NCBI RefSeq assembly: GCF_025751495.1
Contig: NZ_JAOWKZ010000005.1
Location: forward strand, 62,001-126,000
Source: Albidovulum litorale
GTDB lineage: Bacteria > Pseudomonadota > Alphaproteobacteria > Rhodobacterales > Rhodobacteraceae
Reading direction: 5' to 3'
DNA length: 64,000 bases
The first letter of the stretch is position 1. Each line of letters opens with the position of its first letter. The notes below the pieces were generated by a model. That model ran no database searches, had not been told where the DNA came from, and worked only from the letters and a program-made list of their open reading frames with translations. Position numbers and translations under genes: made by a program. Below are positions 1 through 64,000 of this stretch, one piece after another.

Positions 1-724
1 TACCCGCGCGTTCACCCAAGCCGTTGATCGTGCATTCGATCTGCCGCGCACCCGCCTCGACCGCGGCCAGCGCATTGGCCGTCGCCATGCCGAGGTCGTT
101 GTGGCAATGGGTGGCGAAGACGACCTCATCGGCGCCGGGCACCTTGTCGATCAGCATGCGGATCAGGTCGGCGCTTTCGCGCGGCGCGGTATAGCCGACC
201 GTATCGGGGATGTTGATCGTCGTGGCGCCCGCCCTGATCGCGATTTCCACCACGCGGCAGAGGTAATCGTGCTCGGTCCGCGTGGCATCCATCGGCGACC
301 ACTGGACGTTGTCGCAGAGGTTGCGGGCATGGGTCACGGTGTCGTGGATGCGTTCGGCCATCTGGTCCATGTCCAGATTGGGGATGGCGCGGTGCAGGGG
401 CGAGGTGCCGATGAAGGTGTGAATTCGGGGCCGTTTCGCGTGTTTCACCGCTTCCCAGCAGCGGTCGATATCCTTGAAGTTGGCGCGCGCGAGGCCGCAG
501 ATCACGGCCTGTTTCGCCTGTCTGGCGATCGCCGTGACGGCCTCGAAATCCCCCTCCGAGGCAATCGGGAACCCGGCCTCGATGATATCAACGCCCATCT
601 CGTCGAGCATCTCGGCAATTTCGAGTTTTTCCTCGTGTGTCATCGTCGCGCCGGGCGATTGTTCCCCGTCGCGCAGCGTCGTGTCGAAGATCACCACACG
701 GTCTTGCTTGGTCTTTTCGGTCAT
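1..724 (-). CDS. leuA: 2-isopropylmalate synthase, 5' part (runs off the window)
   Basis: First enzyme of leucine biosynthesis: condenses acetyl-CoA with 2-oxoisovalerate to give 2-isopropylmalate, in the cytoplasm. About 241 N-terminal residues are visible. The TIM-barrel signature [13 protein letters not shown] lies near residue 15, followed by [10 protein letters not shown], and the metal-binding [14 protein letters not shown] lies near residue 205, where DTVGY precedes it. The C-terminal part of the barrel and the regulatory domain lie outside the window. The ATG at 724 has a modest AGGA Shine-Dalgarno sequence. Upstream sit a leucine-rich leader peptide and nested hairpins, so expression is probably controlled by attenuation. 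The identity is firm. Confidence 0.97.
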
Positions 725-745
725 TGTCCTGATCTCACTTGTCTA

Positions 746-816
746 CCTTAGCTTTGCCTGGCGCAGGGTCACCTCTGAGCGGTCGCGCCGGGTGGCACGC
801 TCAGAGGCGGCTAAGG
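746..816 (-). promoter_or_regulatory. Nested hairpins of the leuA leader (putative attenuator)
   Basis: Two perfect inverted repeats are nested between the leader peptide and leuA. The inner stem pairs 798-807 with 772-781 (10 bp, CCTCTGAGCG on the minus strand) and contains the last Leu codon and the stop of the leader peptide. The outer stem pairs 810-816 with 746-752 (7 bp, CCTTAGC/GCTAAGG). A competing GGCGC/GCGCC pairing is possible between them. A ribosome stalled on the Leu codons would cover the 5' arms. There is no U-run, so a classical intrinsic terminator is not evident; control could act on translation or through Rho. Confidence 0.6.
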
Positions 817-887
817 AGGAGAAGGGCACGAAGTGACCGGGCGCGCGATGCACCTTGGGCGGTCGTGATATGAAAGCTCCGTGTCAT
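801..887 (-). CDS. leuA leader peptide (28 aa, leucine-rich)
   Basis: A 28-codon ORF upstream of leuA ends in ...RSLRALLLLSRL and a TGA stop. Six of its last ten residues are Leu, including a run of four, which is the hallmark of a leucine attenuator peptide. The stop codon lies inside the 5' arm of a perfect 10-bp hairpin. No Shine-Dalgarno sequence precedes the ATG. A TATAGT -10-like hexamer ends only 8 nt before it, so the transcript may begin at or next to the AUG and be leaderless, as reported for trpL in Sinorhizobium. The peptide itself probably has no enzymatic role. Confidence 0.75.
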   Translation of the reverse strand: MTRSFHITTAQGASRARSLRALLLLSRL

Positions 888-895
888 GGGGCGTG

Positions 896-924
896 ACTAT
901 AGCGATGGAGGGAGAAAGGAAAAG
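896..924 (-). promoter_or_regulatory. Putative promoter of leuL-leuA
   Basis: On the minus strand TATAGT (901-896) resembles a -10 box. A weak -35 such as CTTTTC lies 17 nt upstream (924-919). The predicted start of transcription falls at or within 1-2 nt of the leader-peptide ATG at 887. The -35 match is poor, so the assignment rests mainly on the -10. Confidence 0.4.
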
Positions 925-957
925 CGGAAATTTCGGGCGGTTGGATCAAGGCTGCAA

Positions 958-975
958 GGTGGTATTCAAACCACC
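958..975. terminator. Hairpin downstream of the MORN gene
   Basis: A perfect inverted repeat GGTGGT-attcaa-ACCACC lies about 70 nt beyond the stop of the MORN-repeat gene. Read on the minus strand (GGTGGTTTGAATACCACC) it closely resembles the palindromes at 5940-5961 and 52910-52935. It probably serves as a transcript 3' end, although no T-run follows. The rest of 888-1047 shows only the leuL promoter. Confidence 0.4.
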
Positions 976-1047
976 CCCGCCCGGGGCAGGCATGGGTCAG
1001 CAAACCGTCGGCCAAGTGTCGGCAAAACGTATGGCAACCGCGTGCGG

Positions 1048-2532
1048 TCAGTTCGCGGTCCCGGTCGCCTCCGGCTCCGCCGCGGCGGGCTCATCGGGCG
1101 GCGGTTCGGTCGCGTCCGCGGGCGGTGCTTCCGGGGCGGGGCCGGTCAGCGCGCCACCGGTCCAGGTGCCCGAGGCGACCTCGCCCGTTGCGTAGCGGAG
1201 GACACCTTCGCCCTCGCGCTGACCGTCGACAAACGCGCCTTCATAGACATCGCCGTTCGAATAGGTCGCAACCCCCTGTCCATGCATGCGCCCCGCCTGC
1301 CAGTCGCCGGAATAGCGGAACCCGTCCGGCATCACGATTTCACCCGTGCCATGGCGCCGGTCATTCTCGAACTGGCCGGTATAGACCGCCCCGTCGGCAT
1401 AGGTCGCGGTGCCCTGACCGCTGCGCACACCCTCAGCCCAGTCGCCAGTATAGGCCTGGCCGCTGGGATAGGTCATCGTACCCTGACCATGGTATTTGCC
1501 GTCCTTGAAGCCACCTTCATAGACCCGGCCGTCGGGCAGGCGCTTGGTGCCGCTTGCGCCGATCGCGCCATTGGCCCAGGCACCGGTAAAGCTGACGCCA
1601 TCGGGGGCGGTGATCGTGCCGATCCCCTCGAAGTGATTGTCGCGGAACGCACCCTCATAGACCGTACCGTCGGGATAGGTCGCCTTGCCGTTACCCTGCT
1701 TGCGGCCTTCGACCCAGTCGCCTTCGTAGCTGTAGCCGTTCGCGTCGCGCTGCGTCCCCTTCCCGTGGAAGAGATCGTTCGCGAAACCGCCTTCGTAACT
1801 GCTGCCATTGGCATAGTTCGCCCGGCCGCTGCCGTCGCGCTTGCCGTTCACAAACCCGCCTTCATAGGATGAGCCGTCGGGACGGGTGATCTTTCCCATG
1901 CCGTTCAGCCTGCCCCCAGCCCAGTTGCCCTCATAGACGGTGCCATCCGTTCGGATAAGCTTGCCCTGTCCGGCCATCTTGCCCGCAAGCATGTCGCCCT
2001 CATAGGTCGAGCCGTCCGGGAAGGTGATCTTGCCAGTGCCTTGGTTGACGCCCTCGACCCAGTCGCCTTCATAGGTCCAGCCGCTGGGATAGCGGAGCGT
2101 GCCCTTGCCATGCGGCCGTCCCTTCGCAAATGCGCCCTCATAGATCGAACCGTCGAAGTATTCGAGCCGGCCCTGACCTTCGATCGCGCCTTCAACCCAG
2201 TCGCCTTCAAAGCTGCCGCCATTGGCGAAGGTCATCTTGCCCTTTCCATGCGGCTGGCCTTTGACGAAAGCGCCTTCGTAGACCGAGCCATTGACATATC
2301 TCAGCCTGCCCTGGCCGAGAATCTCGCCCTCGACCCAGTCGCCAGAATATTCGTACCCGTCCGGAAGGCTGTAGGTGCCGTGACCATGTTGCTTGCCGTC
2401 CTTGAACGTGCCCTCGTAGATGCCGCCGTTCTCATATTCCTTGACGATGGTTTCCTGCGCCGTGGCCGTTCCGGCCGCGCCGATGGTCATCATCACCAGA
2501 AAAGCCGGTATTCCAGAACCGCCGCGCAGCAT
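1048..2532 (-). CDS. Secreted MORN-repeat protein (19 repeats)
   Basis: A 494-residue protein whose body is an almost uninterrupted array of MORN repeats. I count 19 cores of the type YEGxF/YEGxW between residues about 37 and 460, about 23 residues apart. F-type (VYEGAF) and W-type (YEGDW) cores largely alternate, giving a 46-residue double repeat. The N-terminus looks like a cleavable Sec signal peptide (hydrophobic stretch ending GTATAQ near residue 26). The C-terminus is a Pro/Glu/Ala-rich low-complexity tail. MORN arrays form long twisted beta sheets and often bind lipids or proteins; export suggests a periplasmic or surface scaffold, which is inference. No catalytic domain is visible. 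Confidence 0.85.
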   Translation of the reverse strand: MLRGGSGIPAFLVMMTIGAAGTATAQETIVKEYENGGIYEGTFKDGKQHGHGTYSLPDGYEYSGDWVEGEILGQGRLRYVNGSVYEGAFVKGQPHGKGKMTFANGGSFEGDWVEGAIEGQGRLEYFDGSIYEGAFAKGRPHGKGTLRYPSGWTYEGDWVEGVNQGTGKITFPDGSTYEGDMLAGKMAGQGKLIRTDGTVYEGNWAGGRLNGMGKITRPDGSSYEGGFVNGKRDGSGRANYANGSSYEGGFANDLFHGKGTQRDANGYSYEGDWVEGRKQGNGKATYPDGTVYEGAFRDNHFEGIGTITAPDGVSFTGAWANGAIGASGTKRLPDGRVYEGGFKDGKYHGQGTMTYPSGQAYTGDWAEGVRSGQGTATYADGAVYTGQFENDRRHGTGEIVMPDGFRYSGDWQAGRMHGQGVATYSNGDVYEGAFVDGQREGEGVLRYATGEVASGTWTGGALTGPAPEAPPADATEPPPDEPAAAEPEATGTAN

Positions 2533-2740
2533 GGTTGACCTCGCCCTGCAATCGCCGACCGGACCACCGCAACGCCGAAAGCTCGGCCGGTCGCGTCATC
2601 GGCACCCGTTCCGGAGCCTAATTGCCCGGCCCTGTTGTGACAACCCGGCGCAGATGACGTCGTGCCGCCTTGGGTTCCGCCGGTGGCTTTCCCTCGGCGG
2701 CAGGTCTGGTAAGACAGGAGGCAAAATACCGGGAAAACGC

Positions 2741-4399
2741 ATGTCCGAAACCTTTCGCCTGACACTGGCACAGCTCAATCCGACTGTCGGCGCCCTTGCG
2801 GCCAATGCCGCCAAGGCCCGTGCCGCCTGGGAACAGGGCCGCGCCGCCGGGGCGGACATGGTCGCGCTGACCGAGATGTTCATCACCGGCTATCAGACGC
2901 AGGATCTGGTGCTGAAACCGGCCTTTGTCGATGCGGCGATGGACGAGATTGACAGGTTGGCCGGCGCCTGTGCCGACGGGCCGCTTCTGGGCATCGGCGG
3001 GCCGTACCGCGACGCGAGCGGCCTTTACAACGCCTACTATGTGCTGAAGGACGGCAAGGTCGCGGCGCGGATTCTGAAACATCATCTTCCGAACGAAAAC
3101 GTCTTTGACGAAGAGCGGCTTTTTACATCCGCCCCGGTCAGCGGCCCCTATGCCGTGGGGCCGGTCCGTATCGGCACCCCCATCTGCGAGGATGCATGGT
3201 TCGACGATGTGACCGAGACGCTGGCCGAGACCGGGGCCGAGATCCTGCTGGTGCCCAACGGGTCGCCCTATTACCGCAACAAATATGACGTGCGGGTCAA
3301 TGTGATGGTGGCGCGTGTCATCGAAACGCAACTGCCTATCGTCTATCTCAACATGGTCGGCGGGCAGGACGATCAGGTCTTTGACGGCGGCAGTTTCGTG
3401 CTGAATCCCAGCGCGGAACTGGCCGCGCAATTTCCGGTCTTCGACGAATGCATCCGGCATGTGGATTTCGAGAAGGGCGAGGAGGGCTGGCAGGCGGTCC
3501 GGACCGAGCTTGATGCCCGCCCCGATGAATGGGAGCAGGACTACCGCGCGATGGTGCAGGGCTTGCGCGACTATCTTGGCAAAACCGGGTTCGGCAAGGT
3601 GTTGCTCGGGCTGTCCGGCGGAGTGGATTCGGCGCTTGTGGCCACCATCGCCGCCGATGCAGTGGGGTCGGAGAATGTCCGCTGTGTCATGCTGCCTTCG
3701 GAATACACCTCCACCCATTCTCTGGAGGATGCGGGCAGCGTGGCGAAGGCGCTGGGCTGCCGGCTGGATACGATCCCGATATCCGGTCCCCGCGCGGCGG
3801 TGACAGAGGCCTTGGCACCCTTGTTCGAGGGGACGGAGCCCGGCCTGACGGAGGAGAATATCCAGTCGCGGTTGCGCGGTCTGCTGCTCATGGCATTGTC
3901 GAACAAGTTTGGCGAGATGCTGCTGACAACGGGCAACAAGTCCGAGGTCGCGGTGGGCTATGCCACGATCTACGGCGACATGGCGGGGGGCTATAACCCG
4001 CTGAAAGACCTCTACAAGATGCGGGTTTTCGAGACCTGCCGCTGGCGCAACGCCAACCACCGGGTCTGGATGATGGGTCCGGCGGGTGAGGTCATTCCGG
4101 CACGTGTCATCGACAAGCCGCCTTCGGCGGAACTCCGGCCCGACCAAAAAGACGAGGACAGCCTGCCGCCCTATGCGGTTCTGGATGCGGTTTTGGAACG
4201 GCTGGTGGACCGTGACCAGTCCGTGGCTGAGGTTGTCGCGGCGGGGTTTGACCGCGACATGGTGAAGAAGGTGGAGCGGCTGATTTATCTCAGCGAATAC
4301 AAGCGTTTTCAGTCCTCACCGGGGCCCCGGCTGACGCGCAAGGCCTTTTGGCTCGACCGGCGCTATCCGATCGTGAACCGCTGGCGCGACGAGGGCTAA
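2741..4399 (+). CDS. nadE: Glutamine-dependent NAD+ synthetase
   Basis: Makes NAD+ from nicotinic acid adenine dinucleotide, using ammonia released from glutamine. The 552-residue product is the usual length for the two-domain enzyme. The N-terminal nitrilase-type glutaminase has the Glu of LTEMF, the Lys of ILKHHLPN and the catalytic Cys of PICEDAWF (C149). The C-terminal synthetase has the P-loop LGLSGGVDSAL, followed by TGNKSEVAVGY. The ORF stays open far upstream, but homology begins at MSETFRLTLAQLNP. A strong AGGAGG ends 19 nt before this ATG, unusually far, so the ribosome-binding site is unclear. Probably monocistronic. Confidence 0.96.
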   Translation: MSETFRLTLAQLNPTVGALAANAAKARAAWEQGRAAGADMVALTEMFITGYQTQDLVLKPAFVDAAMDEIDRLAGACADGPLLGIGGPYRDASGLYNAYYVLKDGKVAARILKHHLPNENVFDEERLFTSAPVSGPYAVGPVRIGTPICEDAWFDDVTETLAETGAEILLVPNGSPYYRNKYDVRVNVMVARVIETQLPIVYLNMVGGQDDQVFDGGSFVLNPSAELAAQFPVFDECIRHVDFEKGEEGWQAVRTELDARPDEWEQDYRAMVQGLRDYLGKTGFGKVLLGLSGGVDSALVATIAADAVGSENVRCVMLPSEYTSTHSLEDAGSVAKALGCRLDTIPISGPRAAVTEALAPLFEGTEPGLTEENIQSRLRGLLLMALSNKFGEMLLTTGNKSEVAVGYATIYGDMAGGYNPLKDLYKMRVFETCRWRNANHRVWMMGPAGEVIPARVIDKPPSAELRPDQKDEDSLPPYAVLDAVLERLVDRDQSVAEVVAAGFDRDMVKKVERLIYLSEYKRFQSSPGPRLTRKAFWLDRRYPIVNRWRDEG

Positions 4400-4447
4400 G
4401 AGGTCTGCTGGTACGGTCGGCTCAGCACCGCTATGCTGGGTCTCAGA

Positions 4448-4879
4448 ATGACCCGAACGGAAAACAAGACCCGCGCGACGGGGCAGTCCGTCGCCGCGTT
4501 TCTTGCTGCGGTGGAACCCGACCGCCGCAGGTCGGATGCAAAACGCCTCGATGCGATCTTTCGCCGGGTGACGGGGTTCGGGCCGGTGATGTGGGGCCCG
4601 TCGATCATTGGCTATGGCCGTTATCACTACCGCTATGCGACGGGTCGCGAGGGGGATTATCTTGCCACCGGATTTTCGCCGCGAAAGGCGGGGCTGACGA
4701 TCTATATCATGCCGGGCTATACGGATTTCAGTCCGATCCTGAAGGATCTGGGCAAGCACCGGATTGGAAAATCCTGCCTTTATATCAACAAGCTGGCGGA
4801 TATTGACGAGGAGATCTTGAGGCGGCTGATCCGGGCGGGTCTGGATGATCTGGCGTCGCATTGGCCGGTTGAGCCCTAA
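4448..4879 (+). CDS. DUF1801 domain protein (YdhG-like)
   Basis: A 143-residue soluble protein matching the small DUF1801/YdhG-like fold. It carries the family-typical MWGPSIIGYGRYHYRY and SPRKAGLTIYIMPGY segments. The biochemical function of this family is not established. I chose the ATG at 4448 (MTRTENK); an in-frame ATG at 4433 would add five residues, and neither has a good Shine-Dalgarno sequence. It follows nadE by 48 nt in the same direction and may be co-transcribed. Confidence in the family is good, in any function none. Confidence 0.8.
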   Translation: MTRTENKTRATGQSVAAFLAAVEPDRRRSDAKRLDAIFRRVTGFGPVMWGPSIIGYGRYHYRYATGREGDYLATGFSPRKAGLTIYIMPGYTDFSPILKDLGKHRIGKSCLYINKLADIDEEILRRLIRAGLDDLASHWPVEP

Positions 4880-4949
4880 GAGAAAATTCGACTACCATCA
4901 ACAGGGTCTGGACGCGCCAATTCTTGCAACGGATCTAGGGGAGACCGGA

Positions 4950-5897
4950 ATGAAATGCTTTTTGTCGAGGCTCGCACTGTTCTGCCTGCTGTGCATTCCG
5001 TGTACTGCTTTTGCTCAGGATATCCGCACCGAACAGGTGCATTTCGCGGCGGGGGCAAGCGGCACCACGATCCGCGACCAGATTGTTGGATATGAATCGG
5101 TCTCCTACATCGTCGGCGCCGAGGCGGGTCAGAAGATGACGGTGGCGCTCGCGCCTTCGAACCTTGCGACCTATTTCAACGTCTATGCGCCCGGCAGCGG
5201 TCCGGGAGGCCAGGCAATCGCAAACAGCGGAATGACCGGTGCCGGTGTTCCCGATCTCAATCGCTTCGAAGCGGCATTGCCGGCCTCAGGCAACTATACG
5301 ATTTCGGTCTACATGATGCGGGCTGCCGCCCGGCGCGGTGAGCGGTCGGACTTCACGCTCGACATCGCGATCACCGGCGCGACCGGAGAGGTGGTTCAGG
5401 GCGACTATGCGGACGGGCTTGCGGGCGGGCCGGATTTTTACGCGGTGAAAACGTCGGGCAGCGGGCTGAATCTTCGTGCGGAACCTTCGGCGGGGGCCGC
5501 GCTTGTCACGCTTCTGGCGAACGGCACGAACCTCCGCAATCTCGGCTGCCGCATGGCCGAGGGGCGCCGGTGGTGCCGGGTGGCGACGCTGGCAGACCCC
5601 GGTTACGAGGGATGGGCGGCCGGGGAGTTTCTGATCGAGGGCAGCGGAGACGCGTCGGCCTCGGCACTGCCATTGTCGAACGCCGACATGCCGAGTGCCG
5701 CAGATCAGGCTTGTTTGCAGGCGGTAACAGCCGAGACAGGCAACCCCGATGTGGTTCTGCTCTCATCCAGCTATTCCGAGGCCGGAACCGAGGTCATCGT
5801 CGGCGTCGGGCCGCAGCAGGCGCGCTGGCAATGCATCGCCTATTCCGACGGGTCGACTACGAGACCAATGTCGCTGACGGACGAGGGGGCGCTGTGA
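4950..5897 (+). CDS. Secreted SH3-like domain protein
   Basis: A 315-residue exported protein. The N-terminal hydrophobic segment ending TAFAQ (about residue 23) is a clear Sec signal peptide. The region around residues 30-145 is beta-rich and resembles a PPC-like extracellular domain. Residues about 165-235 form a bacterial SH3 (SH3b) domain: SGLNLRAEPSAGAALVTLL followed by a Cys-bearing RWCRV and GYEGWAAGEFL. The C-terminal section carries two more Cys residues. SH3b domains usually bind peptidoglycan or peptides, so a periplasmic binding role is likely. The start was chosen at the signal peptide; the ORF stays open upstream. Confidence 0.8.
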   Translation: MKCFLSRLALFCLLCIPCTAFAQDIRTEQVHFAAGASGTTIRDQIVGYESVSYIVGAEAGQKMTVALAPSNLATYFNVYAPGSGPGGQAIANSGMTGAGVPDLNRFEAALPASGNYTISVYMMRAAARRGERSDFTLDIAITGATGEVVQGDYADGLAGGPDFYAVKTSGSGLNLRAEPSAGAALVTLLANGTNLRNLGCRMAEGRRWCRVATLADPGYEGWAAGEFLIEGSGDASASALPLSNADMPSAADQACLQAVTAETGNPDVVLLSSSYSEAGTEVIVGVGPQQARWQCIAYSDGSTTRPMSLTDEGAL

Positions 5898-5939
5898 CCC
5901 GGCGGGGCATCCAGCGCCGTTCAATCGGCCAACCCTCGT

Positions 5940-5961
5940 AAGGTGGGTTTGAACCCACCTT
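5940..5961. terminator. Palindrome between convergent genes (bidirectional terminator)
   Basis: A 22-bp near-perfect palindrome with 10-bp arms AAGGTGGGTT/AACCCACCTT lies between the convergent SH3-protein and PfkB genes. It is followed on the plus side by TAATTTC. Closely related palindromes lie at 958-975, 13162-13186 and 52910-52935, so this is a repeat family used at gene ends. Confidence 0.65.
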
Positions 5962-5975
5962 AATTTCATGAGGTT

Positions 5976-6920
5976 TCAGACGGGCCCCACCGGACACTCC
6001 GCGATCAGACGACGGAAGTCTTGGCGGCGGCAAAGGTCCGTTGCCTCGGTCATGACCGCCGCCGATGCTGCGGCCATGCCCTCCTGTAGGGCGCGGGGCA
6101 GGGGGCGGTTATTGGCCAGTGCGAGCGTGAAGGCGGCGACAAAGCTGTCGCCCGCGCCGACCTTGCTTTTCACTGGTACCTCGGCGGCTTTGGCGAACCA
6201 GCGTTCGTCCTCGCTGGCCAGCACCGATCCGTCCGCCCCTCTCGCGATGATCACGATCCTGGCCGCGCCCCGTCGCACGAGGGCTTCGGCGAAATCGGCG
6301 CTGTCGCCTCTTGTCTTCAGATGCCCGCCCGCCAGCGCCTCGGCTTCGGCCTCATCCATGCGCAGTACATGGGCGGGCCGGGCGGGGGCGGCTGCGCGGG
6401 TCAGCGTCGTACCTGAGGTATCAAGGACAAGACGTGCGGCCTTGCGGTCCAACGACCGGGTCAGGCGGGCGGGAAGGTCGTCAGGCAGGCCCGGCGGCAG
6501 GCTGCCGGAAAGGACGACGAGCGCGCCTTCAGGTGCTGCATCGGCGATGGCTGACATGACGGCCTTGCCCTGCCGGGCGGTCCAGACCGGGCCGGGCAGG
6601 ACGAAGCGATATTGACCGCCAGTGGCCCGGTCTGTGACCGAAAGGCTTTCCCTTGTCTCGCCCGGGGCGGGGTAGGGATGGGTCACGATGTTCTCGGCGG
6701 CGAGTGCTGTGGAGAGACGCTCACCCGTCGCGCCGCCGAGCGCCACGAAGGCGGTTGAGGCGCCACCCAGCCGGGCAATCACCCGGCTGACATTGATGCC
6801 GCCGCCGCCGGGGTCCACCTGCGGAATATCGCAGCGCAGCTTCGGCCCCGGACGGACCGCGTCGGCCGCAGTGGCGATATCAAGCGCGGGGTTGAGGGTT
6901 ACGGTCAGGATCGGGGTCAT
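5976..6920 (-). CDS. PfkB-family sugar-phosphate kinase (1-phosphofructokinase/Pfk-2 type)
   Basis: A 314-residue ribokinase-fold kinase. The N-terminal TVTLNPALDI is typical of the hexose-phosphate branch (1-phosphofructokinase, tagatose-6-phosphate kinase, Pfk-2). DPGGGGINVSRVIARLGG binds the sugar, and the C-terminal KVGAGDSFVAAF holds the anion hole and catalytic Asp. Substrate cannot be settled from sequence; fructose 6-phosphate or fructose 1-phosphate are the likely choices. There is no neighbouring PTS or aldolase gene. It stands alone, convergent with the SH3 protein gene. Confidence 0.85.
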   Translation of the reverse strand: MTPILTVTLNPALDIATAADAVRPGPKLRCDIPQVDPGGGGINVSRVIARLGGASTAFVALGGATGERLSTALAAENIVTHPYPAPGETRESLSVTDRATGGQYRFVLPGPVWTARQGKAVMSAIADAAPEGALVVLSGSLPPGLPDDLPARLTRSLDRKAARLVLDTSGTTLTRAAAPARPAHVLRMDEAEAEALAGGHLKTRGDSADFAEALVRRGAARIVIIARGADGSVLASEDERWFAKAAEVPVKSKVGAGDSFVAAFTLALANNRPLPRALQEGMAAASAAVMTEATDLCRRQDFRRLIAECPVGPV

Positions 6921-6988
6921 GGGCCTACATCATTTCCCCGACCCTGACCGCAAATCCGCCACCCGGCAAGGGGCGGCGGCGTTCGGTT

Positions 6989-7912
6989 TCAGCCAAGCAT
7001 AAGCTGATATGAGGACGGCACATAGCGGAATCCGTCGCCATCGGCCTCGACGAAGCCGGTGGCGGGGAAGGGCATGTGATAGCCGATGAAAGGCAGCCGG
7101 TCGGCGGCGATCATGCCGAGCATCTTGCGGCGGGTCTGAGCCGCGGCGACCTTATCCATGTCGAACTTCACCTCCCAGTCGGGTTTGGCGAGTGACCAGA
7201 CATAGTGGTTGGCGGTATCGGCGATCAGCACCAGCCCCTTGCCGCCGCTTTCGATCATGTAACCCATATGGCCCGGCGTATGGCCATGCGCGGCAATCGC
7301 GGTGATGCCGGAGGCGACGCTGCCGCCATCGTCGAGGAAGGTGAACTTGTCATTGAGCGGCCTGACCTTGCCGTCGAAGCCCTCGTTCCCTGCCGCCGAC
7401 CAGTGATTGTGCTCGGTTGATCCGGTGACGTAACGGGCGTTTGGGAAGGTGTCGCCAGCCTCCGAGTTCAGCCCGCCGATATGGTCGCCATGCATATGTG
7501 TGATGACGACTGTATCGACCTGATCGGGCGTGTATCCGGCGGCTGCCAGCGCGGCGGTGATGCCTTCGGCATTGAGCCCGGTGTCAAAGAGAACCAGTTC
7601 GGACCCTGTGTTTACGACGGTCGGCGTGATGAAGAACTGGGCGATATTGGCCGGGATATGCGCTGCGTCAGAGACGGTGGCGAAATCCTCGGCGCTCACA
7701 TTCATGCCGAACATCGTCTGCGGTTCGTCCACCTTTCTGGTCCCGGCGAGGAGCGTCGTCACCTCGAAATCGCCGTGCTTGAAGCGGCTGAAAAGCGGTG
7801 TGGTCGTGCCTTTCATTTCAGCCCCGGCGCGAGCAGGTGTAGCGGCAAGGGCAACAAGCGGTGCGGCGGCCCCGGCCAGCAGAGCGTGACGACGGGTAAG
7901 ATTGGTGGTCAT
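6989..7912 (-). CDS. Tat-exported MBL-fold metallo-hydrolase
   Basis: A 307-residue metallo-beta-lactamase-fold hydrolase. The N-terminus (LTRRHALLAGAA...ATPARA) has twin arginines and an Ala-rich stretch, fitting a Tat signal and periplasmic location of a folded metalloprotein. The metal site is THMHGDHIGGL, with further ligands in HTPGHMGY and an Asp in ADTANH. The start at 7912 has AGAGAGG upstream; the ORF stays open beyond it but without homology. Substrate unknown: the lactonase/glyoxalase-like branch is possible. It is the last gene of a minus-strand cluster with a serine hydrolase and an outer-membrane barrel. Confidence 0.88.
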   Translation of the reverse strand: MTTNLTRRHALLAGAAAPLVALAATPARAGAEMKGTTTPLFSRFKHGDFEVTTLLAGTRKVDEPQTMFGMNVSAEDFATVSDAAHIPANIAQFFITPTVVNTGSELVLFDTGLNAEGITAALAAAGYTPDQVDTVVITHMHGDHIGGLNSEAGDTFPNARYVTGSTEHNHWSAAGNEGFDGKVRPLNDKFTFLDDGGSVASGITAIAAHGHTPGHMGYMIESGGKGLVLIADTANHYVWSLAKPDWEVKFDMDKVAAAQTRRKMLGMIAADRLPFIGYHMPFPATGFVEADGDGFRYVPSSYQLMLG

Positions 7913-8015
7913 GGCAGCCTCTCTCTTCGATTCAAAAAAACCTAAGTCAACGCAGGCGTCGCCGGCATCAGATTCTTGTGTTGTAACGGTCGCGCGGCTG
8001 CGTTTGACGCGCTGG

Positions 8016-9347
8016 TCATCGTGACATGAGATATTCCGCAACAGCCTGATATGCGGGCAGCGATGTCGGATCGATAAAGCCGTTCTGCGCCTGCGGGAAC
8101 GAGGCGAACCGGACGAGAACCATATCGGCTGTCGGATCGACATAGATCGTCTGCCCGTGAACGCCGCGTGCTGCAAAGGCGCCGTGATCGTTGTGGAAGA
8201 CCCACCACTGGCTGGTGTAGCTGCCATTCGGGATCGTGGGGAAGCCCGCGAACTTTGCCGGGTCCCCGCCGGCGCGGATATTGTCCACGACATCGGCCGG
8301 GAAAAGGCGCTCGCCGTTGATCTCGCCCGCGTTCAGCATCAGCAGACCGAGCCGGCCGAGGTCGCGCAGGCCGGCCGAAATGCCGCCGCCAGCGAAGGGC
8401 ACGCCCTTGCCGTCGACCGTCTGGTAGGCGTCCTGTTCGGCACCCATGCGCCGCCAGAGCCGTTCAGAGGCAAGCTCGGTCACTGACTTGCCCGTGACGC
8501 GGCTGATCATCCAGCCGAGCATATCGGAGTTAATGGTCTTGTAGTGGAACTGATCGCCGTGATTGCCCTCGGGCTTCACCTGCTGAAGGTATTCCCAATA
8601 CCCGTCCGGGCCCTCATAACCTTCGGGCTTGGGCAACGGACTTGCCGCCCTGGAATAAAGCCAGATGTCGGCATTGGGGTCGGAGTAGTTTTCCGAATAC
8701 TGGACGCCGGTCGTCATATCCATGACTTCCCGTACGGTCGCGGTGGCAAAGGCGCTGTCGCCGATCTCGGGGATGATGTCGCGGACCAGTGCCGTATCGT
8801 CGAGAACACCCTCGGCCACAAGGATCTCTCCCAGAAGGCCGGTGACGGACTTGGTCATCGACATCGCCGCGTGCTTGCCGTCCTCGGCGAGGCAGCCGAA
8901 ATAGCGTTCGTAGACCACGCGGTCCTTGTGCAGAATGAGGATGCCGTCGGTGTAGTTGGCGTAGAGAGATTGCTCCCACGTCATCGGCGCGTCGCCATCG
9001 ATCGGGGTGAAGGTCAGTGCATCAATTTCACGCGCTGTCTCGGCGAACTCGGCGGGCGTCAGATAGTCGAGCGGTACCGGTGCGCCGAGGCCGCGGCTGA
9101 CTTCTTCGGTCGGCAGGAACTCGCGCAGGTGGCAGACCGACCAGCGCAACTTGGGAAAGCTGAAAAAGTTTGAGTCCGGCTGGGTGATGAGCTTGTCCGG
9201 CGGCGGTGGGAAACCTTCCATCCAGCCCATGACCCGCGGGTCCGAGTCCTGGGCCGAAAGCGGCGCGTTCTGGGCCGTGGCCATTGACGTCACGCTCATA
9301 CCGAAACTGACCGCGATCAGAGCTGCCTTAGAAATTGAAGACGACAT
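8016..9347 (-). CDS. Serine hydrolase, class C beta-lactamase/NylB-like
   Basis: A 443-residue protein with an N-terminal signal peptide (to about residue 26, MATAQ). It belongs to the beta-lactamase-related serine hydrolases: the nucleophile motif is SMTK (SxxK), the tyrosine motif is YSEN (YxN), and the C-terminal HGQTIYVDP takes the place of KTG. The arrangement YERYFGCLAEDGKHAAMSMTKS recalls 6-aminohexanoate-dimer hydrolase (NylB) and esterases of that group more than true beta-lactamases. It probably hydrolyses an amide or ester in the periplasm. Its first 20 nt overlap the end of the barrel gene, indicating translational coupling. Confidence 0.87.
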   Translation of the reverse strand: MSSSISKAALIAVSFGMSVTSMATAQNAPLSAQDSDPRVMGWMEGFPPPPDKLITQPDSNFFSFPKLRWSVCHLREFLPTEEVSRGLGAPVPLDYLTPAEFAETAREIDALTFTPIDGDAPMTWEQSLYANYTDGILILHKDRVVYERYFGCLAEDGKHAAMSMTKSVTGLLGEILVAEGVLDDTALVRDIIPEIGDSAFATATVREVMDMTTGVQYSENYSDPNADIWLYSRAASPLPKPEGYEGPDGYWEYLQQVKPEGNHGDQFHYKTINSDMLGWMISRVTGKSVTELASERLWRRMGAEQDAYQTVDGKGVPFAGGGISAGLRDLGRLGLLMLNAGEINGERLFPADVVDNIRAGGDPAKFAGFPTIPNGSYTSQWWVFHNDHGAFAARGVHGQTIYVDPTADMVLVRFASFPQAQNGFIDPTSLPAYQAVAEYLMSR

Positions 9348-10770
9348 TTACGAATCCTCCAGTCCACGGGTCAGCGTTTTGGCCGATGACGTTGTCTATC
9401 CCCGTACCTGGGAAGGAGACGGAAGCGCCGGCCGTCAGAAAAGTGTTTCGGTTGATGATGCGGCTGTATTCAAGGAAGATGTCATCAGCGAGATGCGCAT
9501 CCGTCACGCCTGACACAACATTTCCGTTGATGTCCACACGGGTCGCCTGGCCGAACTGGACAGGGCTGTTCAACTCGTTCGCCCGGATGTGCGCGTACCG
9601 CAGTGTCAGGGTATCCTGCCGTGTCGGCTGGACCCTGAGTGCCAGCGTGAGCGCGTTCGCGTTCGAGTTGATAAAGGTCGAGGCCGATTTGGACCCTGTC
9701 GCCCAAGCGCTGGGGCTGCCCTGATAGTAGAGCGGATCGAACCGTTCGAGTTTCGACGTGTTCGGATCATCCCCCGAAAAGGTCTGGTAGCCCAGTGTGA
9801 GGTTTGGCGACCATGGCAAGCCTGCAAACGTATAGCCGGCCGTAAGGCGACCGGCCCAGGCCTCCATGTCGATCCGGTCATTCCATTGGTAGGCGAGGTC
9901 GCTCGTAAAGGTCCAGTTTTCCAGGCCGCCTGAGAAAGGGTTCGTCTTGGCGTAAATGTTCAGGGTCTTGGTGTCTTCCCGAGCGCCGGGCGTTACCGTG
10001 GGCGCGCCAACGCCGCCGGGTGCTGCCTGAGGGTACGGAGAGTCGGATTTGAGCACGTCCACGAATGTGGCCCCGAGATAACCGCCCCTTGGGTCATCCA
10101 TGCGCAGATCGACACCTGCGAGTTGGTTGCCGCCGTCGGTGGATGGCAACTCGTTCGGGTCCAGATAGAACGCCGTCCCGGTGACGTTCCCGTAGGTCAG
10201 GCGTCCGATTGCGGCCATTTCCCAGGCCTTGCGTGGGCCGAACTTCAGCGCGCCGCGTTCGAAACCGCTGGTCCCTCCGCTTGCGATCAGCATGCCGGTC
10301 CCGAGGGTCAATTCGCGTGCACCGAGCGACACATCGTAGGAAAGGCCGCTGCCCTGATCGCCGCGGATGGCGAGATAGGCCTCTTCGAGCGTTGTAGCGC
10401 CGGTGTCGCCCGTGTCGAAGGCGTCGGTGCCCAGCGTATAGGACGATACAGCCGAGAGTTTGCCATAAACCACGGCACCTGCGTCGAGCTGATACTCGAA
10501 GCTGATACCGGGTTTGATATACACTTCCAGCCAGTTCGTGTCAGGGTCATACCCACTGCCCGGCGCGGTCGTCGCGGCGAGGTCCCAGAACAGGTTCTGT
10601 TCGCTGACGGCGTTAAAACCAAATTGCAGGTGACCGCGCACGGTCAGGCCATTCGAGTCGTGGAAGAGCATCGCGTCCCGGTCCTGGGCCTGAGCCGGCA
10701 CCGCCGCCCAACACAAAATAAGAACGGCGCCCGCCCTCATCTCTGCCATAGAGTTCCGAAAACGGCTCAA
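9328..10770 (-). CDS. Outer-membrane beta-barrel, alginate-export/porin-like
   Basis: A 480-residue outer-membrane protein. After a signal peptide (ILCWAAVPAQAQ) the whole chain alternates aromatic and polar residues in beta-strand fashion and ends in the barrel-type terminal ...FVNVVFNF. The segment RYAHIRANELNSPVQFGQA resembles the alginate-export barrel family. I chose the TTG at 10770 because a perfect AGGAGG lies 7 nt upstream; ATGs at 10800 and 10749 are less well supported. It probably admits the substrate of the two periplasmic hydrolases encoded next, which is inference from context. The Shine-Dalgarno sequence lies directly after the TAA of the small ORF upstream. Confidence 0.8.
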   Translation of the reverse strand: MSRFRNSMAEMRAGAVLILCWAAVPAQAQDRDAMLFHDSNGLTVRGHLQFGFNAVSEQNLFWDLAATTAPGSGYDPDTNWLEVYIKPGISFEYQLDAGAVVYGKLSAVSSYTLGTDAFDTGDTGATTLEEAYLAIRGDQGSGLSYDVSLGARELTLGTGMLIASGGTSGFERGALKFGPRKAWEMAAIGRLTYGNVTGTAFYLDPNELPSTDGGNQLAGVDLRMDDPRGGYLGATFVDVLKSDSPYPQAAPGGVGAPTVTPGAREDTKTLNIYAKTNPFSGGLENWTFTSDLAYQWNDRIDMEAWAGRLTAGYTFAGLPWSPNLTLGYQTFSGDDPNTSKLERFDPLYYQGSPSAWATGSKSASTFINSNANALTLALRVQPTRQDTLTLRYAHIRANELNSPVQFGQATRVDINGNVVSGVTDAHLADDIFLEYSRIINRNTFLTAGASVSFPGTGIDNVIGQNADPWTGGFVNVVFNF

Positions 10771-10783
10771 CGCGCGCCTCCTC

Positions 10784-11158
10784 TTATCTTCCCGATCCAT
10801 GCGCTTTTGATCGAACACGTTTCCCCATCCCACCTCGCCTCGTGACAGGGTTACGCAACAGCTGCGGGTTTGGATCAATCAATTCAGTGAAGTAAGTCTG
10901 ACCGTCCACGGGATATTCCTCCAACAGGAATTCGAATCCGACCCAACGAAGGGGCGGATGATGAGACCAATGATAATCACGGACAATCTGAGTAATGGCA
11001 TCCTTGCCGAGCACGAGGCAGGTGCGAAGTGCGCAGACCTGCGTTTTAAGTGCCCCGACGGAGGCCAGTACAGCGGTCGTGCAAAGGTTGGCCGAAAGCG
11101 CGTCGCGGATTGCCCGTCTGTCTGCGATCATGCGGCCGATTACCCCCCAACGTTGCAT
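10784..11158 (-). CDS. Small ORF of unknown function upstream of the barrel gene
   Basis: A 124-codon ORF with coding-like codon choice and no recognised domain. It is basic at the C-terminus (MGKRVRSKAHGSGR) and contains a central HWSHHPPLRWVGFEFLLE stretch. Its TAA stop is immediately followed by the AGGAGG of the barrel gene, which suggests co-transcription and coupling. No Shine-Dalgarno sequence is seen at this ATG; an internal ATG at 11131 is an alternative start. A TTGACA (11192-11187) and CATAAT (11166-11161) lie upstream, but the 20-nt spacer is too long to be convincing. It could also be a degraded regulator remnant. Confidence 0.4.
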   Translation of the reverse strand: MQRWGVIGRMIADRRAIRDALSANLCTTAVLASVGALKTQVCALRTCLVLGKDAITQIVRDYHWSHHPPLRWVGFEFLLEEYPVDGQTYFTELIDPNPQLLRNPVTRRGGMGKRVRSKAHGSGR

Positions 11159-11299
11159 TGATTATGCCGCATGCATTGGGCTGCCTTGTCAATTCGGGCG
11201 GCGCGTTCTTTGCGTCATTGCCGTTTGATTGATCGCGAGGCGATGCTTTTGCTCAATAATTTGGCGTTTTGCGTGGAAAAGCGGTGCCGCTGCTGCCCG

Positions 11300-11707
11300 T
11301 CATTCCCACCAGCGGTCAATCTCGGCAATGTCCTCGTCCGACCAGCCGAAATGGTGGGCGAGTTCGTGGACCATGATATGCGCGACGAGTTGGCCGAGCG
11401 AGACATTTCCGCGTTCGGCCCATTCGTCCAGGATCGGGCGCCGGAAAAGCCAGATCGTGTCGGGCCGGTCAACGACGTCCATCACCGACTTCTCGGTCAG
11501 CGGAATACCGTCATAAAGACCGGTCAATTCAAACGGGTTTTCAATGTTCATCTCGTCGAGGAAATCCTCGGGCGGAAAGTCCTCAATCCGGATCATCACC
11601 GCGCGCGCGGGCGTGGCGAACTGGGCCGGCAGGTCAGAGACCGTCGCCCGCGCCATCTGTTCGATCGTGTAAAGGTCGGGCGCTGTGCGCCCCAGCCAGT
11701 CGTTCAT
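11300..11707 (-). CDS. Zincin-like metallopeptidase family protein
   Basis: A 135-residue protein of the small zincin-like family (formerly DUF1025). It holds the zinc-protease motif HELAHHFG (HExxH) close to the C-terminus, preceded by the family-typical GLYDGIPL and IWLFRRPILDEW segments. No signal peptide is seen, so it is cytoplasmic. Peptidase activity has not been clearly shown for the family. It is transcribed divergently from gltX, with 76 nt between the starts. Confidence 0.9.
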   Translation of the reverse strand: MNDWLGRTAPDLYTIEQMARATVSDLPAQFATPARAVMIRIEDFPPEDFLDEMNIENPFELTGLYDGIPLTEKSVMDVVDRPDTIWLFRRPILDEWAERGNVSLGQLVAHIMVHELAHHFGWSDEDIAEIDRWWE

Positions 11708-11783
11708 ACGTCTCTCCTAACCCTCCCTCATATGGACAAAATGCGCGTCCTGTGAAAGAGGGGGCGCGACAGGAGACCTATCC

Positions 11784-13106
11784 ATGACCGTGACCCGCTT
11801 CGCCCCGTCGCCCACCGGCTATATCCATGTGGGCAACCTGCGCACCGCGCTGATGAACTATCTGATCGCCCGCAAGACCGGCGGCACCTTCATCCTGCGT
11901 CTGGATGACACCGATCAGGAACGGTCGAAGCAGGAATATGCGGACGGGATCAAGGCGGACCTCGACTGGCTTGGCCTGCACTGGGACCGGGTCGAGAAGC
12001 AGTCGGAGCGGCTGGGCCGCTATGCCGAGGTGGCGGAAGAGTTGCGCGGCTCGGGCGATCTTTACGAAGTGTTCGAGACGCCGACTGAGCTTGATCTGAA
12101 GCGCAAGAAGCTTTTGAACATGGGCAAGCCGCCGGTCTATGACCGGGCGGGTCTGGGCCTGTCGGCGGCGGAGAAGGACAAGCTGAGGGCGGAGCGCGAC
12201 GGCTATTGGCGCTTCAAGCTCGACCAGCAGCGGACGGAGTGGACCGACGGTATCCTGGGCGATGTGTCGATCGACACCGCTTCCGTGTCGGACCCGGTCT
12301 TGATCCGTGCGGATGGTCAGGTGCTTTACACTTTCGCCTCGTCGGTGGACGATATCGACATGGGCATCACCCATATCGTGCGTGGTGCCGACCATGTGAC
12401 CAACACGGCGACGCAGGTGCAGATCATGCGCGCGATGGGCGGCACGCCGCCCGCATTCGCGCATCATTCGCTGCTGACCGGCCCGCAGGGTGAGGGCCTG
12501 TCAAAGCGGCTTGGCACGCTTTCCTTGCGCGATCTGCGGGCGCAAGGCGTGGCCAAGGAGGCGCTGCTGAGCCTGATGGCGCGGCTCGGCTCCTCGCAGC
12601 CGGTGGAACTGATGATGTCCCTGGACGAGATTGCCGACGGGTTCGAGCTCAGCCAGTTCGGCGCGGCGCCGACCAAGTTCGATGCCGAGGATCTGTGGCC
12701 GCTGACCCGTGCCCGCAATCAGGCGCTGCCCTTCGAGGCGGTGAAGGACCGGATCGCGAGCCTTGGCGTGCCAGCAGAGATGGCCGAACGCTTCTGGCGC
12801 GTCGCGTCGCAGAACATCACGAAGCTCGATGATCTCGGCGCGTGGTGGGTGCTTTGCCGCGACGGCGCGGAGCCGGTGATCGCGCCGGAGGATGCGGAGT
12901 TCGTGGCCGAGGCGATGTCCATGCTGCCCGAGCCGCCATATACCGAGGCGACCTGGGGCGAGTGGACCACTGCGGTGAAGGAAAAGACCGGCCGCAAGGG
13001 CAAGGGGCTGTTCATGCCCTTGCGCCATGCGCTGACCGGTCAGCCGCACGGTCCGGAAATGGCCGAGCTGATGCCGCTTCTGCAGAAGGTCCGGGCGAAG
13101 GGTTAA
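11784..13106 (+). CDS. gltX: Glutamate--tRNA ligase
   Basis: Charges tRNA-Glu with glutamate. The 440-residue product is a short-type bacterial GluRS with the class I signatures FAPSPTGYIHVGNLRTAL (HIGH region HVGN) near the N-terminus and LSKRLG (KMSKS equivalent) near residue 240. The C-terminal helical anticodon-binding domain ends GKGLFMPLRHALTG. Many alphaproteobacteria carry two GltX paralogues, one of which charges tRNA-Gln; which one this is cannot be read directly. It is followed by a hairpin and faces pepT. Monocistronic. Confidence 0.96.
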   Translation: MTVTRFAPSPTGYIHVGNLRTALMNYLIARKTGGTFILRLDDTDQERSKQEYADGIKADLDWLGLHWDRVEKQSERLGRYAEVAEELRGSGDLYEVFETPTELDLKRKKLLNMGKPPVYDRAGLGLSAAEKDKLRAERDGYWRFKLDQQRTEWTDGILGDVSIDTASVSDPVLIRADGQVLYTFASSVDDIDMGITHIVRGADHVTNTATQVQIMRAMGGTPPAFAHHSLLTGPQGEGLSKRLGTLSLRDLRAQGVAKEALLSLMARLGSSQPVELMMSLDEIADGFELSQFGAAPTKFDAEDLWPLTRARNQALPFEAVKDRIASLGVPAEMAERFWRVASQNITKLDDLGAWWVLCRDGAEPVIAPEDAEFVAEAMSMLPEPPYTEATWGEWTTAVKEKTGRKGKGLFMPLRHALTGQPHGPEMAELMPLLQKVRAKG

Positions 13107-13149
13107 AGCGTTTAGGGTTGTGGTTGAAACAACGCAAACCTGAAACGCT
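13107..13149 (+). terminator. Hairpin after gltX
   Basis: Directly after the gltX stop, AGCGTTT (13107-13113) pairs with AAACGCT (13143-13149). The stem extends inward through AGG/CCT with a bulge and an inner GTTG/CAAC. It is followed by ATAAT rather than a T-run. Probable 3' end of gltX mRNA. Confidence 0.5.
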
Positions 13150-13161
13150 ATAATCGGTCCG

Positions 13162-13186
13162 GCAAGCTGGGTCGAAACCCAGTTGC
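13162..13186. terminator. Palindrome abutting the pepT stop
   Basis: Arms GCAA-g-CTGGGT and ACCCAG-TTGC enclose a CGAA loop; the only flaw is one bulged base. It touches the pepT stop codon at 13187 and lies between convergent gltX and pepT. On the minus strand it opens with GTAAGCAACTGGG, resembling the palindromes at 5940 and 52910. Likely a bidirectional terminator. Confidence 0.55.
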
Positions 13187-14428
13187 TTACCTTGGCGCCG
13201 CCCGCTCCGCGATTTTCAGGAACAGTTGCGTTGCCACCGCCATGTCCTGCACGCTGATCCATTCCAGCGGTCCGTGAATCTCCTGCATGCCGGTGAAGAG
13301 GTTGGGGCAGGGCACGCCCATTTCGGTCAGCCGCGACCCGTCGGTGCCGCCCCTGACCGGTATCGAGACCGGTTCAAGCCCAAGGTCCCGGCAGGCTGCG
13401 TGGGCAAGCTCCACCGGTGCCATGTCCTTTTCCAGCCAGTAGCGCATGTTGCGGTATTGCGGCCTGATCTCGCATTTGATTTCGGCCCTCGGTTCGGTCG
13501 CCTGCACCGCAGCGCAGACCTGTCGAAGCAATTCGCCCTTGGCGGCCAGCCCGTCGCGCTCGAAGTCCCGCAGGATGATTTTCATGACCACCTCGGCGGC
13601 CGAGCCCTTCATATCGTAGATATGGATGAAGCCCTCGCGGTCCTCTGTCGTTTCGGGTGTCATCGTCACATGGGGCAGGGTCTGGACGATCTTCGCGGCG
13701 AGATGGAGCGCGTTGACGAGCTTGCCCTTGGCCCAGCCGGGATGGATCGAGACGCCTGTCACGGTCACCGTCGCGCCATCGGCCGAGAAGGTCTCGTACT
13801 CAATCTCACCCACTTCACCGCCATCGAACGTATAGGCGAAATCGACGCCGAGATCGGCGGGCAGGCGCACGTCGACGCCCGCGCCGATTTCCTCGTCCGG
13901 CGTGAAGGCGATGCGGATCGGACCATGCGGGATGTCCGGATTGGCAATGAGGTGGCGCGCGGCGGTCATGATGACCGAGACGCCTGCCTTGTCATCGGCG
14001 CCGAGAAGCGTCGTGCCGCTGGCGGTGATGATGTCATGGCCGGACTTCTGGCCGAGATAGGGCGAGACCTCGGGTGTCAGTGTCAGGGTTGGCGCGTCGG
14101 CGAAGCTGATCGCGCCGCCATTGTAGTTGCGATGCACGACCGGTTTGACCCCGGTCGCGTTGAATTGCGGCGCGGTGTCGACATGGGCGAGAAAGCCGAT
14201 CGTCGGCGCGTTTTCCGCCGTGGCCGGGATCGTGGCGAGCACCGCGCCGTAGTCGGTCAGCCGCACGTCCGTGGCGCCGATCGCCGTCAGTTCGTCAATG
14301 AGAAGCCGCTGAAGGTCGAGTTGGATCGCGGTGCTGGGCTGTGTTCCCGTGCTATCGTCACTTTGCGTGTCGATGGCGGTGTAGCGCACAAGACGTTTTT
14401 CCAGTTCGCGGTCGAAATCCGTTCTCAT
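13187..14428 (-). CDS. pepT: Peptidase T (tripeptide aminopeptidase)
   Basis: Zinc-dependent cytoplasmic aminopeptidase that removes the N-terminal residue from tripeptides. The 413-residue length is typical of PepT. Metal-site motifs of the M20 family are FLAHVDTAPQFN, TTLLGADDKAGVSVI and the catalytic FTPDEEIGAGVD. The C-terminal RGGTDGSRLTEMGVPCPNLF completes the fold. The ATG at 14428 is preceded by GGAGAACGAGG. It lies 14 nt after the stop of a gamma-glutamylcyclotransferase gene; the two are probably co-transcribed and both act on small peptides or glutathione-type compounds. Confidence 0.96.
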   Translation of the reverse strand: MRTDFDRELEKRLVRYTAIDTQSDDSTGTQPSTAIQLDLQRLLIDELTAIGATDVRLTDYGAVLATIPATAENAPTIGFLAHVDTAPQFNATGVKPVVHRNYNGGAISFADAPTLTLTPEVSPYLGQKSGHDIITASGTTLLGADDKAGVSVIMTAARHLIANPDIPHGPIRIAFTPDEEIGAGVDVRLPADLGVDFAYTFDGGEVGEIEYETFSADGATVTVTGVSIHPGWAKGKLVNALHLAAKIVQTLPHVTMTPETTEDREGFIHIYDMKGSAAEVVMKIILRDFERDGLAAKGELLRQVCAAVQATEPRAEIKCEIRPQYRNMRYWLEKDMAPVELAHAACRDLGLEPVSIPVRGGTDGSRLTEMGVPCPNLFTGMQEIHGPLEWISVQDMAVATQLFLKIAERAAPR

Positions 14429-14442
14429 CCTCGTTCTCCGGG

Positions 14443-15012
14443 TCAAACCTTTCGGCGCTTGAGGCCGAGGGCGTCGATATGATGATCGACCAGTCGCCGT
14501 TCCGCCGCGCTGGTCTCCTGATGCCGGGGATAATGCGGCGATGCACGGTCGTCGAGGAGCGATGTCCAGTTCGCGGTGGTGTTGAAGAAACGCGCAACGC
14601 CCGCCTCGCCGAATTCGCGCAGGAAACCCTGTACGACGGTATCGAGATAGCTGAGCAGGATCGGGTGGTGGTTCGCGGCCACGCCATGGACATCGTCCAC
14701 CGCGTAAATCTCGATCCGGTGCGCCCAGAGGGGCGCGGTGGTGACATGGTCGTGCGCGACGGGGTGACGCCGATAGGCGGCCTCGCGCTGGTCGAGAAGC
14801 GCCCAATTGTCATCGGGCACGGCGGCGATCAGCCCGTCGATCTGTCCGTCGGCGCGTTCGGCCGAGAGATAAGGCCAGTCGCGCAGCCGCGTATGCCGCC
14901 AGACCCGGCGCCAGCCTGTCAGCGTCACTGCTTCGCCCGGCGCGTAGTCATGCGTCGCCCGGTTCACGAGCGAGCCGTAGCCGAAGAAGGCGGGGTGGAG
15001 ATCGTTTGCCAT
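14443..15012 (-). CDS. Gamma-glutamylcyclotransferase-family protein
   Basis: A 189-residue cytoplasmic protein with the GGCT-like N-terminal signature FFGYGSLVN. The family forms 5-oxoproline from gamma-glutamyl amines or peptides, using an active-site Glu; candidates occur in the DQREAAYRRH segment. The C-terminal half (SYLDTVVQGFLREFGEAG) is typical of the longer bacterial branch. I chose the ATG at 15012 (MANDLHP), where the conserved region begins. It is upstream of pepT with a 14-nt gap. A second, ChaC-like family member lies at 39585-40124. Exact substrate unknown. Confidence 0.85.
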   Translation of the reverse strand: MANDLHPAFFGYGSLVNRATHDYAPGEAVTLTGWRRVWRHTRLRDWPYLSAERADGQIDGLIAAVPDDNWALLDQREAAYRRHPVAHDHVTTAPLWAHRIEIYAVDDVHGVAANHHPILLSYLDTVVQGFLREFGEAGVARFFNTTANWTSLLDDRASPHYPRHQETSAAERRLVDHHIDALGLKRRKV

Positions 15013-15142
15013 GCGCTGATCCTTGGCGCGGCGGCAGTGGATGCGCAAGCATGTTTCAGCAGACATGCGCTAACACGCAAGAATGTATCCCATTGCATAC
15101 AGGCTTGCCAGAACGGTGGCGAACCGGGTATTCAGGCTATGT

Positions 15143-15305
15143 CAGATCCGGGAGAATCCGGAGGGGCCGCACGGCCCCGTCTGGTGCCGAAGGAGCAACC
15201 GCCCCGGTAAACTCTCAGGCGCAAGGACCGGTCTGACGGCTGAAACTCTGGAGAGAGCCCGATGGGCCGCCGAAGGGATAACGATCTCAGGCGAAAGGAC
15301 AGAGG
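15143..15305 (+). promoter_or_regulatory. Tandem glycine riboswitch upstream of gcvTHP
   Basis: Two successive glycine aptamers are recognisable. The first runs from about 15143 to 15237, with GGGAGA, GCCGAAGGAGCAA and the hallmark AACTCTCAGGCGCAAGGACC. The second runs from about 15247 to 15305, with CTGGAGAGAG, GCCGAAGGGATAAC and ATCTCAGGCGAAAGGACAG. A short linker separates them. The element is directly upstream of the glycine cleavage operon, the classical target, where glycine binding turns expression on. Confidence 0.95.
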
Positions 15306-15307
15306 GG

Positions 15308-15345
15308 GCATCGGAACGGGCGGTCTTGACCGCCCTTGGCGATGC
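15308..15345 (+). promoter_or_regulatory. Hairpin between glycine riboswitch and gcvT (expression platform)
   Basis: Outer arms GCATCG/CGATGC and inner arms GGGCGGT/ACCGCCC with a CTTG loop form a strong stem directly after the second aptamer. No T-run follows. The hairpin lies 38 nt before the gcvT ATG and probably belongs to the expression platform, acting on transcription elongation or ribosome access. Confidence 0.55.
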
Positions 15346-15382
15346 CGGACACCATAGACCGGCGTGACAGAGGGAGGACGGC

Positions 15383-16510
15383 ATGGCCGATCTGAAGCGT
15401 ACGGTTCTATACGACCTGCATATCGAGCTTGGCGGCAAGATGGTGCCCTTCGCGGGTTACGAGATGCCGGTTCAATATCCGATGGGCGTGATGAAGGAGC
15501 ATCTTCACACGCGCGCGGCGGCGGGGCTGTTCGACGTCAGCCATATGGGCCAGATCCTGATGAGTGCGAAGTCGGGCGCGGTCGAAGACGCGGCTTTGGC
15601 TTTGGAAAAGCTGGTACCGGTCGATATCCTCGGGCTGAAGGAAGGCCGCCAGCGTTATGCACTTTTCACCAATGACGAGGGTGGGATTCTGGATGACCTG
15701 ATGGTCGCCAATCGCGGCGATCATCTGTTCCTGGTGGTCAACGCGGCCTGCAAGGATCAGGATTTCGCCCATCTGAAGGCGCATCTGGGTGATACCTGCG
15801 ATCTGGGCATGGTCACCGACCGCGCGCTTCTTGCGCTTCAGGGACCGGCAGCTGAGGCGGCGCTGGCCCGGCTGGTGCCGGATGCGGTCGATCTGAAATT
15901 CATGGATGTCGCCATCCGCCAATGGGATACGGCCGAGCTGTGGATTTCGCGGTCTGGCTATACCGGCGAGGACGGGTTCGAAATCTCGGTGCCTGAGAAA
16001 TTTGCGGTCAGCTTTGCCCGCGCGCTTCTGGCGATGGAAGAGGTTGCGCCCATCGGGCTCGGCGCCCGCGATTCGCTGCGGCTGGAAGCTGGCATGTGCC
16101 TTTACGGTCATGACATCGACACCACCACGAGCCCGGTTGAGGGTAATGTGACCTGGGCGATCCAGAAGGCACGGCGGGCAGGTGGTGCCCGTGAGGGTGG
16201 CTTCCCGGGCGCGGCGCGCATCCTGAAAGAACTGGCCGAAGGTCCCGCCCGCCGCCGCGTCGGGCTGCGCCCCGAGGGCCGTGCGCCGATGCGCGAGGGG
16301 ACGGAAGTGTTCGCCAGTGCCGAAGGCGGTGCTGCCATCGGCGCGATCACCTCGGGCGGCTTCGGCCCCTCGATCGAAGCACCGATGGCGATGGCCTGTC
16401 TGCCCGCCGATCTGAGCGAAGGCACTGTTGTTTACGGCGAGGTCCGGGGCAAGCGTCTGCCGGCCGTCATCTCGCCCATGCCATTCCAACCCAACCAATA
16501 CAAACGTTAA
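15383..16510 (+). CDS. gcvT: Glycine cleavage system T protein (aminomethyltransferase)
   Basis: Transfers the methylene group from the aminomethyl-lipoyl arm of GcvH to tetrahydrofolate, releasing ammonia. The 375 residues match the family length. Diagnostic stretches are [17 protein letters not shown] near the N-terminus, [32 protein letters not shown] and [26 protein letters not shown] precedes the ATG. First gene of gcvT-gcvH-gcvP, controlled by the tandem glycine riboswitch upstream. Confidence 0.97.
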
Positions 16511-16529
16511 CCAGCAGGGGAAAAGACCC

Positions 16530-16889
16530 ATGAAATATACCGAAGATCATGAATGGCTGCGCGCCGAGGGCGATATCGTCACCGTAGGCATCACGGCGCA
16601 TGCGTCTGAGCAACTCGGCGATGTCGTTTTCGTCGAACTGCCCGAGGCGGGAACGACCGTGTCGAAGGACGACGAGATCTGCGTGATCGAGAGCGTCAAG
16701 GCCGCGTCCGACATCCGTGCGCCGCTGGATGGTGAGATCGTCGAGGTCAACGACGAACTGGCCGACAATCCCGGCATGGTGAACGAAGACCCGACCGGCA
16801 AGGCCTGGTTCTTCAAGATGAAGCTTGCCGACAAGTCCGCGCTGGACGGGCTGATGGACGAAGCCGCCTATAACGCGCTTATCGGATAA
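16530..16889 (+). CDS. gcvH: Glycine cleavage system H protein
   Basis: Small lipoyl carrier that shuttles the aminomethyl group between GcvP, GcvT and the lipoamide dehydrogenase. 119 residues. The lipoylated lysine is K57 in [10 protein letters not shown]. The start [12 protein letters not shown] is the canonical N-terminus, and AGGGGAAAAG precedes the ATG at 16530. It lies 19 nt after gcvT and 11 nt before gcvP. No gcvL is present here; the E3 component must be encoded elsewhere. Confidence 0.97.
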
Positions 16890-16900
16890 CGGAGCGAAAG

Positions 16901-19750
16901 ATGCCCTTCACCCCCACTGACTACCTGCCCTACGACTTCGCCAACCGCCGCCACATCGGCCCGTCTCCGGCAGAGATGGAGGAGATGTTCAAGGTGCTGG
17001 GGGTGAAGGACCTCGATGAACTGATCGACCAGACGATCCCGAAATCCTTGCGTCAGGAAAAGCCGCTGGATTTCGGCAAGGCCAAGTCGGAACGCGAGCT
17101 TCTGTGGTTCATGCGGCAGGTCGCGAAGAAGAACCAGGTCTTCACCTCGATGATCGGGCAGGGCTTCTACGGCACCGTCTGTCCGCCCGCGATCCAGCGC
17201 AATATCCTTGAAAACCCGGCCTGGTATACGGCCTATACGCCTTATCAGCCGGAGATTTCGCAGGGCCGCCTTGAGGCGCTTTTGAACTTCCAGACCATGG
17301 TCTGCGACATGACGGGCCTTGAGATCGCCAATGCCTCGCTTCTGGATGAGGCGACGGCGGCGGCGGAAGCCATGACCATGGCCCAGCGGACGGCGAAGTC
17401 GAAGGCCACGGCCTTCTTCATCGACGAAAACTGCCATCCGCAGAATATCGAGGTGATGAAGGTCCGCGCGGCCCCCATCGGCATCGAGATCATTGTCGGC
17501 AACCCCGAAGAGATCGACCCGGCCAAGGTCTTTGGCGCGATCTTCCAGTATCCCGGCACCTACGGCCATCTGACGGATTTCACGCCCCATATCGCGAAAC
17601 TGCACGAGGCGAATGCCGTGGGCATCGTCATCGCCGACATCATGGCGCTGACGCTCCTGAAGGAGCCGGGCGCGATGGGGGCGGATATCGCCGTGGGGTC
17701 CACCCAGCGCTTCGGCGTGCCGATGGGCTTTGGCGGGCCGTCGGCGGCCTATATGGCCTGCAAGGACGCGCACAAGCGGAACATGCCGGGCCGGATCGTC
17801 GGCGTCTCGATCGATGCGCAGGGCGGTCAGGCCTATCGCCTTTCGTTGCAAACGCGCGAGCAGCATATCCGCCGCGAAAAGGCCACGTCGAATGTCTGCA
17901 CGGCGCAGGCGCTGCTGGCCAATATGGCGTCGTTCTACGCTGTCTATCACGGGCCGCAGGGGCTGAAGGCCATCGGCCAGCGCATCCACCGCAAGACCGT
18001 GCGTGTGGCGCATGGGCTTGAGGCTGCGGGCTACAAGGTGGAGCCCAAGCATTACTTCGACACGATCACCGTGGATGTCGGCGCGATGCAGGGCGCGGTG
18101 CTGAAAGCCGCGCGGGACGAACGCATCAACCTGCGCAAGATCGGAACGACGAAGGTCGGGATTTCCATCGACGAGACGACGCGGCGGCTGACCATCGAAC
18201 GGCTCTGGCGCGCCTTCGGGATCGATCAGAAGGACGATGACCTGACGCATCACTTCAACATCCCGGACGACCTTGTCCGCACGAGCGAGTATCTCGCCCA
18301 TCCGGTCTTCCACATGAACCGGGCGGAGACCGAGATGATGCGCTACATGCGCCGCCTCGCCGACCGCGACCTTGCGCTCGACCGGGCGATGATCCCCTTG
18401 GGCTCCTGCACGATGAAGCTGAATGCGGCGGCCGAGATGATGCCGATCACCTGGCCCGAATTCTCAAACCTGCACCCTTTCGCGCCGTCCGACCAGACCG
18501 AGGGGTATCGCGAGATGTTCGACGATCTCTCGGCCAAGCTCTGCGAGATCACCGGTTATGATGCGATGAGCCTTCAGCCGAATTCGGGCGCTCAGGGTGA
18601 ATATGCGGGTCTTCTGACAATCGAGGCCTATCACCGGTCGCGCGGCGAAGCGCATCGGAACATCTGCCTCATCCCGGTCTCGGCCCATGGCACCAACCCG
18701 GCCTCGGCGCAGATGGCGGGGATGAAGGTCGTCGTCGTCAAATCGGCCGAGAACGGCGATATCGACGTGGAGGATTTCCGCGCCAAGGCAGAGGCGGCGG
18801 GTGAGAATCTGTCGGCCTGCATGATCACCTATCCCTCCACCCACGGCGTCTTTGAGGAAACCGTGCGCGAGGTCTGCAAAATCACCCATGACCATGGCGG
18901 GCAGGTCTATATCGACGGGGCCAACATGAACGCCATGGTGGGTCTTGTCCGGCCGGGCGACCTCGGCGGCGATGTCAGCCACCTAAACCTCCACAAGACC
19001 TTCTGCATCCCGCATGGCGGCGGCGGTCCCGGCATGGGCCCGATCGGCGTCAAGGCGCATCTGGCACCACACCTTCCAGGTCATCCGGTGACGGGGGGCG
19101 AGGAGGGGCCGGTCTCGGCGGCACCCTGGGGCTCGGCCTCCATCCTGCCGATCTCCTGGGCCTATATCCTGATGATGGGCGGCAAGGGGCTGACGCAGGC
19201 GACCAAGGTGGCGATCCTCAACGCCAACTACATCGCCAAGCGGCTGGAAGGGGCCTATGACATCCTCTTCAAGGGCGGCAAGGGCCGGGTCGCGCATGAA
19301 TGCATCCTCGACACGCGTCCCTATGCCGACAGCGCCCATGTCACTGTCGACGATATCGCCAAGCGGCTGATCGACAACGGGTTCCACGCGCCAACGATGA
19401 GCTGGCCGGTGGCGGGCACGCTGATGGTGGAGCCGACCGAGTCCGAGACCAAGGCCGAGCTTGACCGCTTCATCACTGCGATGCTGTCGATCCGCGACGA
19501 GATCGCCGCGGTCGAGAAGGGCGAGATCGACGCGGAGAACAACCCGCTGAAACACGCGCCCCATACGGTGAATGCGCTGATCGGCGAGTGGGACCGGCCC
19601 TATAGCCGCGAACAGGGCTGCTTCCCGCCGGGATCGTTCCGTGTGGACAAGTACTGGCCGCCGGTCGGTCGTGTCGACAACGTCTATGGCGACCGGCATC
19701 TCGTCTGCATCTGCCCGCCGGTCGAAAGCTACATGGACGCGGCAGAGTGA
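16901..19750 (+). CDS. gcvP: Glycine dehydrogenase (decarboxylating), GcvP
   Basis: PLP enzyme that decarboxylates glycine and loads the aminomethyl group onto GcvH. The 949-residue single-chain form carries both halves of the homodimer-type protein. The N-terminus has the typical [14 protein letters not shown]. The C-terminal half holds the PLP lysine K699 in [20 protein letters not shown] glycine-rich [19 protein letters not shown] lies in the first half. It ends the gcv operon and is followed by a strong intrinsic terminator. Confidence 0.98.
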
Positions 19751-19756
19751 CCTTCG

Positions 19757-19784
19757 CGGCCCCGGGAAACCGGGGCCGTTTTTC
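19757..19784 (+). terminator. Intrinsic terminator of the gcvTHP operon
   Basis: CGGCCCCGG and CCGGGGCCG form a perfect 9-bp GC-rich stem with a short loop, followed by TTTTTCTT. It starts 7 nt after the gcvP stop and lies between gcvP and the convergent LacI-family gene. Confidence 0.9.
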
Positions 19785-19795
19785 TTCGCGGGTGT

Positions 19796-20809
19796 TCAGC
19801 TCATCATCGGCGGAAGCGCCAGAAGAAGTGCCGCCCCGTCAGGCGGTGCCGGCATCGCGCCCCGGCTGCGGGCGGAGAGGATCGCCCGGCAGGCATTGCG
19901 GATATCCCCGGCAAGATCATGGTAGAGCACGATGTCGATCAGCCCTTCGGTCAGGAGGGACCGGTTGTCGGCATCGAGATCATGCGCGATGAAATGCGGT
20001 CGCGGCCGCCCCGCCGCCTCGATCGCGCGCAGAAGCAGCCGGTTGTTGCCGCCGATGGAATAAAGCGCGTCGACCGGCGCGGAACGCGCGGCCTCGGTAA
20101 TGCGCCGGGAAAACTCAACCGTATCATGGCCTTCCACGATGCTGTCGAGCCGCGCGCCCGGCATCAGAGCGGCAACCGCTTGGCGAAAGGCTGCCTCGCG
20201 CGCCTCCTCGCCGCTGAAGCGGTCGTTGCGGACGGTGATCAAGAGGCGCGGTGTTCGGGCAGCGCCCAGCCAGCGGTGAATGAGCCAGGCCGCCGTCCGG
20301 CCCGCGAGCGCGTTGTCGAGCCCGACATAGGCGGTGCGCTGTGTGTCGGGCAGGTCGGTCGCGAGTGTTACGACCGGCACACCCCTTTCGATCAGGCGTG
20401 AGATCGCGCTGCGAACCCGTGCGGTATCGGGGCCCATGAAGATTACACCGTGGCTTCCCAACCGCGCCGCGCGGTCAAGGACCCGTTCCAGACCGGGTTC
20501 GGGGAAATGGGTGCGGGTGTCGGCGCGGACACGGAACGTGGCGGGCCGCATCAGGGGCAGTTCGGATTTCAGCGCGGCATCGAGCGCGTCGCGGAAGCTT
20601 TGTGGCGCCTCGACGACCAGGTCGATGATCAGCTTGACGCCGGATGCGGCAAGCTGCCCGGCCTGCGCCTCCAGTTCGCTTATCGCATGGCGGACGCGGT
20701 CGGCGGTTTGCTGGCGCACGCCGCCGCGTCCGTTCAGAACCCGGTCCACTGTGGCGGTCCCGAGCCCGGCCTGAAGCGCGATATCCTTCACGAGAAAACG
20801 ATGGGCCAT
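19796..20809 (-). CDS. LacI-family transcriptional regulator
   Basis: A 337-residue one-component regulator. The N-terminal helix-turn-helix reads VKDIALQAGLGTATVDRVLNG (residues about 7-27), followed by a periplasmic-binding-protein-type sensor domain with GSHGVIFMGPDTARVR and VDALYSIGGNN. It is transcribed divergently from the PhyH dioxygenase gene. The 90-bp gap holds an imperfect inverted repeat GATGC-N7-GCATC (20834-20850) that could be its operator. The regulator probably controls the dioxygenase; the effector is unknown, presumably a small polar ligand. Confidence 0.9.
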   Translation of the reverse strand: MAHRFLVKDIALQAGLGTATVDRVLNGRGGVRQQTADRVRHAISELEAQAGQLAASGVKLIIDLVVEAPQSFRDALDAALKSELPLMRPATFRVRADTRTHFPEPGLERVLDRAARLGSHGVIFMGPDTARVRSAISRLIERGVPVVTLATDLPDTQRTAYVGLDNALAGRTAAWLIHRWLGAARTPRLLITVRNDRFSGEEAREAAFRQAVAALMPGARLDSIVEGHDTVEFSRRITEAARSAPVDALYSIGGNNRLLLRAIEAAGRPRPHFIAHDLDADNRSLLTEGLIDIVLYHDLAGDIRNACRAILSARSRGAMPAPPDGAALLLALPPMMS

Positions 20810-20899
20810 TTTGATGCGTTTTTGATGGATTCCGATGCGCGGGAAGCATCCTCCAAACTGCTAGGGTGATGCAAGGAAACATGCGAGCGGGAGGAGAGC

Positions 20900-22087
20900 A
20901 TGCTGGATCGGAAAGCTGCAGAGGCGGGCGTCTGGCTGGGCGCGGGCGATTGCGACGTTGCAGAGTTTGCGGCGCATGTGGAGCGGGACACCAAGGCGGA
21001 CGACTACCCGAATGCGGCGGAGGTGGTGAAGAACATACCGGTCTATGACGGCACAGTTTTGTCGCGCGGTTTTGCGGACGAGGGCAGGGCGCGGGTGGTG
21101 ATGGCCGAGTTCAATCACGCGTTCTCGTCCGGACCGGGCATCATCGCGATCCGGGGCGGGCATGCCGATACGGGCCTGCTGGATGGGGTGACGGAGGTGC
21201 TGAGCGCCATCATTGCCGAGGAAGAGGCGGCCCGACCCGGCAAGGGCGATCACTTCGCTGCCGCCGGGGCGAACAGCCGCCTTTGGAACGCCCACGAAAA
21301 GCTCGGGGTCCGCGATCCCGCACTTTTCGCGCGCTACAACGCGAACGAGACCGTGCGGCGCGTGGCCGAGGCCTGGCTTGGCCCCTGCTACCAGATCACC
21401 ACGCAGGTCAATGTCGTCCGGCCCGGAGGCAAGGCACAGACACCGCACCGCGACTATCACATGGGATTCCAGACCGAGGAGGTCCTGCGCGACTACCCTG
21501 CCTCGCAGCATGCGCTGTCGGCATTGCTGACGCTTCAGGGCGCGGTGGCGCATAGCGACATGCCGCTGGAGAGCGGGCCGACGAAGCTTCTCCCTTATTC
21601 ACAGAGTTACCTGCCGGGCTATATCGCCATTCATCGCCCGGACTTCCGCGCCTATTTCGAGGCGAACCATGTGCAACTGCCGCTGGAGAAAGGCGATATG
21701 GTCTTCTTCAATCCGGCGACTTTCCACGCGGCGGGCGAGAACCGGACGGCGGATGTGCAGCGTTTTGCCAATCTCATGCAGATCGGGTCTGCCTATGGCC
21801 GCTCGATCGAGATCGTCGACCGCAGCCGCTTGAGCAAAGCGGTCTATCCCCATCTGAAGGCGCTGGCCGAAGGCGGGGCATTGACGGGGCGAGAGGCGGA
21901 CACTGTCGTGGCCGCGACGGCCGAGGGCTATCCTTTCCCCGCCAATCTCGACCTCGACGCGCCGGTCGGCGGCATGGCGCCGCCAAGCCAGCAGGACATT
22001 ATGCGGCGGGCGCTGGCCGAGAGTTGGGACGAGGACCGGCTGAACGCCGAGATTGATGCGCAGGATGGGCGCAAGCGGTCGCATTGA
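20900..22087 (+). CDS. Phytanoyl-CoA dioxygenase (PhyH) family protein
   Basis: A 395-residue Fe(II)/2-oxoglutarate-dependent oxygenase of the PhyH type. The iron-binding H-x-D lies in QTPHRDYHMGFQ, and the distal His with the 2-oxoglutarate Arg region is FFNPATFHAAGENRTAD. The protein is longer than many PhyH members, with extra N- and C-terminal segments. GGAGGAGA precedes the ATG. The substrate is unknown. Divergence from a LacI-type regulator suggests an inducible catabolic role. It is cytoplasmic, with no signal sequence. Confidence 0.82.
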   Translation: MLDRKAAEAGVWLGAGDCDVAEFAAHVERDTKADDYPNAAEVVKNIPVYDGTVLSRGFADEGRARVVMAEFNHAFSSGPGIIAIRGGHADTGLLDGVTEVLSAIIAEEEAARPGKGDHFAAAGANSRLWNAHEKLGVRDPALFARYNANETVRRVAEAWLGPCYQITTQVNVVRPGGKAQTPHRDYHMGFQTEEVLRDYPASQHALSALLTLQGAVAHSDMPLESGPTKLLPYSQSYLPGYIAIHRPDFRAYFEANHVQLPLEKGDMVFFNPATFHAAGENRTADVQRFANLMQIGSAYGRSIEIVDRSRLSKAVYPHLKALAEGGALTGREADTVVAATAEGYPFPANLDLDAPVGGMAPPSQQDIMRRALAESWDEDRLNAEIDAQDGRKRSH

Positions 22088-22160
22088 GAGCGGGGTTCGG
22101 CGGCATGCCACTAGCCGCGCCAAATGTCCGAACCCGTGGCCAATTTTGGAGCCTCGGCGT

Positions 22161-23162
22161 TCAGGATGCGGACATTCGCACGAAGATTTCGGAAGCCTCG
22201 GCCACCATATTGTCGATGATCGCGGCAACTGGAAGTCGCGCATTTGTTAAACCGACGCCCTGACCCGCGTAGAGCACCATCGCGGCGACATTCCCGGTCA
22301 TGTTTTCAAGCGGCTCCTGAAGATCATATCGCGGGATGGGTCCACCGGAATCGTCGAATGCGATCACCTCGCCTTCATTTGGCCGTTGACCGGATGCGGG
22401 CCTTCCGGCCGCAATCCACCGCTCCAACGTCTCGTTCACAAGACTCCGGTGCTTTGCGTCCGGCCATCCCCCATCGAAAGCCTCGGACATCATCGCATCG
22501 GTTTCCCGGGCCGCGATGATCCTGTCGCGATATTCCGGGTGGATGTTGCATTCCTCGGCCAGAAGGAAGCGCGTACCCACCCAAACGCCGCCCGCGCCGA
22601 GCGCCAGAGCCGCGGCAAGGCCCCGTCCGTCCGCGATGCCCCCGGCGGAAACCACATGAGCACCCGGCACCGCGTCGACGACCGCCGGAGTGAGCGCCAG
22701 CGTGCCGACCTCACCCCATACATGGCCGCCGGCCTCGAATCCCTGCGCCACGATCACGTCCACGCCAAGATCGACAACCCGCTTGGCCTCTGCCGACGAG
22801 CCGACAGTGTGACACGAGATCGCGCCAGCGTCGTGAATGCGATCGATGACCGGGGCCGGATCGGCCCAGAAGGTCGAGATGATCCCGACGCCTTCCTCCA
22901 ATGCGATGTCCAAAGTCGCATGTTTTTGTTCGGCGGTCAGTGCGAGAACGAAGTTCACTCCGAAAGGACGTTCTGTTCGTTGGCGTATCGCGTTGATCGA
23001 TTGTCGAAGTTCCGCGGCCGTCATCCATGTCGCCTGCAGCACCCCTAAACCACCGGCATTCGACACGGCCGCGACGAAAACCGGCGAAGCTGAAACCGGC
23101 GCAGCTATGACCGGGACGTCGATGCCAAGGTAGTGGCAAAGTGGTGTCTGCAATTGCTGCAT
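22161..23162 (-). CDS. Nitronate monooxygenase-family FMN protein
   Basis: A 333-residue TIM-barrel flavoprotein of the NPD/nitronate monooxygenase family. Landmarks are PVIAAPVSASPVFVAAVSNA near the N-terminus, SNAGGLGVLQA, the active-site region QGFEAGGHVWG, and the FMN-phosphate region SAGGIADGRGLAAALALGA. It oxidises nitronates or related substrates with O2; the true substrate is unknown. I placed the start at the ATG at 23162 (MQQLQTP), where homology begins; the ORF extends upstream to 23294 without recognisable sequence. Confidence 0.85.
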   Translation of the reverse strand: MQQLQTPLCHYLGIDVPVIAAPVSASPVFVAAVSNAGGLGVLQATWMTAAELRQSINAIRQRTERPFGVNFVLALTAEQKHATLDIALEEGVGIISTFWADPAPVIDRIHDAGAISCHTVGSSAEAKRVVDLGVDVIVAQGFEAGGHVWGEVGTLALTPAVVDAVPGAHVVSAGGIADGRGLAAALALGAGGVWVGTRFLLAEECNIHPEYRDRIIAARETDAMMSEAFDGGWPDAKHRSLVNETLERWIAAGRPASGQRPNEGEVIAFDDSGGPIPRYDLQEPLENMTGNVAAMVLYAGQGVGLTNARLPVAAIIDNMVAEASEIFVRMSAS

Positions 23163-23487
23163 GTGTCCGGAATCCTCTGCGACCGTGATCGGCAGGGTAG
23201 CGTGATCACCGAGACTTAAGAACGGAAATCTGGGATGGAGGCACGCGTGGAAAGCGGGCGCTTGGCGTGATCTGTTGGATTGGAAATTGTCCATCGACGC
23301 GTCCCGGTCGACGCGGGTTCCTCTTCCGGGCGCATAAGTTTGGAAACGCGGCGTCGCGCATGATCAACACGCGCGACCCTCTGAAGCCAAGCTGCGGGGC
23401 CTGTCCCGGGCACGGCATCTCGCCACAGGCCACCGGCTAAGCCTTACACGCCAGGAGCGTTGGTTCCGGAAATGTCACCGCCTGCCA
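23163..23487. other. Intergenic stretch, no gene recognised
   Basis: The 325 bp between the nitronate monooxygenase start and the end of the small secreted protein gene show no convincing ORF, RNA or hairpin. The upstream extension of the monooxygenase ORF covers 23163-23294 but reads as non-coding. The promoter of the monooxygenase must lie here. Confidence 0.5.
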
Positions 23488-23949
23488 TCAATCGGTGCAC
23501 ACTTCTCCCGAATAGCGTAGGGTGACGAGCCCGGTATTCGTGTCGGCCACGCCGTCATTGATTAGGCTGCCCGTGGCGCCGGAATAGGCGCCAGTACCGC
23601 CGTCGATCTTGTAGTCGGTTGCCATGTGAAACACGCCCTGATGACCGGGCACAGGTGTCCAGACCGCTGTGTCCGAGGTTGAGAGAGAGCTTCGGCCATG
23701 CGTGACGAAATCGTGCTTTAGCGTCAGGTTCACCGTGCCGTTCTCACCTTCCGACTGCCCGGTCAGGATGGCGCGCGTCGATCCGGCGAGATCGCCATTC
23801 ACGTTGCCCAGAACGTTCACCGGATCACCGCCGACAACCGTCGCATCAATGGTGCCGGCGACGGGCCGGCATTGGGCGGATGCCAATTGCGGCAGCACGG
23901 CAAGGCAGATCGCCGAAAGCATCAGCGATATCAGTCTGGTCTGTGGCAT
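23488..23949 (-). CDS. Small secreted protein of unknown function
   Basis: A 153-residue protein with a clear Sec signal peptide (hydrophobic stretch ending QLASAQ, residue 26). The mature part starts with a Cys (AQCRPVAGTIDATVV), ends with another (GEVCTD), and is rich in Gly, Thr and Asp, suggesting a small beta-barrel closed by a disulfide. KIDGGTGAYSGATGSL resembles a motif of secreted allene-oxide-cyclase-barrel-like proteins, a tentative link. It is divergent from the winged-helix/TPR regulator, which may control it. No enzymatic motif. Confidence 0.75.
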   Translation of the reverse strand: MPQTRLISLMLSAICLAVLPQLASAQCRPVAGTIDATVVGGDPVNVLGNVNGDLAGSTRAILTGQSEGENGTVNLTLKHDFVTHGRSSLSTSDTAVWTPVPGHQGVFHMATDYKIDGGTGAYSGATGSLINDGVADTNTGLVTLRYSGEVCTD

Positions 23950-24101
23950 TGTCGTCTCCTTCCGAATGGGGCGGGGTAACCCCGTTGCAGTTCCAATGTC
24001 ACTTTGGCGATGTGGCCGAAGAGATGCTTGGAGATTTTCTTCGGAAGTTCTTCAGATTCATGGTTCTCTTCATATCGACGATTGTGAATCTTCAACTCGG
24101 C

Positions 24102-25598
24102 ATGAAGTATCTGTTCAACAACCATGTCTTGGACGTGGGCGCGCGCAACCTGTTGTCAGCGGGCCGTCCGATACATGTGGAACCGCAGGTCTTTGACCTG
24201 ATTGTCTATCTTATCGAAAACCGTGCCCGTGTCGTGGACAGGGACGAACTGATTGCGAGGATTTGGAAAGGAAGGACAGTATCCGATGCAACGATCGCCT
24301 CGCGGATCAACGCCGCCCGACAAGCGGTGGGAGATAGCGGGCGGCGCCAGGCCGTTATCGCCACCCTTGCGCGTCAGGGTTTCCGGTTTGTGGCCGAGGT
24401 GAGACGTGAGGGCGAAACCCTGGGCAGGCCGGCGGTCGCGGTGCTGCCCTTCGCCCTTGCGTCCGATACCGATCTGGACGCACACCTCGCCAAGGGTTTG
24501 GCCGACCAGTTGGCATCGACGCTCGGTCAGGCATCGTGGTTCGACGTCAGGGATACTTCGGCGTCCTTCGCGCCGATGCTTCAGGATCTCGGGCCGGCAG
24601 AGATCGCCGATCGCCTCGATGTCGGTTATCTTGTTAGCGCGACGCTGCATGTTTCGCCGGAGCAACTGAAACTGGACGTGCGGCTGGTCGATCCCAATGA
24701 CGGTCGCCGGGTATGGTCGGGTAGCCTTGCTGCCCCGCGCAGCGGGCTTTTCGCGCTTCAAGACGACCTCGGCAGCCGCATCCTGGGCGAGATCGAGCCC
24801 CGATTAAGAAAAATTGAACTGCAACGAAGCGAAGATCGCCATGGCAACCTGTCGGCCTTTCATCATTTTCTAAGAGCCAACGACATCTTGCGGGCGATGG
24901 ACCTTGCCGCCATGCGTGCCGCCTGCGTCGAGCTCGACAAGGCCGTTTCCGCGTTTCCCCGATATGCGGCCGCACATGGCATGCGTGCCTGGATTGCAAC
25001 GCTTTTATTGCCACAAGGTCAGCGCGTTGACATCCGTGCAGAACTAGAACGCAGCCGGATCGCGGTAACGGAAGGCGCCTTTGATTGCGATGCACTCGCT
25101 ATGGGTGGCTATGCACTGGCCTTTTTCGACCGCCATCCGGCCTGCGGCATCGACTATCTGCGGCGGGCGCTGGCGATCAACCCAAGCTCTGCCCGTGCAC
25201 ATGACCACCTCGGATGGCTGTTGCTCTACGCCGGTCAGGCAGGCGAGGCATGGCAACGGTTCGACCGCGCGCTGTCACTCTGTCCGATCGACGACTTCGG
25301 TTTCCGAAGTCTCACGGGGCGCGCGTTCGCATCGCTCTATCAGCGTGACTTCAAGAACGCAGCAGTGGACGCCTACAGGGCCCATGCGGTCGCACCAAGC
25401 TATTCGGTGTGCCACCGCGTATTGGCGGCGTCTCTGGCGCATCTCGGGCGGGGTGACGACGCTCGGCGAATTGCTCGTGAGCTGAGCACACTCAATCCTG
25501 GTCTGACCGTTGCGCGTTATGCCCGCGAAACACGGTTTGAGGGAGTATCGGACAGGGAAATTCTGTTCTCGGGCCTCAAGCTTGCCGGTTTGAAATAG
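24102..25598 (+). CDS. Winged-helix (OmpR/ToxR-type) regulator with TolB-like and TPR regions
   Basis: A 498-residue soluble one-component regulator. Residues about 1-100 form an OmpR/PhoB-type winged helix (VEPQVFDLIVYLIENRARVVD, then RQAVGDSGRRQ and GFRFVAEV). Residues about 110-230 resemble the TolB-like N-terminal module of CadC-type regulators (PAVAVLPFA, LADQLASTLG, GYLVSATL). The C-terminal half is TPR-like (DYLRRALAINPSSARAHDHLGW, FDRALSLCP). Unlike CadC it has no transmembrane segment. I used the ATG at 24102, next to the DNA-binding domain; upstream in-frame sequence looks non-coding. Divergent from the small secreted protein gene. Signal unknown. Confidence 0.82.
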   Translation: MKYLFNNHVLDVGARNLLSAGRPIHVEPQVFDLIVYLIENRARVVDRDELIARIWKGRTVSDATIASRINAARQAVGDSGRRQAVIATLARQGFRFVAEVRREGETLGRPAVAVLPFALASDTDLDAHLAKGLADQLASTLGQASWFDVRDTSASFAPMLQDLGPAEIADRLDVGYLVSATLHVSPEQLKLDVRLVDPNDGRRVWSGSLAAPRSGLFALQDDLGSRILGEIEPRLRKIELQRSEDRHGNLSAFHHFLRANDILRAMDLAAMRAACVELDKAVSAFPRYAAAHGMRAWIATLLLPQGQRVDIRAELERSRIAVTEGAFDCDALAMGGYALAFFDRHPACGIDYLRRALAINPSSARAHDHLGWLLLYAGQAGEAWQRFDRALSLCPIDDFGFRSLTGRAFASLYQRDFKNAAVDAYRAHAVAPSYSVCHRVLAASLAHLGRGDDARRIARELSTLNPGLTVARYARETRFEGVSDREILFSGLKLAGLK

Positions 25599-25678
25599 GC
25601 TACGCAGGCGCAAGAGTACCCGCCTGGTCGGAACCTGAGGCAGTCTTCCGTTTGCGCGTTCATGACGCCGTCTCTATG

Positions 25679-26518
25679 TTACGTGCGCCCGTTGGCAACA
25701 ACGCTTCTGATCGCCGCGCGGGCGGCTTCCACAACCGGCGCATGGGTTTCCTTCAGGATTGCCACACGGTCGTAGCGGTTCGGGTCGGCATTGACCGCCT
25801 TGCGCAGCGCCGTTCCGAAGGCGAAGCGCAGATCGGTGCCGATGTTGAACTTGCAGATCGCCGAGCCCGTGGCCAGTGCGCGGCGCTGGTCGAGAGGCAC
25901 GCCCGAACCGCCGTGGATCACGAGCGGCACCTTGGTGACCGCCTCAATGGCGCGGATGCGCGCCTCGTCGAGCCCCTCAGTTTTCTCAAGCTGCAGATGA
26001 GTGTTGCCGACCGAGATCGCCATCGCATCGACGCCGGTTTCCCAGGCGAAACGGGCGGCTTCGCCGGGATCGGTTCCGGCCGAGGCTGCGCCGCCGTGAT
26101 AGCCGACAAAGCCGATCTCGCCCTCGCATGAAACGCCCGCTGCATGGGCCATCTCGGCGATGGTGGCGGTCTCGGCGATGTTCTCTGTGAGCGGTTTCTT
26201 CGAGCCATCGAACATGACCGAGGTGAAGCCCGAGGCGATCGCCTCGCGGCATTCCTCGACCGTGTAACCATGATCGAGATGGACGACGACCGGTACACTG
26301 GCCCCTTCGGCCAGATGCCGCATCATCGCGCCGAGTACCGGCAAAGGCGTATGGGCCCGGCAGGAGGGGCCGGCCTGCAGGATGACCGGGGCGCGTTCGG
26401 CCTCGGCAGCGGCGACATAGGCGCGCATGTCTTCCCAGCCGAGGCAGACGAGGCCCGGGACGGCATAGCCGTCACGAAAGGCAGACCGAAGGACGTCGGA
26501 AAGCGTCGCAAGCGTCAT
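25679..26518 (-). CDS. Class II ketose-bisphosphate aldolase, probably IolJ-type
   Basis: A 279-residue zinc-dependent class II aldolase. Metal and active-site motifs are VVVHLDHGYTVEEC, SVMFDGSKKPL, GEIGFVGYHGG, VIHGGSGVP and FNIGTDLR. Members act on fructose-1,6-bisphosphate, tagatose-1,6-bisphosphate or, in inositol catabolism, 6-phospho-5-dehydro-2-deoxygluconate (IolJ). Its start overlaps the iolB stop by 4 nt (ATGA) and iolC follows upstream in the same unit, so the IolJ reaction, giving dihydroxyacetone phosphate and malonate semialdehyde, is the likely one. That is inferred from context. Confidence 0.82.
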   Translation of the reverse strand: MTLATLSDVLRSAFRDGYAVPGLVCLGWEDMRAYVAAAEAERAPVILQAGPSCRAHTPLPVLGAMMRHLAEGASVPVVVHLDHGYTVEECREAIASGFTSVMFDGSKKPLTENIAETATIAEMAHAAGVSCEGEIGFVGYHGGAASAGTDPGEAARFAWETGVDAMAISVGNTHLQLEKTEGLDEARIRAIEAVTKVPLVIHGGSGVPLDQRRALATGSAICKFNIGTDLRFAFGTALRKAVNADPNRYDRVAILKETHAPVVEAARAAIRSVVANGRT

Positions 26519-27357
26519 TTGAACTTTGCCACCATGTCCATGATCCCGGGGATCGTGTGCAGTTGTTCTGCATGGGTCGGCTGGAAATACTGCTTGAGGC
26601 TGCGCTGGCTGAGACCGCCGAGGATGGTGAAGTAGTACATCTCATACCCCGGCAGGACGCAGCAGGGGTGATAGCCCTTGTCGATCAGCACGGTGGAGCC
26701 GTCCATGATGTGATAGGCGTCGCCCGGTTCATTGTCTTCGCGCTGAAGCATCTGGAGGCCGGAGCCGTAGTTGGGGCGGAAGCGGAAATTGTAGGTCTCG
26801 TCGTGGCGGCTTTCGTCCGGCAGACGGTCGGTGTCGTGCTTGTGGCTCGGGAAGCCCGACCAGCCCCCGGCGCCGACGGTGAAAAGCTCGGAGACCAGCA
26901 GCCGCCCGACCCGGTCGTGGTACTTGGTGCCGAGGATATGCTTGATCTTGCGGTGGGTCTTGGTGTCGTCGGAGCCGTATTGCACCACGTCCAGTTCATC
27001 AGCGCGGACGGCGAAGGGCTCCAGCGCCTTGTCGTATTTCGCACCCGCGACGAAGATTTCCGCCGTATCCGTCAGGCACGTGAACCGCGCCTCCATTCCA
27101 GTGGGCACATAGACGCCCTCGGGCTCACCGTCCCAGACATCCCTGACACGGTTGCCGATCCCTTCATGCCGCTGACCGCCGACCTCCACCGTCACGCTGC
27201 CGGTCGCGGGGGCGATGCAGGTTTCATAGCCGGGAACGGCGTAGGTAAAGGTCTCGTCCTTCTTCAGCTTGACGATGTTGAAGTAGTTGAGCGGCACCAG
27301 CGGGTGGTCGGAATCGACGATTGGGCGGTTTTCATTGTCATGCGGGGCGATGTGCAT
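26515..27357 (-). CDS. iolB: 5-deoxy-glucuronate isomerase
   Basis: Converts 5-deoxy-D-glucuronate to 5-dehydro-2-deoxy-D-gluconate in myo-inositol catabolism. The 280-residue bicupin protein has family-typical VGAGGWSGFPSHKHD and DGSTVLIDKGYHPCCVLPGYEMYYF segments, with the cupin metal ligands around SHKHD. It ends LHTIPGIMDMVAKFK, as IolB proteins do. It lies 9 nt after iolC and overlaps the aldolase gene by 4 nt, so the three genes form one operon. Confidence 0.95.
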   Translation of the reverse strand: MHIAPHDNENRPIVDSDHPLVPLNYFNIVKLKKDETFTYAVPGYETCIAPATGSVTVEVGGQRHEGIGNRVRDVWDGEPEGVYVPTGMEARFTCLTDTAEIFVAGAKYDKALEPFAVRADELDVVQYGSDDTKTHRKIKHILGTKYHDRVGRLLVSELFTVGAGGWSGFPSHKHDTDRLPDESRHDETYNFRFRPNYGSGLQMLQREDNEPGDAYHIMDGSTVLIDKGYHPCCVLPGYEMYYFTILGGLSQRSLKQYFQPTHAEQLHTIPGIMDMVAKFK

Positions 27358-27366
27358 CTTATCCTC

Positions 27367-28341
27367 TCAATCCGGGTCGGGGCGTTCGGCGAGGAATGCG
27401 TCAAGCTCCCCGGTCGTCGGCATGGCTGGGGCGCAGCCAACGCGGGCCACGACCATCGCCGCAGAGGCTGAACCGCGCAGGACCGCATCGCGTACCGGGC
27501 GGCCTTCTGCGAGCGCGGCGATAAAGCCGCCCATGAAGCTGTCCCCCGCGCCGGTGGGTTTCAGCGCCTGCGTTGGGTAGATGCCGGTCTGGAATTCACC
27601 ATCAGGCGTGATGGTGACAGCGCCCTTTTCGCCCATCTTGTAGACGGCGATCCGCGCGCCCCCGGCGACCAGTTCCCGCGCCTTGTCGAGACCCTTGTCA
27701 TAGTCCCCGGCCATGAAGCCGAATTCGACATCATTGCCGACGATGATGTCGCACATCGCGCCAGCGCGGGAATAGACCTTTGCGGCCACCTCTGCCGAGG
27801 GCCAGCTATAGGGCCGGTAGTCGATGTCAAAGATCAAGGGCAGCCCGGCGTTCCGGGCCAGATCGAAGGCGCGGAAGGCGGCGCTGCGGGACGGTTCAGC
27901 GGCAAAGACGGTGCCGGTGGAAATCAGGGCGGAATACGGGGCATAGTCGACGCCTTCGACATCCGCGACGGTCATCCCGAAATCGGCGGCGCCGTTGCGG
28001 TAGATGACAGATTGGTGATCCTCGATCCGGGTTTCGACGATGGCCAGCGAATTGCGCGCCTCGCCGCCCAATGGTGTCACATGGCTGCGGTCGATGCCGT
28101 AGCGGTCAAGCTCGTTCAGGCAGTAGCGCCCGATCGCGTCATCGGCGACACGGGTGACAAGGGCTGCGGTGCAACCCTGCTTCACCAACGCCACGCCGAT
28201 ATTGGCCGAGGACCCGCCAAGGCAGACCGTCATCGCCCGCGCTTCTTCCGTGCGAGAGCCGGGAGGATCGGGATAAAGGTCCATCCCGGCGCGGCCAACG
28301 ATCAGAAAGGATTTGCCTGCAAGCCGTGTCAGATCGGTCAT
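27367..28341 (-). CDS. iolC: 5-dehydro-2-deoxygluconokinase
   Basis: PfkB-family kinase that phosphorylates 5-dehydro-2-deoxygluconate, the step between IolB and the aldolase. 324 residues. The N-terminus FLIVGRAGMDLYPDPPG and the following CLGGSSANIGVALVKQG are typical of IolC; the C-terminal PTGAGDSFMGGFIAA holds the catalytic Asp. The start at 28341 has GGGGGAGAGA upstream. First gene of the minus-strand unit iolC-iolB-aldolase, divergent from a dehydrogenase gene. A perfect LacI-type operator lies in the shared promoter region. Confidence 0.93.
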   Translation of the reverse strand: MTDLTRLAGKSFLIVGRAGMDLYPDPPGSRTEEARAMTVCLGGSSANIGVALVKQGCTAALVTRVADDAIGRYCLNELDRYGIDRSHVTPLGGEARNSLAIVETRIEDHQSVIYRNGAADFGMTVADVEGVDYAPYSALISTGTVFAAEPSRSAAFRAFDLARNAGLPLIFDIDYRPYSWPSAEVAAKVYSRAGAMCDIIVGNDVEFGFMAGDYDKGLDKARELVAGGARIAVYKMGEKGAVTITPDGEFQTGIYPTQALKPTGAGDSFMGGFIAALAEGRPVRDAVLRGSASAAMVVARVGCAPAMPTTGELDAFLAERPDPD

Positions 28342-28398
28342 TCTCTCCCCCGGCTCGCGGATTCTTGTTGCGCTAACATCGCTGTCACGATACTGATT

Positions 28399-28414
28399 TT
28401 GCAACCGGTTGCAA
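28399..28414. promoter_or_regulatory. LacI-type operator in the divergent iol promoter
   Basis: TTGCAACCGGTTGCAA is a perfect 16-bp palindrome with the central CG typical of LacI/GalR operators. It sits between iolC (start 28341) and the dehydrogenase gene (start 28440), so one repressor could control both units. A near-identical site lies at 32780-32793, upstream of the LacI-family gene at 31698-32705. TATGCT at 28416-28421 is a possible plus-strand -10. Confidence 0.85.
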
Positions 28415-28439
28415 TATGCTTGTCAGGCAGGGGTTCGTA

Positions 28440-29540
28440 ATGGCGGAGATCGGCATCGGGATTGTCGGCGGCGGCTACATGGGCAAGGCCCATTCCGTCG
28501 CGATGGCCGCTGTCGGAGCTGTCTTCAACACCGCTCTTCGTCCGCGGCTCGAGATGATCTGCGGGTCGAGCGAGGCGAGTGGCGAACGCTACCGCGCCGC
28601 CTATGGCTTCCGGCGCGGCACGGGGGACTGGCGCAGGCTGGTCGAGAATCCGGCAGTGGAGGCAGTCATCATCGCCTCGCCCCAGTCCACGCACCGCGAG
28701 ATCGCCGAGGCGGCGTTGGCGCTCGGCAAGCCGGTCATGTGCGAGAAGCCGATGGGGCTCGGGGTCGAGGATGCCCGTGCAATGGTCGCGGCGGTGGAGC
28801 GGGCGGGCGTCGCGAACATGGTTGCCTACAACTATATCCGCACCCCGGCCTCGCAATTTGCCCGGCGGCTGATCGCCGAGGGGGCGCTGGGCCGGATCAC
28901 GCATTTCCGGGGCGAGCATACCGAAGACTTCCACACCGATACGAGCGTGGCCGATTGGCGCAGTCAGGGTGAGGCAAACGGCTGCCTCGGCGATCTGGCG
29001 CCGCATGCGATCAATGCCGCACTCGCACTGATGGGGCCGATTGCCGAGTTGAACGCGGTGATGGAAGTGGTCCATCCCGAACGCGGTGGGGTGAAGGTCA
29101 CGAACGACGATCAGGTCCAGATGATGGTGCGCTTCGAAAGCGGGGTCACGGGCCATATCGCCGCCAGCCGTGTCGCGACCGGGCGCAAGATGGGCTATGC
29201 CTATGAGGTTACCGGGACCAAGGGGGCGATCCGCTTCGATCAGGAGGACCAGAATGCGCTCTGGCTCTATCACGCCGATGGGCCTCCCGCCGAAAGGGGC
29301 TTCCGCAAGGTCCTGACCGGGCCTGATCATCCCGACTATCTGCCCTTCTGTCAGGGGCCGGGCCATGGCACAGGTTATCAGGATCAGATTATCATTGAGG
29401 CGCGGGATTTCCTGACGGCGATCGAGACCGGGCAGGCAGTCTGGCCCACCTTCCGTGACGGGCTTGCCGTGCAGCAGGTCGTCGCCGCTGTCCGCGCCTC
29501 GCACGTGGCGCGGGACTGGCGCAAACCGGCGGAGTTCTGA
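28440..29540 (+). CDS. Gfo/Idh/MocA-family oxidoreductase (inositol island, first)
   Basis: A 366-residue NAD(P)-dependent dehydrogenase. The Rossmann motif is IGIVGGGYMGKAHS, followed by the family-defining CEKPMGL around residue 102 and a C-terminal substrate domain with CLGDLAPHAINAAL. Relatives act on myo- or scyllo-inositol, inososes and similar sugars; this could supply the inositol dehydrogenase step, since no canonical iolG is seen. The ATG at 28440 has AGGGG 8 nt upstream and matches the start of homology. First gene of a plus-strand three-gene unit under the LacI operator. Confidence 0.88.
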   Translation: MAEIGIGIVGGGYMGKAHSVAMAAVGAVFNTALRPRLEMICGSSEASGERYRAAYGFRRGTGDWRRLVENPAVEAVIIASPQSTHREIAEAALALGKPVMCEKPMGLGVEDARAMVAAVERAGVANMVAYNYIRTPASQFARRLIAEGALGRITHFRGEHTEDFHTDTSVADWRSQGEANGCLGDLAPHAINAALALMGPIAELNAVMEVVHPERGGVKVTNDDQVQMMVRFESGVTGHIAASRVATGRKMGYAYEVTGTKGAIRFDQEDQNALWLYHADGPPAERGFRKVLTGPDHPDYLPFCQGPGHGTGYQDQIIIEARDFLTAIETGQAVWPTFRDGLAVQQVVAAVRASHVARDWRKPAEF

Positions 29541-29548
29541 GGGCAGCG

Positions 29549-30439
29549 ATGATCCAGATCGGCAATGCGCCCTGTTCCTGGGGTGTCGAGTTTCCCGATG
29601 ATCCGCGCAATCCGCCCTGGCGGGCGGTTTTGCGGGACAGCGCCGAAGCGGGTTATGCGGGCATCGAACTGGGCCCGGTGGGCTATATGCCCGAGGATGC
29701 GGGAGAGTTGTCCGATGCGCTCGACGAACACGGCCTGACGCTGACTGGCGGTGTCGTGTTCCGCCCGTTCCACGATCCGGCGAAATGGCAGCAGGTGATG
29801 GATGGTGCGCTGCGCACCTGCAAGCTGCTCGTCGCCAACCGCGCCCGACATCTGGTGCTGATCGACTCGATTTCTCCGCGCCGTGCCGCGACGGCGGGGC
29901 GCCCGGATGAGGCGGAGCAGATGGGCGCGGCCGAATGGAAAGGGTTCCGCGACCGGATTGCGACCGTCGCCCGGATGGGGGCGGAGGTCTACGGGTTGAC
30001 CGTCTCCATCCACGCCCATGCGGGCGGGTTCATGGATTTCGAGCCGGAGCTCGAGCGGTTGCTGGACGAGGTCGACGAAGCGTTCCTGAAGATTTGCCTC
30101 GATACCGGCCATCACCTCTATGCCGGGGCCGATCCGCTGGCTTTCCTGCGGCGGCACGGCCCGCGCGTGGCCTATCTGCATTTCAAGGATATCGACCCTG
30201 TGGTGAAGGCTGAGGTCATCGCCAAGCGCACGGATTTCTATGAGGCCTGCGGACAGGGCATTTTCTGCAATTTGGGCAAGGGCGCGATGAATTTTTCCGC
30301 GCTGCGCCGGGTTCTGGGTGAGATCGGCTATAAGGGCTGGTGTACGGTCGAGCAGGAATGCGACCCGGCCGGTGCCACCAGCCCGGTCGAGGACGCTCGC
30401 GCCAACCGGCGCTATCTTCAATCCATCGGGTTCAATTAG
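29549..30439 (+). CDS. IolE-like inosose dehydratase/sugar isomerase (TIM barrel)
   Basis: A 296-residue xylose-isomerase-like TIM barrel, the same length as IolE, which dehydrates scyllo-inosose. It opens with IGNAPCSWGVEFPDD, resembling the APxxW start of IolE. Metal-binding and active-site regions include GIELGPVGY, SIHAHAGGFMDF, CLDTGHHLYAG, YLHFKDIDP and WCTVEQECDPAGA. In this setting the inosose dehydratase role is the simplest reading, but a neighbouring epimerase or isomerase activity is not excluded. It lies 8 nt after the first dehydrogenase and 12 nt before the second. Confidence 0.8.
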   Translation: MIQIGNAPCSWGVEFPDDPRNPPWRAVLRDSAEAGYAGIELGPVGYMPEDAGELSDALDEHGLTLTGGVVFRPFHDPAKWQQVMDGALRTCKLLVANRARHLVLIDSISPRRAATAGRPDEAEQMGAAEWKGFRDRIATVARMGAEVYGLTVSIHAHAGGFMDFEPELERLLDEVDEAFLKICLDTGHHLYAGADPLAFLRRHGPRVAYLHFKDIDPVVKAEVIAKRTDFYEACGQGIFCNLGKGAMNFSALRRVLGEIGYKGWCTVEQECDPAGATSPVEDARANRRYLQSIGFN

Positions 30440-30451
30440 GGGAGCGGGCGC

Positions 30452-31609
30452 ATGGCACGTCTGAACTGGGGCATGATCGGCGGGGGCGAGGGCAGTCAGA
30501 TCGGCCCCGCGCATCGACTGGGGGCGGGCCTCGACGGTGAATTCGCGTTTGTCGCTGGCGCGCTCGACCATCGGCCGGAGGCCGGGCGGGACTATGGCCG
30601 TCGGCTGGGCCTCGACCCTGACCGGTCCTATGGCAATTGGCGCGAGATGCTGGAGGGCGAGGCGGGCAGGGCTGATCGGGTGGACCTTGTCACCGTAGCC
30701 ACGCCGAATGCGACGCATTTCGAGATCACGCGGGAATTCCTGAAGGCCGGGTTCCACGTCCTTTGCGAAAAGCCGATGACGATGACGGTCGAGGAGGGCG
30801 AGGAGATCGTGGCGCTGGCGCGCGAGACGGGACGTATCTGCGCGGTGAATTACGGCTATACCGGCTATTCGCTTGTCCGCCACATGAAGGCGATGGTGGC
30901 GCGCGGTGATCTGGGGCGCATCCGGCTGGTGGTGGCCGAGTTCGCGCACGGCCATCATGCCGATGCTGCGGACGCCGACAACCCGCGCGTCCGCTGGCGC
31001 TATGACCCGGCGCAGGCGGGCGTCTCGGCCCAGTTCGCCGATTGCGGCATCCATGCGCTGCATATGGCAAGCTTCGTGACCGGGCAGGAGGTGGAACGGC
31101 TGTCGGCCGATACCGTCTCCTGTATCGAGAGCCGGGCGCTGGAAGACGACGCGATGGTGAATTTCCGCATGTCGGGCGGAACGGTCGGGCGGCTCTGGAC
31201 CTCCTCGGTGGCGATCGGACGGCAGCACGGGCTGACGCTTCAGGTCTTCGGTGAAAAGGGAGGGCTACGCTGGGCGCAGGAGCAGCCGAACCAGCTTTAC
31301 TGGATGCCGCTCGGTCAGCGGTTGCAGGTGATTGAGCGCGGCGAGGCGGGGCTGTCGCCCGAAGCCGACCGGACCACCCGCGTGACCATCGGCCATGCAG
31401 AGGGAATGCCTTTGGCCTTCGCCAATATCTACAAGGATCTGGCCGAGGCGATACGGGCGCGCAAGGAAGGCCGCGAGATGGATCCTGCTGCCGACCTCTA
31501 CCCGAGGGCGGAGGACGGGCTCAGGTCCATGGCGGCGGTCTTTGCCGTCGCGGCCTCGGGAAAGGCGGACGGAACATGGGTCGATGCGCGGCCGCCGATG
31601 TTTCGGTAG
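30452..31609 (+). CDS. Gfo/Idh/MocA-family oxidoreductase (inositol island, second)
   Basis: A 385-residue NAD(P)-dependent dehydrogenase with the Rossmann motif WGMIGGGEGSQIGPAHR, the family motif HVLCEKPMTMT near residue 108, and the substrate-domain FADCGIHALHMASF. The N-terminal GGGEGSQIGPAHR is typical of a subgroup found in inositol and other sugar-catabolic clusters. It differs clearly from the dehydrogenase at 28440, so the two probably act on different isomers or in opposite directions. Last gene of the plus-strand unit, followed by two palindromic repeats. Confidence 0.88.
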   Translation: MARLNWGMIGGGEGSQIGPAHRLGAGLDGEFAFVAGALDHRPEAGRDYGRRLGLDPDRSYGNWREMLEGEAGRADRVDLVTVATPNATHFEITREFLKAGFHVLCEKPMTMTVEEGEEIVALARETGRICAVNYGYTGYSLVRHMKAMVARGDLGRIRLVVAEFAHGHHADAADADNPRVRWRYDPAQAGVSAQFADCGIHALHMASFVTGQEVERLSADTVSCIESRALEDDAMVNFRMSGGTVGRLWTSSVAIGRQHGLTLQVFGEKGGLRWAQEQPNQLYWMPLGQRLQVIERGEAGLSPEADRTTRVTIGHAEGMPLAFANIYKDLAEAIRARKEGREMDPAADLYPRAEDGLRSMAAVFAVAASGKADGTWVDARPPMFR

Positions 31610-31611
31610 TC

Positions 31612-31660
31612 GGAAACTTTCAAAGTTTCCGGCCCGATTTCTTTGAAAGAAATCGGGGCC
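31612..31660. repeat. Two adjacent palindromes at convergent gene ends
   Basis: First palindrome (31612-31630): GGAAACTTT-c-AAAGTTTCC. Second (31631-31660): GGCCCGATTTCTTT pairing with AAAGAAATCGGGGCC, with one unpaired base. They lie between the convergent dehydrogenase and LacI-family genes and probably terminate transcription from both sides. The second half (AAGAAATCGGGGCCGTG) looks like a mobile repeat rather than a simple terminator. Confidence 0.65.
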
Positions 31661-31697
31661 GTGCTCGCGTCGGGGGTATCCAGTTCAGAGGGTGACG

Positions 31698-32705
31698 TCA
31701 GCTTGCGGCGGGGTTGCGGAGTGTTCCGCGTTCCACCGTCTGGCAGGGAAAAAGCCGTGCTCGCGGGCCCAGCCCCGGATCGTCCGCCGTGGTCACCACG
31801 AGGTCGATTGCGGCGCTGATGATCTCGGGGATCGGCTGCCGGATGGTCGTCAGGTTGATGTTCTGCCAGCCCGCCATCTCCATGTCATTGAACCCGATCA
31901 GCCCGACATCCTCCGGCACCGACAGACCTGCATCTTTCAAGGCGCTCAGCGCGCCAATCGAAAGCACGTCGTCGCCGCAGAAATACGCCTCGGCCGGGCT
32001 GCCGGCCGCCAGGAGGCGCTGCATTTCAGCCCGTCCCGCCTCGAAAGAATAGGCTGCGGCGTGGCTTTCGGTCGCCATAATGCCCGGATGGTCCGCGATT
32101 TCACTGGCAAATCCCGCGCCCCGGTCCTGGGTCGAGGTCGCGCTGGCAGGGCCGCCGAGGAAGGCCACGCGGCGGTAGCCGCGGGTGGCAAGCGCCCGCG
32201 CCGCCATGCGGCCGCATTCGGTATTGTCGATGCCGACGACATGCACCTCTGGTGTGGGCGCGGCGCGCCCGAACGCATGGACGACCGGCAGTCCGGCATC
32301 GGCAAAGGCGCGGGCGAAACTCGGGGGCAGGGTGGAGGAGGCGACGATCACCCCGTCCGCCGAATATTGCCTGAGCATCCGGACCGAATTTGCCGGGTCC
32401 GTCTCATCGCTGAGATTGACGAGAAGGGGCCGCAACCCTCGTTCCTGAAGGCCCCGGGTGAAGCGGTCGAAGACCTCGAGGAAGACGGGGTTATGGAAGT
32501 TGTTCGACACCAGCCCGATCAGTTTTGTCCGGCCGGTCGACAGCGCCGAAGCCAGCGCGCTTGGCATGTAACCAAGTTCTTCGGCGGCGCGTTCGACCTT
32601 GGCGCGGGTCCGGGCCGAGACCGAGGCGCCCTCGGTAAAGGTGCGCGACACTGCAGAGGGGGAAACCCCGGCCCGTTCGGCGACATCTTTCAGTGTGACC
32701 GGCAT
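31698..32705 (-). CDS. LacI-family regulator of the inositol island
   Basis: A 335-residue LacI/GalR protein. The DNA-binding helix-turn-helix is LKDVAERAGVSPSAVSRTF, followed by the hinge LGYMPSALASALSTGRT and a sugar-sensing domain (LIGLVSNNFHNPVFLEV, GVIVASST, FCGDDVLSIGAL, IGFNDMEMAGW). Start at 32705; the longer upstream ORF is non-coding. A TGCAACCGATTGCA operator 75 nt upstream implies autoregulation, and the same site in the iolC divergent promoter implies control of the island. The effector is probably an inositol intermediate, by inference. Confidence 0.93.
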   Translation of the reverse strand: MPVTLKDVAERAGVSPSAVSRTFTEGASVSARTRAKVERAAEELGYMPSALASALSTGRTKLIGLVSNNFHNPVFLEVFDRFTRGLQERGLRPLLVNLSDETDPANSVRMLRQYSADGVIVASSTLPPSFARAFADAGLPVVHAFGRAAPTPEVHVVGIDNTECGRMAARALATRGYRRVAFLGGPASATSTQDRGAGFASEIADHPGIMATESHAAAYSFEAGRAEMQRLLAAGSPAEAYFCGDDVLSIGALSALKDAGLSVPEDVGLIGFNDMEMAGWQNINLTTIRQPIPEIISAAIDLVVTTADDPGLGPRARLFPCQTVERGTLRNPAAS

Positions 32706-32779
32706 GCGTGAACTCTGTGCAGGAGCGGCGGACGATAGCGGCGTTCTGGCCCGTTGAACAGGTCCGGCACAGGTGTTTG

Positions 32780-32793
32780 TGCAACCGATTGCA
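32780..32793. promoter_or_regulatory. LacI-type operator upstream of the regulator gene
   Basis: TGCAACCGATTGCA matches 13 of 14 positions of the palindromic core at 28399-28414. Its place 75 nt before the regulator's ATG suggests autoregulation. The rest of 32706-32964 shows no gene; it must hold promoters for the regulator and for the Hint-domain gene. Confidence 0.75.
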
Positions 32794-32964
32794 GGATTTC
32801 TATCTCCGGTAGAGTGAGGCTTGGGCGTGACGGCAACAGTTCTCTGTGACCTGAGGCGAATTCGGACGACCCGCCCTGACAGGGATATCGCCTCGGCGTT
32901 AATCTTTGTTAACAAAATCTAAATAATGGCCGAAACGGCCCAATGATAACGGCGGAGTGGCGCC

Positions 32965-34026
32965 TTGAGCAGCGAGTGGACCCGGCGCGGGACCTACATT
33001 GTTCCTCTGGTACAGACCGATCTGGACGGTCTGCGCGTTGTTGCGCCGCAGGATCTGGCGGTCGGGTCGGTCTGGCGTTGGTTCGGCGACGCGGTCCGGC
33101 TGGACGGGACGCCGGAACATGCGATCCTTAACTTCGTCGGTGACGGGCGAGTGTTGCGAGACCGCGCGCGGGGCTCCGTTCGACGGATGTTTGGCAATGC
33201 GCTGTCCGCGGGTCGGTTGTCCGATTTCCCGGAACCCGAGAGCGGCCCCTGCCCGTTGCATGGGTTCACGGTTACGGACGGGCGGGCAAGCTACCGGGTC
33301 AGGATGGTGGGGACCGAAGCTTTCGGGACGCTGCTGGTGTTTTCCGGCGACCTGCCGCCGAAGGATGTCGACCTTTATGTCACCGATCACCTGACCCACG
33401 CCGCGCCGACCTCGACGACGGCCACCGGGGTGATCTGCTTCACGCCGGGCACGCTTGTGGCAACGCCGAACGGGCTTCGTCCGGTTGAGACGATCCGACC
33501 GGGCGACCGCGTGTCAACACGCGACGATGGCGCGCAAGAGGTGCTCTGGACCGGGGCGCGTCGGATGACGGGCGCGCGGCTTTACGCGATGCCGCATCTG
33601 CGTCCGGTCCGTATCCGGTCGGGCGCGATGGGCGAGGATCGGCCCGAGGGTGATCTGATCGTATCGCCGGGGCACAGGTTGCTGGTGCGCGGGGCGCAGG
33701 CCCGGGCGCTGTTCAATCAGCCCGAGGTTCTGGTTGCTGCGCGCGATCTGGTCGATGGCAGGGGCGTTCTGACCGAAACCGCCCTGCGGGAAGTGACCTA
33801 TATCCACCTGATGACCGAACGCCACCAGATCGTCTGGGCCAATGGCGTGGAAGCGGAGAGCTTTCACCCGGCCGCGGCCGATTTCGACCTGCTCAACCCG
33901 GGCGAGCGCGACACGCTGCTGGACCTCATGCCCGGGCTTGACCGCGATCCGTTCCTTTACGGCGACTATGCGCGCCGCAACCTGACCGCGGCCGAGGCCG
34001 CGATCCTGCGCCACGCGGCGGCCTGA
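32965..34026 (+). CDS. Hint-domain protein
   Basis: A 353-residue protein with a central Hint (hedgehog/intein-type) module of the Hint_2 family common in Rhodobacteraceae. The block begins at about residue 156 with ICFTPGTLVATPNGLRPVE, whose Cys is the usual nucleophile, continues with IRPGDRVSTRDDGAQEVLW, and holds the conserved His in LIVSPGHRLLVRG. The N-terminal ~150 residues are unrecognised. The Asp-rich C-terminal part (LNPGERDTLLDLMPGLD) has no domain I know. Start TTG at 32965 with GGAG 10 nt upstream. No signal peptide. Whether it self-cleaves is unknown. Confidence 0.83.
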   Translation: MSSEWTRRGTYIVPLVQTDLDGLRVVAPQDLAVGSVWRWFGDAVRLDGTPEHAILNFVGDGRVLRDRARGSVRRMFGNALSAGRLSDFPEPESGPCPLHGFTVTDGRASYRVRMVGTEAFGTLLVFSGDLPPKDVDLYVTDHLTHAAPTSTTATGVICFTPGTLVATPNGLRPVETIRPGDRVSTRDDGAQEVLWTGARRMTGARLYAMPHLRPVRIRSGAMGEDRPEGDLIVSPGHRLLVRGAQARALFNQPEVLVAARDLVDGRGVLTETALREVTYIHLMTERHQIVWANGVEAESFHPAAADFDLLNPGERDTLLDLMPGLDRDPFLYGDYARRNLTAAEAAILRHAAA

Positions 34027-34098
34027 GGCGCTAGGCATGCCGGGCGGGTTTAAGACGCGATCCCAGAGAGTATTTCGGGCAGGATGACGGTCGGGGCG

Positions 34099-34126
34099 TT
34101 GACTCTGCCGCCCGTGCCGCTATAAG
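34099..34126 (+). promoter_or_regulatory. Promoter of rpsD
   Basis: TTGACT (34099-34104) and TATAAG (34121-34126) separated by 16 bp make a good housekeeping-type promoter about 140 nt before the rpsD start. The resulting 5' leader would be about 130 nt, longer than needed for a ribosome-binding site. Confidence 0.65.
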
Positions 34127-34227
34127 CCGCCCGTCCCGGGACGAAGCGCCCGGGCATTTCATTGGTGTTGGTGGCCCCCGCAAGGGGATGCCTGTCGCCC
34201 GCGAGGGAAAGGACAACGCCCTTCATA

Positions 34228-34244
34228 GCCGCCATCATGGCGGC
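34228..34244 (+). promoter_or_regulatory. Hairpin in the rpsD leader next to the Shine-Dalgarno
   Basis: GCCGCCAT-c-ATGGCGGC forms an 8-bp perfect stem that ends 6 nt before the AGAAGGAG of rpsD. A second GC-rich fold is possible around 34130-34160 (CCCGTCCCGGGACG). Since S4 represses its own mRNA in other bacteria, this could be an autoregulatory leader; that is inference. Confidence 0.4.
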
Positions 34245-34265
34245 GTCCAAAGAAGGAGATCAGCG

Positions 34266-34886
34266 GTGACCAAACGCACCTCTGCCAAGTACAAAATCGA
34301 CCGCCGGATGGGTGAAAACATCTGGGGTCGTCCGAAATCCCCGGTCAACAAGCGCGAATACGGTCCCGGCCAGCACGGCCAGCGCCGCAAGGCCAAGCTT
34401 TCCGACTTCGGCACGCAGCTGCGCGCCAAGCAGAAGCTGAAGGGCTATTACGGCGACCTGACCGAAAAGCAGTTCCGCCGGATCTATGCCGAGGCCGAGC
34501 GGGTCAAGGGCGACACCGGTGAAAACCTCGTTGGCCTTCTGGAGCGCCGTCTCGACGCCGTCGTCTACCGCGCCAAGTTCGTGCCGACGATCTTTGCTGC
34601 CCGCCAGTTCGTGAACCACGGCCATGTGACCGTGAACGGCAAGCGCGTGAACATCGGTTCCTACCGCGTCAAGGAAGGCGACGTGGTCGCCGTTCGCGAC
34701 AAGTCCAAGCAGCTTGCGCTGGTGCTGGAGGCTGTTGGCCTCGCCGAGCGTGATGTGCCCGACTATATCGAGGCAGATCATTCCAAGATGACCGCGACCT
34801 TCGTCCGCACCCCGGCGCTGGGCGATGTTCCTTACGCGGTACAGATGGAACCGAACCTCGTCGTCGAATATTACGCGAAGAACTGA
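34266..34886 (+). CDS. rpsD: 30S ribosomal protein S4
   Basis: Primary rRNA-binding protein of the small-subunit body. 206 residues, the usual length. [19 protein letters not shown] and [20 protein letters not shown] are canonical, and the S4 RNA-binding domain follows ([36 protein letters not shown]). It begins with GTG at 34266, 7 nt after AAGGAG. The ORF continues upstream but the promoter and leader lie there. Followed by a strong terminator, so monocistronic. Confidence 0.97.
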
Positions 34887-34916
34887 TCCGCCTTTAGCGG
34901 CAGGACCCGGTATTCT

Positions 34917-34948
34917 AAGGGGTCGCGGCGCCGCCGCGGCCCCTTTTT
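34917..34948 (+). terminator. Intrinsic terminator of rpsD
   Basis: AAGGGGTCGCGGC pairs with GCCGCGGCCCCTT over 13 bp including one T-G wobble, with a tight loop, followed by TTTTTCTTTG. It starts 31 nt after the rpsD stop. Confidence 0.9.
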
Positions 34949-35017
34949 CTTTGTCAGATCGCGCTGGCCATGTGGCCAGCCGCCCGCTAGAAAACCCCGA
35001 ACCAGTCAGAGGCCGAC

Positions 35018-36103
35018 ATGACCGACCCGATCCGCCCACAGCCCGGCATCATGGAGATCGCGCTTTATCAGGGCGGGGCGAGCCATGTGGCGGGCATCAC
35101 TGATGCGGTGAAACTGTCCTCGAATGAAAACCCGTTCGGCGCATCGGAGAAGGCGAGAGAGGCTTATATCCGCGCGGTGCACAACCTGCACCGCTACCCC
35201 TCCACCGATCATGCCAAGCTGCGCGAGGCGATTGGCGAGGTCCATGGGCTCGATCCTGCGCGGATCATCTGCGGCACCGGCTCGGACGAAGTCTTGCTGC
35301 TGCTCTGTCAGGCCTATGCCGGGCCGGGGGATGAGGTGATCTACACCCAGCACGGCTTCCTCATGTACCCGATCGCCGCGCGGTCGGTGGGGGCGGTGCC
35401 GGTGCAGGTGCAGGAACGCGACCGTACCGTCGATGTCGACGCGATCCTTGCCGCCGCGAACGAGAAGACAAAGATCGTCTTCATCGCCAATCCCAACAAT
35501 CCGACCGGTACGATGATCGGTGCGGGCGAGGTGGCACGGCTGGCCGATGGTCTGCCTGAACAGACGATTCTCGTCCTTGACGGGGCGTATGCCGAATTCG
35601 TCGAGGGCTTCGATGGCGGTGCGGCGCTCGCGACCGAGCGGCCGAATGTCTTCATGACCCGGACCTTCTCCAAGATCTACGGGCTTGGCGGGCTCCGGAT
35701 CGGTTGGGGCTATGGGGCGCAGGCGATCATCGACGTGCTGAACCGCATCCGCAATCCCTTCAACCTGTCGCATGGCCAGCTTGAGGCGGGCGAGGCGGCG
35801 GTGCGCGATCAGGATTTCGTCGCGAAATGCCGCGCGGAGAATGCGCGGATGCGGGTCTGGCTGGCCGAGGCGCTGGCTGAACATGGCGTGCCCTCGGACA
35901 CGTCCATGGCGAATTTCATCCTCGCCCGCTTCGCCGATGAGGCCGAGGCCACCGCCTGCGATGCCTTCTTGCAGTCCGAAGGGCTGATCGTGCGCCGTGT
36001 GGCAAGCTATGGCCTGCCGCATTGCTTGCGCATCACGATCGGGGACGAGGCCGCCTGTCGCCGGGTGGCGGCGGCGATTGCCAAGTTCAAGGGGCGCAAC
36101 TGA
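35018..36103 (+). CDS. hisC: Histidinol-phosphate/aromatic aminotransferase
   Basis: PLP-dependent class I/II aminotransferase of 361 residues. The PLP lysine is K219 in [16 protein letters not shown]. Also typical are [44 protein letters not shown] and [10 protein letters not shown]. HisC acts on histidinol phosphate in histidine synthesis; because the next gene, overlapping it by one base, is tyrA, this copy may also or mainly serve tyrosine/phenylalanine synthesis. First gene of the hisC-tyrA-extensin-like unit. Confidence 0.93.
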
Positions 36104-37023
36104 TGGCCGTGATCTATGACCGCGTTGCCCTGATCGGGCTCGGCCTTATCGCCTCGTCGATGGCCCATGCGATGAAGAAATGGGGTCTTGCGGGAAGCAT
36201 CGCGGGCTATGCCAAGACCGAGGCGACGCGCGAGGCGGCGCTGGAGCTTGGCTTCTGCGACGAGGTTTTCGCCACGGCGGGTGACGCGGTGAAGAACGCC
36301 GATCTCGTCATTCTTGCGGTGCCGGTCGGTGTGATGGGCGCGGTGGCGGCCGAGATCCGCCCGCATCTGAAACCCGGCGCGACCGTCACCGATGTCGGTT
36401 CGGTCAAGCAGGCCGTCGTCGAGGCGGTGGGACCGCATGTCCCCGACGGTGTCGATTTTGTCCCCGGCCACCCTCTGGCGGGGACGGAGCATTCCGGCCC
36501 CCGATCCGGCTTTGCCACGCTCTTTCAGAACCGGTTCACCCTCTTGACCCCCGGCGATGCCCGGCCCGAAGCGGTGGCACGGCTGCGCGCTCTTTGGGAA
36601 GGAATGGGTGCGCTTGTAGAGGAGATGGAAGCCGATCACCATGATCTGGTTCTCGCTGTCACCAGCCACACGCCGCATCTTATCGCTTACACGATGGTCG
36701 GCGTTGCCGATCACCTGCGGCGCGTGACCGAAAGCGAGGTCATCAAGTATTCCGCCGCAGGTTTCCGTGACTTTACCCGGATCGCCGCGTCAGACCCGAC
36801 GATGTGGCGCGATGTGTTCCTGACCAACAAGGAGGCGACGCTGGATATCCTCGGCCGCTTCACCGAGGAGCTGTTCGCACTGCAACGGGCGATCCGGATG
36901 GGCGACGGGGACGAATTGTTCAACTATTTCACCCGGACGCGGGCGATCCGCCGGGGCATCATCGAGGCGGGGCAGGATACGGCTGCGCCGGACTTTGGCC
37001 GCACGAAAGCCGACGGTCCATGA
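36103..37023 (+). CDS. tyrA: Prephenate/arogenate dehydrogenase
   Basis: NAD(P)-dependent oxidative decarboxylation of prephenate or arogenate in tyrosine synthesis. 306 residues. The Rossmann motif is RVALIGLGLIASSMAHAM; TDVGSVKQAVVEAV, FVPGHPLAGTEHSGP and LAVTSHTPHLIAY are the family signatures around the catalytic His residues. The ATG shares one base with the hisC stop (TGATG). No chorismate mutase or ACT domain is fused. Its stop overlaps the next start by 4 nt. Confidence 0.94.
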   Translation: MAVIYDRVALIGLGLIASSMAHAMKKWGLAGSIAGYAKTEATREAALELGFCDEVFATAGDAVKNADLVILAVPVGVMGAVAAEIRPHLKPGATVTDVGSVKQAVVEAVGPHVPDGVDFVPGHPLAGTEHSGPRSGFATLFQNRFTLLTPGDARPEAVARLRALWEGMGALVEEMEADHHDLVLAVTSHTPHLIAYTMVGVADHLRRVTESEVIKYSAAGFRDFTRIAASDPTMWRDVFLTNKEATLDILGRFTEELFALQRAIRMGDGDELFNYFTRTRAIRRGIIEAGQDTAAPDFGRTKADGP

Positions 37024-37820
37024 ACCGTCGGGTGGCGTGTCGGCTGGCTGTTGCGCTGGCAGCGATCTTGGTATTTGCCCCGGTCGGCAACGCCAATGCG
37101 CCGGAAATCTCTCCCCGCCCCATGCCTCGGCCGGTGCTGAAAGATGCGGTTGCTGTCGCGGCCGCCAGCCCGCTCGCAGCCTTCGCACCCGAGGTTTCAC
37201 TGCGCCCGGCCCGGCGCCCCGCCGGCCTGGCCGCGCCGGAGCGAGTCGAACGCGCCGTTTTCCGCACCCAGCCGCTGCCCGAAGTGACGACCGGCCGCAC
37301 GGGCGCACTCTGCGGTGATCCGGCCTTGAAGGGCAAGACTATCCCGCCGATCAAGGGCCGGCTGAACGGCTGCGGGCTGGAGGATGGCGTCAGTCTGATT
37401 TCCGTCTCTGGCGTGGCCCTGACCCAGCCCGCCGCGATGGATTGCAAGACCGCCAAAGCGCTTAAGCAATGGGTCGACGGTGGCGTCAAACCCGCGATCG
37501 GCAAGACGGGTGGCGGGGTCGCCGCCCTTCAGGTTGCGGCGGGTTACGTGTGCCGGGGCCGAAACAACGCCAAAGGCGCGAAGGTGTCTGAGCACGGCAA
37601 GGGGCGAGCTATCGACATCTCTGCAATCCTGCTGGCCAACGGCACGGCCATCACCGTGGAAAAGGGCTGGGCGTCAAAGAGCTACGGAAAACCGCTGGCC
37701 CGGATGCGCAAGGCGGCTTGCGGGCCGTTCAACACGGTGTTGGGTCCCGGTTCGGACCGCCATCACCACGACCACTTTCATCTGGATACGGCACGCGGGC
37801 GTGGGGCTTATTGCCGCTAG
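37020..37820 (+). CDS. Extensin-like (ExtD-type) exported protein
   Basis: A 266-residue exported protein with an N-terminal signal peptide (to about residue 26, GNANA). A Pro/Arg-rich linker follows (ISPRPMPRPVL, VSLRPARRPAG). The C-terminal extensin-like domain has SEHGKGRAIDISAI and DRHHHDHFHLD, whose Asp and His residues resemble the zinc ligands of MepA/DD-carboxypeptidase-type peptidoglycan hydrolases. Cys residues probably form disulfides in the periplasm. It overlaps tyrA by ATGA. Peptidoglycan processing is likely, by family analogy. Confidence 0.87.
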   Translation: MNRRVACRLAVALAAILVFAPVGNANAPEISPRPMPRPVLKDAVAVAAASPLAAFAPEVSLRPARRPAGLAAPERVERAVFRTQPLPEVTTGRTGALCGDPALKGKTIPPIKGRLNGCGLEDGVSLISVSGVALTQPAAMDCKTAKALKQWVDGGVKPAIGKTGGGVAALQVAAGYVCRGRNNAKGAKVSEHGKGRAIDISAILLANGTAITVEKGWASKSYGKPLARMRKAACGPFNTVLGPGSDRHHHDHFHLDTARGRGAYCR

Positions 37821-37874
37821 CTTTCGCGAAACGTCCTGTGAACACTGGCCCATCACATGTCTGTGCCGTGCGTT

Positions 37875-37897
37875 GGTTGGCCGGATGTCGGCCAACC
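37875..37897. terminator. Hairpin between convergent genes
   Basis: GGTTGGCC and GGCCAACC form a perfect 8-bp stem with a 7-nt loop, between the extensin-like gene and the small secreted protein gene on the opposite strand. No T-run follows. Confidence 0.5.
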
Positions 37898-37916
37898 GAT
37901 GGTTGAAGAGTCCACA

Positions 37917-38339
37917 TCATTTCAGGATGCAGATCCCGCGAATGGAAAACTTTCCGGACCGTTCCGGGTAGTCTTCCTCCCAAGGCTGTGAGCGCAAACC
38001 TCGCGTCTTCACCAGAACTCGCCCGTTGGATTGATTAAATATGTATTTAACTTCCACGTCTCCAACGCGATCAAGGCGATCATAATAGGTGATAATCAGA
38101 TCGTTTGATTTTCGCTCTAGTGTGCCCTGAGTCCCGGTCGCAACATTTGTCGCCGTTGCTTCGCTAATGCTGTGGGTGCTTTGAGGGGGAACAATGAGCA
38201 TGACAGCACGCTTGTTTCCGGCACCAGTGTAGTTAGTCATTTTGCAAGTCAATTCAGCGGCGTGGACCCCTGAAGCGGCGATAGCGTTCACGAGAATCGT
38301 CGCGATGGTGATGAGCAGTTTCACGATAGCACTCCGCAA
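37917..38339 (-). CDS. Small secreted protein of unknown function
   Basis: A 140-residue protein with a Sec signal peptide (to about residue 28, GVHAAE). The mature part has two Cys (LTCKMT near its start and RGICILK at the end), probably one disulfide, and is predicted to be beta-rich. No domain recognised. Base composition is clearly less GC-rich than the neighbours, with many A/T third positions (for example AAT, ATA, ACT), and the 187 bp upstream to 38526 are also AT-richer and hold no gene. This suggests recent acquisition. Confidence 0.68.
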   Translation of the reverse strand: MRSAIVKLLITIATILVNAIAASGVHAAELTCKMTNYTGAGNKRAVMLIVPPQSTHSISEATATNVATGTQGTLERKSNDLIITYYDRLDRVGDVEVKYIFNQSNGRVLVKTRGLRSQPWEEDYPERSGKFSIRGICILK

Positions 38340-38526
38340 GCAGGATATAGTGTTTTATCGACGCAGTTTACATTCGCAAAGACTGTAGAGGGATTCGCGA
38401 GAGCGGCATTGAGCGAAATCAAATGCAGGGCACGGATTGAAGACAGTTTGTCGCGGCCACTCTAAAATAGGAAATGTCATCTGGAGAATTGCGATCTGAG
38501 TTGATCCACGGCGTCAACCCCTGCAA

Positions 38527-39516
38527 TCAATTGTCCAAATAGAAAAGCGGCGCGGGTCCGAGCGGTACCGGACCGAGATTTATCCAACCCTCCTTAATGA
38601 CGAGGGGCAGGGTCAGTTCCGAGTTGCCATCGAGTTGTGCGAACCCGTCCAGGGCCTTTTCTACCGTCGGCGCGATTTCCGGCTTGATCAGTCCGAGCGC
38701 GGTTGCAAGGGGCAGGGCCCCGCGCCAGTCGCGGATTGTGAGCTCAAGGCGGCCTTCGGGCTGACCTGATCCCGCGATCTCGATCCGACCGGACGCGCTG
38801 ATCTGAACCGTTCCCCAGGTGAGTTCAGCCGAACGGATATCCGCAGCTGTAACGCTTAGCGGTTCTGCGGGAAGGTGCCGGTTCAGAGGATGATCGAGAG
38901 TCAGGATGGCGTCGAGCCGCACGTGACCACCCCCGGTCGGTAATCCGGCCTGAGTGAGGAGATCAGAGGGTTGCCCGGACAGCGACAGATCGAACACTTC
39001 CGCACCCACATCCTGTTCGGTTGCGGTGATGCCTTCGCGGATGGCGAGCCGAAGCTCTCGCGCAGTCGCACCCCAGCCATGATCAGAGGTCAGCGCAAGC
39101 TCGGTTCCCACCGACTGCGCCCGCTTCAGCGGAAGGTCAGGGTCGATGCCGAAAACGGCACTGGCGCGCAGGTCGCCGGACCTGATGGCAATCTCCTCGC
39201 GCCCGACCCGTAATGTCTGGTCCGGGGGTAAAGCCGCAATAATGTGGTGCGGTTTGTACGACAGCGCATAGACCTGAACCCTGGGTGCGGACCAATGCAC
39301 GGCGCCGTCAGCGCTGGTCAGTTGCAGGTTCTCGATGGCCAGGTCGAAGCGTGAGGGGAACCCCTCCAGCGTTACCTCGCCGTACTCGGCGCGACCTGCT
39401 GCGCGCAGGTCGGCCAAAGCCACCTCGGTCCCCTCCATCACGGCGCGGGACCCCACGGCCCAGTAGCCGCCATAGAAGATCGCGAAGGCCGCTGTCAGCC
39501 AGATTACCGCGCGCAT
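38527..39516 (-). CDS. DUF2125 domain protein
   Basis: A 329-residue protein with one N-terminal membrane segment or uncleaved signal (VIWLTAAFAIFYGGYWAVG), followed by a long beta-rich periplasmic domain typical of DUF2125, an alphaproteobacterial family of unknown function. Landmarks are AEYGEVTLEGFPSRFDLAI and VHWSAPRVQVYALSYKPHHI. The repeated beta structure recalls AsmA-like lipid-bridge proteins, an impression only. It is divergent from the ChaC-like gene, with 68 nt between the starts. Confidence 0.87.
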   Translation of the reverse strand: MRAVIWLTAAFAIFYGGYWAVGSRAVMEGTEVALADLRAAGRAEYGEVTLEGFPSRFDLAIENLQLTSADGAVHWSAPRVQVYALSYKPHHIIAALPPDQTLRVGREEIAIRSGDLRASAVFGIDPDLPLKRAQSVGTELALTSDHGWGATARELRLAIREGITATEQDVGAEVFDLSLSGQPSDLLTQAGLPTGGGHVRLDAILTLDHPLNRHLPAEPLSVTAADIRSAELTWGTVQISASGRIEIAGSGQPEGRLELTIRDWRGALPLATALGLIKPEIAPTVEKALDGFAQLDGNSELTLPLVIKEGWINLGPVPLGPAPLFYLDN

Positions 39517-39584
39517 GGGTCTTTTCTCCCGCAGGTCGATGCTGTTTACAGGGGCGGAACGGTAAGAGCCAGTGGGGCGCGGTG

Positions 39585-40124
39585 ATGAAATCTATGTGGG
39601 TCTTCGGCTATGGCTCGCTGATGTGGGAACCGGGTTTTGCCTATGCCGACCGGGTTCTGGGGCGGCTCGACGGCTGGCACCGGTCATTCTGCATGCGCTC
39701 GATCCACCATCGCGGCACGGTCGAGAAGCCGGGCCTGGTGCTGGCGCTGGACGCGGCCGATGGGGCGGCCTGCAACGGGGTTGCCTATTCGGTCAGGGCT
39801 GAGGACAGCGACGCCACGCTCGACTATCTGCGCGAGCGCGAACTGATTTCGTCGGCCTATCTGGAGAGGACGCTGCCGCTGGCGCTGACCGATGGCCGGA
39901 CCGTCGAGGCCGTGACCTATGTGATCGACCCTGATCACGTCCAGTATTGCGGCGGGCTGGCACTGGAGGAACAGGCCGGCATCATCGCGACAGCGGTCGG
40001 TGGACGGGGCCCGAACACCGACTATCTGTGGAACACGGCCGAGCATCTGCACGAGCTTGGCATCGCCGATCCTGACCTCGACTGGCTGGCGGAGCGTGTC
40101 AGGGCGCTCACAACTGCCACGTGA
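39585..40124 (+). CDS. ChaC-like gamma-glutamylcyclotransferase
   Basis: A 179-residue cytoplasmic protein of the ChaC/GGCT family, which breaks down glutathione to 5-oxoproline and Cys-Gly. The signature is WVFGYGSLMWEPGF at the N-terminus, followed by GWHRSFCMRSIHHRGT; the acidic residues in YLRERELIS include the likely catalytic Glu. It ends with the family's YLWNTAEHLHELGI. An ATG at 39594 is a possible alternative start. Second GGCT-fold protein in the window. Probably monocistronic. Confidence 0.9.
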   Translation: MKSMWVFGYGSLMWEPGFAYADRVLGRLDGWHRSFCMRSIHHRGTVEKPGLVLALDAADGAACNGVAYSVRAEDSDATLDYLRERELISSAYLERTLPLALTDGRTVEAVTYVIDPDHVQYCGGLALEEQAGIIATAVGGRGPNTDYLWNTAEHLHELGIADPDLDWLAERVRALTTAT

Positions 40125-40191
40125 TCGCCCCGCTTACGGCTTGTTAGCGGCCCCATCGCCGCCTATTGTCCGAAAAAACGAAGGGACAAGG

Positions 40192-41403
40192 GTGGCGATC
40201 CAGATGGACAAACCCGTGCGCGAGGCCGAGTTGTTCTTTTCCCAGCCGGTGCGGCAGATCGCAATGATGCTGCTGGTCTGCGCGCTGGTCGGGGCAGGGG
40301 GCTATGTGGCCTATGGGCCGATCTTTTCCATTTTCATTGCCAATCCATGGTTGAACGGTCTGATCCTCGGGGTCTTTGTCCTTGGTGTGCTGACCTGTTT
40401 CTGGCAGGTCGCGCAGCTTGTGCGCTCAGTAAGCTGGATCGAGGGATTCGCGGCCCATCGTCCGGGTCATGAAATCACCGTCCCGCCGCGGATGCTGGCG
40501 CCTCTGGCCGCGCTTTTGCGGTCGCGGGGCAAAAGGGGTGGCCAGATTTCATCCAGCTCCGCCCGGTCGATTCAGGATTCGGTTGCGACGCGGATCGACG
40601 AGGCGCGCGACATCACGCGCTATCTGACGAGCCTTCTGATCTTCCTCGGCCTCCTTGGCACCTTCTACGGCCTCGCGATCACGGTTCCCGCCGTTGTCGA
40701 TACGATCCGGGCGCTGGCCCCGCAGGAGGGCGAGACTGGGCTTGAGGTCTTCGACAAGCTGATGGGCGGGCTGGAAAAACAGCTTGGCGGCATGGGAACG
40801 GCGTTTTCCTCCTCCCTGCTCGGGCTGGCCGGGTCGCTGGTTGTCGGGCTTCTGGAACTGTTCGCCGGTCACGGCCAGAACCGCTTTTACCGCGAGTTGG
40901 AGGAGTGGCTGACCTCGTTCACGCGGCTGTCGTTTTCCGGCGGCGAGGCCGATGGCGGGATCGATCAGGAAACGGTTTCGGGTGTGCTCGACCACATGGC
41001 CGATCAGGTCGAAACCCTGCAGGAGATCCTGCGCCAGTCCGATGAGGGTCGCAGCGCGGTGAATGACCGGCTGGAGGAGCTTGCGACATCGGTCGAAGGG
41101 CTTACGCGGCAGCTGGAATCCGAGGTCGGCTCCATCGGTGTCCTGACCCATATCGCCGAAGGGCAGGAACGGCTGATCCGTATTATCGAAAAGGCGGCCG
41201 AGGACGAAAACGCCGGCGGCGTTTCCGGCGGCAGCGAGGCCGAAAGCCGGATGCGGCTGCGCTCGATCGATGTGCAGCTCCTGAAGCTGCTCGAAGAGGT
41301 TGCGGCTGGGCGGCAGGAAAGCATGGCCGATCTGCGCGGCGATCTTGCCGAACTGACCCGGGCCGTGCGGGCGCTTGGGCGGACCGACGCCCGGGGGGGC
41401 TAG
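40192..41403 (+). CDS. MotA/TolQ/ExbB-like channel protein with coiled-coil tail
   Basis: A 403-residue inner-membrane protein. Four hydrophobic segments are visible: about residues 22-45, 50-75, 145-170 (LLIFLGLLGTFYGLAITVPAVV) and 200-225 (GMGTAFSSSLLGLAGSLVVGLLELF). The last two hold the Thr/Gly-rich helices that line the ion path in MotA, TolQ and ExbB. The C-terminal ~170 residues are polar and heptad-like, a probable coiled coil. I used the GTG at 40192, preceded by AAGGGA; an ATG at 40204 is possible. It is followed after 3 nt by the MotB/OmpA-like partner. No flagellar, Tol or defence genes adjoin. Confidence 0.82.
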   Translation: MAIQMDKPVREAELFFSQPVRQIAMMLLVCALVGAGGYVAYGPIFSIFIANPWLNGLILGVFVLGVLTCFWQVAQLVRSVSWIEGFAAHRPGHEITVPPRMLAPLAALLRSRGKRGGQISSSSARSIQDSVATRIDEARDITRYLTSLLIFLGLLGTFYGLAITVPAVVDTIRALAPQEGETGLEVFDKLMGGLEKQLGGMGTAFSSSLLGLAGSLVVGLLELFAGHGQNRFYRELEEWLTSFTRLSFSGGEADGGIDQETVSGVLDHMADQVETLQEILRQSDEGRSAVNDRLEELATSVEGLTRQLESEVGSIGVLTHIAEGQERLIRIIEKAAEDENAGGVSGGSEAESRMRLRSIDVQLLKLLEEVAAGRQESMADLRGDLAELTRAVRALGRTDARGG

Positions 41404-41406
41404 GCC

Positions 41407-43032
41407 ATGGCGCTGACCAACGGGCGCGGCGGTCAACGGTTCTCGGCCAATATCTGGCCCGGCTTCGTCGACGCGATGACTGCGCTTCTGATGGTGCTGA
41501 TGTTCGTGCTGACGATCTTCATGATCGTGCAGTTCACCTTGCGCGAGACCATCGACAATCAGGATGACGAGCTTGCCGATCTGGCGCAGCAGGTGGCCGG
41601 GCTGGCCGATGCGCTCGGGCTGGAACGGGACCGGTCTACGGCGCTGGAGGGTGAGGTTGCCGGGCTGACCGCCGATCTCGACACGAGCCGGGCCGAGGCG
41701 GACCGGCAATCGGCGCTGATCGCCACGCTGACCCGGCAGGTCGAGGAGCGGGACAGCCAGCTATCCGAAGCCTCGGCCCGGATCACCTCGTTCGAAGCGC
41801 AGGTTGCGACGTTGCTTAGTGAACGTGACACTGCGCGAGGCGAGGCAGAGGTGCTGACGGCAGAGCGCGACGCCCTGTCGTCCGAACGCGATACACTGGT
41901 ATCCGAACGGGACGCGCTGAACCTTGCCATCGCCAAGGCGCGGTCCGAGATCGACGCCCAGGCGGAGGCCGCGCGCCTTGCCGCCGCGCGGAGGGAAGCC
42001 CTGGACGCGCTGGTTGCCGATCTGAAAGCACAAGGCGAGGAGGCGGCGGAAAAGCTGTCCGACGCCGAGGCCGCGCGCCTGACCGAGGCTGCTGCTGCCG
42101 CCGCCTTGCGCGAAAAGCTTCAGGGCGCCGAGGATGAACTGACCGCGATGACGCTGGCGCTGGAACAACAGCGCCGTCGCGCCGAAGAGACCCTGACCCT
42201 GCTGGCGGCCGCCAATGCGCGGGCCGGGGAGGAACTGAGCGAGGCCGAGCGGCAGAAGGTGCTTCTTGATACAGCGAACGAAGAGCTGGCCAAGGAAAAG
42301 GCGGCCTCGGCTGAGGCCGCGCGCAAGGTGGCGCTCTTGAACGAGCAGATCGTGGCGTTGCGCGGCCAGCTTGGCGCATTGCAGGACCTGATGGATGCCT
42401 CCGACGCCCGAGATGCCGAAGCCAAGGTGCAGATCGAGGCTTTGGGCACGCGGCTGAACTCCGCGCTCGCTCAGGTTGCGGCGGAACAGAAACGCCGGGC
42501 AGAGCTTGAGGAGGCGGAGAGGATCAGGCTGGAAGCCGAGGCTGCGGCGCTGAAGGAGGAAACCAAGGAACTGGCGCAATACCGGTCGGAATTCTTTGCC
42601 CGCCTCAGCAAGGTTCTGGAAGGCCGCGAGGGCGTGCGCGTCGTGGGCGACCGCTTCGTGTTCTCCTCTGAGGTGCTCTTTGAACCGGCTTCGGCCGATC
42701 TTGCGCCGGAAGGGCGCAGCCAGATTGCCGGCGTCGTTGCCACGCTGCAGGACGTGGCGGCCGAGATACCGCCCGAGGTGGACTGGATCATCCGGGTCGA
42801 CGGTCACACCGACAATGTCCCTTTGGCTGGGACGGGCCGTTACAGCGACAACTGGGAACTGAGTCAGGGGCGGGCCCTGTCGGTCGTGCGGTTCATGCAG
42901 GATGAGCTTGGCTTCCCGCCGAACCGGCTCGCCGCGACGGGGTTCGGTGAATATCACCCGGTGGCGGTGGGCGACAGCCCCGAGGCGCTGGCGCAGAACC
43001 GGCGGATCGAACTGAAACTGACGGAACGCTAG
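41407..43032 (+). CDS. MotB-like OmpA-domain protein with long coiled coil
   Basis: A 541-residue partner of the preceding channel protein. One N-terminal membrane segment (GFVDAMTALLMVLMFVLTIF) carries an Asp at the position of the proton-binding Asp of MotB/ExbD. Residues about 45-385 are an almost continuous Ala/Glu/Leu/Arg coiled coil. Residues about 420-541 form an OmpA-like peptidoglycan-binding domain (IIRVDGHTDNVPL, LSQGRALSVVRFM, ATGFGEYHP, NRRIELKL). The architecture implies an ion-driven complex that reaches across the periplasm to peptidoglycan. Its target is unknown. The unusually long coiled coil separates it from flagellar MotB. Confidence 0.85.
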   Translation: MALTNGRGGQRFSANIWPGFVDAMTALLMVLMFVLTIFMIVQFTLRETIDNQDDELADLAQQVAGLADALGLERDRSTALEGEVAGLTADLDTSRAEADRQSALIATLTRQVEERDSQLSEASARITSFEAQVATLLSERDTARGEAEVLTAERDALSSERDTLVSERDALNLAIAKARSEIDAQAEAARLAAARREALDALVADLKAQGEEAAEKLSDAEAARLTEAAAAAALREKLQGAEDELTAMTLALEQQRRRAEETLTLLAAANARAGEELSEAERQKVLLDTANEELAKEKAASAEAARKVALLNEQIVALRGQLGALQDLMDASDARDAEAKVQIEALGTRLNSALAQVAAEQKRRAELEEAERIRLEAEAAALKEETKELAQYRSEFFARLSKVLEGREGVRVVGDRFVFSSEVLFEPASADLAPEGRSQIAGVVATLQDVAAEIPPEVDWIIRVDGHTDNVPLAGTGRYSDNWELSQGRALSVVRFMQDELGFPPNRLAATGFGEYHPVAVGDSPEALAQNRRIELKLTER

Positions 43033-43148
43033 GCCGGACGCGGCCAAGGTTCAGATCGCCGGTCAGATCATGCTTTTCGGCACCGCGAAATCGGCGCTCG
43101 TGATACCTTCATCGAGATGCACCATAGCCGGTGTAAGTGGAGCCATGT

Positions 43149-43535
43149 ATGTCCAGAAAATACGTGACCAATGTCGACGGCGTTCCGCCGTCGCCGTCGC
43201 CGATCAGCAATGCTGTCGTGGTGGGAAACCAGTGCTGGATCAGCGGCCAGCTTTCGGTGGGGCCCGACGGGAAATACCAACCGGGCACGGCGCGCGAGGA
43301 GGCCGAACGCGCCTTCGCGCATGTCTTTAGGATCGCGGAAGCAGCTGGTTTTGCGCCAGCGGATATCGTCTATGTCGACATCGCCTTCATCGACCTGAAG
43401 GACGTGCCCGAAGTCAATGTGCTCTACGGATCGCTCTTTGCCGAGGGCCGTCGTCCGGCCCGGACGATCTATCAGGCGGCGGCACTGCCCTTTGGGGGCC
43501 GGATCAAGGTTCAGGCGGTGGCCGCCCGGTCGTGA
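43149..43535 (+). CDS. RidA/YjgF-family protein
   Basis: A 128-residue trimeric-type RidA-family protein. Members deaminate reactive enamines/imines formed by PLP enzymes. Typical features are NQCWISGQLSVGPDGKY, the central AERAFAHVFRIAEAAGF and the conserved Arg in RRPARTIYQAAALPFGG. The ATG at 43149 has GGAG upstream. It ends just before a bidirectional terminator shared with clpA. Substrate not readable from sequence. Confidence 0.9.
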   Translation: MSRKYVTNVDGVPPSPSPISNAVVVGNQCWISGQLSVGPDGKYQPGTAREEAERAFAHVFRIAEAAGFAPADIVYVDIAFIDLKDVPEVNVLYGSLFAEGRRPARTIYQAAALPFGGRIKVQAVAARS

Positions 43536-43579
43536 CGCGACCGACACCACCCGCGAGCGACCGCATTGACCGGAAATGA

Positions 43580-43604
43580 AAAGGCCCGCCGGGGGCGGGC
43601 CTTT
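43580..43604. terminator. Bidirectional terminator between RidA gene and clpA
   Basis: AAAGGCCCGCC and GGCGGGCCTTT form a perfect 11-bp stem with a 3-nt loop, with A and T runs on the two sides. It lies between the convergent RidA-family gene and clpA and can terminate both. Confidence 0.9.
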
Positions 43605-43610
43605 GATCTG

Positions 43611-45929
43611 TCAGTCCGCCGTCAGCAGCGGCGGCTTCGAACCCGAGAGCCGCGGCTTCTGCGGTTCCTCGACATCGAGGACGAGCGCATCGTCCTTCAG
43701 CCGTACATGCACGACACCGCCCTTGGTCAGCTTGCCGAAAAGCAGTTCTTCCGCGAGCGGCTTCTTGATGTGTTCCTGGATCACCCGGCCGAGTGGACGG
43801 GCGCCCATGCGGTCGTCGTAGCCCTTCTCGGCGATCCAGTTCGCGGCCTCGGGCGTCAGCTCGATATGAACATGGCGGTCCATGAGCTGGGCTTCGAGTT
43901 GCAGGACGAACTTGTCGACGACCTGCAGGATCACCTCGCGCGGGAGCGCCGAGAACGATATGACCGCGTCGAGCCGGTTGCGGAATTCCGGCGTGAAGGT
44001 GCGTTCGATCGCCGCCGTATCCTCGCCCTCGCGCCGGTCGCGGCCGAAGCCGATGGCCGATTTCGCGAGTTCCGCCGCGCCCGCATTCGAGGTCATGATC
44101 AGGATCACGTTGCGGAAATCGACCTGCCGCCCGTTATGGTCGGTCAGTTTGCCGTGGTCCATCACCTGCAGGAGTATGTTGTAGACATCCGGATGCGCCT
44201 TCTCGATTTCGTCGAGCAGAAGCACGCAATGCGGGTGCTGATCGACGCCATCGGTGAGCATGCCGCCCTGATCGAAGCCGACATAGCCCGGAGGCGCACC
44301 GATGAGGCGGGAAACCGCGTGTTTCTCCATGTATTCCGACATGTCGAAGCGCAGAAGTTCCACGCCCAAGCTATCGGCGAGCTGCTTGGCGACCTCGGTC
44401 TTGCCGACGCCCGTGGGCCCGGCGAAGAGGTAGTTGCCGATGGGCTTTTCGGGTTCGCGCAGACCGGCGCGGGCCAGTTTGATCGCCGAGGACAGTGCCT
44501 CGATCGCCTTGTCCTGTCCGAAAACGACACGCTTCAGGGTCTTTTCCAGATCCTTCAGCACCTCGGCATCGTCCTTGGAGACGTTCTTCGGCGGGATGCG
44601 GGCGATCTTGGCCACAACGGCCTCGATCTCTTTCGGGCTGATTGTCTTGCGGCGCTTCGATTCCGCGACCAAATGCTGCGCCGCGCCTGCCTCGTCGATT
44701 ACGTCGATGGCTTTATCGGGCAGCTTGCGGTCATGGATGTAGCGCGACGACAGTTCAACCGCCGCCTTGATCGCGTCGTGGGTGTAGCGCAGATCATGGT
44801 GCTTTTCGAAATATGGCTTCAGCCCCATCAGGATCTTGATCGTGTCCTCGACCGAAGGTTCGTTCACGTCAATCTTCTGGAACCGGCGGGAAAGCGCGCG
44901 GTCCTTTTCGAAATGCTGGCGGAACTCCTTGTAGGTGGTCGAGCCCATGCAGCGCAGCTTGCCGCCCTGAAGCGCGGGCTTCAGGAGGTTGGAGGCGTCC
45001 ATCGCCCCGCCCGAGGTGGCACCTGCACCGATCACGGTATGGATCTCGTCGATGAAGAGGATCGCGTCGGGGTGATCCTCCAACTCCTTCACCACTGCCT
45101 TCAGCCGCTCTTCGAAATCGCCGCGATAGCGGGTGCCCGCGAGAAGCGCGCCCATGTCGAGCGAATAGATCGTGGCGTTCGACAACACATCGGGCGTCTC
45201 GCCGCGCGTGATCTTCAGCGCCAGCCCTTCGGCGATGGCGGTCTTGCCGACGCCGGGATCACCGACCAGAAGCGGGTTGTTCTTGCGTCGACGGCAAAGC
45301 ACCTGAATGCAGCGCTCGATTTCGGCCTCTCGGCCGATCAGCGGATCGACATCGCCCTTCTTCGACTTGGTGTTGAGATCGACGCAATATTTGGCCAGCG
45401 CCGATTCCTTGGCTTCGCCTTCGGTCTGCGTCGTGTGTTCGTCGTTCTCCTGCGCGCCGCTGACAGGGCGCGTTTCGCCAAAGGACGGGTCCTTGGCGAC
45501 GCCATGGGCGATGAAATTCACCGCGTCATAGCGCGTCATGTCCTGTTCCTGCAGGAAATAGGCCGCGTTGCTTTCCCGCTCGGCGAAGATCGCGACCAGC
45601 ACGTTGGCGCCGGTAACCTCGGTCCGGCCCGAGGACTGGACATGGATCGCGGCACGCTGGATCACGCGCTGGAAGGCAGCGGTCGGCACGGCCTCGGACC
45701 CTTCGACATCGGTGACGAGGGTGGAAAGGTCATCGTCGATAAACTCGACAAGGGTCTGCCGAAGCGCGTCGATATCGACGGAGCAGGCACGCATCACCTT
45801 CGCCGCCTCAGGCTCGTCAATCAGCGCAAGCAGCAGATGTTCGAGCGTTGCAAGTTCATGCCGGCGCGCATTGGCAAGCGCAAGCGCCGCATGGATGGCC
45901 TGTTCAAGCGTGTTCGAGAATGACGGCAC
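43611..45929 (-). CDS. clpA: ATP-dependent Clp protease ATP-binding subunit ClpA
   Basis: AAA+ unfoldase that feeds substrates to ClpP. 772 residues. The N-domain ([20 protein letters not shown]) docks adaptors such as ClpS. Two ATPase modules have Walker A motifs [15 protein letters not shown] (D1) and [15 protein letters not shown] (D2), with Walker B LFIDEIH and [26 protein letters not shown] and a C-terminal LTKGG region complete D2. It starts with GTG at 45929, 8 nt after AAGGAG. clpS, often found next to clpA, is not here. The 204 bp upstream hold no gene; no convincing heat-shock promoter was found. Confidence 0.98.
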
Positions 45930-46133
45930 CTTCGTGCTCCTTTCCTTCCAGCAGGTTGGGCATGTGGCCCATCCCTACTCTCGCCTCATACCTTTAAAGT
46001 TCGGTGGAAATCGGGCGGCTTCAAGTGTTTTCTAAGAGAAAACAGTGAATACGTCCGAAGCGATGCAATTTGTGAACGGAATACTGCTTTTTCTGACGGG
46101 AAAGTAATCGAACGGTCAAAAACCGGTGATCGA

Positions 46134-46901
46134 TCAGAAACGATCCTTGCGCGAACGGATCTCGGCAAAGACCTCGGCATCGCTTGCCCCGGCCATTCCC
46201 AGCGCCGCCTTCACCTCGGGCAAGCCCGCACGCAGGAAGGGGTTGGTCGCCAGTTCTTCGGCCAGGGTCGACGGCACGGTCGGCTCGCCTTTCTTACGCG
46301 CTTCGGTCACCGCCTCGGATCGGGATATAAGCGCTGAATTGCCGGGTTCAATGGTCAGCGCAAAGCGGGCATTGGACGCGGTATATTCGTGGCCCGAGCA
46401 GACCAGCGTGTCGGGGGGCAGTGCCGCAAGCCGCGAAAGGCTGTCCCACATCTGCGCCGCGGTTCCCTCGAAAAGTCGCCCGCAGCCAAGCGCCATGAGG
46501 CTGTCTGCCGTGAACACGACCTTTGAGGCGGGGAAGTGAAACGCGATGTGACCGACGGTATGGCCAGACACTTCGATCACCTCGCCCTGATCCATGCCGA
46601 TGCGGATCGTGTCACCATCCACCACCGTCTCATCCAGCGGCGGAAGCCGATGCGCATCCGCCGCCGCACCGATAACGCGCGCTCCGGTCGCACCGGCAAG
46701 GGCGCGCACACCGTCGATATGGTCGTTGTGGTGATGGGTGATCAGGATATGGCTCGCCCTCCAGCCCCGTTCACGCAGGGCATTCAGGATCGGCGCCGCG
46801 TCGGGTACGTCGACAACCGCCGTCGCCCCGGTCGCCGCATCATGGGCGAGATAGGCGTAGTTGTCGGCAAGACACGGAACGGTGACGATTTCGAGGGCCA
46901 T
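46134..46901 (-). CDS. gloB: Hydroxyacylglutathione hydrolase (glyoxalase II)
   Basis: Hydrolyses S-lactoylglutathione to lactate and glutathione, the second step of methylglyoxal detoxification. 255 residues. Metal ligands are in ITHHHNDHIDG, SGHTVGHIAFHF, FTADSLMALGCGRLFEG and CSGHEYTASNARF, and the C-terminal glutathione-binding part has NPFLRAG. Start at 46901 (MALEIVTVPCLADNYAY), where homology begins. It is divergent from a methyltransferase gene 63 bp away, a pairing often seen in Rhodobacteraceae. Confidence 0.95.
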   Translation of the reverse strand: MALEIVTVPCLADNYAYLAHDAATGATAVVDVPDAAPILNALRERGWRASHILITHHHNDHIDGVRALAGATGARVIGAAADAHRLPPLDETVVDGDTIRIGMDQGEVIEVSGHTVGHIAFHFPASKVVFTADSLMALGCGRLFEGTAAQMWDSLSRLAALPPDTLVCSGHEYTASNARFALTIEPGNSALISRSEAVTEARKKGEPTVPSTLAEELATNPFLRAGLPEVKAALGMAGASDAEVFAEIRSRKDRF

Positions 46902-46964
46902 GGCGTTTCGTTCCCGATTGCGTATTCTCCGGGTTAACTTTTGCCGAAGGAAGCGGCGGGCGCA

Positions 46965-47711
46965 ATGCATCTCGACGTTCTCGACCTGAGGAATTTCTAC
47001 TACCGCACCCAGCTCGGCCGTGTGGCGCAAAAGGCGATCCGGGACCAGGTCGTGTCACTCTGGCGACCCGACAAGGGGCAGACGGTGGTGGGTTTCGGCT
47101 TCGCAGCGCCTCTGCTGCGCCCCTATCTGGAACCCTCACGCCGTGTCATCGGCCTGATGCCTGCGCCGCAGGGCGTGATGCCGTGGCCCGCCGGGATGGA
47201 TAATGTCTCGGTTCTCTGTGAAGAGACACAGTGGCCGATCGAAACCGGCATGGTCGACCGGCTGGTGCTGCTCCACGGGCTTGAAACCTCGGAACAGCCG
47301 ACCGCGCTTTTGGAGGAATGCTGGCGCGTGCTTGGTCCGGGGGGGCGGGCGCTCTTCATCGTCCCGAACCGGTCGGGCCTTTGGTCGCGGTCCGACAAGA
47401 CGCCTTTCGGTTACGGGCGACCCTATTCGATGAGCCAGCTTGACGCTCAGTTGCGGCGCCACAACTTCGTGGCCGAGCGACAGCTATCGGCGCTCTACGC
47501 GCCGCCGTCCAGTCGGCGTTTCTGGTTAAGGACCGCCCCGGCCTGGGAACGGTTCGGACACCGGGCGTCAGCGGTGATGGCGGGTGGGGTGCATATGCTG
47601 GAGGTCTCAAAGCAGGTCCATGCACCGCAGCGCCCGGGCCTTGCGGCGACCGTCAGGCGGCCCCTGAAGGTATTGGAAGGGTTGCCCAAGCCGACCGCCG
47701 AACCGGTGTGA
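46965..47711 (+). CDS. Class I SAM-dependent methyltransferase
   Basis: A 248-residue cytoplasmic protein with a type-11-like methyltransferase fold. The SAM-binding loop is the degenerate [15 protein letters not shown]. The acidic/aromatic motif after it ([16 protein letters not shown]) and the post-motif [21 protein letters not shown] are typical. The C-terminal ~60 residues are basic. The substrate is unknown; its position beside gloB gives no firm clue. The ATG at 46965 has GAAGGAAG upstream; the TTG at 46941 is less likely. Confidence 0.85.
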
Positions 47712-47858
47712 CTCGCGCACCCGAAGCGGGGATTCTGGCCGGCATACGCACTGTTAACGCCCAAACTTGCTGATCATAAATCGCAACAGTTTGTCGCGTG
47801 TCGCGGAAACCCCTGAATTTATGGGAAAACCGTGCTCCCAATTAGTTTACCAAGGCGG

Positions 47859-47887
47859 TTGCGAGCCACGAACGCCTCTGCTACACC
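47859..47887 (+). promoter_or_regulatory. Putative promoter of the atp operon
   Basis: TTGCGA (47859-47864) and TACACC (47882-47887) are separated by 17 bp, about 100 nt before atpH. A 6-bp inverted repeat CGTATG/CATACG (47903-47920) follows in the leader. The 274 bp between the methyltransferase gene and atpH hold no other gene. Confidence 0.4.
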
Positions 47888-47985
47888 CGCGCCGACTTCG
47901 GACGTATGTGCTTGCATACGCCACGGGTGGCCTCTGCCTGACCACAAGAAAGAGGCGATGGGACAAAACAATCGGAAGGGTGGAC

Positions 47986-48546
47986 GTGTCCGAACCAGCT
48001 TCGATTTCCGCAGGGATCGCCGGGCGCTACGCAACGGCTGTGTTTGAACTCGCGAAAGACGCCAAGGGTCTGAAAGCGCTTGAGGCCGACGTGGAGGCGC
48101 TGGGCGCCGCACTCGCCGACAGTGCTGACCTTCGCAGCCTGATCGCGTCGCCGGTCTACAGCCGCGACGACCAGGCCAAGGCCGTGGCGGCGATTGCCAA
48201 GAAGATGAAGCTGTCGGCCACTTTGGCCAACACGATGGGCCTGATGGCGTCGAACCGCCGCCTCTTCGTCCTGCCGCAGCTTCTGGCCGCGCTTCGCGAT
48301 CTGATCGCCGAGGAAAAAGGCGAAGTGACCGCCGACGTGACCGTCGCGGCGCCGCTGACCAAGGCGCAGGAAACCAAACTTGCCGCGTCGCTCAAAAAAA
48401 CCGTCGGCAAGACCGTCAATCTCAATACCACCGTCGATGACAGCCTCATCGGTGGACTTATCGTCAAAGTGGGCTCGCAGATGATCGACACCTCGATCCG
48501 CTCGAAGCTCGCTTCCCTTCAGAATGCTATGAAAGAGGTCGGATAA
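47986..48546 (+). CDS. atpH: ATP synthase subunit delta
   Basis: Stator subunit of F1 that links the alpha/beta hexamer to the b subunits. 186 residues. The N-terminal [20 protein letters not shown] and the C-terminal [35 protein letters not shown] are canonical. Starts with GTG at 47986, preceded by GGAAGGGTGG. The stop shares a base with the atpA start (TAATG). First gene of atpHAGDC; the F0 genes are not in this window, as usual in alphaproteobacteria. Confidence 0.97.
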
Positions 48547-50084
48547 TGGGAATCCAGGCAGCCGAGATCTCTGCGATCCTTAGGGAGCAGATCAAGAACT
48601 TCGGTCAGGAAGCGGAAGTGGCCGAGGTTGGCCGCGTTCTGTCGGTCGGCGACGGTATCGCCCGTGTGCACGGGCTGGACAACATCCAGGCCGGTGAGAT
48701 GGTCGAATTCCCCGGCGGTATCCGGGGTATGGCGCTGAACCTTGAGATCGACAACGTCGGTGTCGTTATCTTCGGTTCCGACCGCGACATCAAAGAAGGC
48801 GACACCGTCAAGCGCACCAAGGCCATCGTGGACGTGCCGGTTGGTGACGAGCTTCTGGGCCGCGTCGTTGACGCGCTTGGCAACCCGATCGACGGCAAGG
48901 GCCCGCTGAAGACCAAGAAGCGTTCGGTCGCGGATGTGAAGGCCCCCGGCATTATCCCGCGCAAATCGGTGCATGAGCCGATGGCGACCGGCCTCAAATC
49001 GGTTGACGCCATGATCCCGGTTGGTCGTGGCCAGCGTGAACTGATCATCGGCGACCGTCAGACCGGCAAGACCGCCATCGCGCTCGACACGATCCTCAAC
49101 CAGAAATCCTACAACGACGCTGCCGGCGACGACGAGAGCAAGAAGCTCTACTGCGTCTATGTCGCCATCGGCCAGAAGCGTTCGACGGTTGCCCAGCTTG
49201 TGAAGAAGCTGGAAGAGACCGGCGCCATCAACTACTCCATCGTCGTGGCCGCGACCGCGTCCGACCCGGCGCCGATGCAGTTCCTGGCACCCTATTCGGC
49301 GACCGCCATCGCGGAATACTTCCGTGACAATGGCCGCCACGCGCTGATCATCTACGATGACCTGTCGAAGCAGGCCGTCGCCTATCGCCAGATGTCGCTG
49401 CTGCTGCGCCGTCCGCCCGGGCGCGAAGCCTATCCGGGCGACGTTTTCTACCTGCACAGCCGCCTTCTGGAGCGTTCGGCGAAGCTGAACGAGGACAACG
49501 GTGCCGGTTCGTTGACGGCTCTGCCGATCATCGAAACGCAAGGTGGCGACGTGTCGGCCTTTATTCCGACCAACGTGATCTCGATCACCGACGGCCAGAT
49601 CTTCCTTGAAACGGAACTCTTCTATCAGGGTATCCGTCCGGCCGTGAACACCGGTCTGTCGGTTTCGCGCGTGGGCTCCTCGGCCCAGACCAACGCGATG
49701 AAATCGGTTGCGGGTTCGGTCAAGCTGGAGCTCGCTCAGTACCGCGAAATGGCGGCCTTTGCCCAGTTCGGTTCCGACCTCGACGCTGCGACCCAGCGCC
49801 TCTTGAACCGTGGTGCGCGTCTGACCGAGTTGATGAAGCAGCCGCAATACTCGCCGCTGACCAACGCGGAAATCGTCTGCGTCATCTTCGCGGGCATCAA
49901 GGGCTTCCTCGACAAGCTTTCGGTGAAGGATGTCGGCCGCTTCGAACGCGATCTGGTCAAGCATCTGCGCGCCAACCGCAAGGACATCCTCGACTGGATC
50001 ACCAAGGACGATCCGAAGATCAAGGGCGAGGCCGAAGACAAGCTTCGGGCGGCTATCGACGAATTCGCCAAGACCTTCGCGTAA
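48546..50084 (+). CDS. atpA: ATP synthase subunit alpha
   Basis: Non-catalytic nucleotide-binding subunit of F1. 512 residues, standard length. The N-terminal [19 protein letters not shown], the P-loop [14 protein letters not shown], and the signature region [17 protein letters not shown] are present. One-base overlap with atpH implies translational coupling. The codon choice is the strongly biased one of highly expressed genes, like the rest of the operon. Confidence 0.99.
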
Positions 50085-50105
50085 GCGGGGGGAGGGGACA
50101 GGGAT

Positions 50106-50981
50106 ATGCCCAGCCTTAAGGACCTGAAAAACAGGATCGAAAGCGTCAAGTCGACGCGGAAGATCACCAAGGCCATGCAGATGGTCGCGGCGGCCAAGCT
50201 CCGCCGCGCCCAGGAAGCTGCCGAATCCGCGCGTCCTTACGCCGAACGGATGAACGCGGTGATGTCGGGCCTTGCCGCCTCGGTCGGCGGATCGGACTCT
50301 GCGCCCCGGCTTTTGGCCGGGACGGGGGAAGACAAGACCCATCTTCTGGTGGTGATGACGGCAGAACGTGGCCTTTGCGGCGGCTTCAACTCTTCCATCG
50401 TGAAGCTTGCGCGGGCGAAGGCGAATGAGCTGATCAAAGCTGGCAAGACGGTGAAGATCCTGACCGTCGGCAAGAAGGGCCGTGAACAGCTGAAGCGTGA
50501 TCTCGGCAACCACTTCGTCGCCCATGTCGACCTCTCCGAGGTCAAGAAGCTTGGCTATGACAATGCGCAAGGAATTGCGCGCGATCTTATCCATCGTTTC
50601 GATGCGGGTGAGTTCGATGTTGCCACGATCTTCTTCAACCGCTTCGAGTCGGTGATCAGCCAGATCCCGACCGCGCAGCAGGTGATCCCGGCGAAGTTCG
50701 ACGCCGAGGAAGGCGAAGGTGCCTCGACGCTCTACGACTATGAGCCGTCCGAGGAAGAGATCCTTGCCGATCTTCTGCCGCGTGGCCTTGCCACCCAGGT
50801 CTTCACCGCGCTTCTGGAAAACGGGGCGTCGGAGCAGGGGGCGCGGATGTCCGCGATGGACAACGCGACGCGCAACGCGGGCGACATGATCGACAAGCTG
50901 ACGATCCAGTTCAACCGCTCGCGTCAGGCCGCGATCACCAACGAACTTATCGAAATCATTTCGGGCGCCGAGGCGCTCTAA
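50106..50981 (+). CDS. atpG: ATP synthase subunit gamma
   Basis: Central rotor shaft of F1. 291 residues. The N-terminal [20 protein letters not shown] with [16 protein letters not shown] and the C-terminal [20 protein letters not shown] with [19 protein letters not shown] are the family landmarks that pack into the alpha/beta ring. AGGGGACAGGGAT precedes the ATG. It lies 21 nt after atpA and 18 nt before atpD. Confidence 0.99.
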
Positions 50982-52442
<1,461 letters not shown>

Positions 52443-52451
52443 GGGGGCGAG

Positions 52452-52850
52452 ATGGCCGATACGATGCAGTTTGACCTTGTGTCCCCTGAGCGGCGGCTTG
52501 CCTCCGTTCAGGCCCGCGAGGTCCGCATTCCGGGCGCCGATGGCGACCTGACGGCGATGCCGGACCATTCGCCGCTGATCACCACGCTGCGTCCAGGCAT
52601 CCTCACCGTCGTCTCTGCCGAGGGCACGAACGACTACGCCGTGACCGGCGGCTTTGCCGAGATTTCGGCGGCGGGTGCCTCGGTTCTGGCCGAACGCGCG
52701 ATGCCGAAGGGCGAAGTGACGGCGGCCGATATGGACGGGCTGATCGCCGATGCAACTTCGGAAGCGGGGGAAGCTCCGGCCGAGGGCAAGGACGCCGCCA
52801 ACAAGCTGGTGGCCGACCTTCAGGCGTTGAAAGCGGCACTCGGGCTCTGA
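52452..52850 (+). CDS. atpC: ATP synthase subunit epsilon
   Basis: Small rotor subunit that couples gamma to the c-ring and can inhibit ATP hydrolysis. 132 residues. [20 protein letters not shown] and [19 protein letters not shown] are typical of the N-terminal beta-sandwich. The C-terminal helical part is shortened and Ala/Glu-rich ([18 protein letters not shown]). Last gene of the operon, followed by a terminator. Confidence 0.97.
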
Positions 52851-52870
52851 GCCGAAAATATTTGGAAATG

Positions 52871-52904
52871 GATCGGGCGGCCCTTGGGCCGCCCGATCTG
52901 TTTT
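52871..52904 (+). terminator. Intrinsic terminator of the atp operon
   Basis: GATCGGGCGGCCC and GGGCCGCCCGATC form a perfect 13-bp stem with a tiny loop, followed by TGTTTT. It starts 20 nt after the atpC stop. Confidence 0.9.
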
Positions 52905-52909
52905 GGAGT

Positions 52910-52935
52910 GTAAGGTGGGTTTAAACTCACCTTAC
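52910..52935. repeat. Palindrome of the gene-end repeat family
   Basis: Arms GTAAGGTGGGTTT and AAACTCACCTTAC pair over 13 bp with one G-T wobble. It sits between the atp terminator and the end of the convergent cysteine-rich protein gene, whose terminator it probably is. Same family as 5940-5961. Confidence 0.65.
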
Positions 52936-52945
52936 ACCACGGCTC

Positions 52946-54286
52946 TTACGCTTCGCCGTCTTCTTCCTTGTCCTCGCATTCACCCACCGGGCAGCAGCGG
53001 TATTCCTGGCTTTTCTCGAGAAGCTGGATCCGCTTGGCCAGAAGCTGGTTTTCCAGATCCTGACGCACGAGGTCGAGTTCGATCGACTTCCGGCGGCTGT
53101 CTTCGCAGGTGTTGCACTTGTCGAGGCAGCCCTTGACCACGATGGCCTGGGTCGGCAGGCAGGTTTCGCGGGTGAAGCTGAGCTCGGCCGCGAATTTAGC
53201 CGAGACATTGCCGCCGACACGGTCGATGACACCCGCCTTGACCAGTTCGGCATCGACGGTCGCCAGCGCCTTGTCACGCTCTGCCTGCGACATCGGCGGA
53301 ACTCGGACGGACAGGGCTGCACTGCGGGTAGCAAGCGCGAGGTTGAGGTTGCCCGCGCTGGAAAAGCCGCCCCCGCTGATTAGATTGGCCTTGTGCGCCG
53401 CGGCACTTGTCCTCCCTGCGGTTTCAATCTCGAGACGGTTCGCCTGAGTCGCCCGGATCCCGTCGGGGATGACGGCGACGCTGGATGCGGGCCGGATCGG
53501 ACGCGCATCGACGCGGGCATCGCCTGCCCGGTCGATGACGCGGCGCAGGACGGCCTTGATGGTGAATTTCAGGGTCTGCTTCTTCACCAGCTGATAGGCG
53601 AGATAGGTCACCGCGTGGCACTGGTTGCGGTTCTCGAAAACACGCGTCGAGGCTTCATAGGCGCTTTCGCTTTCGCCCTCGGCGTGGCTCCTGCTTTGCA
53701 CCTCGCCCACCGCAATGGAGTTTGCCGCGCGTGTCGCCTGCACCGACCGGTCATGTGAGGATGACGCATGCTGCGACAGTTCCCGCGCGAAATCGGCGCT
53801 GGAATTGGCATTAAAGTCGCCATCGACACTGGCGCTGCCGCCGCCTGCGAATCCGACCGTCCAGTAATCCGCGCTGCCATTCACCTCGAAGTCCGAATGC
53901 GACTGGCTGTTCGCCTCGGCCTGATCGCGGATCGTGAGATCGGACATGTAGCGGTCCATCGAGGACATGTAGAAGGTCTCTTCCGAGGCCTGCTCGTGCC
54001 GGTAGTTCACCTCTGACTCGCTGTCATAGCTGAATCGCGAATTCCGGGATGCGGTGTAGAGCCGGACTTTTTCACCTGGCAGGAGAGTGGTCGAATAGAC
54101 CACATCTCCAAGGGCCAGCGGGCCGGGGCAGCGCTCCAACTCCGCGACATAGGTCAATTCAACCTGTGCGTTTGCGAGCGGAACCCTGAGGCGATAGGCG
54201 AATTGAAGCCGTTCGCAGCACGGGTCCTTGGAAAGTTCCGGACAACAGGGGATGTCATTCATCGAGATAAGATTGCCGTCGGCCAT
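52946..54286 (-). CDS. Cysteine-rich protein of unknown function
   Basis: A 446-residue protein I cannot assign. No signal peptide. An N-terminal Cys cluster (IPCCPELSKDPCCERLQFAY) is followed by a beta-like region (VELTYVAELERCPG, DVVYSTTLLPGEKVRLYTAS). A long Ser/Ala/Glu/His-rich middle follows (EETFYMSSMDRYMSDLTIRD; a Gly-rich VGFAGGGSASVDGD), then a second structured part. The C-terminus has CLPTQ, GCLDKCNTCEDS, a coiled coil and a terminal YRCCPVGECED. ATG at 54286 has AGGAGG 8 nt upstream. The many paired Cys suggest metal binding or cross-linking. Divergent from the H-type lectin gene. Confidence 0.75.
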   Translation of the reverse strand: MADGNLISMNDIPCCPELSKDPCCERLQFAYRLRVPLANAQVELTYVAELERCPGPLALGDVVYSTTLLPGEKVRLYTASRNSRFSYDSESEVNYRHEQASEETFYMSSMDRYMSDLTIRDQAEANSQSHSDFEVNGSADYWTVGFAGGGSASVDGDFNANSSADFARELSQHASSSHDRSVQATRAANSIAVGEVQSRSHAEGESESAYEASTRVFENRNQCHAVTYLAYQLVKKQTLKFTIKAVLRRVIDRAGDARVDARPIRPASSVAVIPDGIRATQANRLEIETAGRTSAAAHKANLISGGGFSSAGNLNLALATRSAALSVRVPPMSQAERDKALATVDAELVKAGVIDRVGGNVSAKFAAELSFTRETCLPTQAIVVKGCLDKCNTCEDSRRKSIELDLVRQDLENQLLAKRIQLLEKSQEYRCCPVGECEDKEEDGEA

Positions 54287-54538
54287 CTTGTTTCCTCCTG
54301 AAATTATGTCGTTTTCAAATTCCCCCATGGTCGAAATAATAAATGCGACCACGCTAGGGTTCGGGGAAATACAACCATAAGCCGACTCGCCCGGCGCGCG
54401 AAATGCTGGAATACCGGTACAGCGGAAATCGGCCGACAGAGATTTATGGCGGAGGCGAATCAATTGCGTACATCTGAATTTATCTTTGCCTGCCACGAGT
54501 TGCAGGATTAGATGGGGAAAAGCGGTTTAGGAAACGGT

Positions 54539-54889
54539 ATGCGTCGTTTGCGGAGTCAAAGGGTTGGCGTTGAGCAGGGCTCAGTCGTTTTGTTTTCTGA
54601 TTTCGAGGACGGCGGGATCATGTGGACCGGAAGCGGACCACGGGAGCTTCGCCACGCGGTTGCGTTTTCCGAAGCCTTTAGGCGCGCGCCCGTCGTTCAA
54701 GTCGGAATCTCCATGTGGGACATGGATCAAAAGACCAATATCAGGGCCGACATCTCGTCCGACAAGGTGCGGCCCGAGGGGTTCGAAATCGTCTTTCGCA
54801 CTTGGAGCGATACACGTATCGCCCGCATCCGCGCCGACTGGCTGGCAATCGGCGAGGTCAGCGATGACGACGACTGGGAGGTCGTCTGA
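54539..54889 (+). CDS. H-type lectin domain protein
   Basis: A 116-residue protein that is essentially one H-type lectin domain, a small beta-sandwich first known from snail agglutinins that binds N-acetylgalactosamine. Landmarks are QGSVVLFSDFEDGGIMWTG, RELRHAVAFSEAFRRAPVVQ and the C-terminal EIVFRTWSDTRIARIRADWLAIGE. No signal peptide. I prefer the ATG at 54539; one at 54512 would add nine residues. It is divergent from the cysteine-rich protein gene and convergent with the helicase gene 9 bp away. Ligand unknown. Confidence 0.85.
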   Translation: MRRLRSQRVGVEQGSVVLFSDFEDGGIMWTGSGPRELRHAVAFSEAFRRAPVVQVGISMWDMDQKTNIRADISSDKVRPEGFEIVFRTWSDTRIARIRADWLAIGEVSDDDDWEVV

Positions 54890-54898
54890 CCCGACGCT

Positions 54899-56836
54899 TC
54901 AGTTCTTGCCGCGTTTCGGCGGCGCCATCCCGCCTTTGCGATGCGGGGCCTTTCCCGGCTTGGCGGGCTTGTTCGGCGCGCGGTCCTTTCGGGGGCTACC
55001 CGTGGAAGCGCCGGTTGCCGATTTACCGCCCTTGCGGTGGGGTTTCTTTCCAGCAGGTTTCGGCGCTTTGGGCGCAGGCGCCTCGGTCAGCAGGCCATGT
55101 TCGGCCGCGACTGGCGCGGGTATGGGACGGTCACGGTCGCGCTTCCTGTCCGGTGTTTTCCAGGCACTGTCGCCGGCGTCCCGGTTGGCCGCGTGTTTCG
55201 GTCCTTTCTTCCGGGGCGGTTCGGATTTCGGCCGCTCAGCGGAGCCGCCGAAGGGCGGCGCGTCGAGCGCGCGCAGCACCGCGCCGCCTTCAAGTCGTCC
55301 CTCAGGTCCAATTGCCGCCAGCATGGCCGGAGCACGCGCGGCGAGGACCTCTACGAAGGTTTCGGTTTCCTGCACCCGGATCGCACCGACGTCTTCGCGA
55401 CTGATATTGCCCGCCCGGCACAGCATCGGCAGAAGCCAGCGCGGTTCGGCCTTGTCGGCCCGTCCGAGCGAGATCGAGAACCAGCGGCTAGGTCCGAAAG
55501 CCGGGCGCGGCCCTTCTGCTGCGCCCGGGGCTGCGAGTTCCTCGGGGGCAGAATGACGCCCCTGCCACGCGCGGACAAAGGCCGCCGCGATCCGCTCGGC
55601 CCCGTGCAGGTCGAGAAGACGCCGGGCAAACGCGCCGTCGCGTTCCCCAATGTCTTCGCTCCACACCGGATCGGCCAGCAGCCGTTCCTCGTCGCGGGCG
55701 CGCACGGCATCGGCCGAGGGCGCATCGACCCAAGCCGCAGTGACCTTGGCGAAACGCAGGATGTTCTCGGCCTTCTTGCGTGCGTTTTTCGGTACGATCA
55801 GCGCGCTGACGCCCTTGCGGCCCGCACGACCGGTCCGGCCCGAGCGGTGCAGAAGCGTTTCGCCGTTCGAGGGCAGTTCGGCATGGATCACCAGTTCGAG
55901 GTTCGGCAGGTCGATCCCGCGCGCGGCAACATCGGTTGCCACGCAGACCCGCGCCCGACCGTCGCGCATCGCCTGCAGCGCGTGGCTGCGCTCGGACTGG
56001 CTGAGCTCGCCTGACAGCGCCACGACCGCGAAGGCGCGGTTCGACAGCCGTGTGGTCAGCCGGTTCACGGTCGCGCGGGTATTGGCGAAGATGATCGCGT
56101 TCTGTGCCTCGTAATAACGCAGCACGTTGACGATCGCGTGTTCGACATCCTGAGTTGCAACCGGCATGGCGCGATAGTCGATATCGGCATGCTGGCTGCG
56201 TTCACCCGCCGTCGTCACCCGGACCGCGTCTTTCTGATAGGTCGCGGCCAAAGCGGCGATGGATTTCGGCACGGTGGCCGAAAACATCAACGTCCGCCGG
56301 TCTTCCGGCGCGGATCCAAGGATGAACTCCAGATCCTCGCGGAAGCCGAGGTCGAGCATCTCGTCCGCCTCGTCCAGAACAACGGCCCGGATCAGGCTGA
56401 GGTCGAGTGAGCCGCGCTGGATATGATCGCGAAGCCGCCCGGGCGTGCCGACGACGATATGGGCACCCCTGTCCAGCGCCCGGCGTTCGTCGCGCATGTC
56501 CATCCCGCCGACGCAGGAGGCAAGCGTGGCCCCGGTCATCCCGTAGAGCCAGCCAAGCTCGTGCCGGACCTGCAGGGCCAGTTCCCGTGTCGGTGCCACG
56601 ATCAGTCCCAGCGGTGCACCGGCGGGGCCGAACCTGTCGGCGTCGGCCAGAATCGTCGGAGCGATCGCCAGACCGAAGCCCACGGTCTTGCCCGACCCGG
56701 TCTGGGATGACACCAGCAGGTCGGCCGCGGTGTATTCGGGCTGTGTCACGGTTTCCTGCACCGGGGTCAGCTGGTCGTAACCGCGATTGGCAAGTGCCTC
56801 GGCAAGAGGCCGGATCAGGGGGGAGGTTTCGGACAT
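54899..56836 (-). CDS. DEAD-box ATP-dependent RNA helicase
   Basis: A 645-residue RNA helicase. Motifs in order: Q-motif region GYDQLTPVQ, Walker A SSQTGSGKT, PTRELALQV, TPGRLRDH, DEAD in VLDEADEMLDLGF, SAT in LMFSATVPKS, and helicase-C motifs ARGIDLPNLELVIHAELP and HRSGRTGRAGRKG. Residues about 470-545 form a DbpA/CsdA-like RNA-binding domain (ISREDVGAIRVQETETFVEV). The C-terminal ~90 residues are basic and Pro/Lys-rich. It probably acts in ribosome assembly or cold adaptation. Start at 56836 (MSETSPL); the upstream open frame lacks homology. Confidence 0.95.
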   Translation of the reverse strand: MSETSPLIRPLAEALANRGYDQLTPVQETVTQPEYTAADLLVSSQTGSGKTVGFGLAIAPTILADADRFGPAGAPLGLIVAPTRELALQVRHELGWLYGMTGATLASCVGGMDMRDERRALDRGAHIVVGTPGRLRDHIQRGSLDLSLIRAVVLDEADEMLDLGFREDLEFILGSAPEDRRTLMFSATVPKSIAALAATYQKDAVRVTTAGERSQHADIDYRAMPVATQDVEHAIVNVLRYYEAQNAIIFANTRATVNRLTTRLSNRAFAVVALSGELSQSERSHALQAMRDGRARVCVATDVAARGIDLPNLELVIHAELPSNGETLLHRSGRTGRAGRKGVSALIVPKNARKKAENILRFAKVTAAWVDAPSADAVRARDEERLLADPVWSEDIGERDGAFARRLLDLHGAERIAAAFVRAWQGRHSAPEELAAPGAAEGPRPAFGPSRWFSISLGRADKAEPRWLLPMLCRAGNISREDVGAIRVQETETFVEVLAARAPAMLAAIGPEGRLEGGAVLRALDAPPFGGSAERPKSEPPRKKGPKHAANRDAGDSAWKTPDRKRDRDRPIPAPVAAEHGLLTEAPAPKAPKPAGKKPHRKGGKSATGASTGSPRKDRAPNKPAKPGKAPHRKGGMAPPKRGKN

Positions 56837-57252
56837 GGGTCGTCTTTCAGGGGCGCGATCGCCCGTCGGGAAGGGCCCCGGCGTATCGGGGCAAGCCCGC
56901 AGGGATGTGCCCCGCGCGCGGTGAATGACGGCACCTAAGCCGAAACGGTGCGGATGTATAGGGCTAATGCGAACGGGCCGCGTCGGACCCGAGCGCGAAG
57001 AGCCGAAATATCTAAGCCAAGAATTGGCGTCAGGGCTTCCAATACCATGGATTGCAACAACTGGGCTGACTGGCAACCTATGGAGGTGTTTTTGTGAGAT
57101 TGCTGACAGAAAGCACCGTATCTGGTAGCATCGTGCCTTAATACGCGGGGCAGAAGCGCCAATTGAATTGGCCGATGTAACCAGTTCCGACCTCCGGGCA
57201 GAGTAATCGCGACCGATCTCGGGCGCGAATAAATCAGGAGGGGGACACATCC
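56837..57252. other. Intergenic region upstream of helicase and DUF1326 cassette
   Basis: 416 bp between two divergent genes with no convincing ORF. A plus-strand open frame at 56925-57128 and a long minus-strand frame running from 57600 through the DUF1326 gene both read as non-coding. The part from about 57000 is less GC-rich than the surroundings. It must hold both promoters; one candidate is listed at 57103-57131. Confidence 0.5.
57103..57131 (+). promoter_or_regulatory. Putative promoter of the DUF1326 cassette
   Basis: CTGACA (57103-57108) and TAGCAT (57126-57131) are separated by 17 bp, about 120 nt before the first DUF1326 gene. Each matches the consensus at four of six positions or better. 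No operator-like palindrome was seen nearby. Confidence 0.35.
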
Positions 57253-57891
57253 ATGACCACTTGGGAAATCAAGGGCGAAGAACTCGCTAATTGTAACTGC
57301 AACTTTGGTTGTCCGTGCCAATTCGGCGTGTTGCCAACCCATGGCACCTGCGAAGCCGCAGTCGTCTACAAGATCGACAAGGGTCATTATGGAAACACCT
57401 CGCTGGATGGCCTGACTGCCGCAGCCGTCTACAAATGGCCGGGTGCGATTCATGAAGGAAACGGGCATGTGCAGCTGATCATTGATCCCAAGGCGGATGC
57501 TGATCAGCGCGCTGCACTCGAAGCCATCATGACGGGCGAAGATACCGTCGAAATGGCGACGATGTGGTTCGTCTTCGGGGCGATGAGCCCGCACAAGCAT
57601 GAGACGATCTATGCACCGGTTTCACTCGATCTGAACATCGAGGACAGAACCGGGAAAGGCATCGCAAAGGGGGTCTTTGATATCGCCGCCGAACCGATCC
57701 CGAATATTGTGACGGGCGAGCCGCATCGTATCGGCATCGCTCTGCCCCACGGGTTCGAATTCGGGTTTGCCGAAATGGCGAAAGGGCAAACAAAGACGAC
57801 CGGCGGTGATCTGCAACTCACGAATAACTCAGGCACCCACGCACATATGGCCAGCCTGCACCTGACCGGCGAAGGCCGTGTCGCGGCGTGA
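57253..57891 (+). CDS. DUF1326 domain protein, first copy
   Basis: A 212-residue soluble protein of unknown function. The N-terminus carries five ordered residues NCNCNFGCPCQF (four Cys, about residues 14-25), which looks like a metal- or thiol-active site. The core has YKWPGAIHEGNGHVQLIID, DQRAALEAIMTG and MSPHKHETIYAPVSLD. The C-terminal part is beta-rich with HAHMASLHL. AGGAGGGGG precedes the ATG. It overlaps the DUF2182 gene by GTGA, and a paralogue follows that gene, so the three form one operon. DUF1326 and DUF2182 are commonly neighbours. Confidence 0.88.
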   Translation: MTTWEIKGEELANCNCNFGCPCQFGVLPTHGTCEAAVVYKIDKGHYGNTSLDGLTAAAVYKWPGAIHEGNGHVQLIIDPKADADQRAALEAIMTGEDTVEMATMWFVFGAMSPHKHETIYAPVSLDLNIEDRTGKGIAKGVFDIAAEPIPNIVTGEPHRIGIALPHGFEFGFAEMAKGQTKTTGGDLQLTNNSGTHAHMASLHLTGEGRVAA

Positions 57892-58724
57892 ACTTGGCAG
57901 AGAGAGCTGTGGCTGGCGCGCCCGGGCCGGTTGAACGCGCTCTGGCGCGCGACAAGTGGATTGTGTTCGGCGCGGTAACGCTGGTCGTTCTTCTGGCAGG
58001 TCTCTACACAGTTGCGGGCGTCGGCATGTCAATGTCGGCGCTTGACATGACACGCATGGCCCGCCCTGTCGGTGAACCGATGGCGATGGGCGAGGCCATG
58101 GAATGGACCTTGGGATACGCGCTTCTGATCTTCCTGATGTGGTGGGTCATGATGATCGCGATGATGACCTCGAGCGCCGCCCCGGTCGTGCTTCTGTTCG
58201 CGGCACTGAAGCGGCAGGGCTCGCAAAAGGCCAAAGCCACAAGTCTCAGCATGGTCTTTCTGGCGGGCTATCTGCTTGCGTGGATGGGCTTCAGCGCGGT
58301 CGCAATGCTGCTGCAATGGCTGACGGAAAGCCTCGCAATCACCAATGGCCCGATGATGACGATTGGGTCAAAGCCGGTCGCGGGCGTCGTGCTGCTCATG
58401 GCGGGCCTTTACCAGTTCTCTAACCTGAAAGTCGCCTGTTTGCGGCATTGTCGGTCGCCCGCCCAGTTCCTGACCATGTACAATCGTAAAGGCTACTCTG
58501 GGGCACTCATGATGGGCCTGCATCACGGCAGCTATTGCCTGGGATGCTGTTGGGCGCTGATGGCGCTTTTGTTCGTTGGGGGGATCATGAACCTCTACTG
58601 GATCGTTGGGCTGGCGATCTACGTATTGCTTGAAAAAATCGTCCCGTACCCCCGCGTGTTCTCGCGGGTGGCCGGCGGTCTCTTGATCGCTGCGGGCTCA
58701 GGGGTCGTTCTTTCAGCACTTTGA
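57888..58724 (+). CDS. DUF2182 integral membrane protein
   Basis: A 278-residue membrane protein with about six or seven hydrophobic segments (for example IVFGAVTLVVLLAGLYTVAG near the start, LLIFLMWWVMMIAMMTSSAA, then VVLLMAGLYQFS). The second segment is very Met-rich. Candidate metal/thiol residues occur in SNLKVACLRHCRSPAQF and in HHGSYCLGCCWALMALLF. The family has been called a predicted metal-binding membrane protein; no reaction is known. It begins with GTG overlapping the stop of the first DUF1326 gene by 4 nt and is followed 48 nt later by the second. Confidence 0.88.
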   Translation: MNLAERAVAGAPGPVERALARDKWIVFGAVTLVVLLAGLYTVAGVGMSMSALDMTRMARPVGEPMAMGEAMEWTLGYALLIFLMWWVMMIAMMTSSAAPVVLLFAALKRQGSQKAKATSLSMVFLAGYLLAWMGFSAVAMLLQWLTESLAITNGPMMTIGSKPVAGVVLLMAGLYQFSNLKVACLRHCRSPAQFLTMYNRKGYSGALMMGLHHGSYCLGCCWALMALLFVGGIMNLYWIVGLAIYVLLEKIVPYPRVFSRVAGGLLIAAGSGVVLSAL

Positions 58725-58772
58725 TATCGAAAGGGAGCGGACGCTCCGCCAAGACCGAGGAAAGGAAGCGAT

Positions 58773-59408
58773 ATGGCAAGGATAGACTGGTACATCGAAG
58801 GGCCCGCTTATGGGAACTGCAACTGCGGATACGCCTGCCCCTGTCAGTTCGAGGAAGACCCGACCCAGGGCAATTGCCGCGGGTTCGAGGTGATGGAAAT
58901 CACCGATGGCCATTTCGGTAAGGTGGATCTGACCGGGGTGAAAGTAGCCATTCTCTATGCCTGGCCCGGACCAATCTACAAGGGCGAGGGGGAGATGCAG
59001 CTAATCATCGATGAAAGCGCCTCTGTCGATCAGCGCAAAGCACTGGAAACCGTGCTGACAGGCGGCGAAACGGATGAAGAGGCGACGCACTGGTGGGTGT
59101 TCCGCGCCATGAGCCCTACGCTGCATGACACGATCTACGCGCCCATTGGCATGGACATAGATATTGAGGCGCGCACGGCAAAGGTCAGCATCGGTAACGT
59201 CCTGTCTTCCGAAGGCCGACCGATCAAACCGCCGCACGGCGACGGCGCGCACCGGGTTCGGATCGACATGCCGAACGGTATCGAGTTTTCGATCGCCGAG
59301 ATCGGAAGTGCGTCAACGACCGCAAGCGCAGCCATCAAGCTCGATCTGAAAGACAGTTACGGCCAATGGCATTTCATGAAGCATGGACCGAGCGGCGTCG
59401 TGCATTGA
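58773..59408 (+). CDS. DUF1326 domain protein, second copy
   Basis: A 211-residue paralogue of the protein at 57253. It keeps the Cys motif as NCNCGYACPCQF (about residues 15-26), with a further Cys in GNCRGFEV, and the core YAWPGPIYKGEGEMQLIID, DQRKALETVLTGG and MSPTLHDTIYAPIGMDID. The middle and C-terminus differ clearly, so the pair may have split roles rather than being a recent duplication. AGGAAAGGAAG precedes the ATG. It ends the cassette, convergent with prs. Confidence 0.88.
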   Translation: MARIDWYIEGPAYGNCNCGYACPCQFEEDPTQGNCRGFEVMEITDGHFGKVDLTGVKVAILYAWPGPIYKGEGEMQLIIDESASVDQRKALETVLTGGETDEEATHWWVFRAMSPTLHDTIYAPIGMDIDIEARTAKVSIGNVLSSEGRPIKPPHGDGAHRVRIDMPNGIEFSIAEIGSASTTASAAIKLDLKDSYGQWHFMKHGPSGVVH

Positions 59409-59444
59409 ACCCGTGCATCGGCAAAGCCTTGACGCGTTAAGGCT

Positions 59445-60464
59445 TCAGCCGCGCGAATACATGCCTTCGTAGATCGGCCCCAGAGTCTCGGCGTCGAAGA
59501 GCGACGAAACCGAGGTACCCGACCAGATGTTCATGATCGCCTGCGCGAACATCGGTGCCGTGGGAACGATGCGGATGTTTTTCGCGGCCTTCACGGCGGC
59601 GGTCGGTTCGATGGAATCGGTGATGACGAGGCTTTTCATCACCGACTTCGTGACACGCTCCACGGCCGGACCGGAAAGGACGCCGTGGGTGATGTAGGAA
59701 TGAACCTCCTTGGCGCCGCCCTGCATCAGCACTTCTGCTGCCTTGCAGAGGGTTCCGGCGGTATCGCAGATGTCGTCGACGATGATGCAGGTCTGGCCCG
59801 ACACGTCGCCGATCACCGTCATCTCGGCCACTTCGCCCGCCTTCACCCGGCGCTTGTCGACGATGGCGAGGCCGCAGCCGATGCGCTGCGCCAATTCGCG
59901 GGCACGGGCCACGCCGCCCACGTCGGGCGAGACCACGGTCACTTCGTTCAGCCGGCCCCTGAAGTGATGCTCGATGTCGAGAGCAAAGATCGGCGAGGCA
60001 TAGAGGTTGTCCACAGGAATGTCGAAGAAACCCTGAATTTGGGCGGCATGCAGGTCCATGGTCAGGACCCGGCCGACGCCCGCCTCGGTCAAGAGGTTCG
60101 CCACCAGTTTGGCCGAGATCGGCGTGCGCGCCTTGGCGCGACGGTCCTGGCGGGCATAGCCGAAATAGGGGATCACGGCAGTGATCCGGTCCGCTGACGA
60201 CCGGCGGAGCGCGTCGGTCATGATCAAGAGTTCCATCAGATTGTCGTTCGCCGGGTTCGAGGTCGACTGGATGATGTACATGTCCTCGCCGCGGACATTT
60301 TCGAAGACCTCGACGAAGATCTCCTGATCGTTGAAGCGTTCGACCCGCGCGTCCACCAGCCCGACCGACATGCCCCGGTGCATCGACATCCGCCGGGCGA
60401 TGGAATTGGCAAGCGGGCGGTTCGAATTGCCGGAAATGAGCTTCGGCTCGGTCATGGAGGGCAT
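59445..60464 (-). CDS. prs: Ribose-phosphate pyrophosphokinase
   Basis: Makes phosphoribosyl pyrophosphate from ribose 5-phosphate and ATP, for purine, pyrimidine, His, Trp and NAD synthesis. 339 residues. Landmarks are [38 protein letters not shown], the metal-binding [20 protein letters not shown], and the PRPP loop [12 protein letters not shown]. The ATG at 60464 has AAGGA 8 nt upstream; the frame stays open upstream without homology. Monocistronic. Confidence 0.97.
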
Positions 60465-60576
60465 GGCGGGTCCTTGTCGTTCGGGGCCGCAAAACCGGGC
60501 CAGATGACGGATTCGTGACGTTGCCACCCGCTTATCATCGGGCTAGCGTCCGGGCAAACCCGAAGGAGTGCCGGAA

Positions 60577-61188
60577 ATGCCACAGATCGACTACTTCCTG
60601 TCCACAATCTCTCCGTTTACCTACCTCGCCGGTACGCGGCTGGAAGAAATCGCGGCGAAGCATGGTGCGACGGTGACCTACAAGCCGGTCGATATCGGCG
60701 GGCTCTTCGGGCGCACGGGCGGCACGGCGCTGAAGGACCGGCCCGAGGGTCGCCGCGAATACCGGTTGCAGGAAATGACCCGGCAGGCAGCCAAGGCAGG
60801 GATGAAGATTAACCTTCAGCCGATGTTCTGGCCCACCAATGCCGCGCCCTCGGCTTACGCGATCATCGCGGCGCAGGCGGCCAAGGCAAAGGGCGCGGCA
60901 GGCGATCTGGGCGCATTCGTCCATTCGATCCTGCGCGCCTGCTGGGCCGACGAACGCGACATCGCCTCGGACGAGGTGATCCGTGACCTTCTTTCCAAGG
61001 CCGGGTTCGAGGCGGATCTGGCGGACAAGGGCCTTCTCTTGGGAGCCGAGACCTATGCCAACAATCTTGAGGAAGCCGTGAACCGGGGCGTCTTCGGTTC
61101 GCCCTTCTATCTCGTCGACAGTGGCCAGCGGTTCTGGGGGCAGGACCGTCTCGACGATCTTGACCTCCATCTTGCGGGCAAACTCTGA
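60577..61188 (+). CDS. 2-hydroxychromene-2-carboxylate isomerase-like protein
   Basis: A 203-residue thioredoxin-fold protein of the DsbA/GST-kappa branch. It opens with DYFLSTISPFTYLAGTRLEE, where the Ser of SPFTY corresponds to the catalytic Ser of GST-kappa and HCCA isomerase, and ends with the family motif GVFGSPFYLVDSGQRFWGQDRLDDL. In naphthalene breakdown the enzyme isomerises 2-hydroxychromene-2-carboxylate using glutathione; here no aromatic pathway adjoins, so a general glutathione-dependent role is as likely. The ATG at 60577 has AAGGAG 8 nt upstream. The stop overlaps the next start (TGATG). Confidence 0.88.
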   Translation: MPQIDYFLSTISPFTYLAGTRLEEIAAKHGATVTYKPVDIGGLFGRTGGTALKDRPEGRREYRLQEMTRQAAKAGMKINLQPMFWPTNAAPSAYAIIAAQAAKAKGAAGDLGAFVHSILRACWADERDIASDEVIRDLLSKAGFEADLADKGLLLGAETYANNLEEAVNRGVFGSPFYLVDSGQRFWGQDRLDDLDLHLAGKL

Positions 61189-61997
61189 TGCCACAGGAAG
61201 ACCGGGCCGGCTTTCCGACCCATTGGCAGACATTCGGCACCGGGCCGCGCCCTGCGCTGGCGGTGCATTGCTCGCTGGCCAGTTCCAACGCATGGGCAGG
61301 GGTGGCCGAACGCCTCGCCGACCGGATCACCCTGACCGCCTTCGACCTGCCGGGCCATGGACGGTCGGCGGACTGGACGGGGGCGGGCGATTTTCTGACC
61401 CGTGCCACCCAGATCGCGGCAAGTTTCGTCGAGGAACCGCTGGACCTGATCGGCCATTCCTTCGGCGCGGTCGTAGCGTTGCGCCTTGCCATTGCCGCGC
61501 CTGATGCGTTCCGGACGCTGACGCTGATCGAGCCGGTCCTTTTCGCCGCGACAAAGGGCGAACCGGTATGGGAGGAGCATCTGCAAAACGACGCCTTGTT
61601 CGAACAGATGATGGAAGTCGGCGACCGCGAGGCGGCAGCACGGGCCTTTACCGCGATGTGGGGCACGGGCGTGGACTGGCAGGCAATGGACGACCGGAAC
61701 CGCCGCGAACTGACCGACCGTATCCATCTGATCGGGGCGGGGCGGCCCGCGCTGTTCGAGGACAGCGGCGGTATCCTCGCGCCCGATGCGCTCGAAAGCC
61801 TCGACATGCCGGTACTTCTGATCCGGGGTGAGGCCTCGCCACCGATCATCGAGCGGATCGCCGAGAACATCGCGGCCCGCCTGCCCGATGTCGGCATCGC
61901 CACAGTACCCGGAGCCGCGCATATGGTGCCAATCACCCATCCCGCTCAGACAGCAGGCCTGATCGGGGTCAATCTGGATCGGTCACAGTGGCCGTGA
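61188..61997 (+). CDS. Alpha/beta hydrolase with altered C-terminus
   Basis: A 269-residue alpha/beta-hydrolase-fold protein. The nucleophile elbow is LIGHSFGAVVAL, with the oxyanion region VHCSLASSNAW and FDLPGHGRS; the acid is probably in LLIRGEASPP, and the catalytic His lies in VPGAAHMVPITHP. The last residues (NLDRSQWP) are encoded by the first copy of a 27-bp tandem repeat that runs past the stop, so the natural C-terminus may have been replaced. Translationally coupled to the preceding isomerase gene. Substrate unknown. Confidence 0.86.
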   Translation: MPQEDRAGFPTHWQTFGTGPRPALAVHCSLASSNAWAGVAERLADRITLTAFDLPGHGRSADWTGAGDFLTRATQIAASFVEEPLDLIGHSFGAVVALRLAIAAPDAFRTLTLIEPVLFAATKGEPVWEEHLQNDALFEQMMEVGDREAAARAFTAMWGTGVDWQAMDDRNRRELTDRIHLIGAGRPALFEDSGGILAPDALESLDMPVLLIRGEASPPIIERIAENIAARLPDVGIATVPGAAHMVPITHPAQTAGLIGVNLDRSQWP

Positions 61998-62027
61998 ATT
62001 CTGGATCGGTCACAGTTGCCGTGAATT
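61974..62027. repeat. 27-bp tandem direct repeat across the hydrolase stop codon
   Basis: Two head-to-tail copies (61974-62000 and 62001-62027) of a 27-bp unit beginning CTGGATCGGTCACAG differ at one base (G/T). The stop of the alpha/beta hydrolase lies in copy 1. The repeat sits exactly where rplS would be expected after trmD. Repeated blocks of this length are found at the ends of IS21-type elements, so it could be an insertion remnant; no transposase gene is present. Confidence 0.75.
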
Positions 62028-62052
62028 CTGAACGCGCAGTCGCGCTAGAAAA

Positions 62053-62865
62053 CTAAGCTTCCGACTTCGGAGAACGGGCGGACCACAGATCGGGCCGCCT
62101 TTCCATCGTCAGTCTCTCCGCCTCAGCCCGTCGCCATTTCTCGATCTCGCCGTGGTGGCCGGACATGAGGACAGGCGGGATCTCTCGCCCCTCCCACTTA
62201 GCGGGACGTGTGTATTGCGGATGCTCCAACAGGCCGTGGGAATGGCTTTCCTCTTCGGTGGAGGCGGCATTGCCGAGCACTCCGGGCAGGAGCCGTACCA
62301 CGGCATCCAGCATCGCCTGCGCGGCGATCTCTCCGCCCGTCAGGACGAAGTCGCCAAGGCTGACCTCTTCGACCGCGTAGTGGTCCAGCACCCGCTGGTC
62401 GACGCCTTCGAACCGGCCCGCGAGCATCGTGATGCCTTCTGATGTCGCCCAGCCGCGGGCCATGGCCTGATTGAAGGGTTTGCCGCGCGGCGACAAGTAG
62501 ACGACCGGCCATTTCGCCCGGTCGGCGGGCGTACCGATGGCGGCCTGATCGAAGGCCGCGCCCACCACATCGGCGCGCAGCACCATCCCGGCCCCGCCGC
62601 CTGCGGGCGTGTCGTCGACATTGCGGTGTTTGCCGATGCCAAAGGGGCGGAGCGGGATCGTCTCAAGATGCCAGAGCCCCTCCGCCAGGGCCTTTCCGGT
62701 CAGGCTGAGGCCGAGCGTGCCGGGAAAAGCCTCGGGGAAGAGCGTAATGATGCGGGCGGTCCATGCGCCTTTCAGACGCGGGGCCTCAGCCATCAGGTCG
62801 CGGGGTTTCAGCGAGGCCGAGACGGACAGACGCCCGTGCGACTTCGGTTTCTCGTCGTCCGTCAC
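62053..62865 (-). CDS. trmD: tRNA (guanine-N1)-methyltransferase
   Basis: Methylates G37 of tRNAs that read CNN codons, preventing frameshifts. 270 residues. The SPOUT-type knot has [53 protein letters not shown] and the C-terminal [19 protein letters not shown]. An N-terminal extension of about 35 residues ([18 protein letters not shown]) precedes the catalytic domain, as in related bacteria. Starts with GTG overlapping the rimM stop (GTGA). rplS, normally next, is absent. Confidence 0.97.
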
Positions 62866-63368
62866 TCCGTTTCCTCCGGCGGGTCGGCGATGATCCGGCC
62901 GGCGGTGAGGTCGACCGTCGGTACGACCGTGCGGGTGAAGGGCAGAAGGAGCGCGGTCTTACGACCGGGCGCAAAGATTTCAAGGATATCGCCCGCGCCA
63001 TGATTGTGGACCGCGCGGACGGTGCCGATTTTGGTTCCACAGGTATCGAAGACCTCAAGCCCGATAAGGTCGGTATGATAGAACTCGTCATCCGGCAGGC
63101 TGGGCAGCATCGACCGGTCGGCGAAAAGCTCGACACCGCGAAGGGCATCGGCCTCTTCCTTGGTGGCAATGCCGGAAAGCCGCGCGGCAAAGCCGTTATT
63201 GATGCTGCGGGTGATGCGGAGGGTAAAGCTGCGTTTGCCGTCCTCGGTCCAGAGGGGGGCATAGGCGGCAATCGCCTCTGGCTGGGCGCAGTAGCTTTTC
63301 AGCCGCACCTCGCCCCGAACACCGAAGGCGCCGCCAATGGCGCCGACGCAGACGCGGTCAGTTGCCAT
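62862..63368 (-). CDS. rimM: 16S rRNA processing protein RimM
   Basis: Assembly factor for the 30S head that binds S19. 168 residues. The N-terminal RimM domain starts [21 protein letters not shown], and the PRC-barrel domain holds [19 protein letters not shown] and [23 protein letters not shown]. Its start lies within the last codons of the 50-aa ORF upstream (11-nt overlap), and its stop overlaps trmD, so the operon is tightly coupled. Confidence 0.96.
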
Positions 63369-63510
63369 CCGTCACCTCCGGGCAGTCGGCCGCCACCGGG
63401 GCGGCGGCCGTTTTCGGGACCAGAATGCGATCGGTCTTCATGCCCAGCCAGAACGACCCCGCGCAAAGCGTGAGAGTGATGATCCGGCGCAGGAAGAAGC
63501 CGATCAGCAT
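63358..63510 (-). CDS. Small membrane protein between rpsP and rimM (50 aa)
   Basis: A 50-codon ORF with ATG at 63510 and TGA at 63358. The product starts [20 protein letters not shown], a single hydrophobic segment with a positive RR, followed by a short polar tail with one Cys ([10 protein letters not shown]). It lies 14 nt after rpsP and overlaps rimM by 11 nt in another frame, so it is placed like a translated gene of the operon. Function unknown; topology suggests a one-pass inner-membrane protein. Confidence 0.65.
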
Positions 63511-63524
63511 GTCTTTTCAGCGTC

Positions 63525-63926
63525 TTATTCGGACGCGGCTTCGTCGGCCGCAGCCTCTTCGGCGGGGGCGGCAGCGGCCTCAGAAGCCTTCGCCGATTTT
63601 GCGGCCTTTTCCTCAGCGCGCTTCTTGGCCTTGTCGCCAGGCTCGGCTTTTTTCATGTTGGCGCGGGTGGCCTTTTCTTTCACGCCGGCGGCTTCCAGCA
63701 TGCGGGCGATGCGGTCGGTCGGCTGGGCGCCTTTGGACAGCCAGTGCTGCACGCGCTCCATGTCCATCTTTACGCGGTCTTCGGAGTCCTTCGGCAGCAG
63801 CGGGTTGTAGGTGCCGAGTTTTTCGATGAAGCGGCCGTCGCGCGGCATGCGGCTGTCGGCGGCGACGATCGAATAGAACGGACGCTTCTTGGAACCCCCA
63901 CGGGCGAGGCGGATTTTCATAGCCAT
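63525..63926 (-). CDS. rpsP: 30S ribosomal protein S16
   Basis: Small-subunit assembly protein. The conserved domain is [20 protein letters not shown], then [20 protein letters not shown] and [19 protein letters not shown]. 133 residues in all: a Lys/Ala/Glu-rich C-terminal tail of about 45 residues extends the usual ~80-residue core, as in other alphaproteobacteria. AGGAGAAATGAC precedes the ATG at 63926. First gene of rpsP-small ORF-rimM-trmD. Confidence 0.97.
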
Positions 63927-63978
63927 GTCATTTCTCCTATCTTGGCTTTGAAACAGGCAGATGCCTGCTATTCCTTGG

Positions 63979-64000
63979 TTATTTTTGCAGTTTCTCGTGA
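63979..64000 (-). CDS. Possible 3' end of an upstream CDS
   Basis: The last 22 bases can be read on the minus strand as ...HEKLQK followed by TAA at 63979, upstream of rpsP. Too short to identify; ffh or a chorismate-mutase gene often precedes rpsP in this group. A small inverted repeat CAGGCA-ga-TGCCTG (63954-63967) lies between it and rpsP. Confidence 0.3.

Follow-up and report, generated by a model that had tools for sequence, protein, structure and literature searches.

DUF1326 and the copper-chaperone family PpoB2: a conserved gene pair in Albidovulum litorale and a candidate route for Cu(I)

PpoB2 of Marinomonas was reported to pass copper to the tyrosinase PpoB1 (accessible portion of PMC2855505), and ppoB2 has also been labelled a copper chaperone (accessible text of PMC8523701). 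A search of the accessible literature on the names and identifiers of the two families considered here, DUF1326 and DUF2182, returned only PMC2855505, for COG5486. The initial annotation of the locus had taken DUF2182 to have no assigned biochemical role. In view of the copper transfer reported for Marinomonas in the portion of that paper available to us, this was wrong; PF09948 is in fact no longer a DUF in Pfam, where its current name is PpoB2 and its description "Copper chaperone".

In the pathway of dimethylsulfoniopropionate (DMSP) and methanethiol, SBP56 proteins of the MtoX type are copper-dependent methanethiol oxidases (available part of PMC5739008). Of 26 Roseobacters that have DmdA, 24 were reported to carry acuI immediately 3' of dmdA (available part of PMC3338564). 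Here we analyse a DUF1326–PpoB2 locus in a window of Albidovulum litorale DNA, by which we mean the whole stretch of 64,000 nucleotides, and compare it with these systems.

The gene pair A–B and the accessory gene C

The features of the locus are collected in Table 1. As the initial annotation had described, two DUF1326 proteins (A and C) with the common motif N-C-N-C-x3-C-P-C-Q-F flank a DUF2182 protein (B), and both open reading frames and Pfam matches confirmed their positions. The Met-rich segment of B and its clusters ACLRHC and CLGCCW are all present. The genes are closely packed, with an overlap of 4 bases between A and B and a spacing of 48 bases between B and C. All three proteins score above the Pfam gathering thresholds (25 bits for DUF1326, PF07040; 28.7 bits for PpoB2, PF09948); NCBIfam gave no match for A, B or C, and phage records gave none for B. 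A and C share 43% identity across 197 aa. No signal peptide is apparent in A, whose DUF1326 domain begins at residue 4.

Table 1. Positions of the genes and of their conserved residues in the window
Feature	Position	Strand	Support
Gene A, DUF1326 protein, 212 aa	57253..57891	+	PF07040 E 2.8e-47, 161.6 bits; AlphaFold2 pLDDT 95.2
A, cluster C14-x-C16-x3-C20-x-C22	57292..57318	+	each Cys in 171-172/174 aligned rows
A, fifth conserved Cys, C33	57349..57351	+	173/174 rows
Gene B, polytopic membrane protein of the PpoB2 family (formerly DUF2182), 278 aa, GTG start	57888..58724	+	PF09948 E 3.5e-60, 203.6 bits; AlphaFold2 pLDDT 89.0
B, Met-rich loop, residues 45-72, predicted outside	58020..58103	+	K+R count by loop
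B, M88-x3-M92-M93 in membrane helix	58149..58166	+	M88, M93 167/169; M92 159/169
B, C184-x3-C188 (ACLRHC), loop predicted cytosolic	58437..58451	+	5 K+R in loop; C184 164/169, C188 167/169
B, C217-x2-C220-C221 (CLGCC), membrane helix	58536..58550	+	C217, C221 169/169; C220 164/169
Gene C, second DUF1326 protein, 211 aa, accessory, lineage separate from A	58773..59408	+	PF07040 E 3.2e-49, 167.9 bits; tree
C, cluster C16-x-C18-x3-C22-x-C24	58818..58844	+	sequence
C, fifth Cys, C35	58875..58877	+	sequence; family conservation

The DEAD-box helicase gene upstream and the PRPP synthetase gene downstream of A–B–C are both on the opposite strand, so the cassette stands alone. It may possess an upstream region of its own, as first proposed, but the single sigma-70-like promoter match found there is no better than chance (1.4 expected). 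A search for a shared operator was unconvincing, the best dyad occurring in 5 of 49 upstream stretches and in 2 in the shuffle, and no RNA family was found between positions 50000 and 64000. Among the window neighbours scanned there was no tyrosinase, the gene adjoining PpoB2 being DUF1326, and no copper enzyme lies beside the cassette. The same genome carries a second cassette on a different contig (L006), in which PpoB2 is followed by DUF1326.

To compare related loci, we took the best 80 of 140 matches to B, mostly from Rhodobacteraceae; 78 of these 80 loci extend at least 700 bases past B. Every one of the 80 has A directly upstream of B. C, on the other hand, was directly downstream of B in three of these best 80 (L007, L008, L009); in L051 it lies 2.2 kb further on, and the available stretch of the remaining 76 showed no C. 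A tree of 108 DUF1326 proteins placed C not with A but with the proteins of L248 (G501) and L255 (G430). Since each of these adjoins its own PpoB2, C does not represent a tandem duplicate of A. Its rarity at A–B loci together with its place in the tree suggests that C joined later, out of a different lineage; the core unit is A–B. The three-gene cassette was thus not borne out as a unit, and a heteromer of A and C, which the initial annotation had suggested, is not supported as a general rule, given the 76 of the best 80 loci without C in the available stretch and the separate lineage of C. Outside the pair, neighbours recurring among the best 80 of 140 matches reflected genus-level synteny only, and among 142 neighbour proteins (of 229 listed) at 32 loci of other genomes no Pfam family had more than three members.

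Conserved residues and predicted structures

Alignment of 174 DUF1326 sequences showed each of the four motif cysteines in 171 to 172 rows and the fifth, C33 of A, in 173; the rows missing a conserved Cys, L069 and L252, are both clipped sequences. The initial annotation had made its proposal depend on four cysteines that do not vary freely among homologues. Near-invariance was upheld, but the number is five. In the AlphaFold2 model of A (all predictions were of single chains), the five cysteines lie in the region running from where strand 4-14 ends to where strand 33-46 begins, a position that should bring them together at a single end of a hairpin.

The only Foldseek matches of the A model with E < 0.001 were the acetoacetate decarboxylases 3c8w (E 2.7e-5, TMq 0.48) and 3bgt (E 4.8e-5, TMq 0.44). 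Comparison of profiles revealed no kinship of DUF1326 with acetoacetate decarboxylase (local hhalign probability 0.1, equal to the reversed control); a high score obtained with the -glob option was an artefact of one aligned column. Acetoacetate decarboxylase has a catalytic Lys, and among 52 DUF1326 rows no Lys is invariant. Sequence searches of the PDB returned nothing for A or B singly, and the profile matches, none better than E 0.33, seem to be due to chance. Neither model matched a thioredoxin-like fold. The fold search of the PDB with the B model yielded no significant match, the best being weak ones to MFS (E 0.21).

In 169 aligned PpoB2 sequences, C217 and C221 were kept throughout, including in those without a DUF1326 partner. 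W85, M88, M93 and W132 were present in 167 rows, the other two having gaps, and M92 in 159. Six to seven membrane helices are predicted for B, and the 31-residue stretch before the second contains on average 6.2 Met (51 rows). Counts of Lys and Arg per loop predict that the Met-rich loop faces outwards and that the C184-x3-C188 loop faces the cytosol, and the latter is predicted to lie on the same side as DUF1326.

Co-occurrence and gene neighbourhoods

We surveyed two samples of genomes that share a few members (e.g. G102). Of 299 genomes of the phylum, 31 carry DUF1326 and 37 carry PpoB2 (35 of them above the cut-off); of 274 genomes (222 genera) of the class of G102, 26 and 28, respectively, carry the two families. 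Every genome with DUF1326 had both families (31/31 and 26/26). This co-occurrence, on which the original proposal had also hinged, is far beyond chance (Fisher 1.7e-36 in the 299 and 2.2e-34 in the 274 genomes, relatedness not removed). DUF1326 loci were within 1.5 kb of PpoB2 in 43 of 47 cases in the larger sample and in 25 of 32 in the smaller, leaving 11 across both surveys that are not beside PpoB2. In the adjacent loci of the two samples, DUF1326 preceded PpoB2 in 24 and 18, PpoB2 preceded DUF1326 in 19 and 1, and the genes were divergent in 0 and 6. A linkage kept through several gene orders probably has a functional basis. Plasmids of actinobacteria and haloarchaea carry the pair as well. 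In three plasmid regions (L151, L152, L159; Sinorhizobium twice and Streptomyces clavuligerus), and with reference to those regions rather than to whole genomes, DUF1326 has no PpoB2 within about 8 kb.

The second cassette of the A. litorale genome lies beside a GntR gene and reads PpoB2, DUF1326, DmdA, AcuI-like protein. Its DmdA scores 577.4 bits against NF009133 (cut-off 410), and the AcuI-like protein passes the cut-off of the YhdH/AcuI subfamily but falls below that of the AcuI equivalog (417 vs 440). All nine cassettes of family f1 in which PpoB2 precedes DUF1326 are followed by dmdA and an acuI-like gene. Across 15 f1 genomes, DmdA exceeded the cut-off in G205 and in the nine that carry both DUF1326 and PpoB2, whereas the five others had no DmdA over the cut-off (Fisher 0.002). 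A fresh set was then drawn from 61 genomes of the family, 26 of which have DmdA over the cut-off; 24 of these were previously unseen and were examined. In 18 of the 24, the next gene downstream of PpoB2–DUF1326 is dmdA itself or an acyl-CoA synthetase gene that precedes dmdA, the exceptions being G594, G579, G566, G558, G609 and G589. The gap between DUF1326 and dmdA reaches about 0.7 kb in many loci. Eight cassettes with PpoB2 first in f10 (one genus) have no DmdA-like neighbour, and that of G008 has an acyl-CoA synthetase. In two genomes of another class (G399 and G511), DUF1326 adjoins a DmdA-like gene scoring 374 and 356, respectively, below the cut-off of 410; in G399, PpoB2 is 29 kb from DUF1326. 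The dmdA-linked second pair suggests a dedicated copper supply. The available portions of the dmdA literature (PMC4770636, PMC7181598, PMC4334477, PMC3338564) do not mention the upstream pair, which is no proof of its being unpublished.

SBP56 is also found in the cluster on the Marinovum plasmid pMaD9 and in G599. The SBP56 proteins of pMaD9 and of this genome (L145 and L200) score 103.3 and 115.4 bits against the MtoX model NF052453, below its cut-off of 650. DUF1326 was present in 15 of the 23 genomes with SBP56 over the cut-off and in 14 of the 19 with a strong match; within f1, the association gave p 0.028 for strong matches, the line between strong and weak having been set after the table was seen, and p 0.31 for all matches over the Pfam cut-off (6/9 vs 2/6). 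With relatedness considered, the SBP56–DUF1326 link is weak. The Marinovum plasmid record CP010864 already annotates both genes as involved in DMSP breakdown, and a sulfur-type island is next to the pair on a Microvirga plasmid.

Ten of the aligned PpoB2 sequences have no DUF1326 partner. The set C184, C188 and C220 is complete in 158 of the other 159 rows vs 3 of these 10 (Fisher 1.4e-9), and in 1 of 8 when two doubtful rows are removed (L158, with an annotated DUF1326 fragment beside it, and L206, with DUF1326 elsewhere in the genome). Four of the 159 (L246, L260, L261, L263) are without an adjacent DUF1326 or partial, and all four have the cysteines; counted by adjacency to DUF1326, C184 is present in 131/132 vs 5/9 rows and C220 in 132/132 vs 5/9. 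As lone PpoB2 proteins are generally more divergent, the difference may, at least partly, be a subfamily trait. On a plain reading, PpoB2 would be a shared copper device with swappable cytosolic partners, its inner cysteines being tuned to DUF1326.

Three of the lone PpoB2 genes, from three genomes, adjoin a tyrosinase gene (L223, L226, L273). On plasmids, one lies beside CsoR, a copper P-type ATPase and a multicopper oxidase, another in a CueR/P-type ATPase cluster with a DsbB gene beside it, and another two genes downstream of SBP56. DUF7868, a domain of PpoB2-linked tyrosinases, was detected in 6 of the 299 genomes (4 over the cut-off). All four genomes with a confident lone PpoB2 (G111, G154, G196, G213) are among these six, with the provisos that G213 is under the cut-off, that DUF7868 of G154 and G213 is on a contig other than that of PpoB2, and that G016 has no PpoB2. 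In Caballeronia, a tyrosinase gene lies 2.3 kb from a pair in the opposite direction, with a signal-like start as judged by eye; it was left out of the count.

Possible roles and comparison with known systems

We tentatively favour a reading of A–B as a self-contained Cu(I) hand-over module, leading from PpoB2 to cytosolic DUF1326 and on to a cytosolic copper enzyme, and we put its chances just short of even. The Met-rich outer loop of B would collect Cu(I), which would cross the membrane via M88/M92/M93 and C217/C220/C221 to the cytosolic C184-x3-C188. B would hand it to cytosolic A, which would keep it in the putative five-Cys site and deliver it to the copper enzyme. Partners of PpoB2 would be interchangeable, a tyrosinase in some genomes and DUF1326 in most, and C would be an optional second acceptor. 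The paralogous pair would serve the genes for DMSP demethylation, possibly in that it supplies a cytosolic copper thiol oxidase of the SBP56 type with its metal. SBP56 is a weak candidate, however: as the SBP56 proteins fail the MtoX model and their link to DUF1326 is weak, the client remains a guess.

The inward direction is suggested by the positive-inside counts and by the neighbouring tyrosinases and SBP56 proteins, which have no obvious signal peptide as judged by eye from uncertain start codons. Against it, the lone PpoB2 genes in CueR, CsoR and P-type ATPase clusters fit export equally well. These same clusters, one of them with a multicopper oxidase, speak for copper efflux or detoxification, in which DUF1326 would take up excess cytosolic Cu(I) for export by PpoB2. 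We find this unlikely, because the transfer of copper to tyrosinase in Marinomonas was reported to require PpoB2, a role in supply (accessible portion of PMC2855505), and because the A–B type has no copper-resistance neighbours, no family exceeding three among the 142 neighbour proteins. Quite unlikely, in our view, is the handling of thiols or sulfane sulfur, with the DUF1326 cysteines binding methanethiol or persulfide sulfur that PpoB2 moves or senses. The linkage to dmdA, whose pathway yields methanethiol, would fit such a role, as would the DUF1326 of G399, beside a DmdA-like gene and remote from its PpoB2, and the sulfur-type island on the Microvirga plasmid; yet neither the A–B type nor the eight f10 cassettes have a DmdA-like neighbour, the published role of PpoB2 is in copper, and its membrane Met pattern suits Cu(I) better than sulfur.

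DUF1326 could also be an enzyme of copper or another metal in its own right, which PpoB2 merely metallates as it would a tyrosinase. Its gene is directly upstream of PpoB2 in 24/43 and 18/25 adjacent loci of the two samples, the place of tyrosinase in L223, L226 and L273, and the model resembles an enzyme fold (3c8w). We nevertheless judge this very unlikely, given the absence of an invariant Lys from the 52 rows and of profile kinship with acetoacetate decarboxylase, and since the clustered cysteines look like a binding site. The initial annotation had allowed for either metal binding or thiol chemistry by the Cys motifs. The metal role is the part we retain: it is favoured over redox by the copper role of PpoB2 (as far as the available part of PMC2855505 goes), by the Met and Cys residues in its helices and by the copper-related neighbours of lone PpoB2 genes. 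A redox relay, passing electrons or disulfides across the membrane through Cys motifs that both proteins do possess, would be in keeping with the DsbB gene beside one lone PpoB2, but is highly improbable when neither model matched a thioredoxin-like fold and the invariant PpoB2 residues include Met besides Cys.

The hand-over reading has a wider form that we regard as doubtful. PpoB2–DUF1326 may be a widespread dedicated Cu(I) import-chaperone system with interchangeable cytosolic partners, one branch of which would be an unrecognised, near-standard neighbour of dmdA in marine Rhodobacteraceae. If true, copper supply would be built into DMSP-sulfur assimilation. DUF1326 carries no function in the records examined, yet a membrane copper-chaperone family accompanies it in every DUF1326 genome of the two samples.

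Ctr-type copper importers have a Met-rich outer segment, an M-x3-M motif in a membrane helix and three membrane helices. B has a Met-rich segment predicted to lie outside and an M-x3-M pattern in a predicted membrane helix, which may correspond to the first two; it differs in its six to seven predicted helices and in its membrane and predicted cytosolic Cys clusters. The CopY-type motif is C-x-C-x4-C-x-C; DUF1326 likewise has four clustered cysteines of nearly the same spacing, but the spacing is C-x-C-x3-C-x-C, a fifth Cys is present and the fold is another. With acetoacetate decarboxylase, the likeness of the DUF1326 model is at the level of the fold only, without profile similarity or an invariant Lys, and with five conserved cysteines instead.

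The MtoX system with its SCO1/senC-mauG operon (available part of PMC5739008) is similar in that a copper enzyme of the DMSP/methanethiol pathway has a dedicated copper protein encoded beside it. Here, however, the copper protein would be PpoB2–DUF1326, and the SBP56 proteins of pMaD9 and of this genome miss the MtoX model. PpoB2 of Marinomonas mediterranea (COG5486, PF09948) belongs to the same Pfam family as B, and three lone PpoB2 genes of our survey adjoin a tyrosinase gene, as reported for Marinomonas. The complete C184/C188/C220 set of B would be a difference from the Marinomonas protein. The membrane half thus belongs to a copper-chaperone family already known; the form coupled to DUF1326, the coupling of the cysteines and the place beside dmdA set it apart as a variant. 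Unlike Marinomonas PpoB2, B is partnered by DUF1326 rather than by a tyrosinase.

The cassettes of Albidovulum litorale

The genome carries a second PpoB2-DUF1326 cassette, in which a GntR/FCD regulator gene is divergent from the pair and DmdA (DMSP demethylase) and AcuI-like genes come after it. In the window, a DSBA-like thioredoxin-domain gene lies ≈ 1.2 kb 3' of the downstream DUF1326 gene, C, past a PRPP synthetase gene.

The pair in other genomes and plasmids

On the Leptolyngbya plasmid, the ORF found at the annotated DUF1326 position lacks the Cys motif, and this DUF1326 may therefore be a remnant. On Cupriavidus necator pHG1, a gene for a GDCCVxC (seleno)protein comes after the DUF1326-DUF2182 pair. 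In two genomes of different families (L203, L281), a short-chain dehydrogenase gene is directly 5' of the DUF1326-PpoB2 pair; the genes preceding it differ. In G399, a small genome of another class, DUF1326 has DmdA-like and acyl-CoA synthetase genes next to it, and PpoB2 is ≈ 29 kb away.

Coordinates of the features within each locus
Feature	Source	Position	Strand
Second PpoB2-DUF1326 cassette	Own genome, L006 (G000:C8:580000-595000)	4853-9262	
DSBA-like thioredoxin-domain protein	Window	60568-61188	+
Annotated DUF1326 (125 aa), adjoining PpoB2	Leptolyngbya plasmid, L158	7450-7827	
GDCCVxC (seleno)protein	C. necator pHG1, L146	8721-8948	
DUF1326 and distant PpoB2	G399, L289 and L290	3295-3912; 14878-15612	
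Short-chain dehydrogenase with DUF1326-PpoB2	L203; L281	7555-8943; 7790-9099	
Hydrophobic protein (~220 aa)	Own genome, L200	8819-9478	
Hydrophobic protein	Marinovum pMaD9, L145	14540-15196	
Hydrophobic protein	L230	8977-9651	
Hydrophobic protein	L232	8892-9563	

The downstream neighbour of SBP56

The copy of the hydrophobic protein from the own genome gave no matches in Pfam or NCBIfam. In several genomes, the gene for this protein of ~220 aa directly follows that for a cytosolic-type SBP56, and the protein is a possible SBP56 partner.
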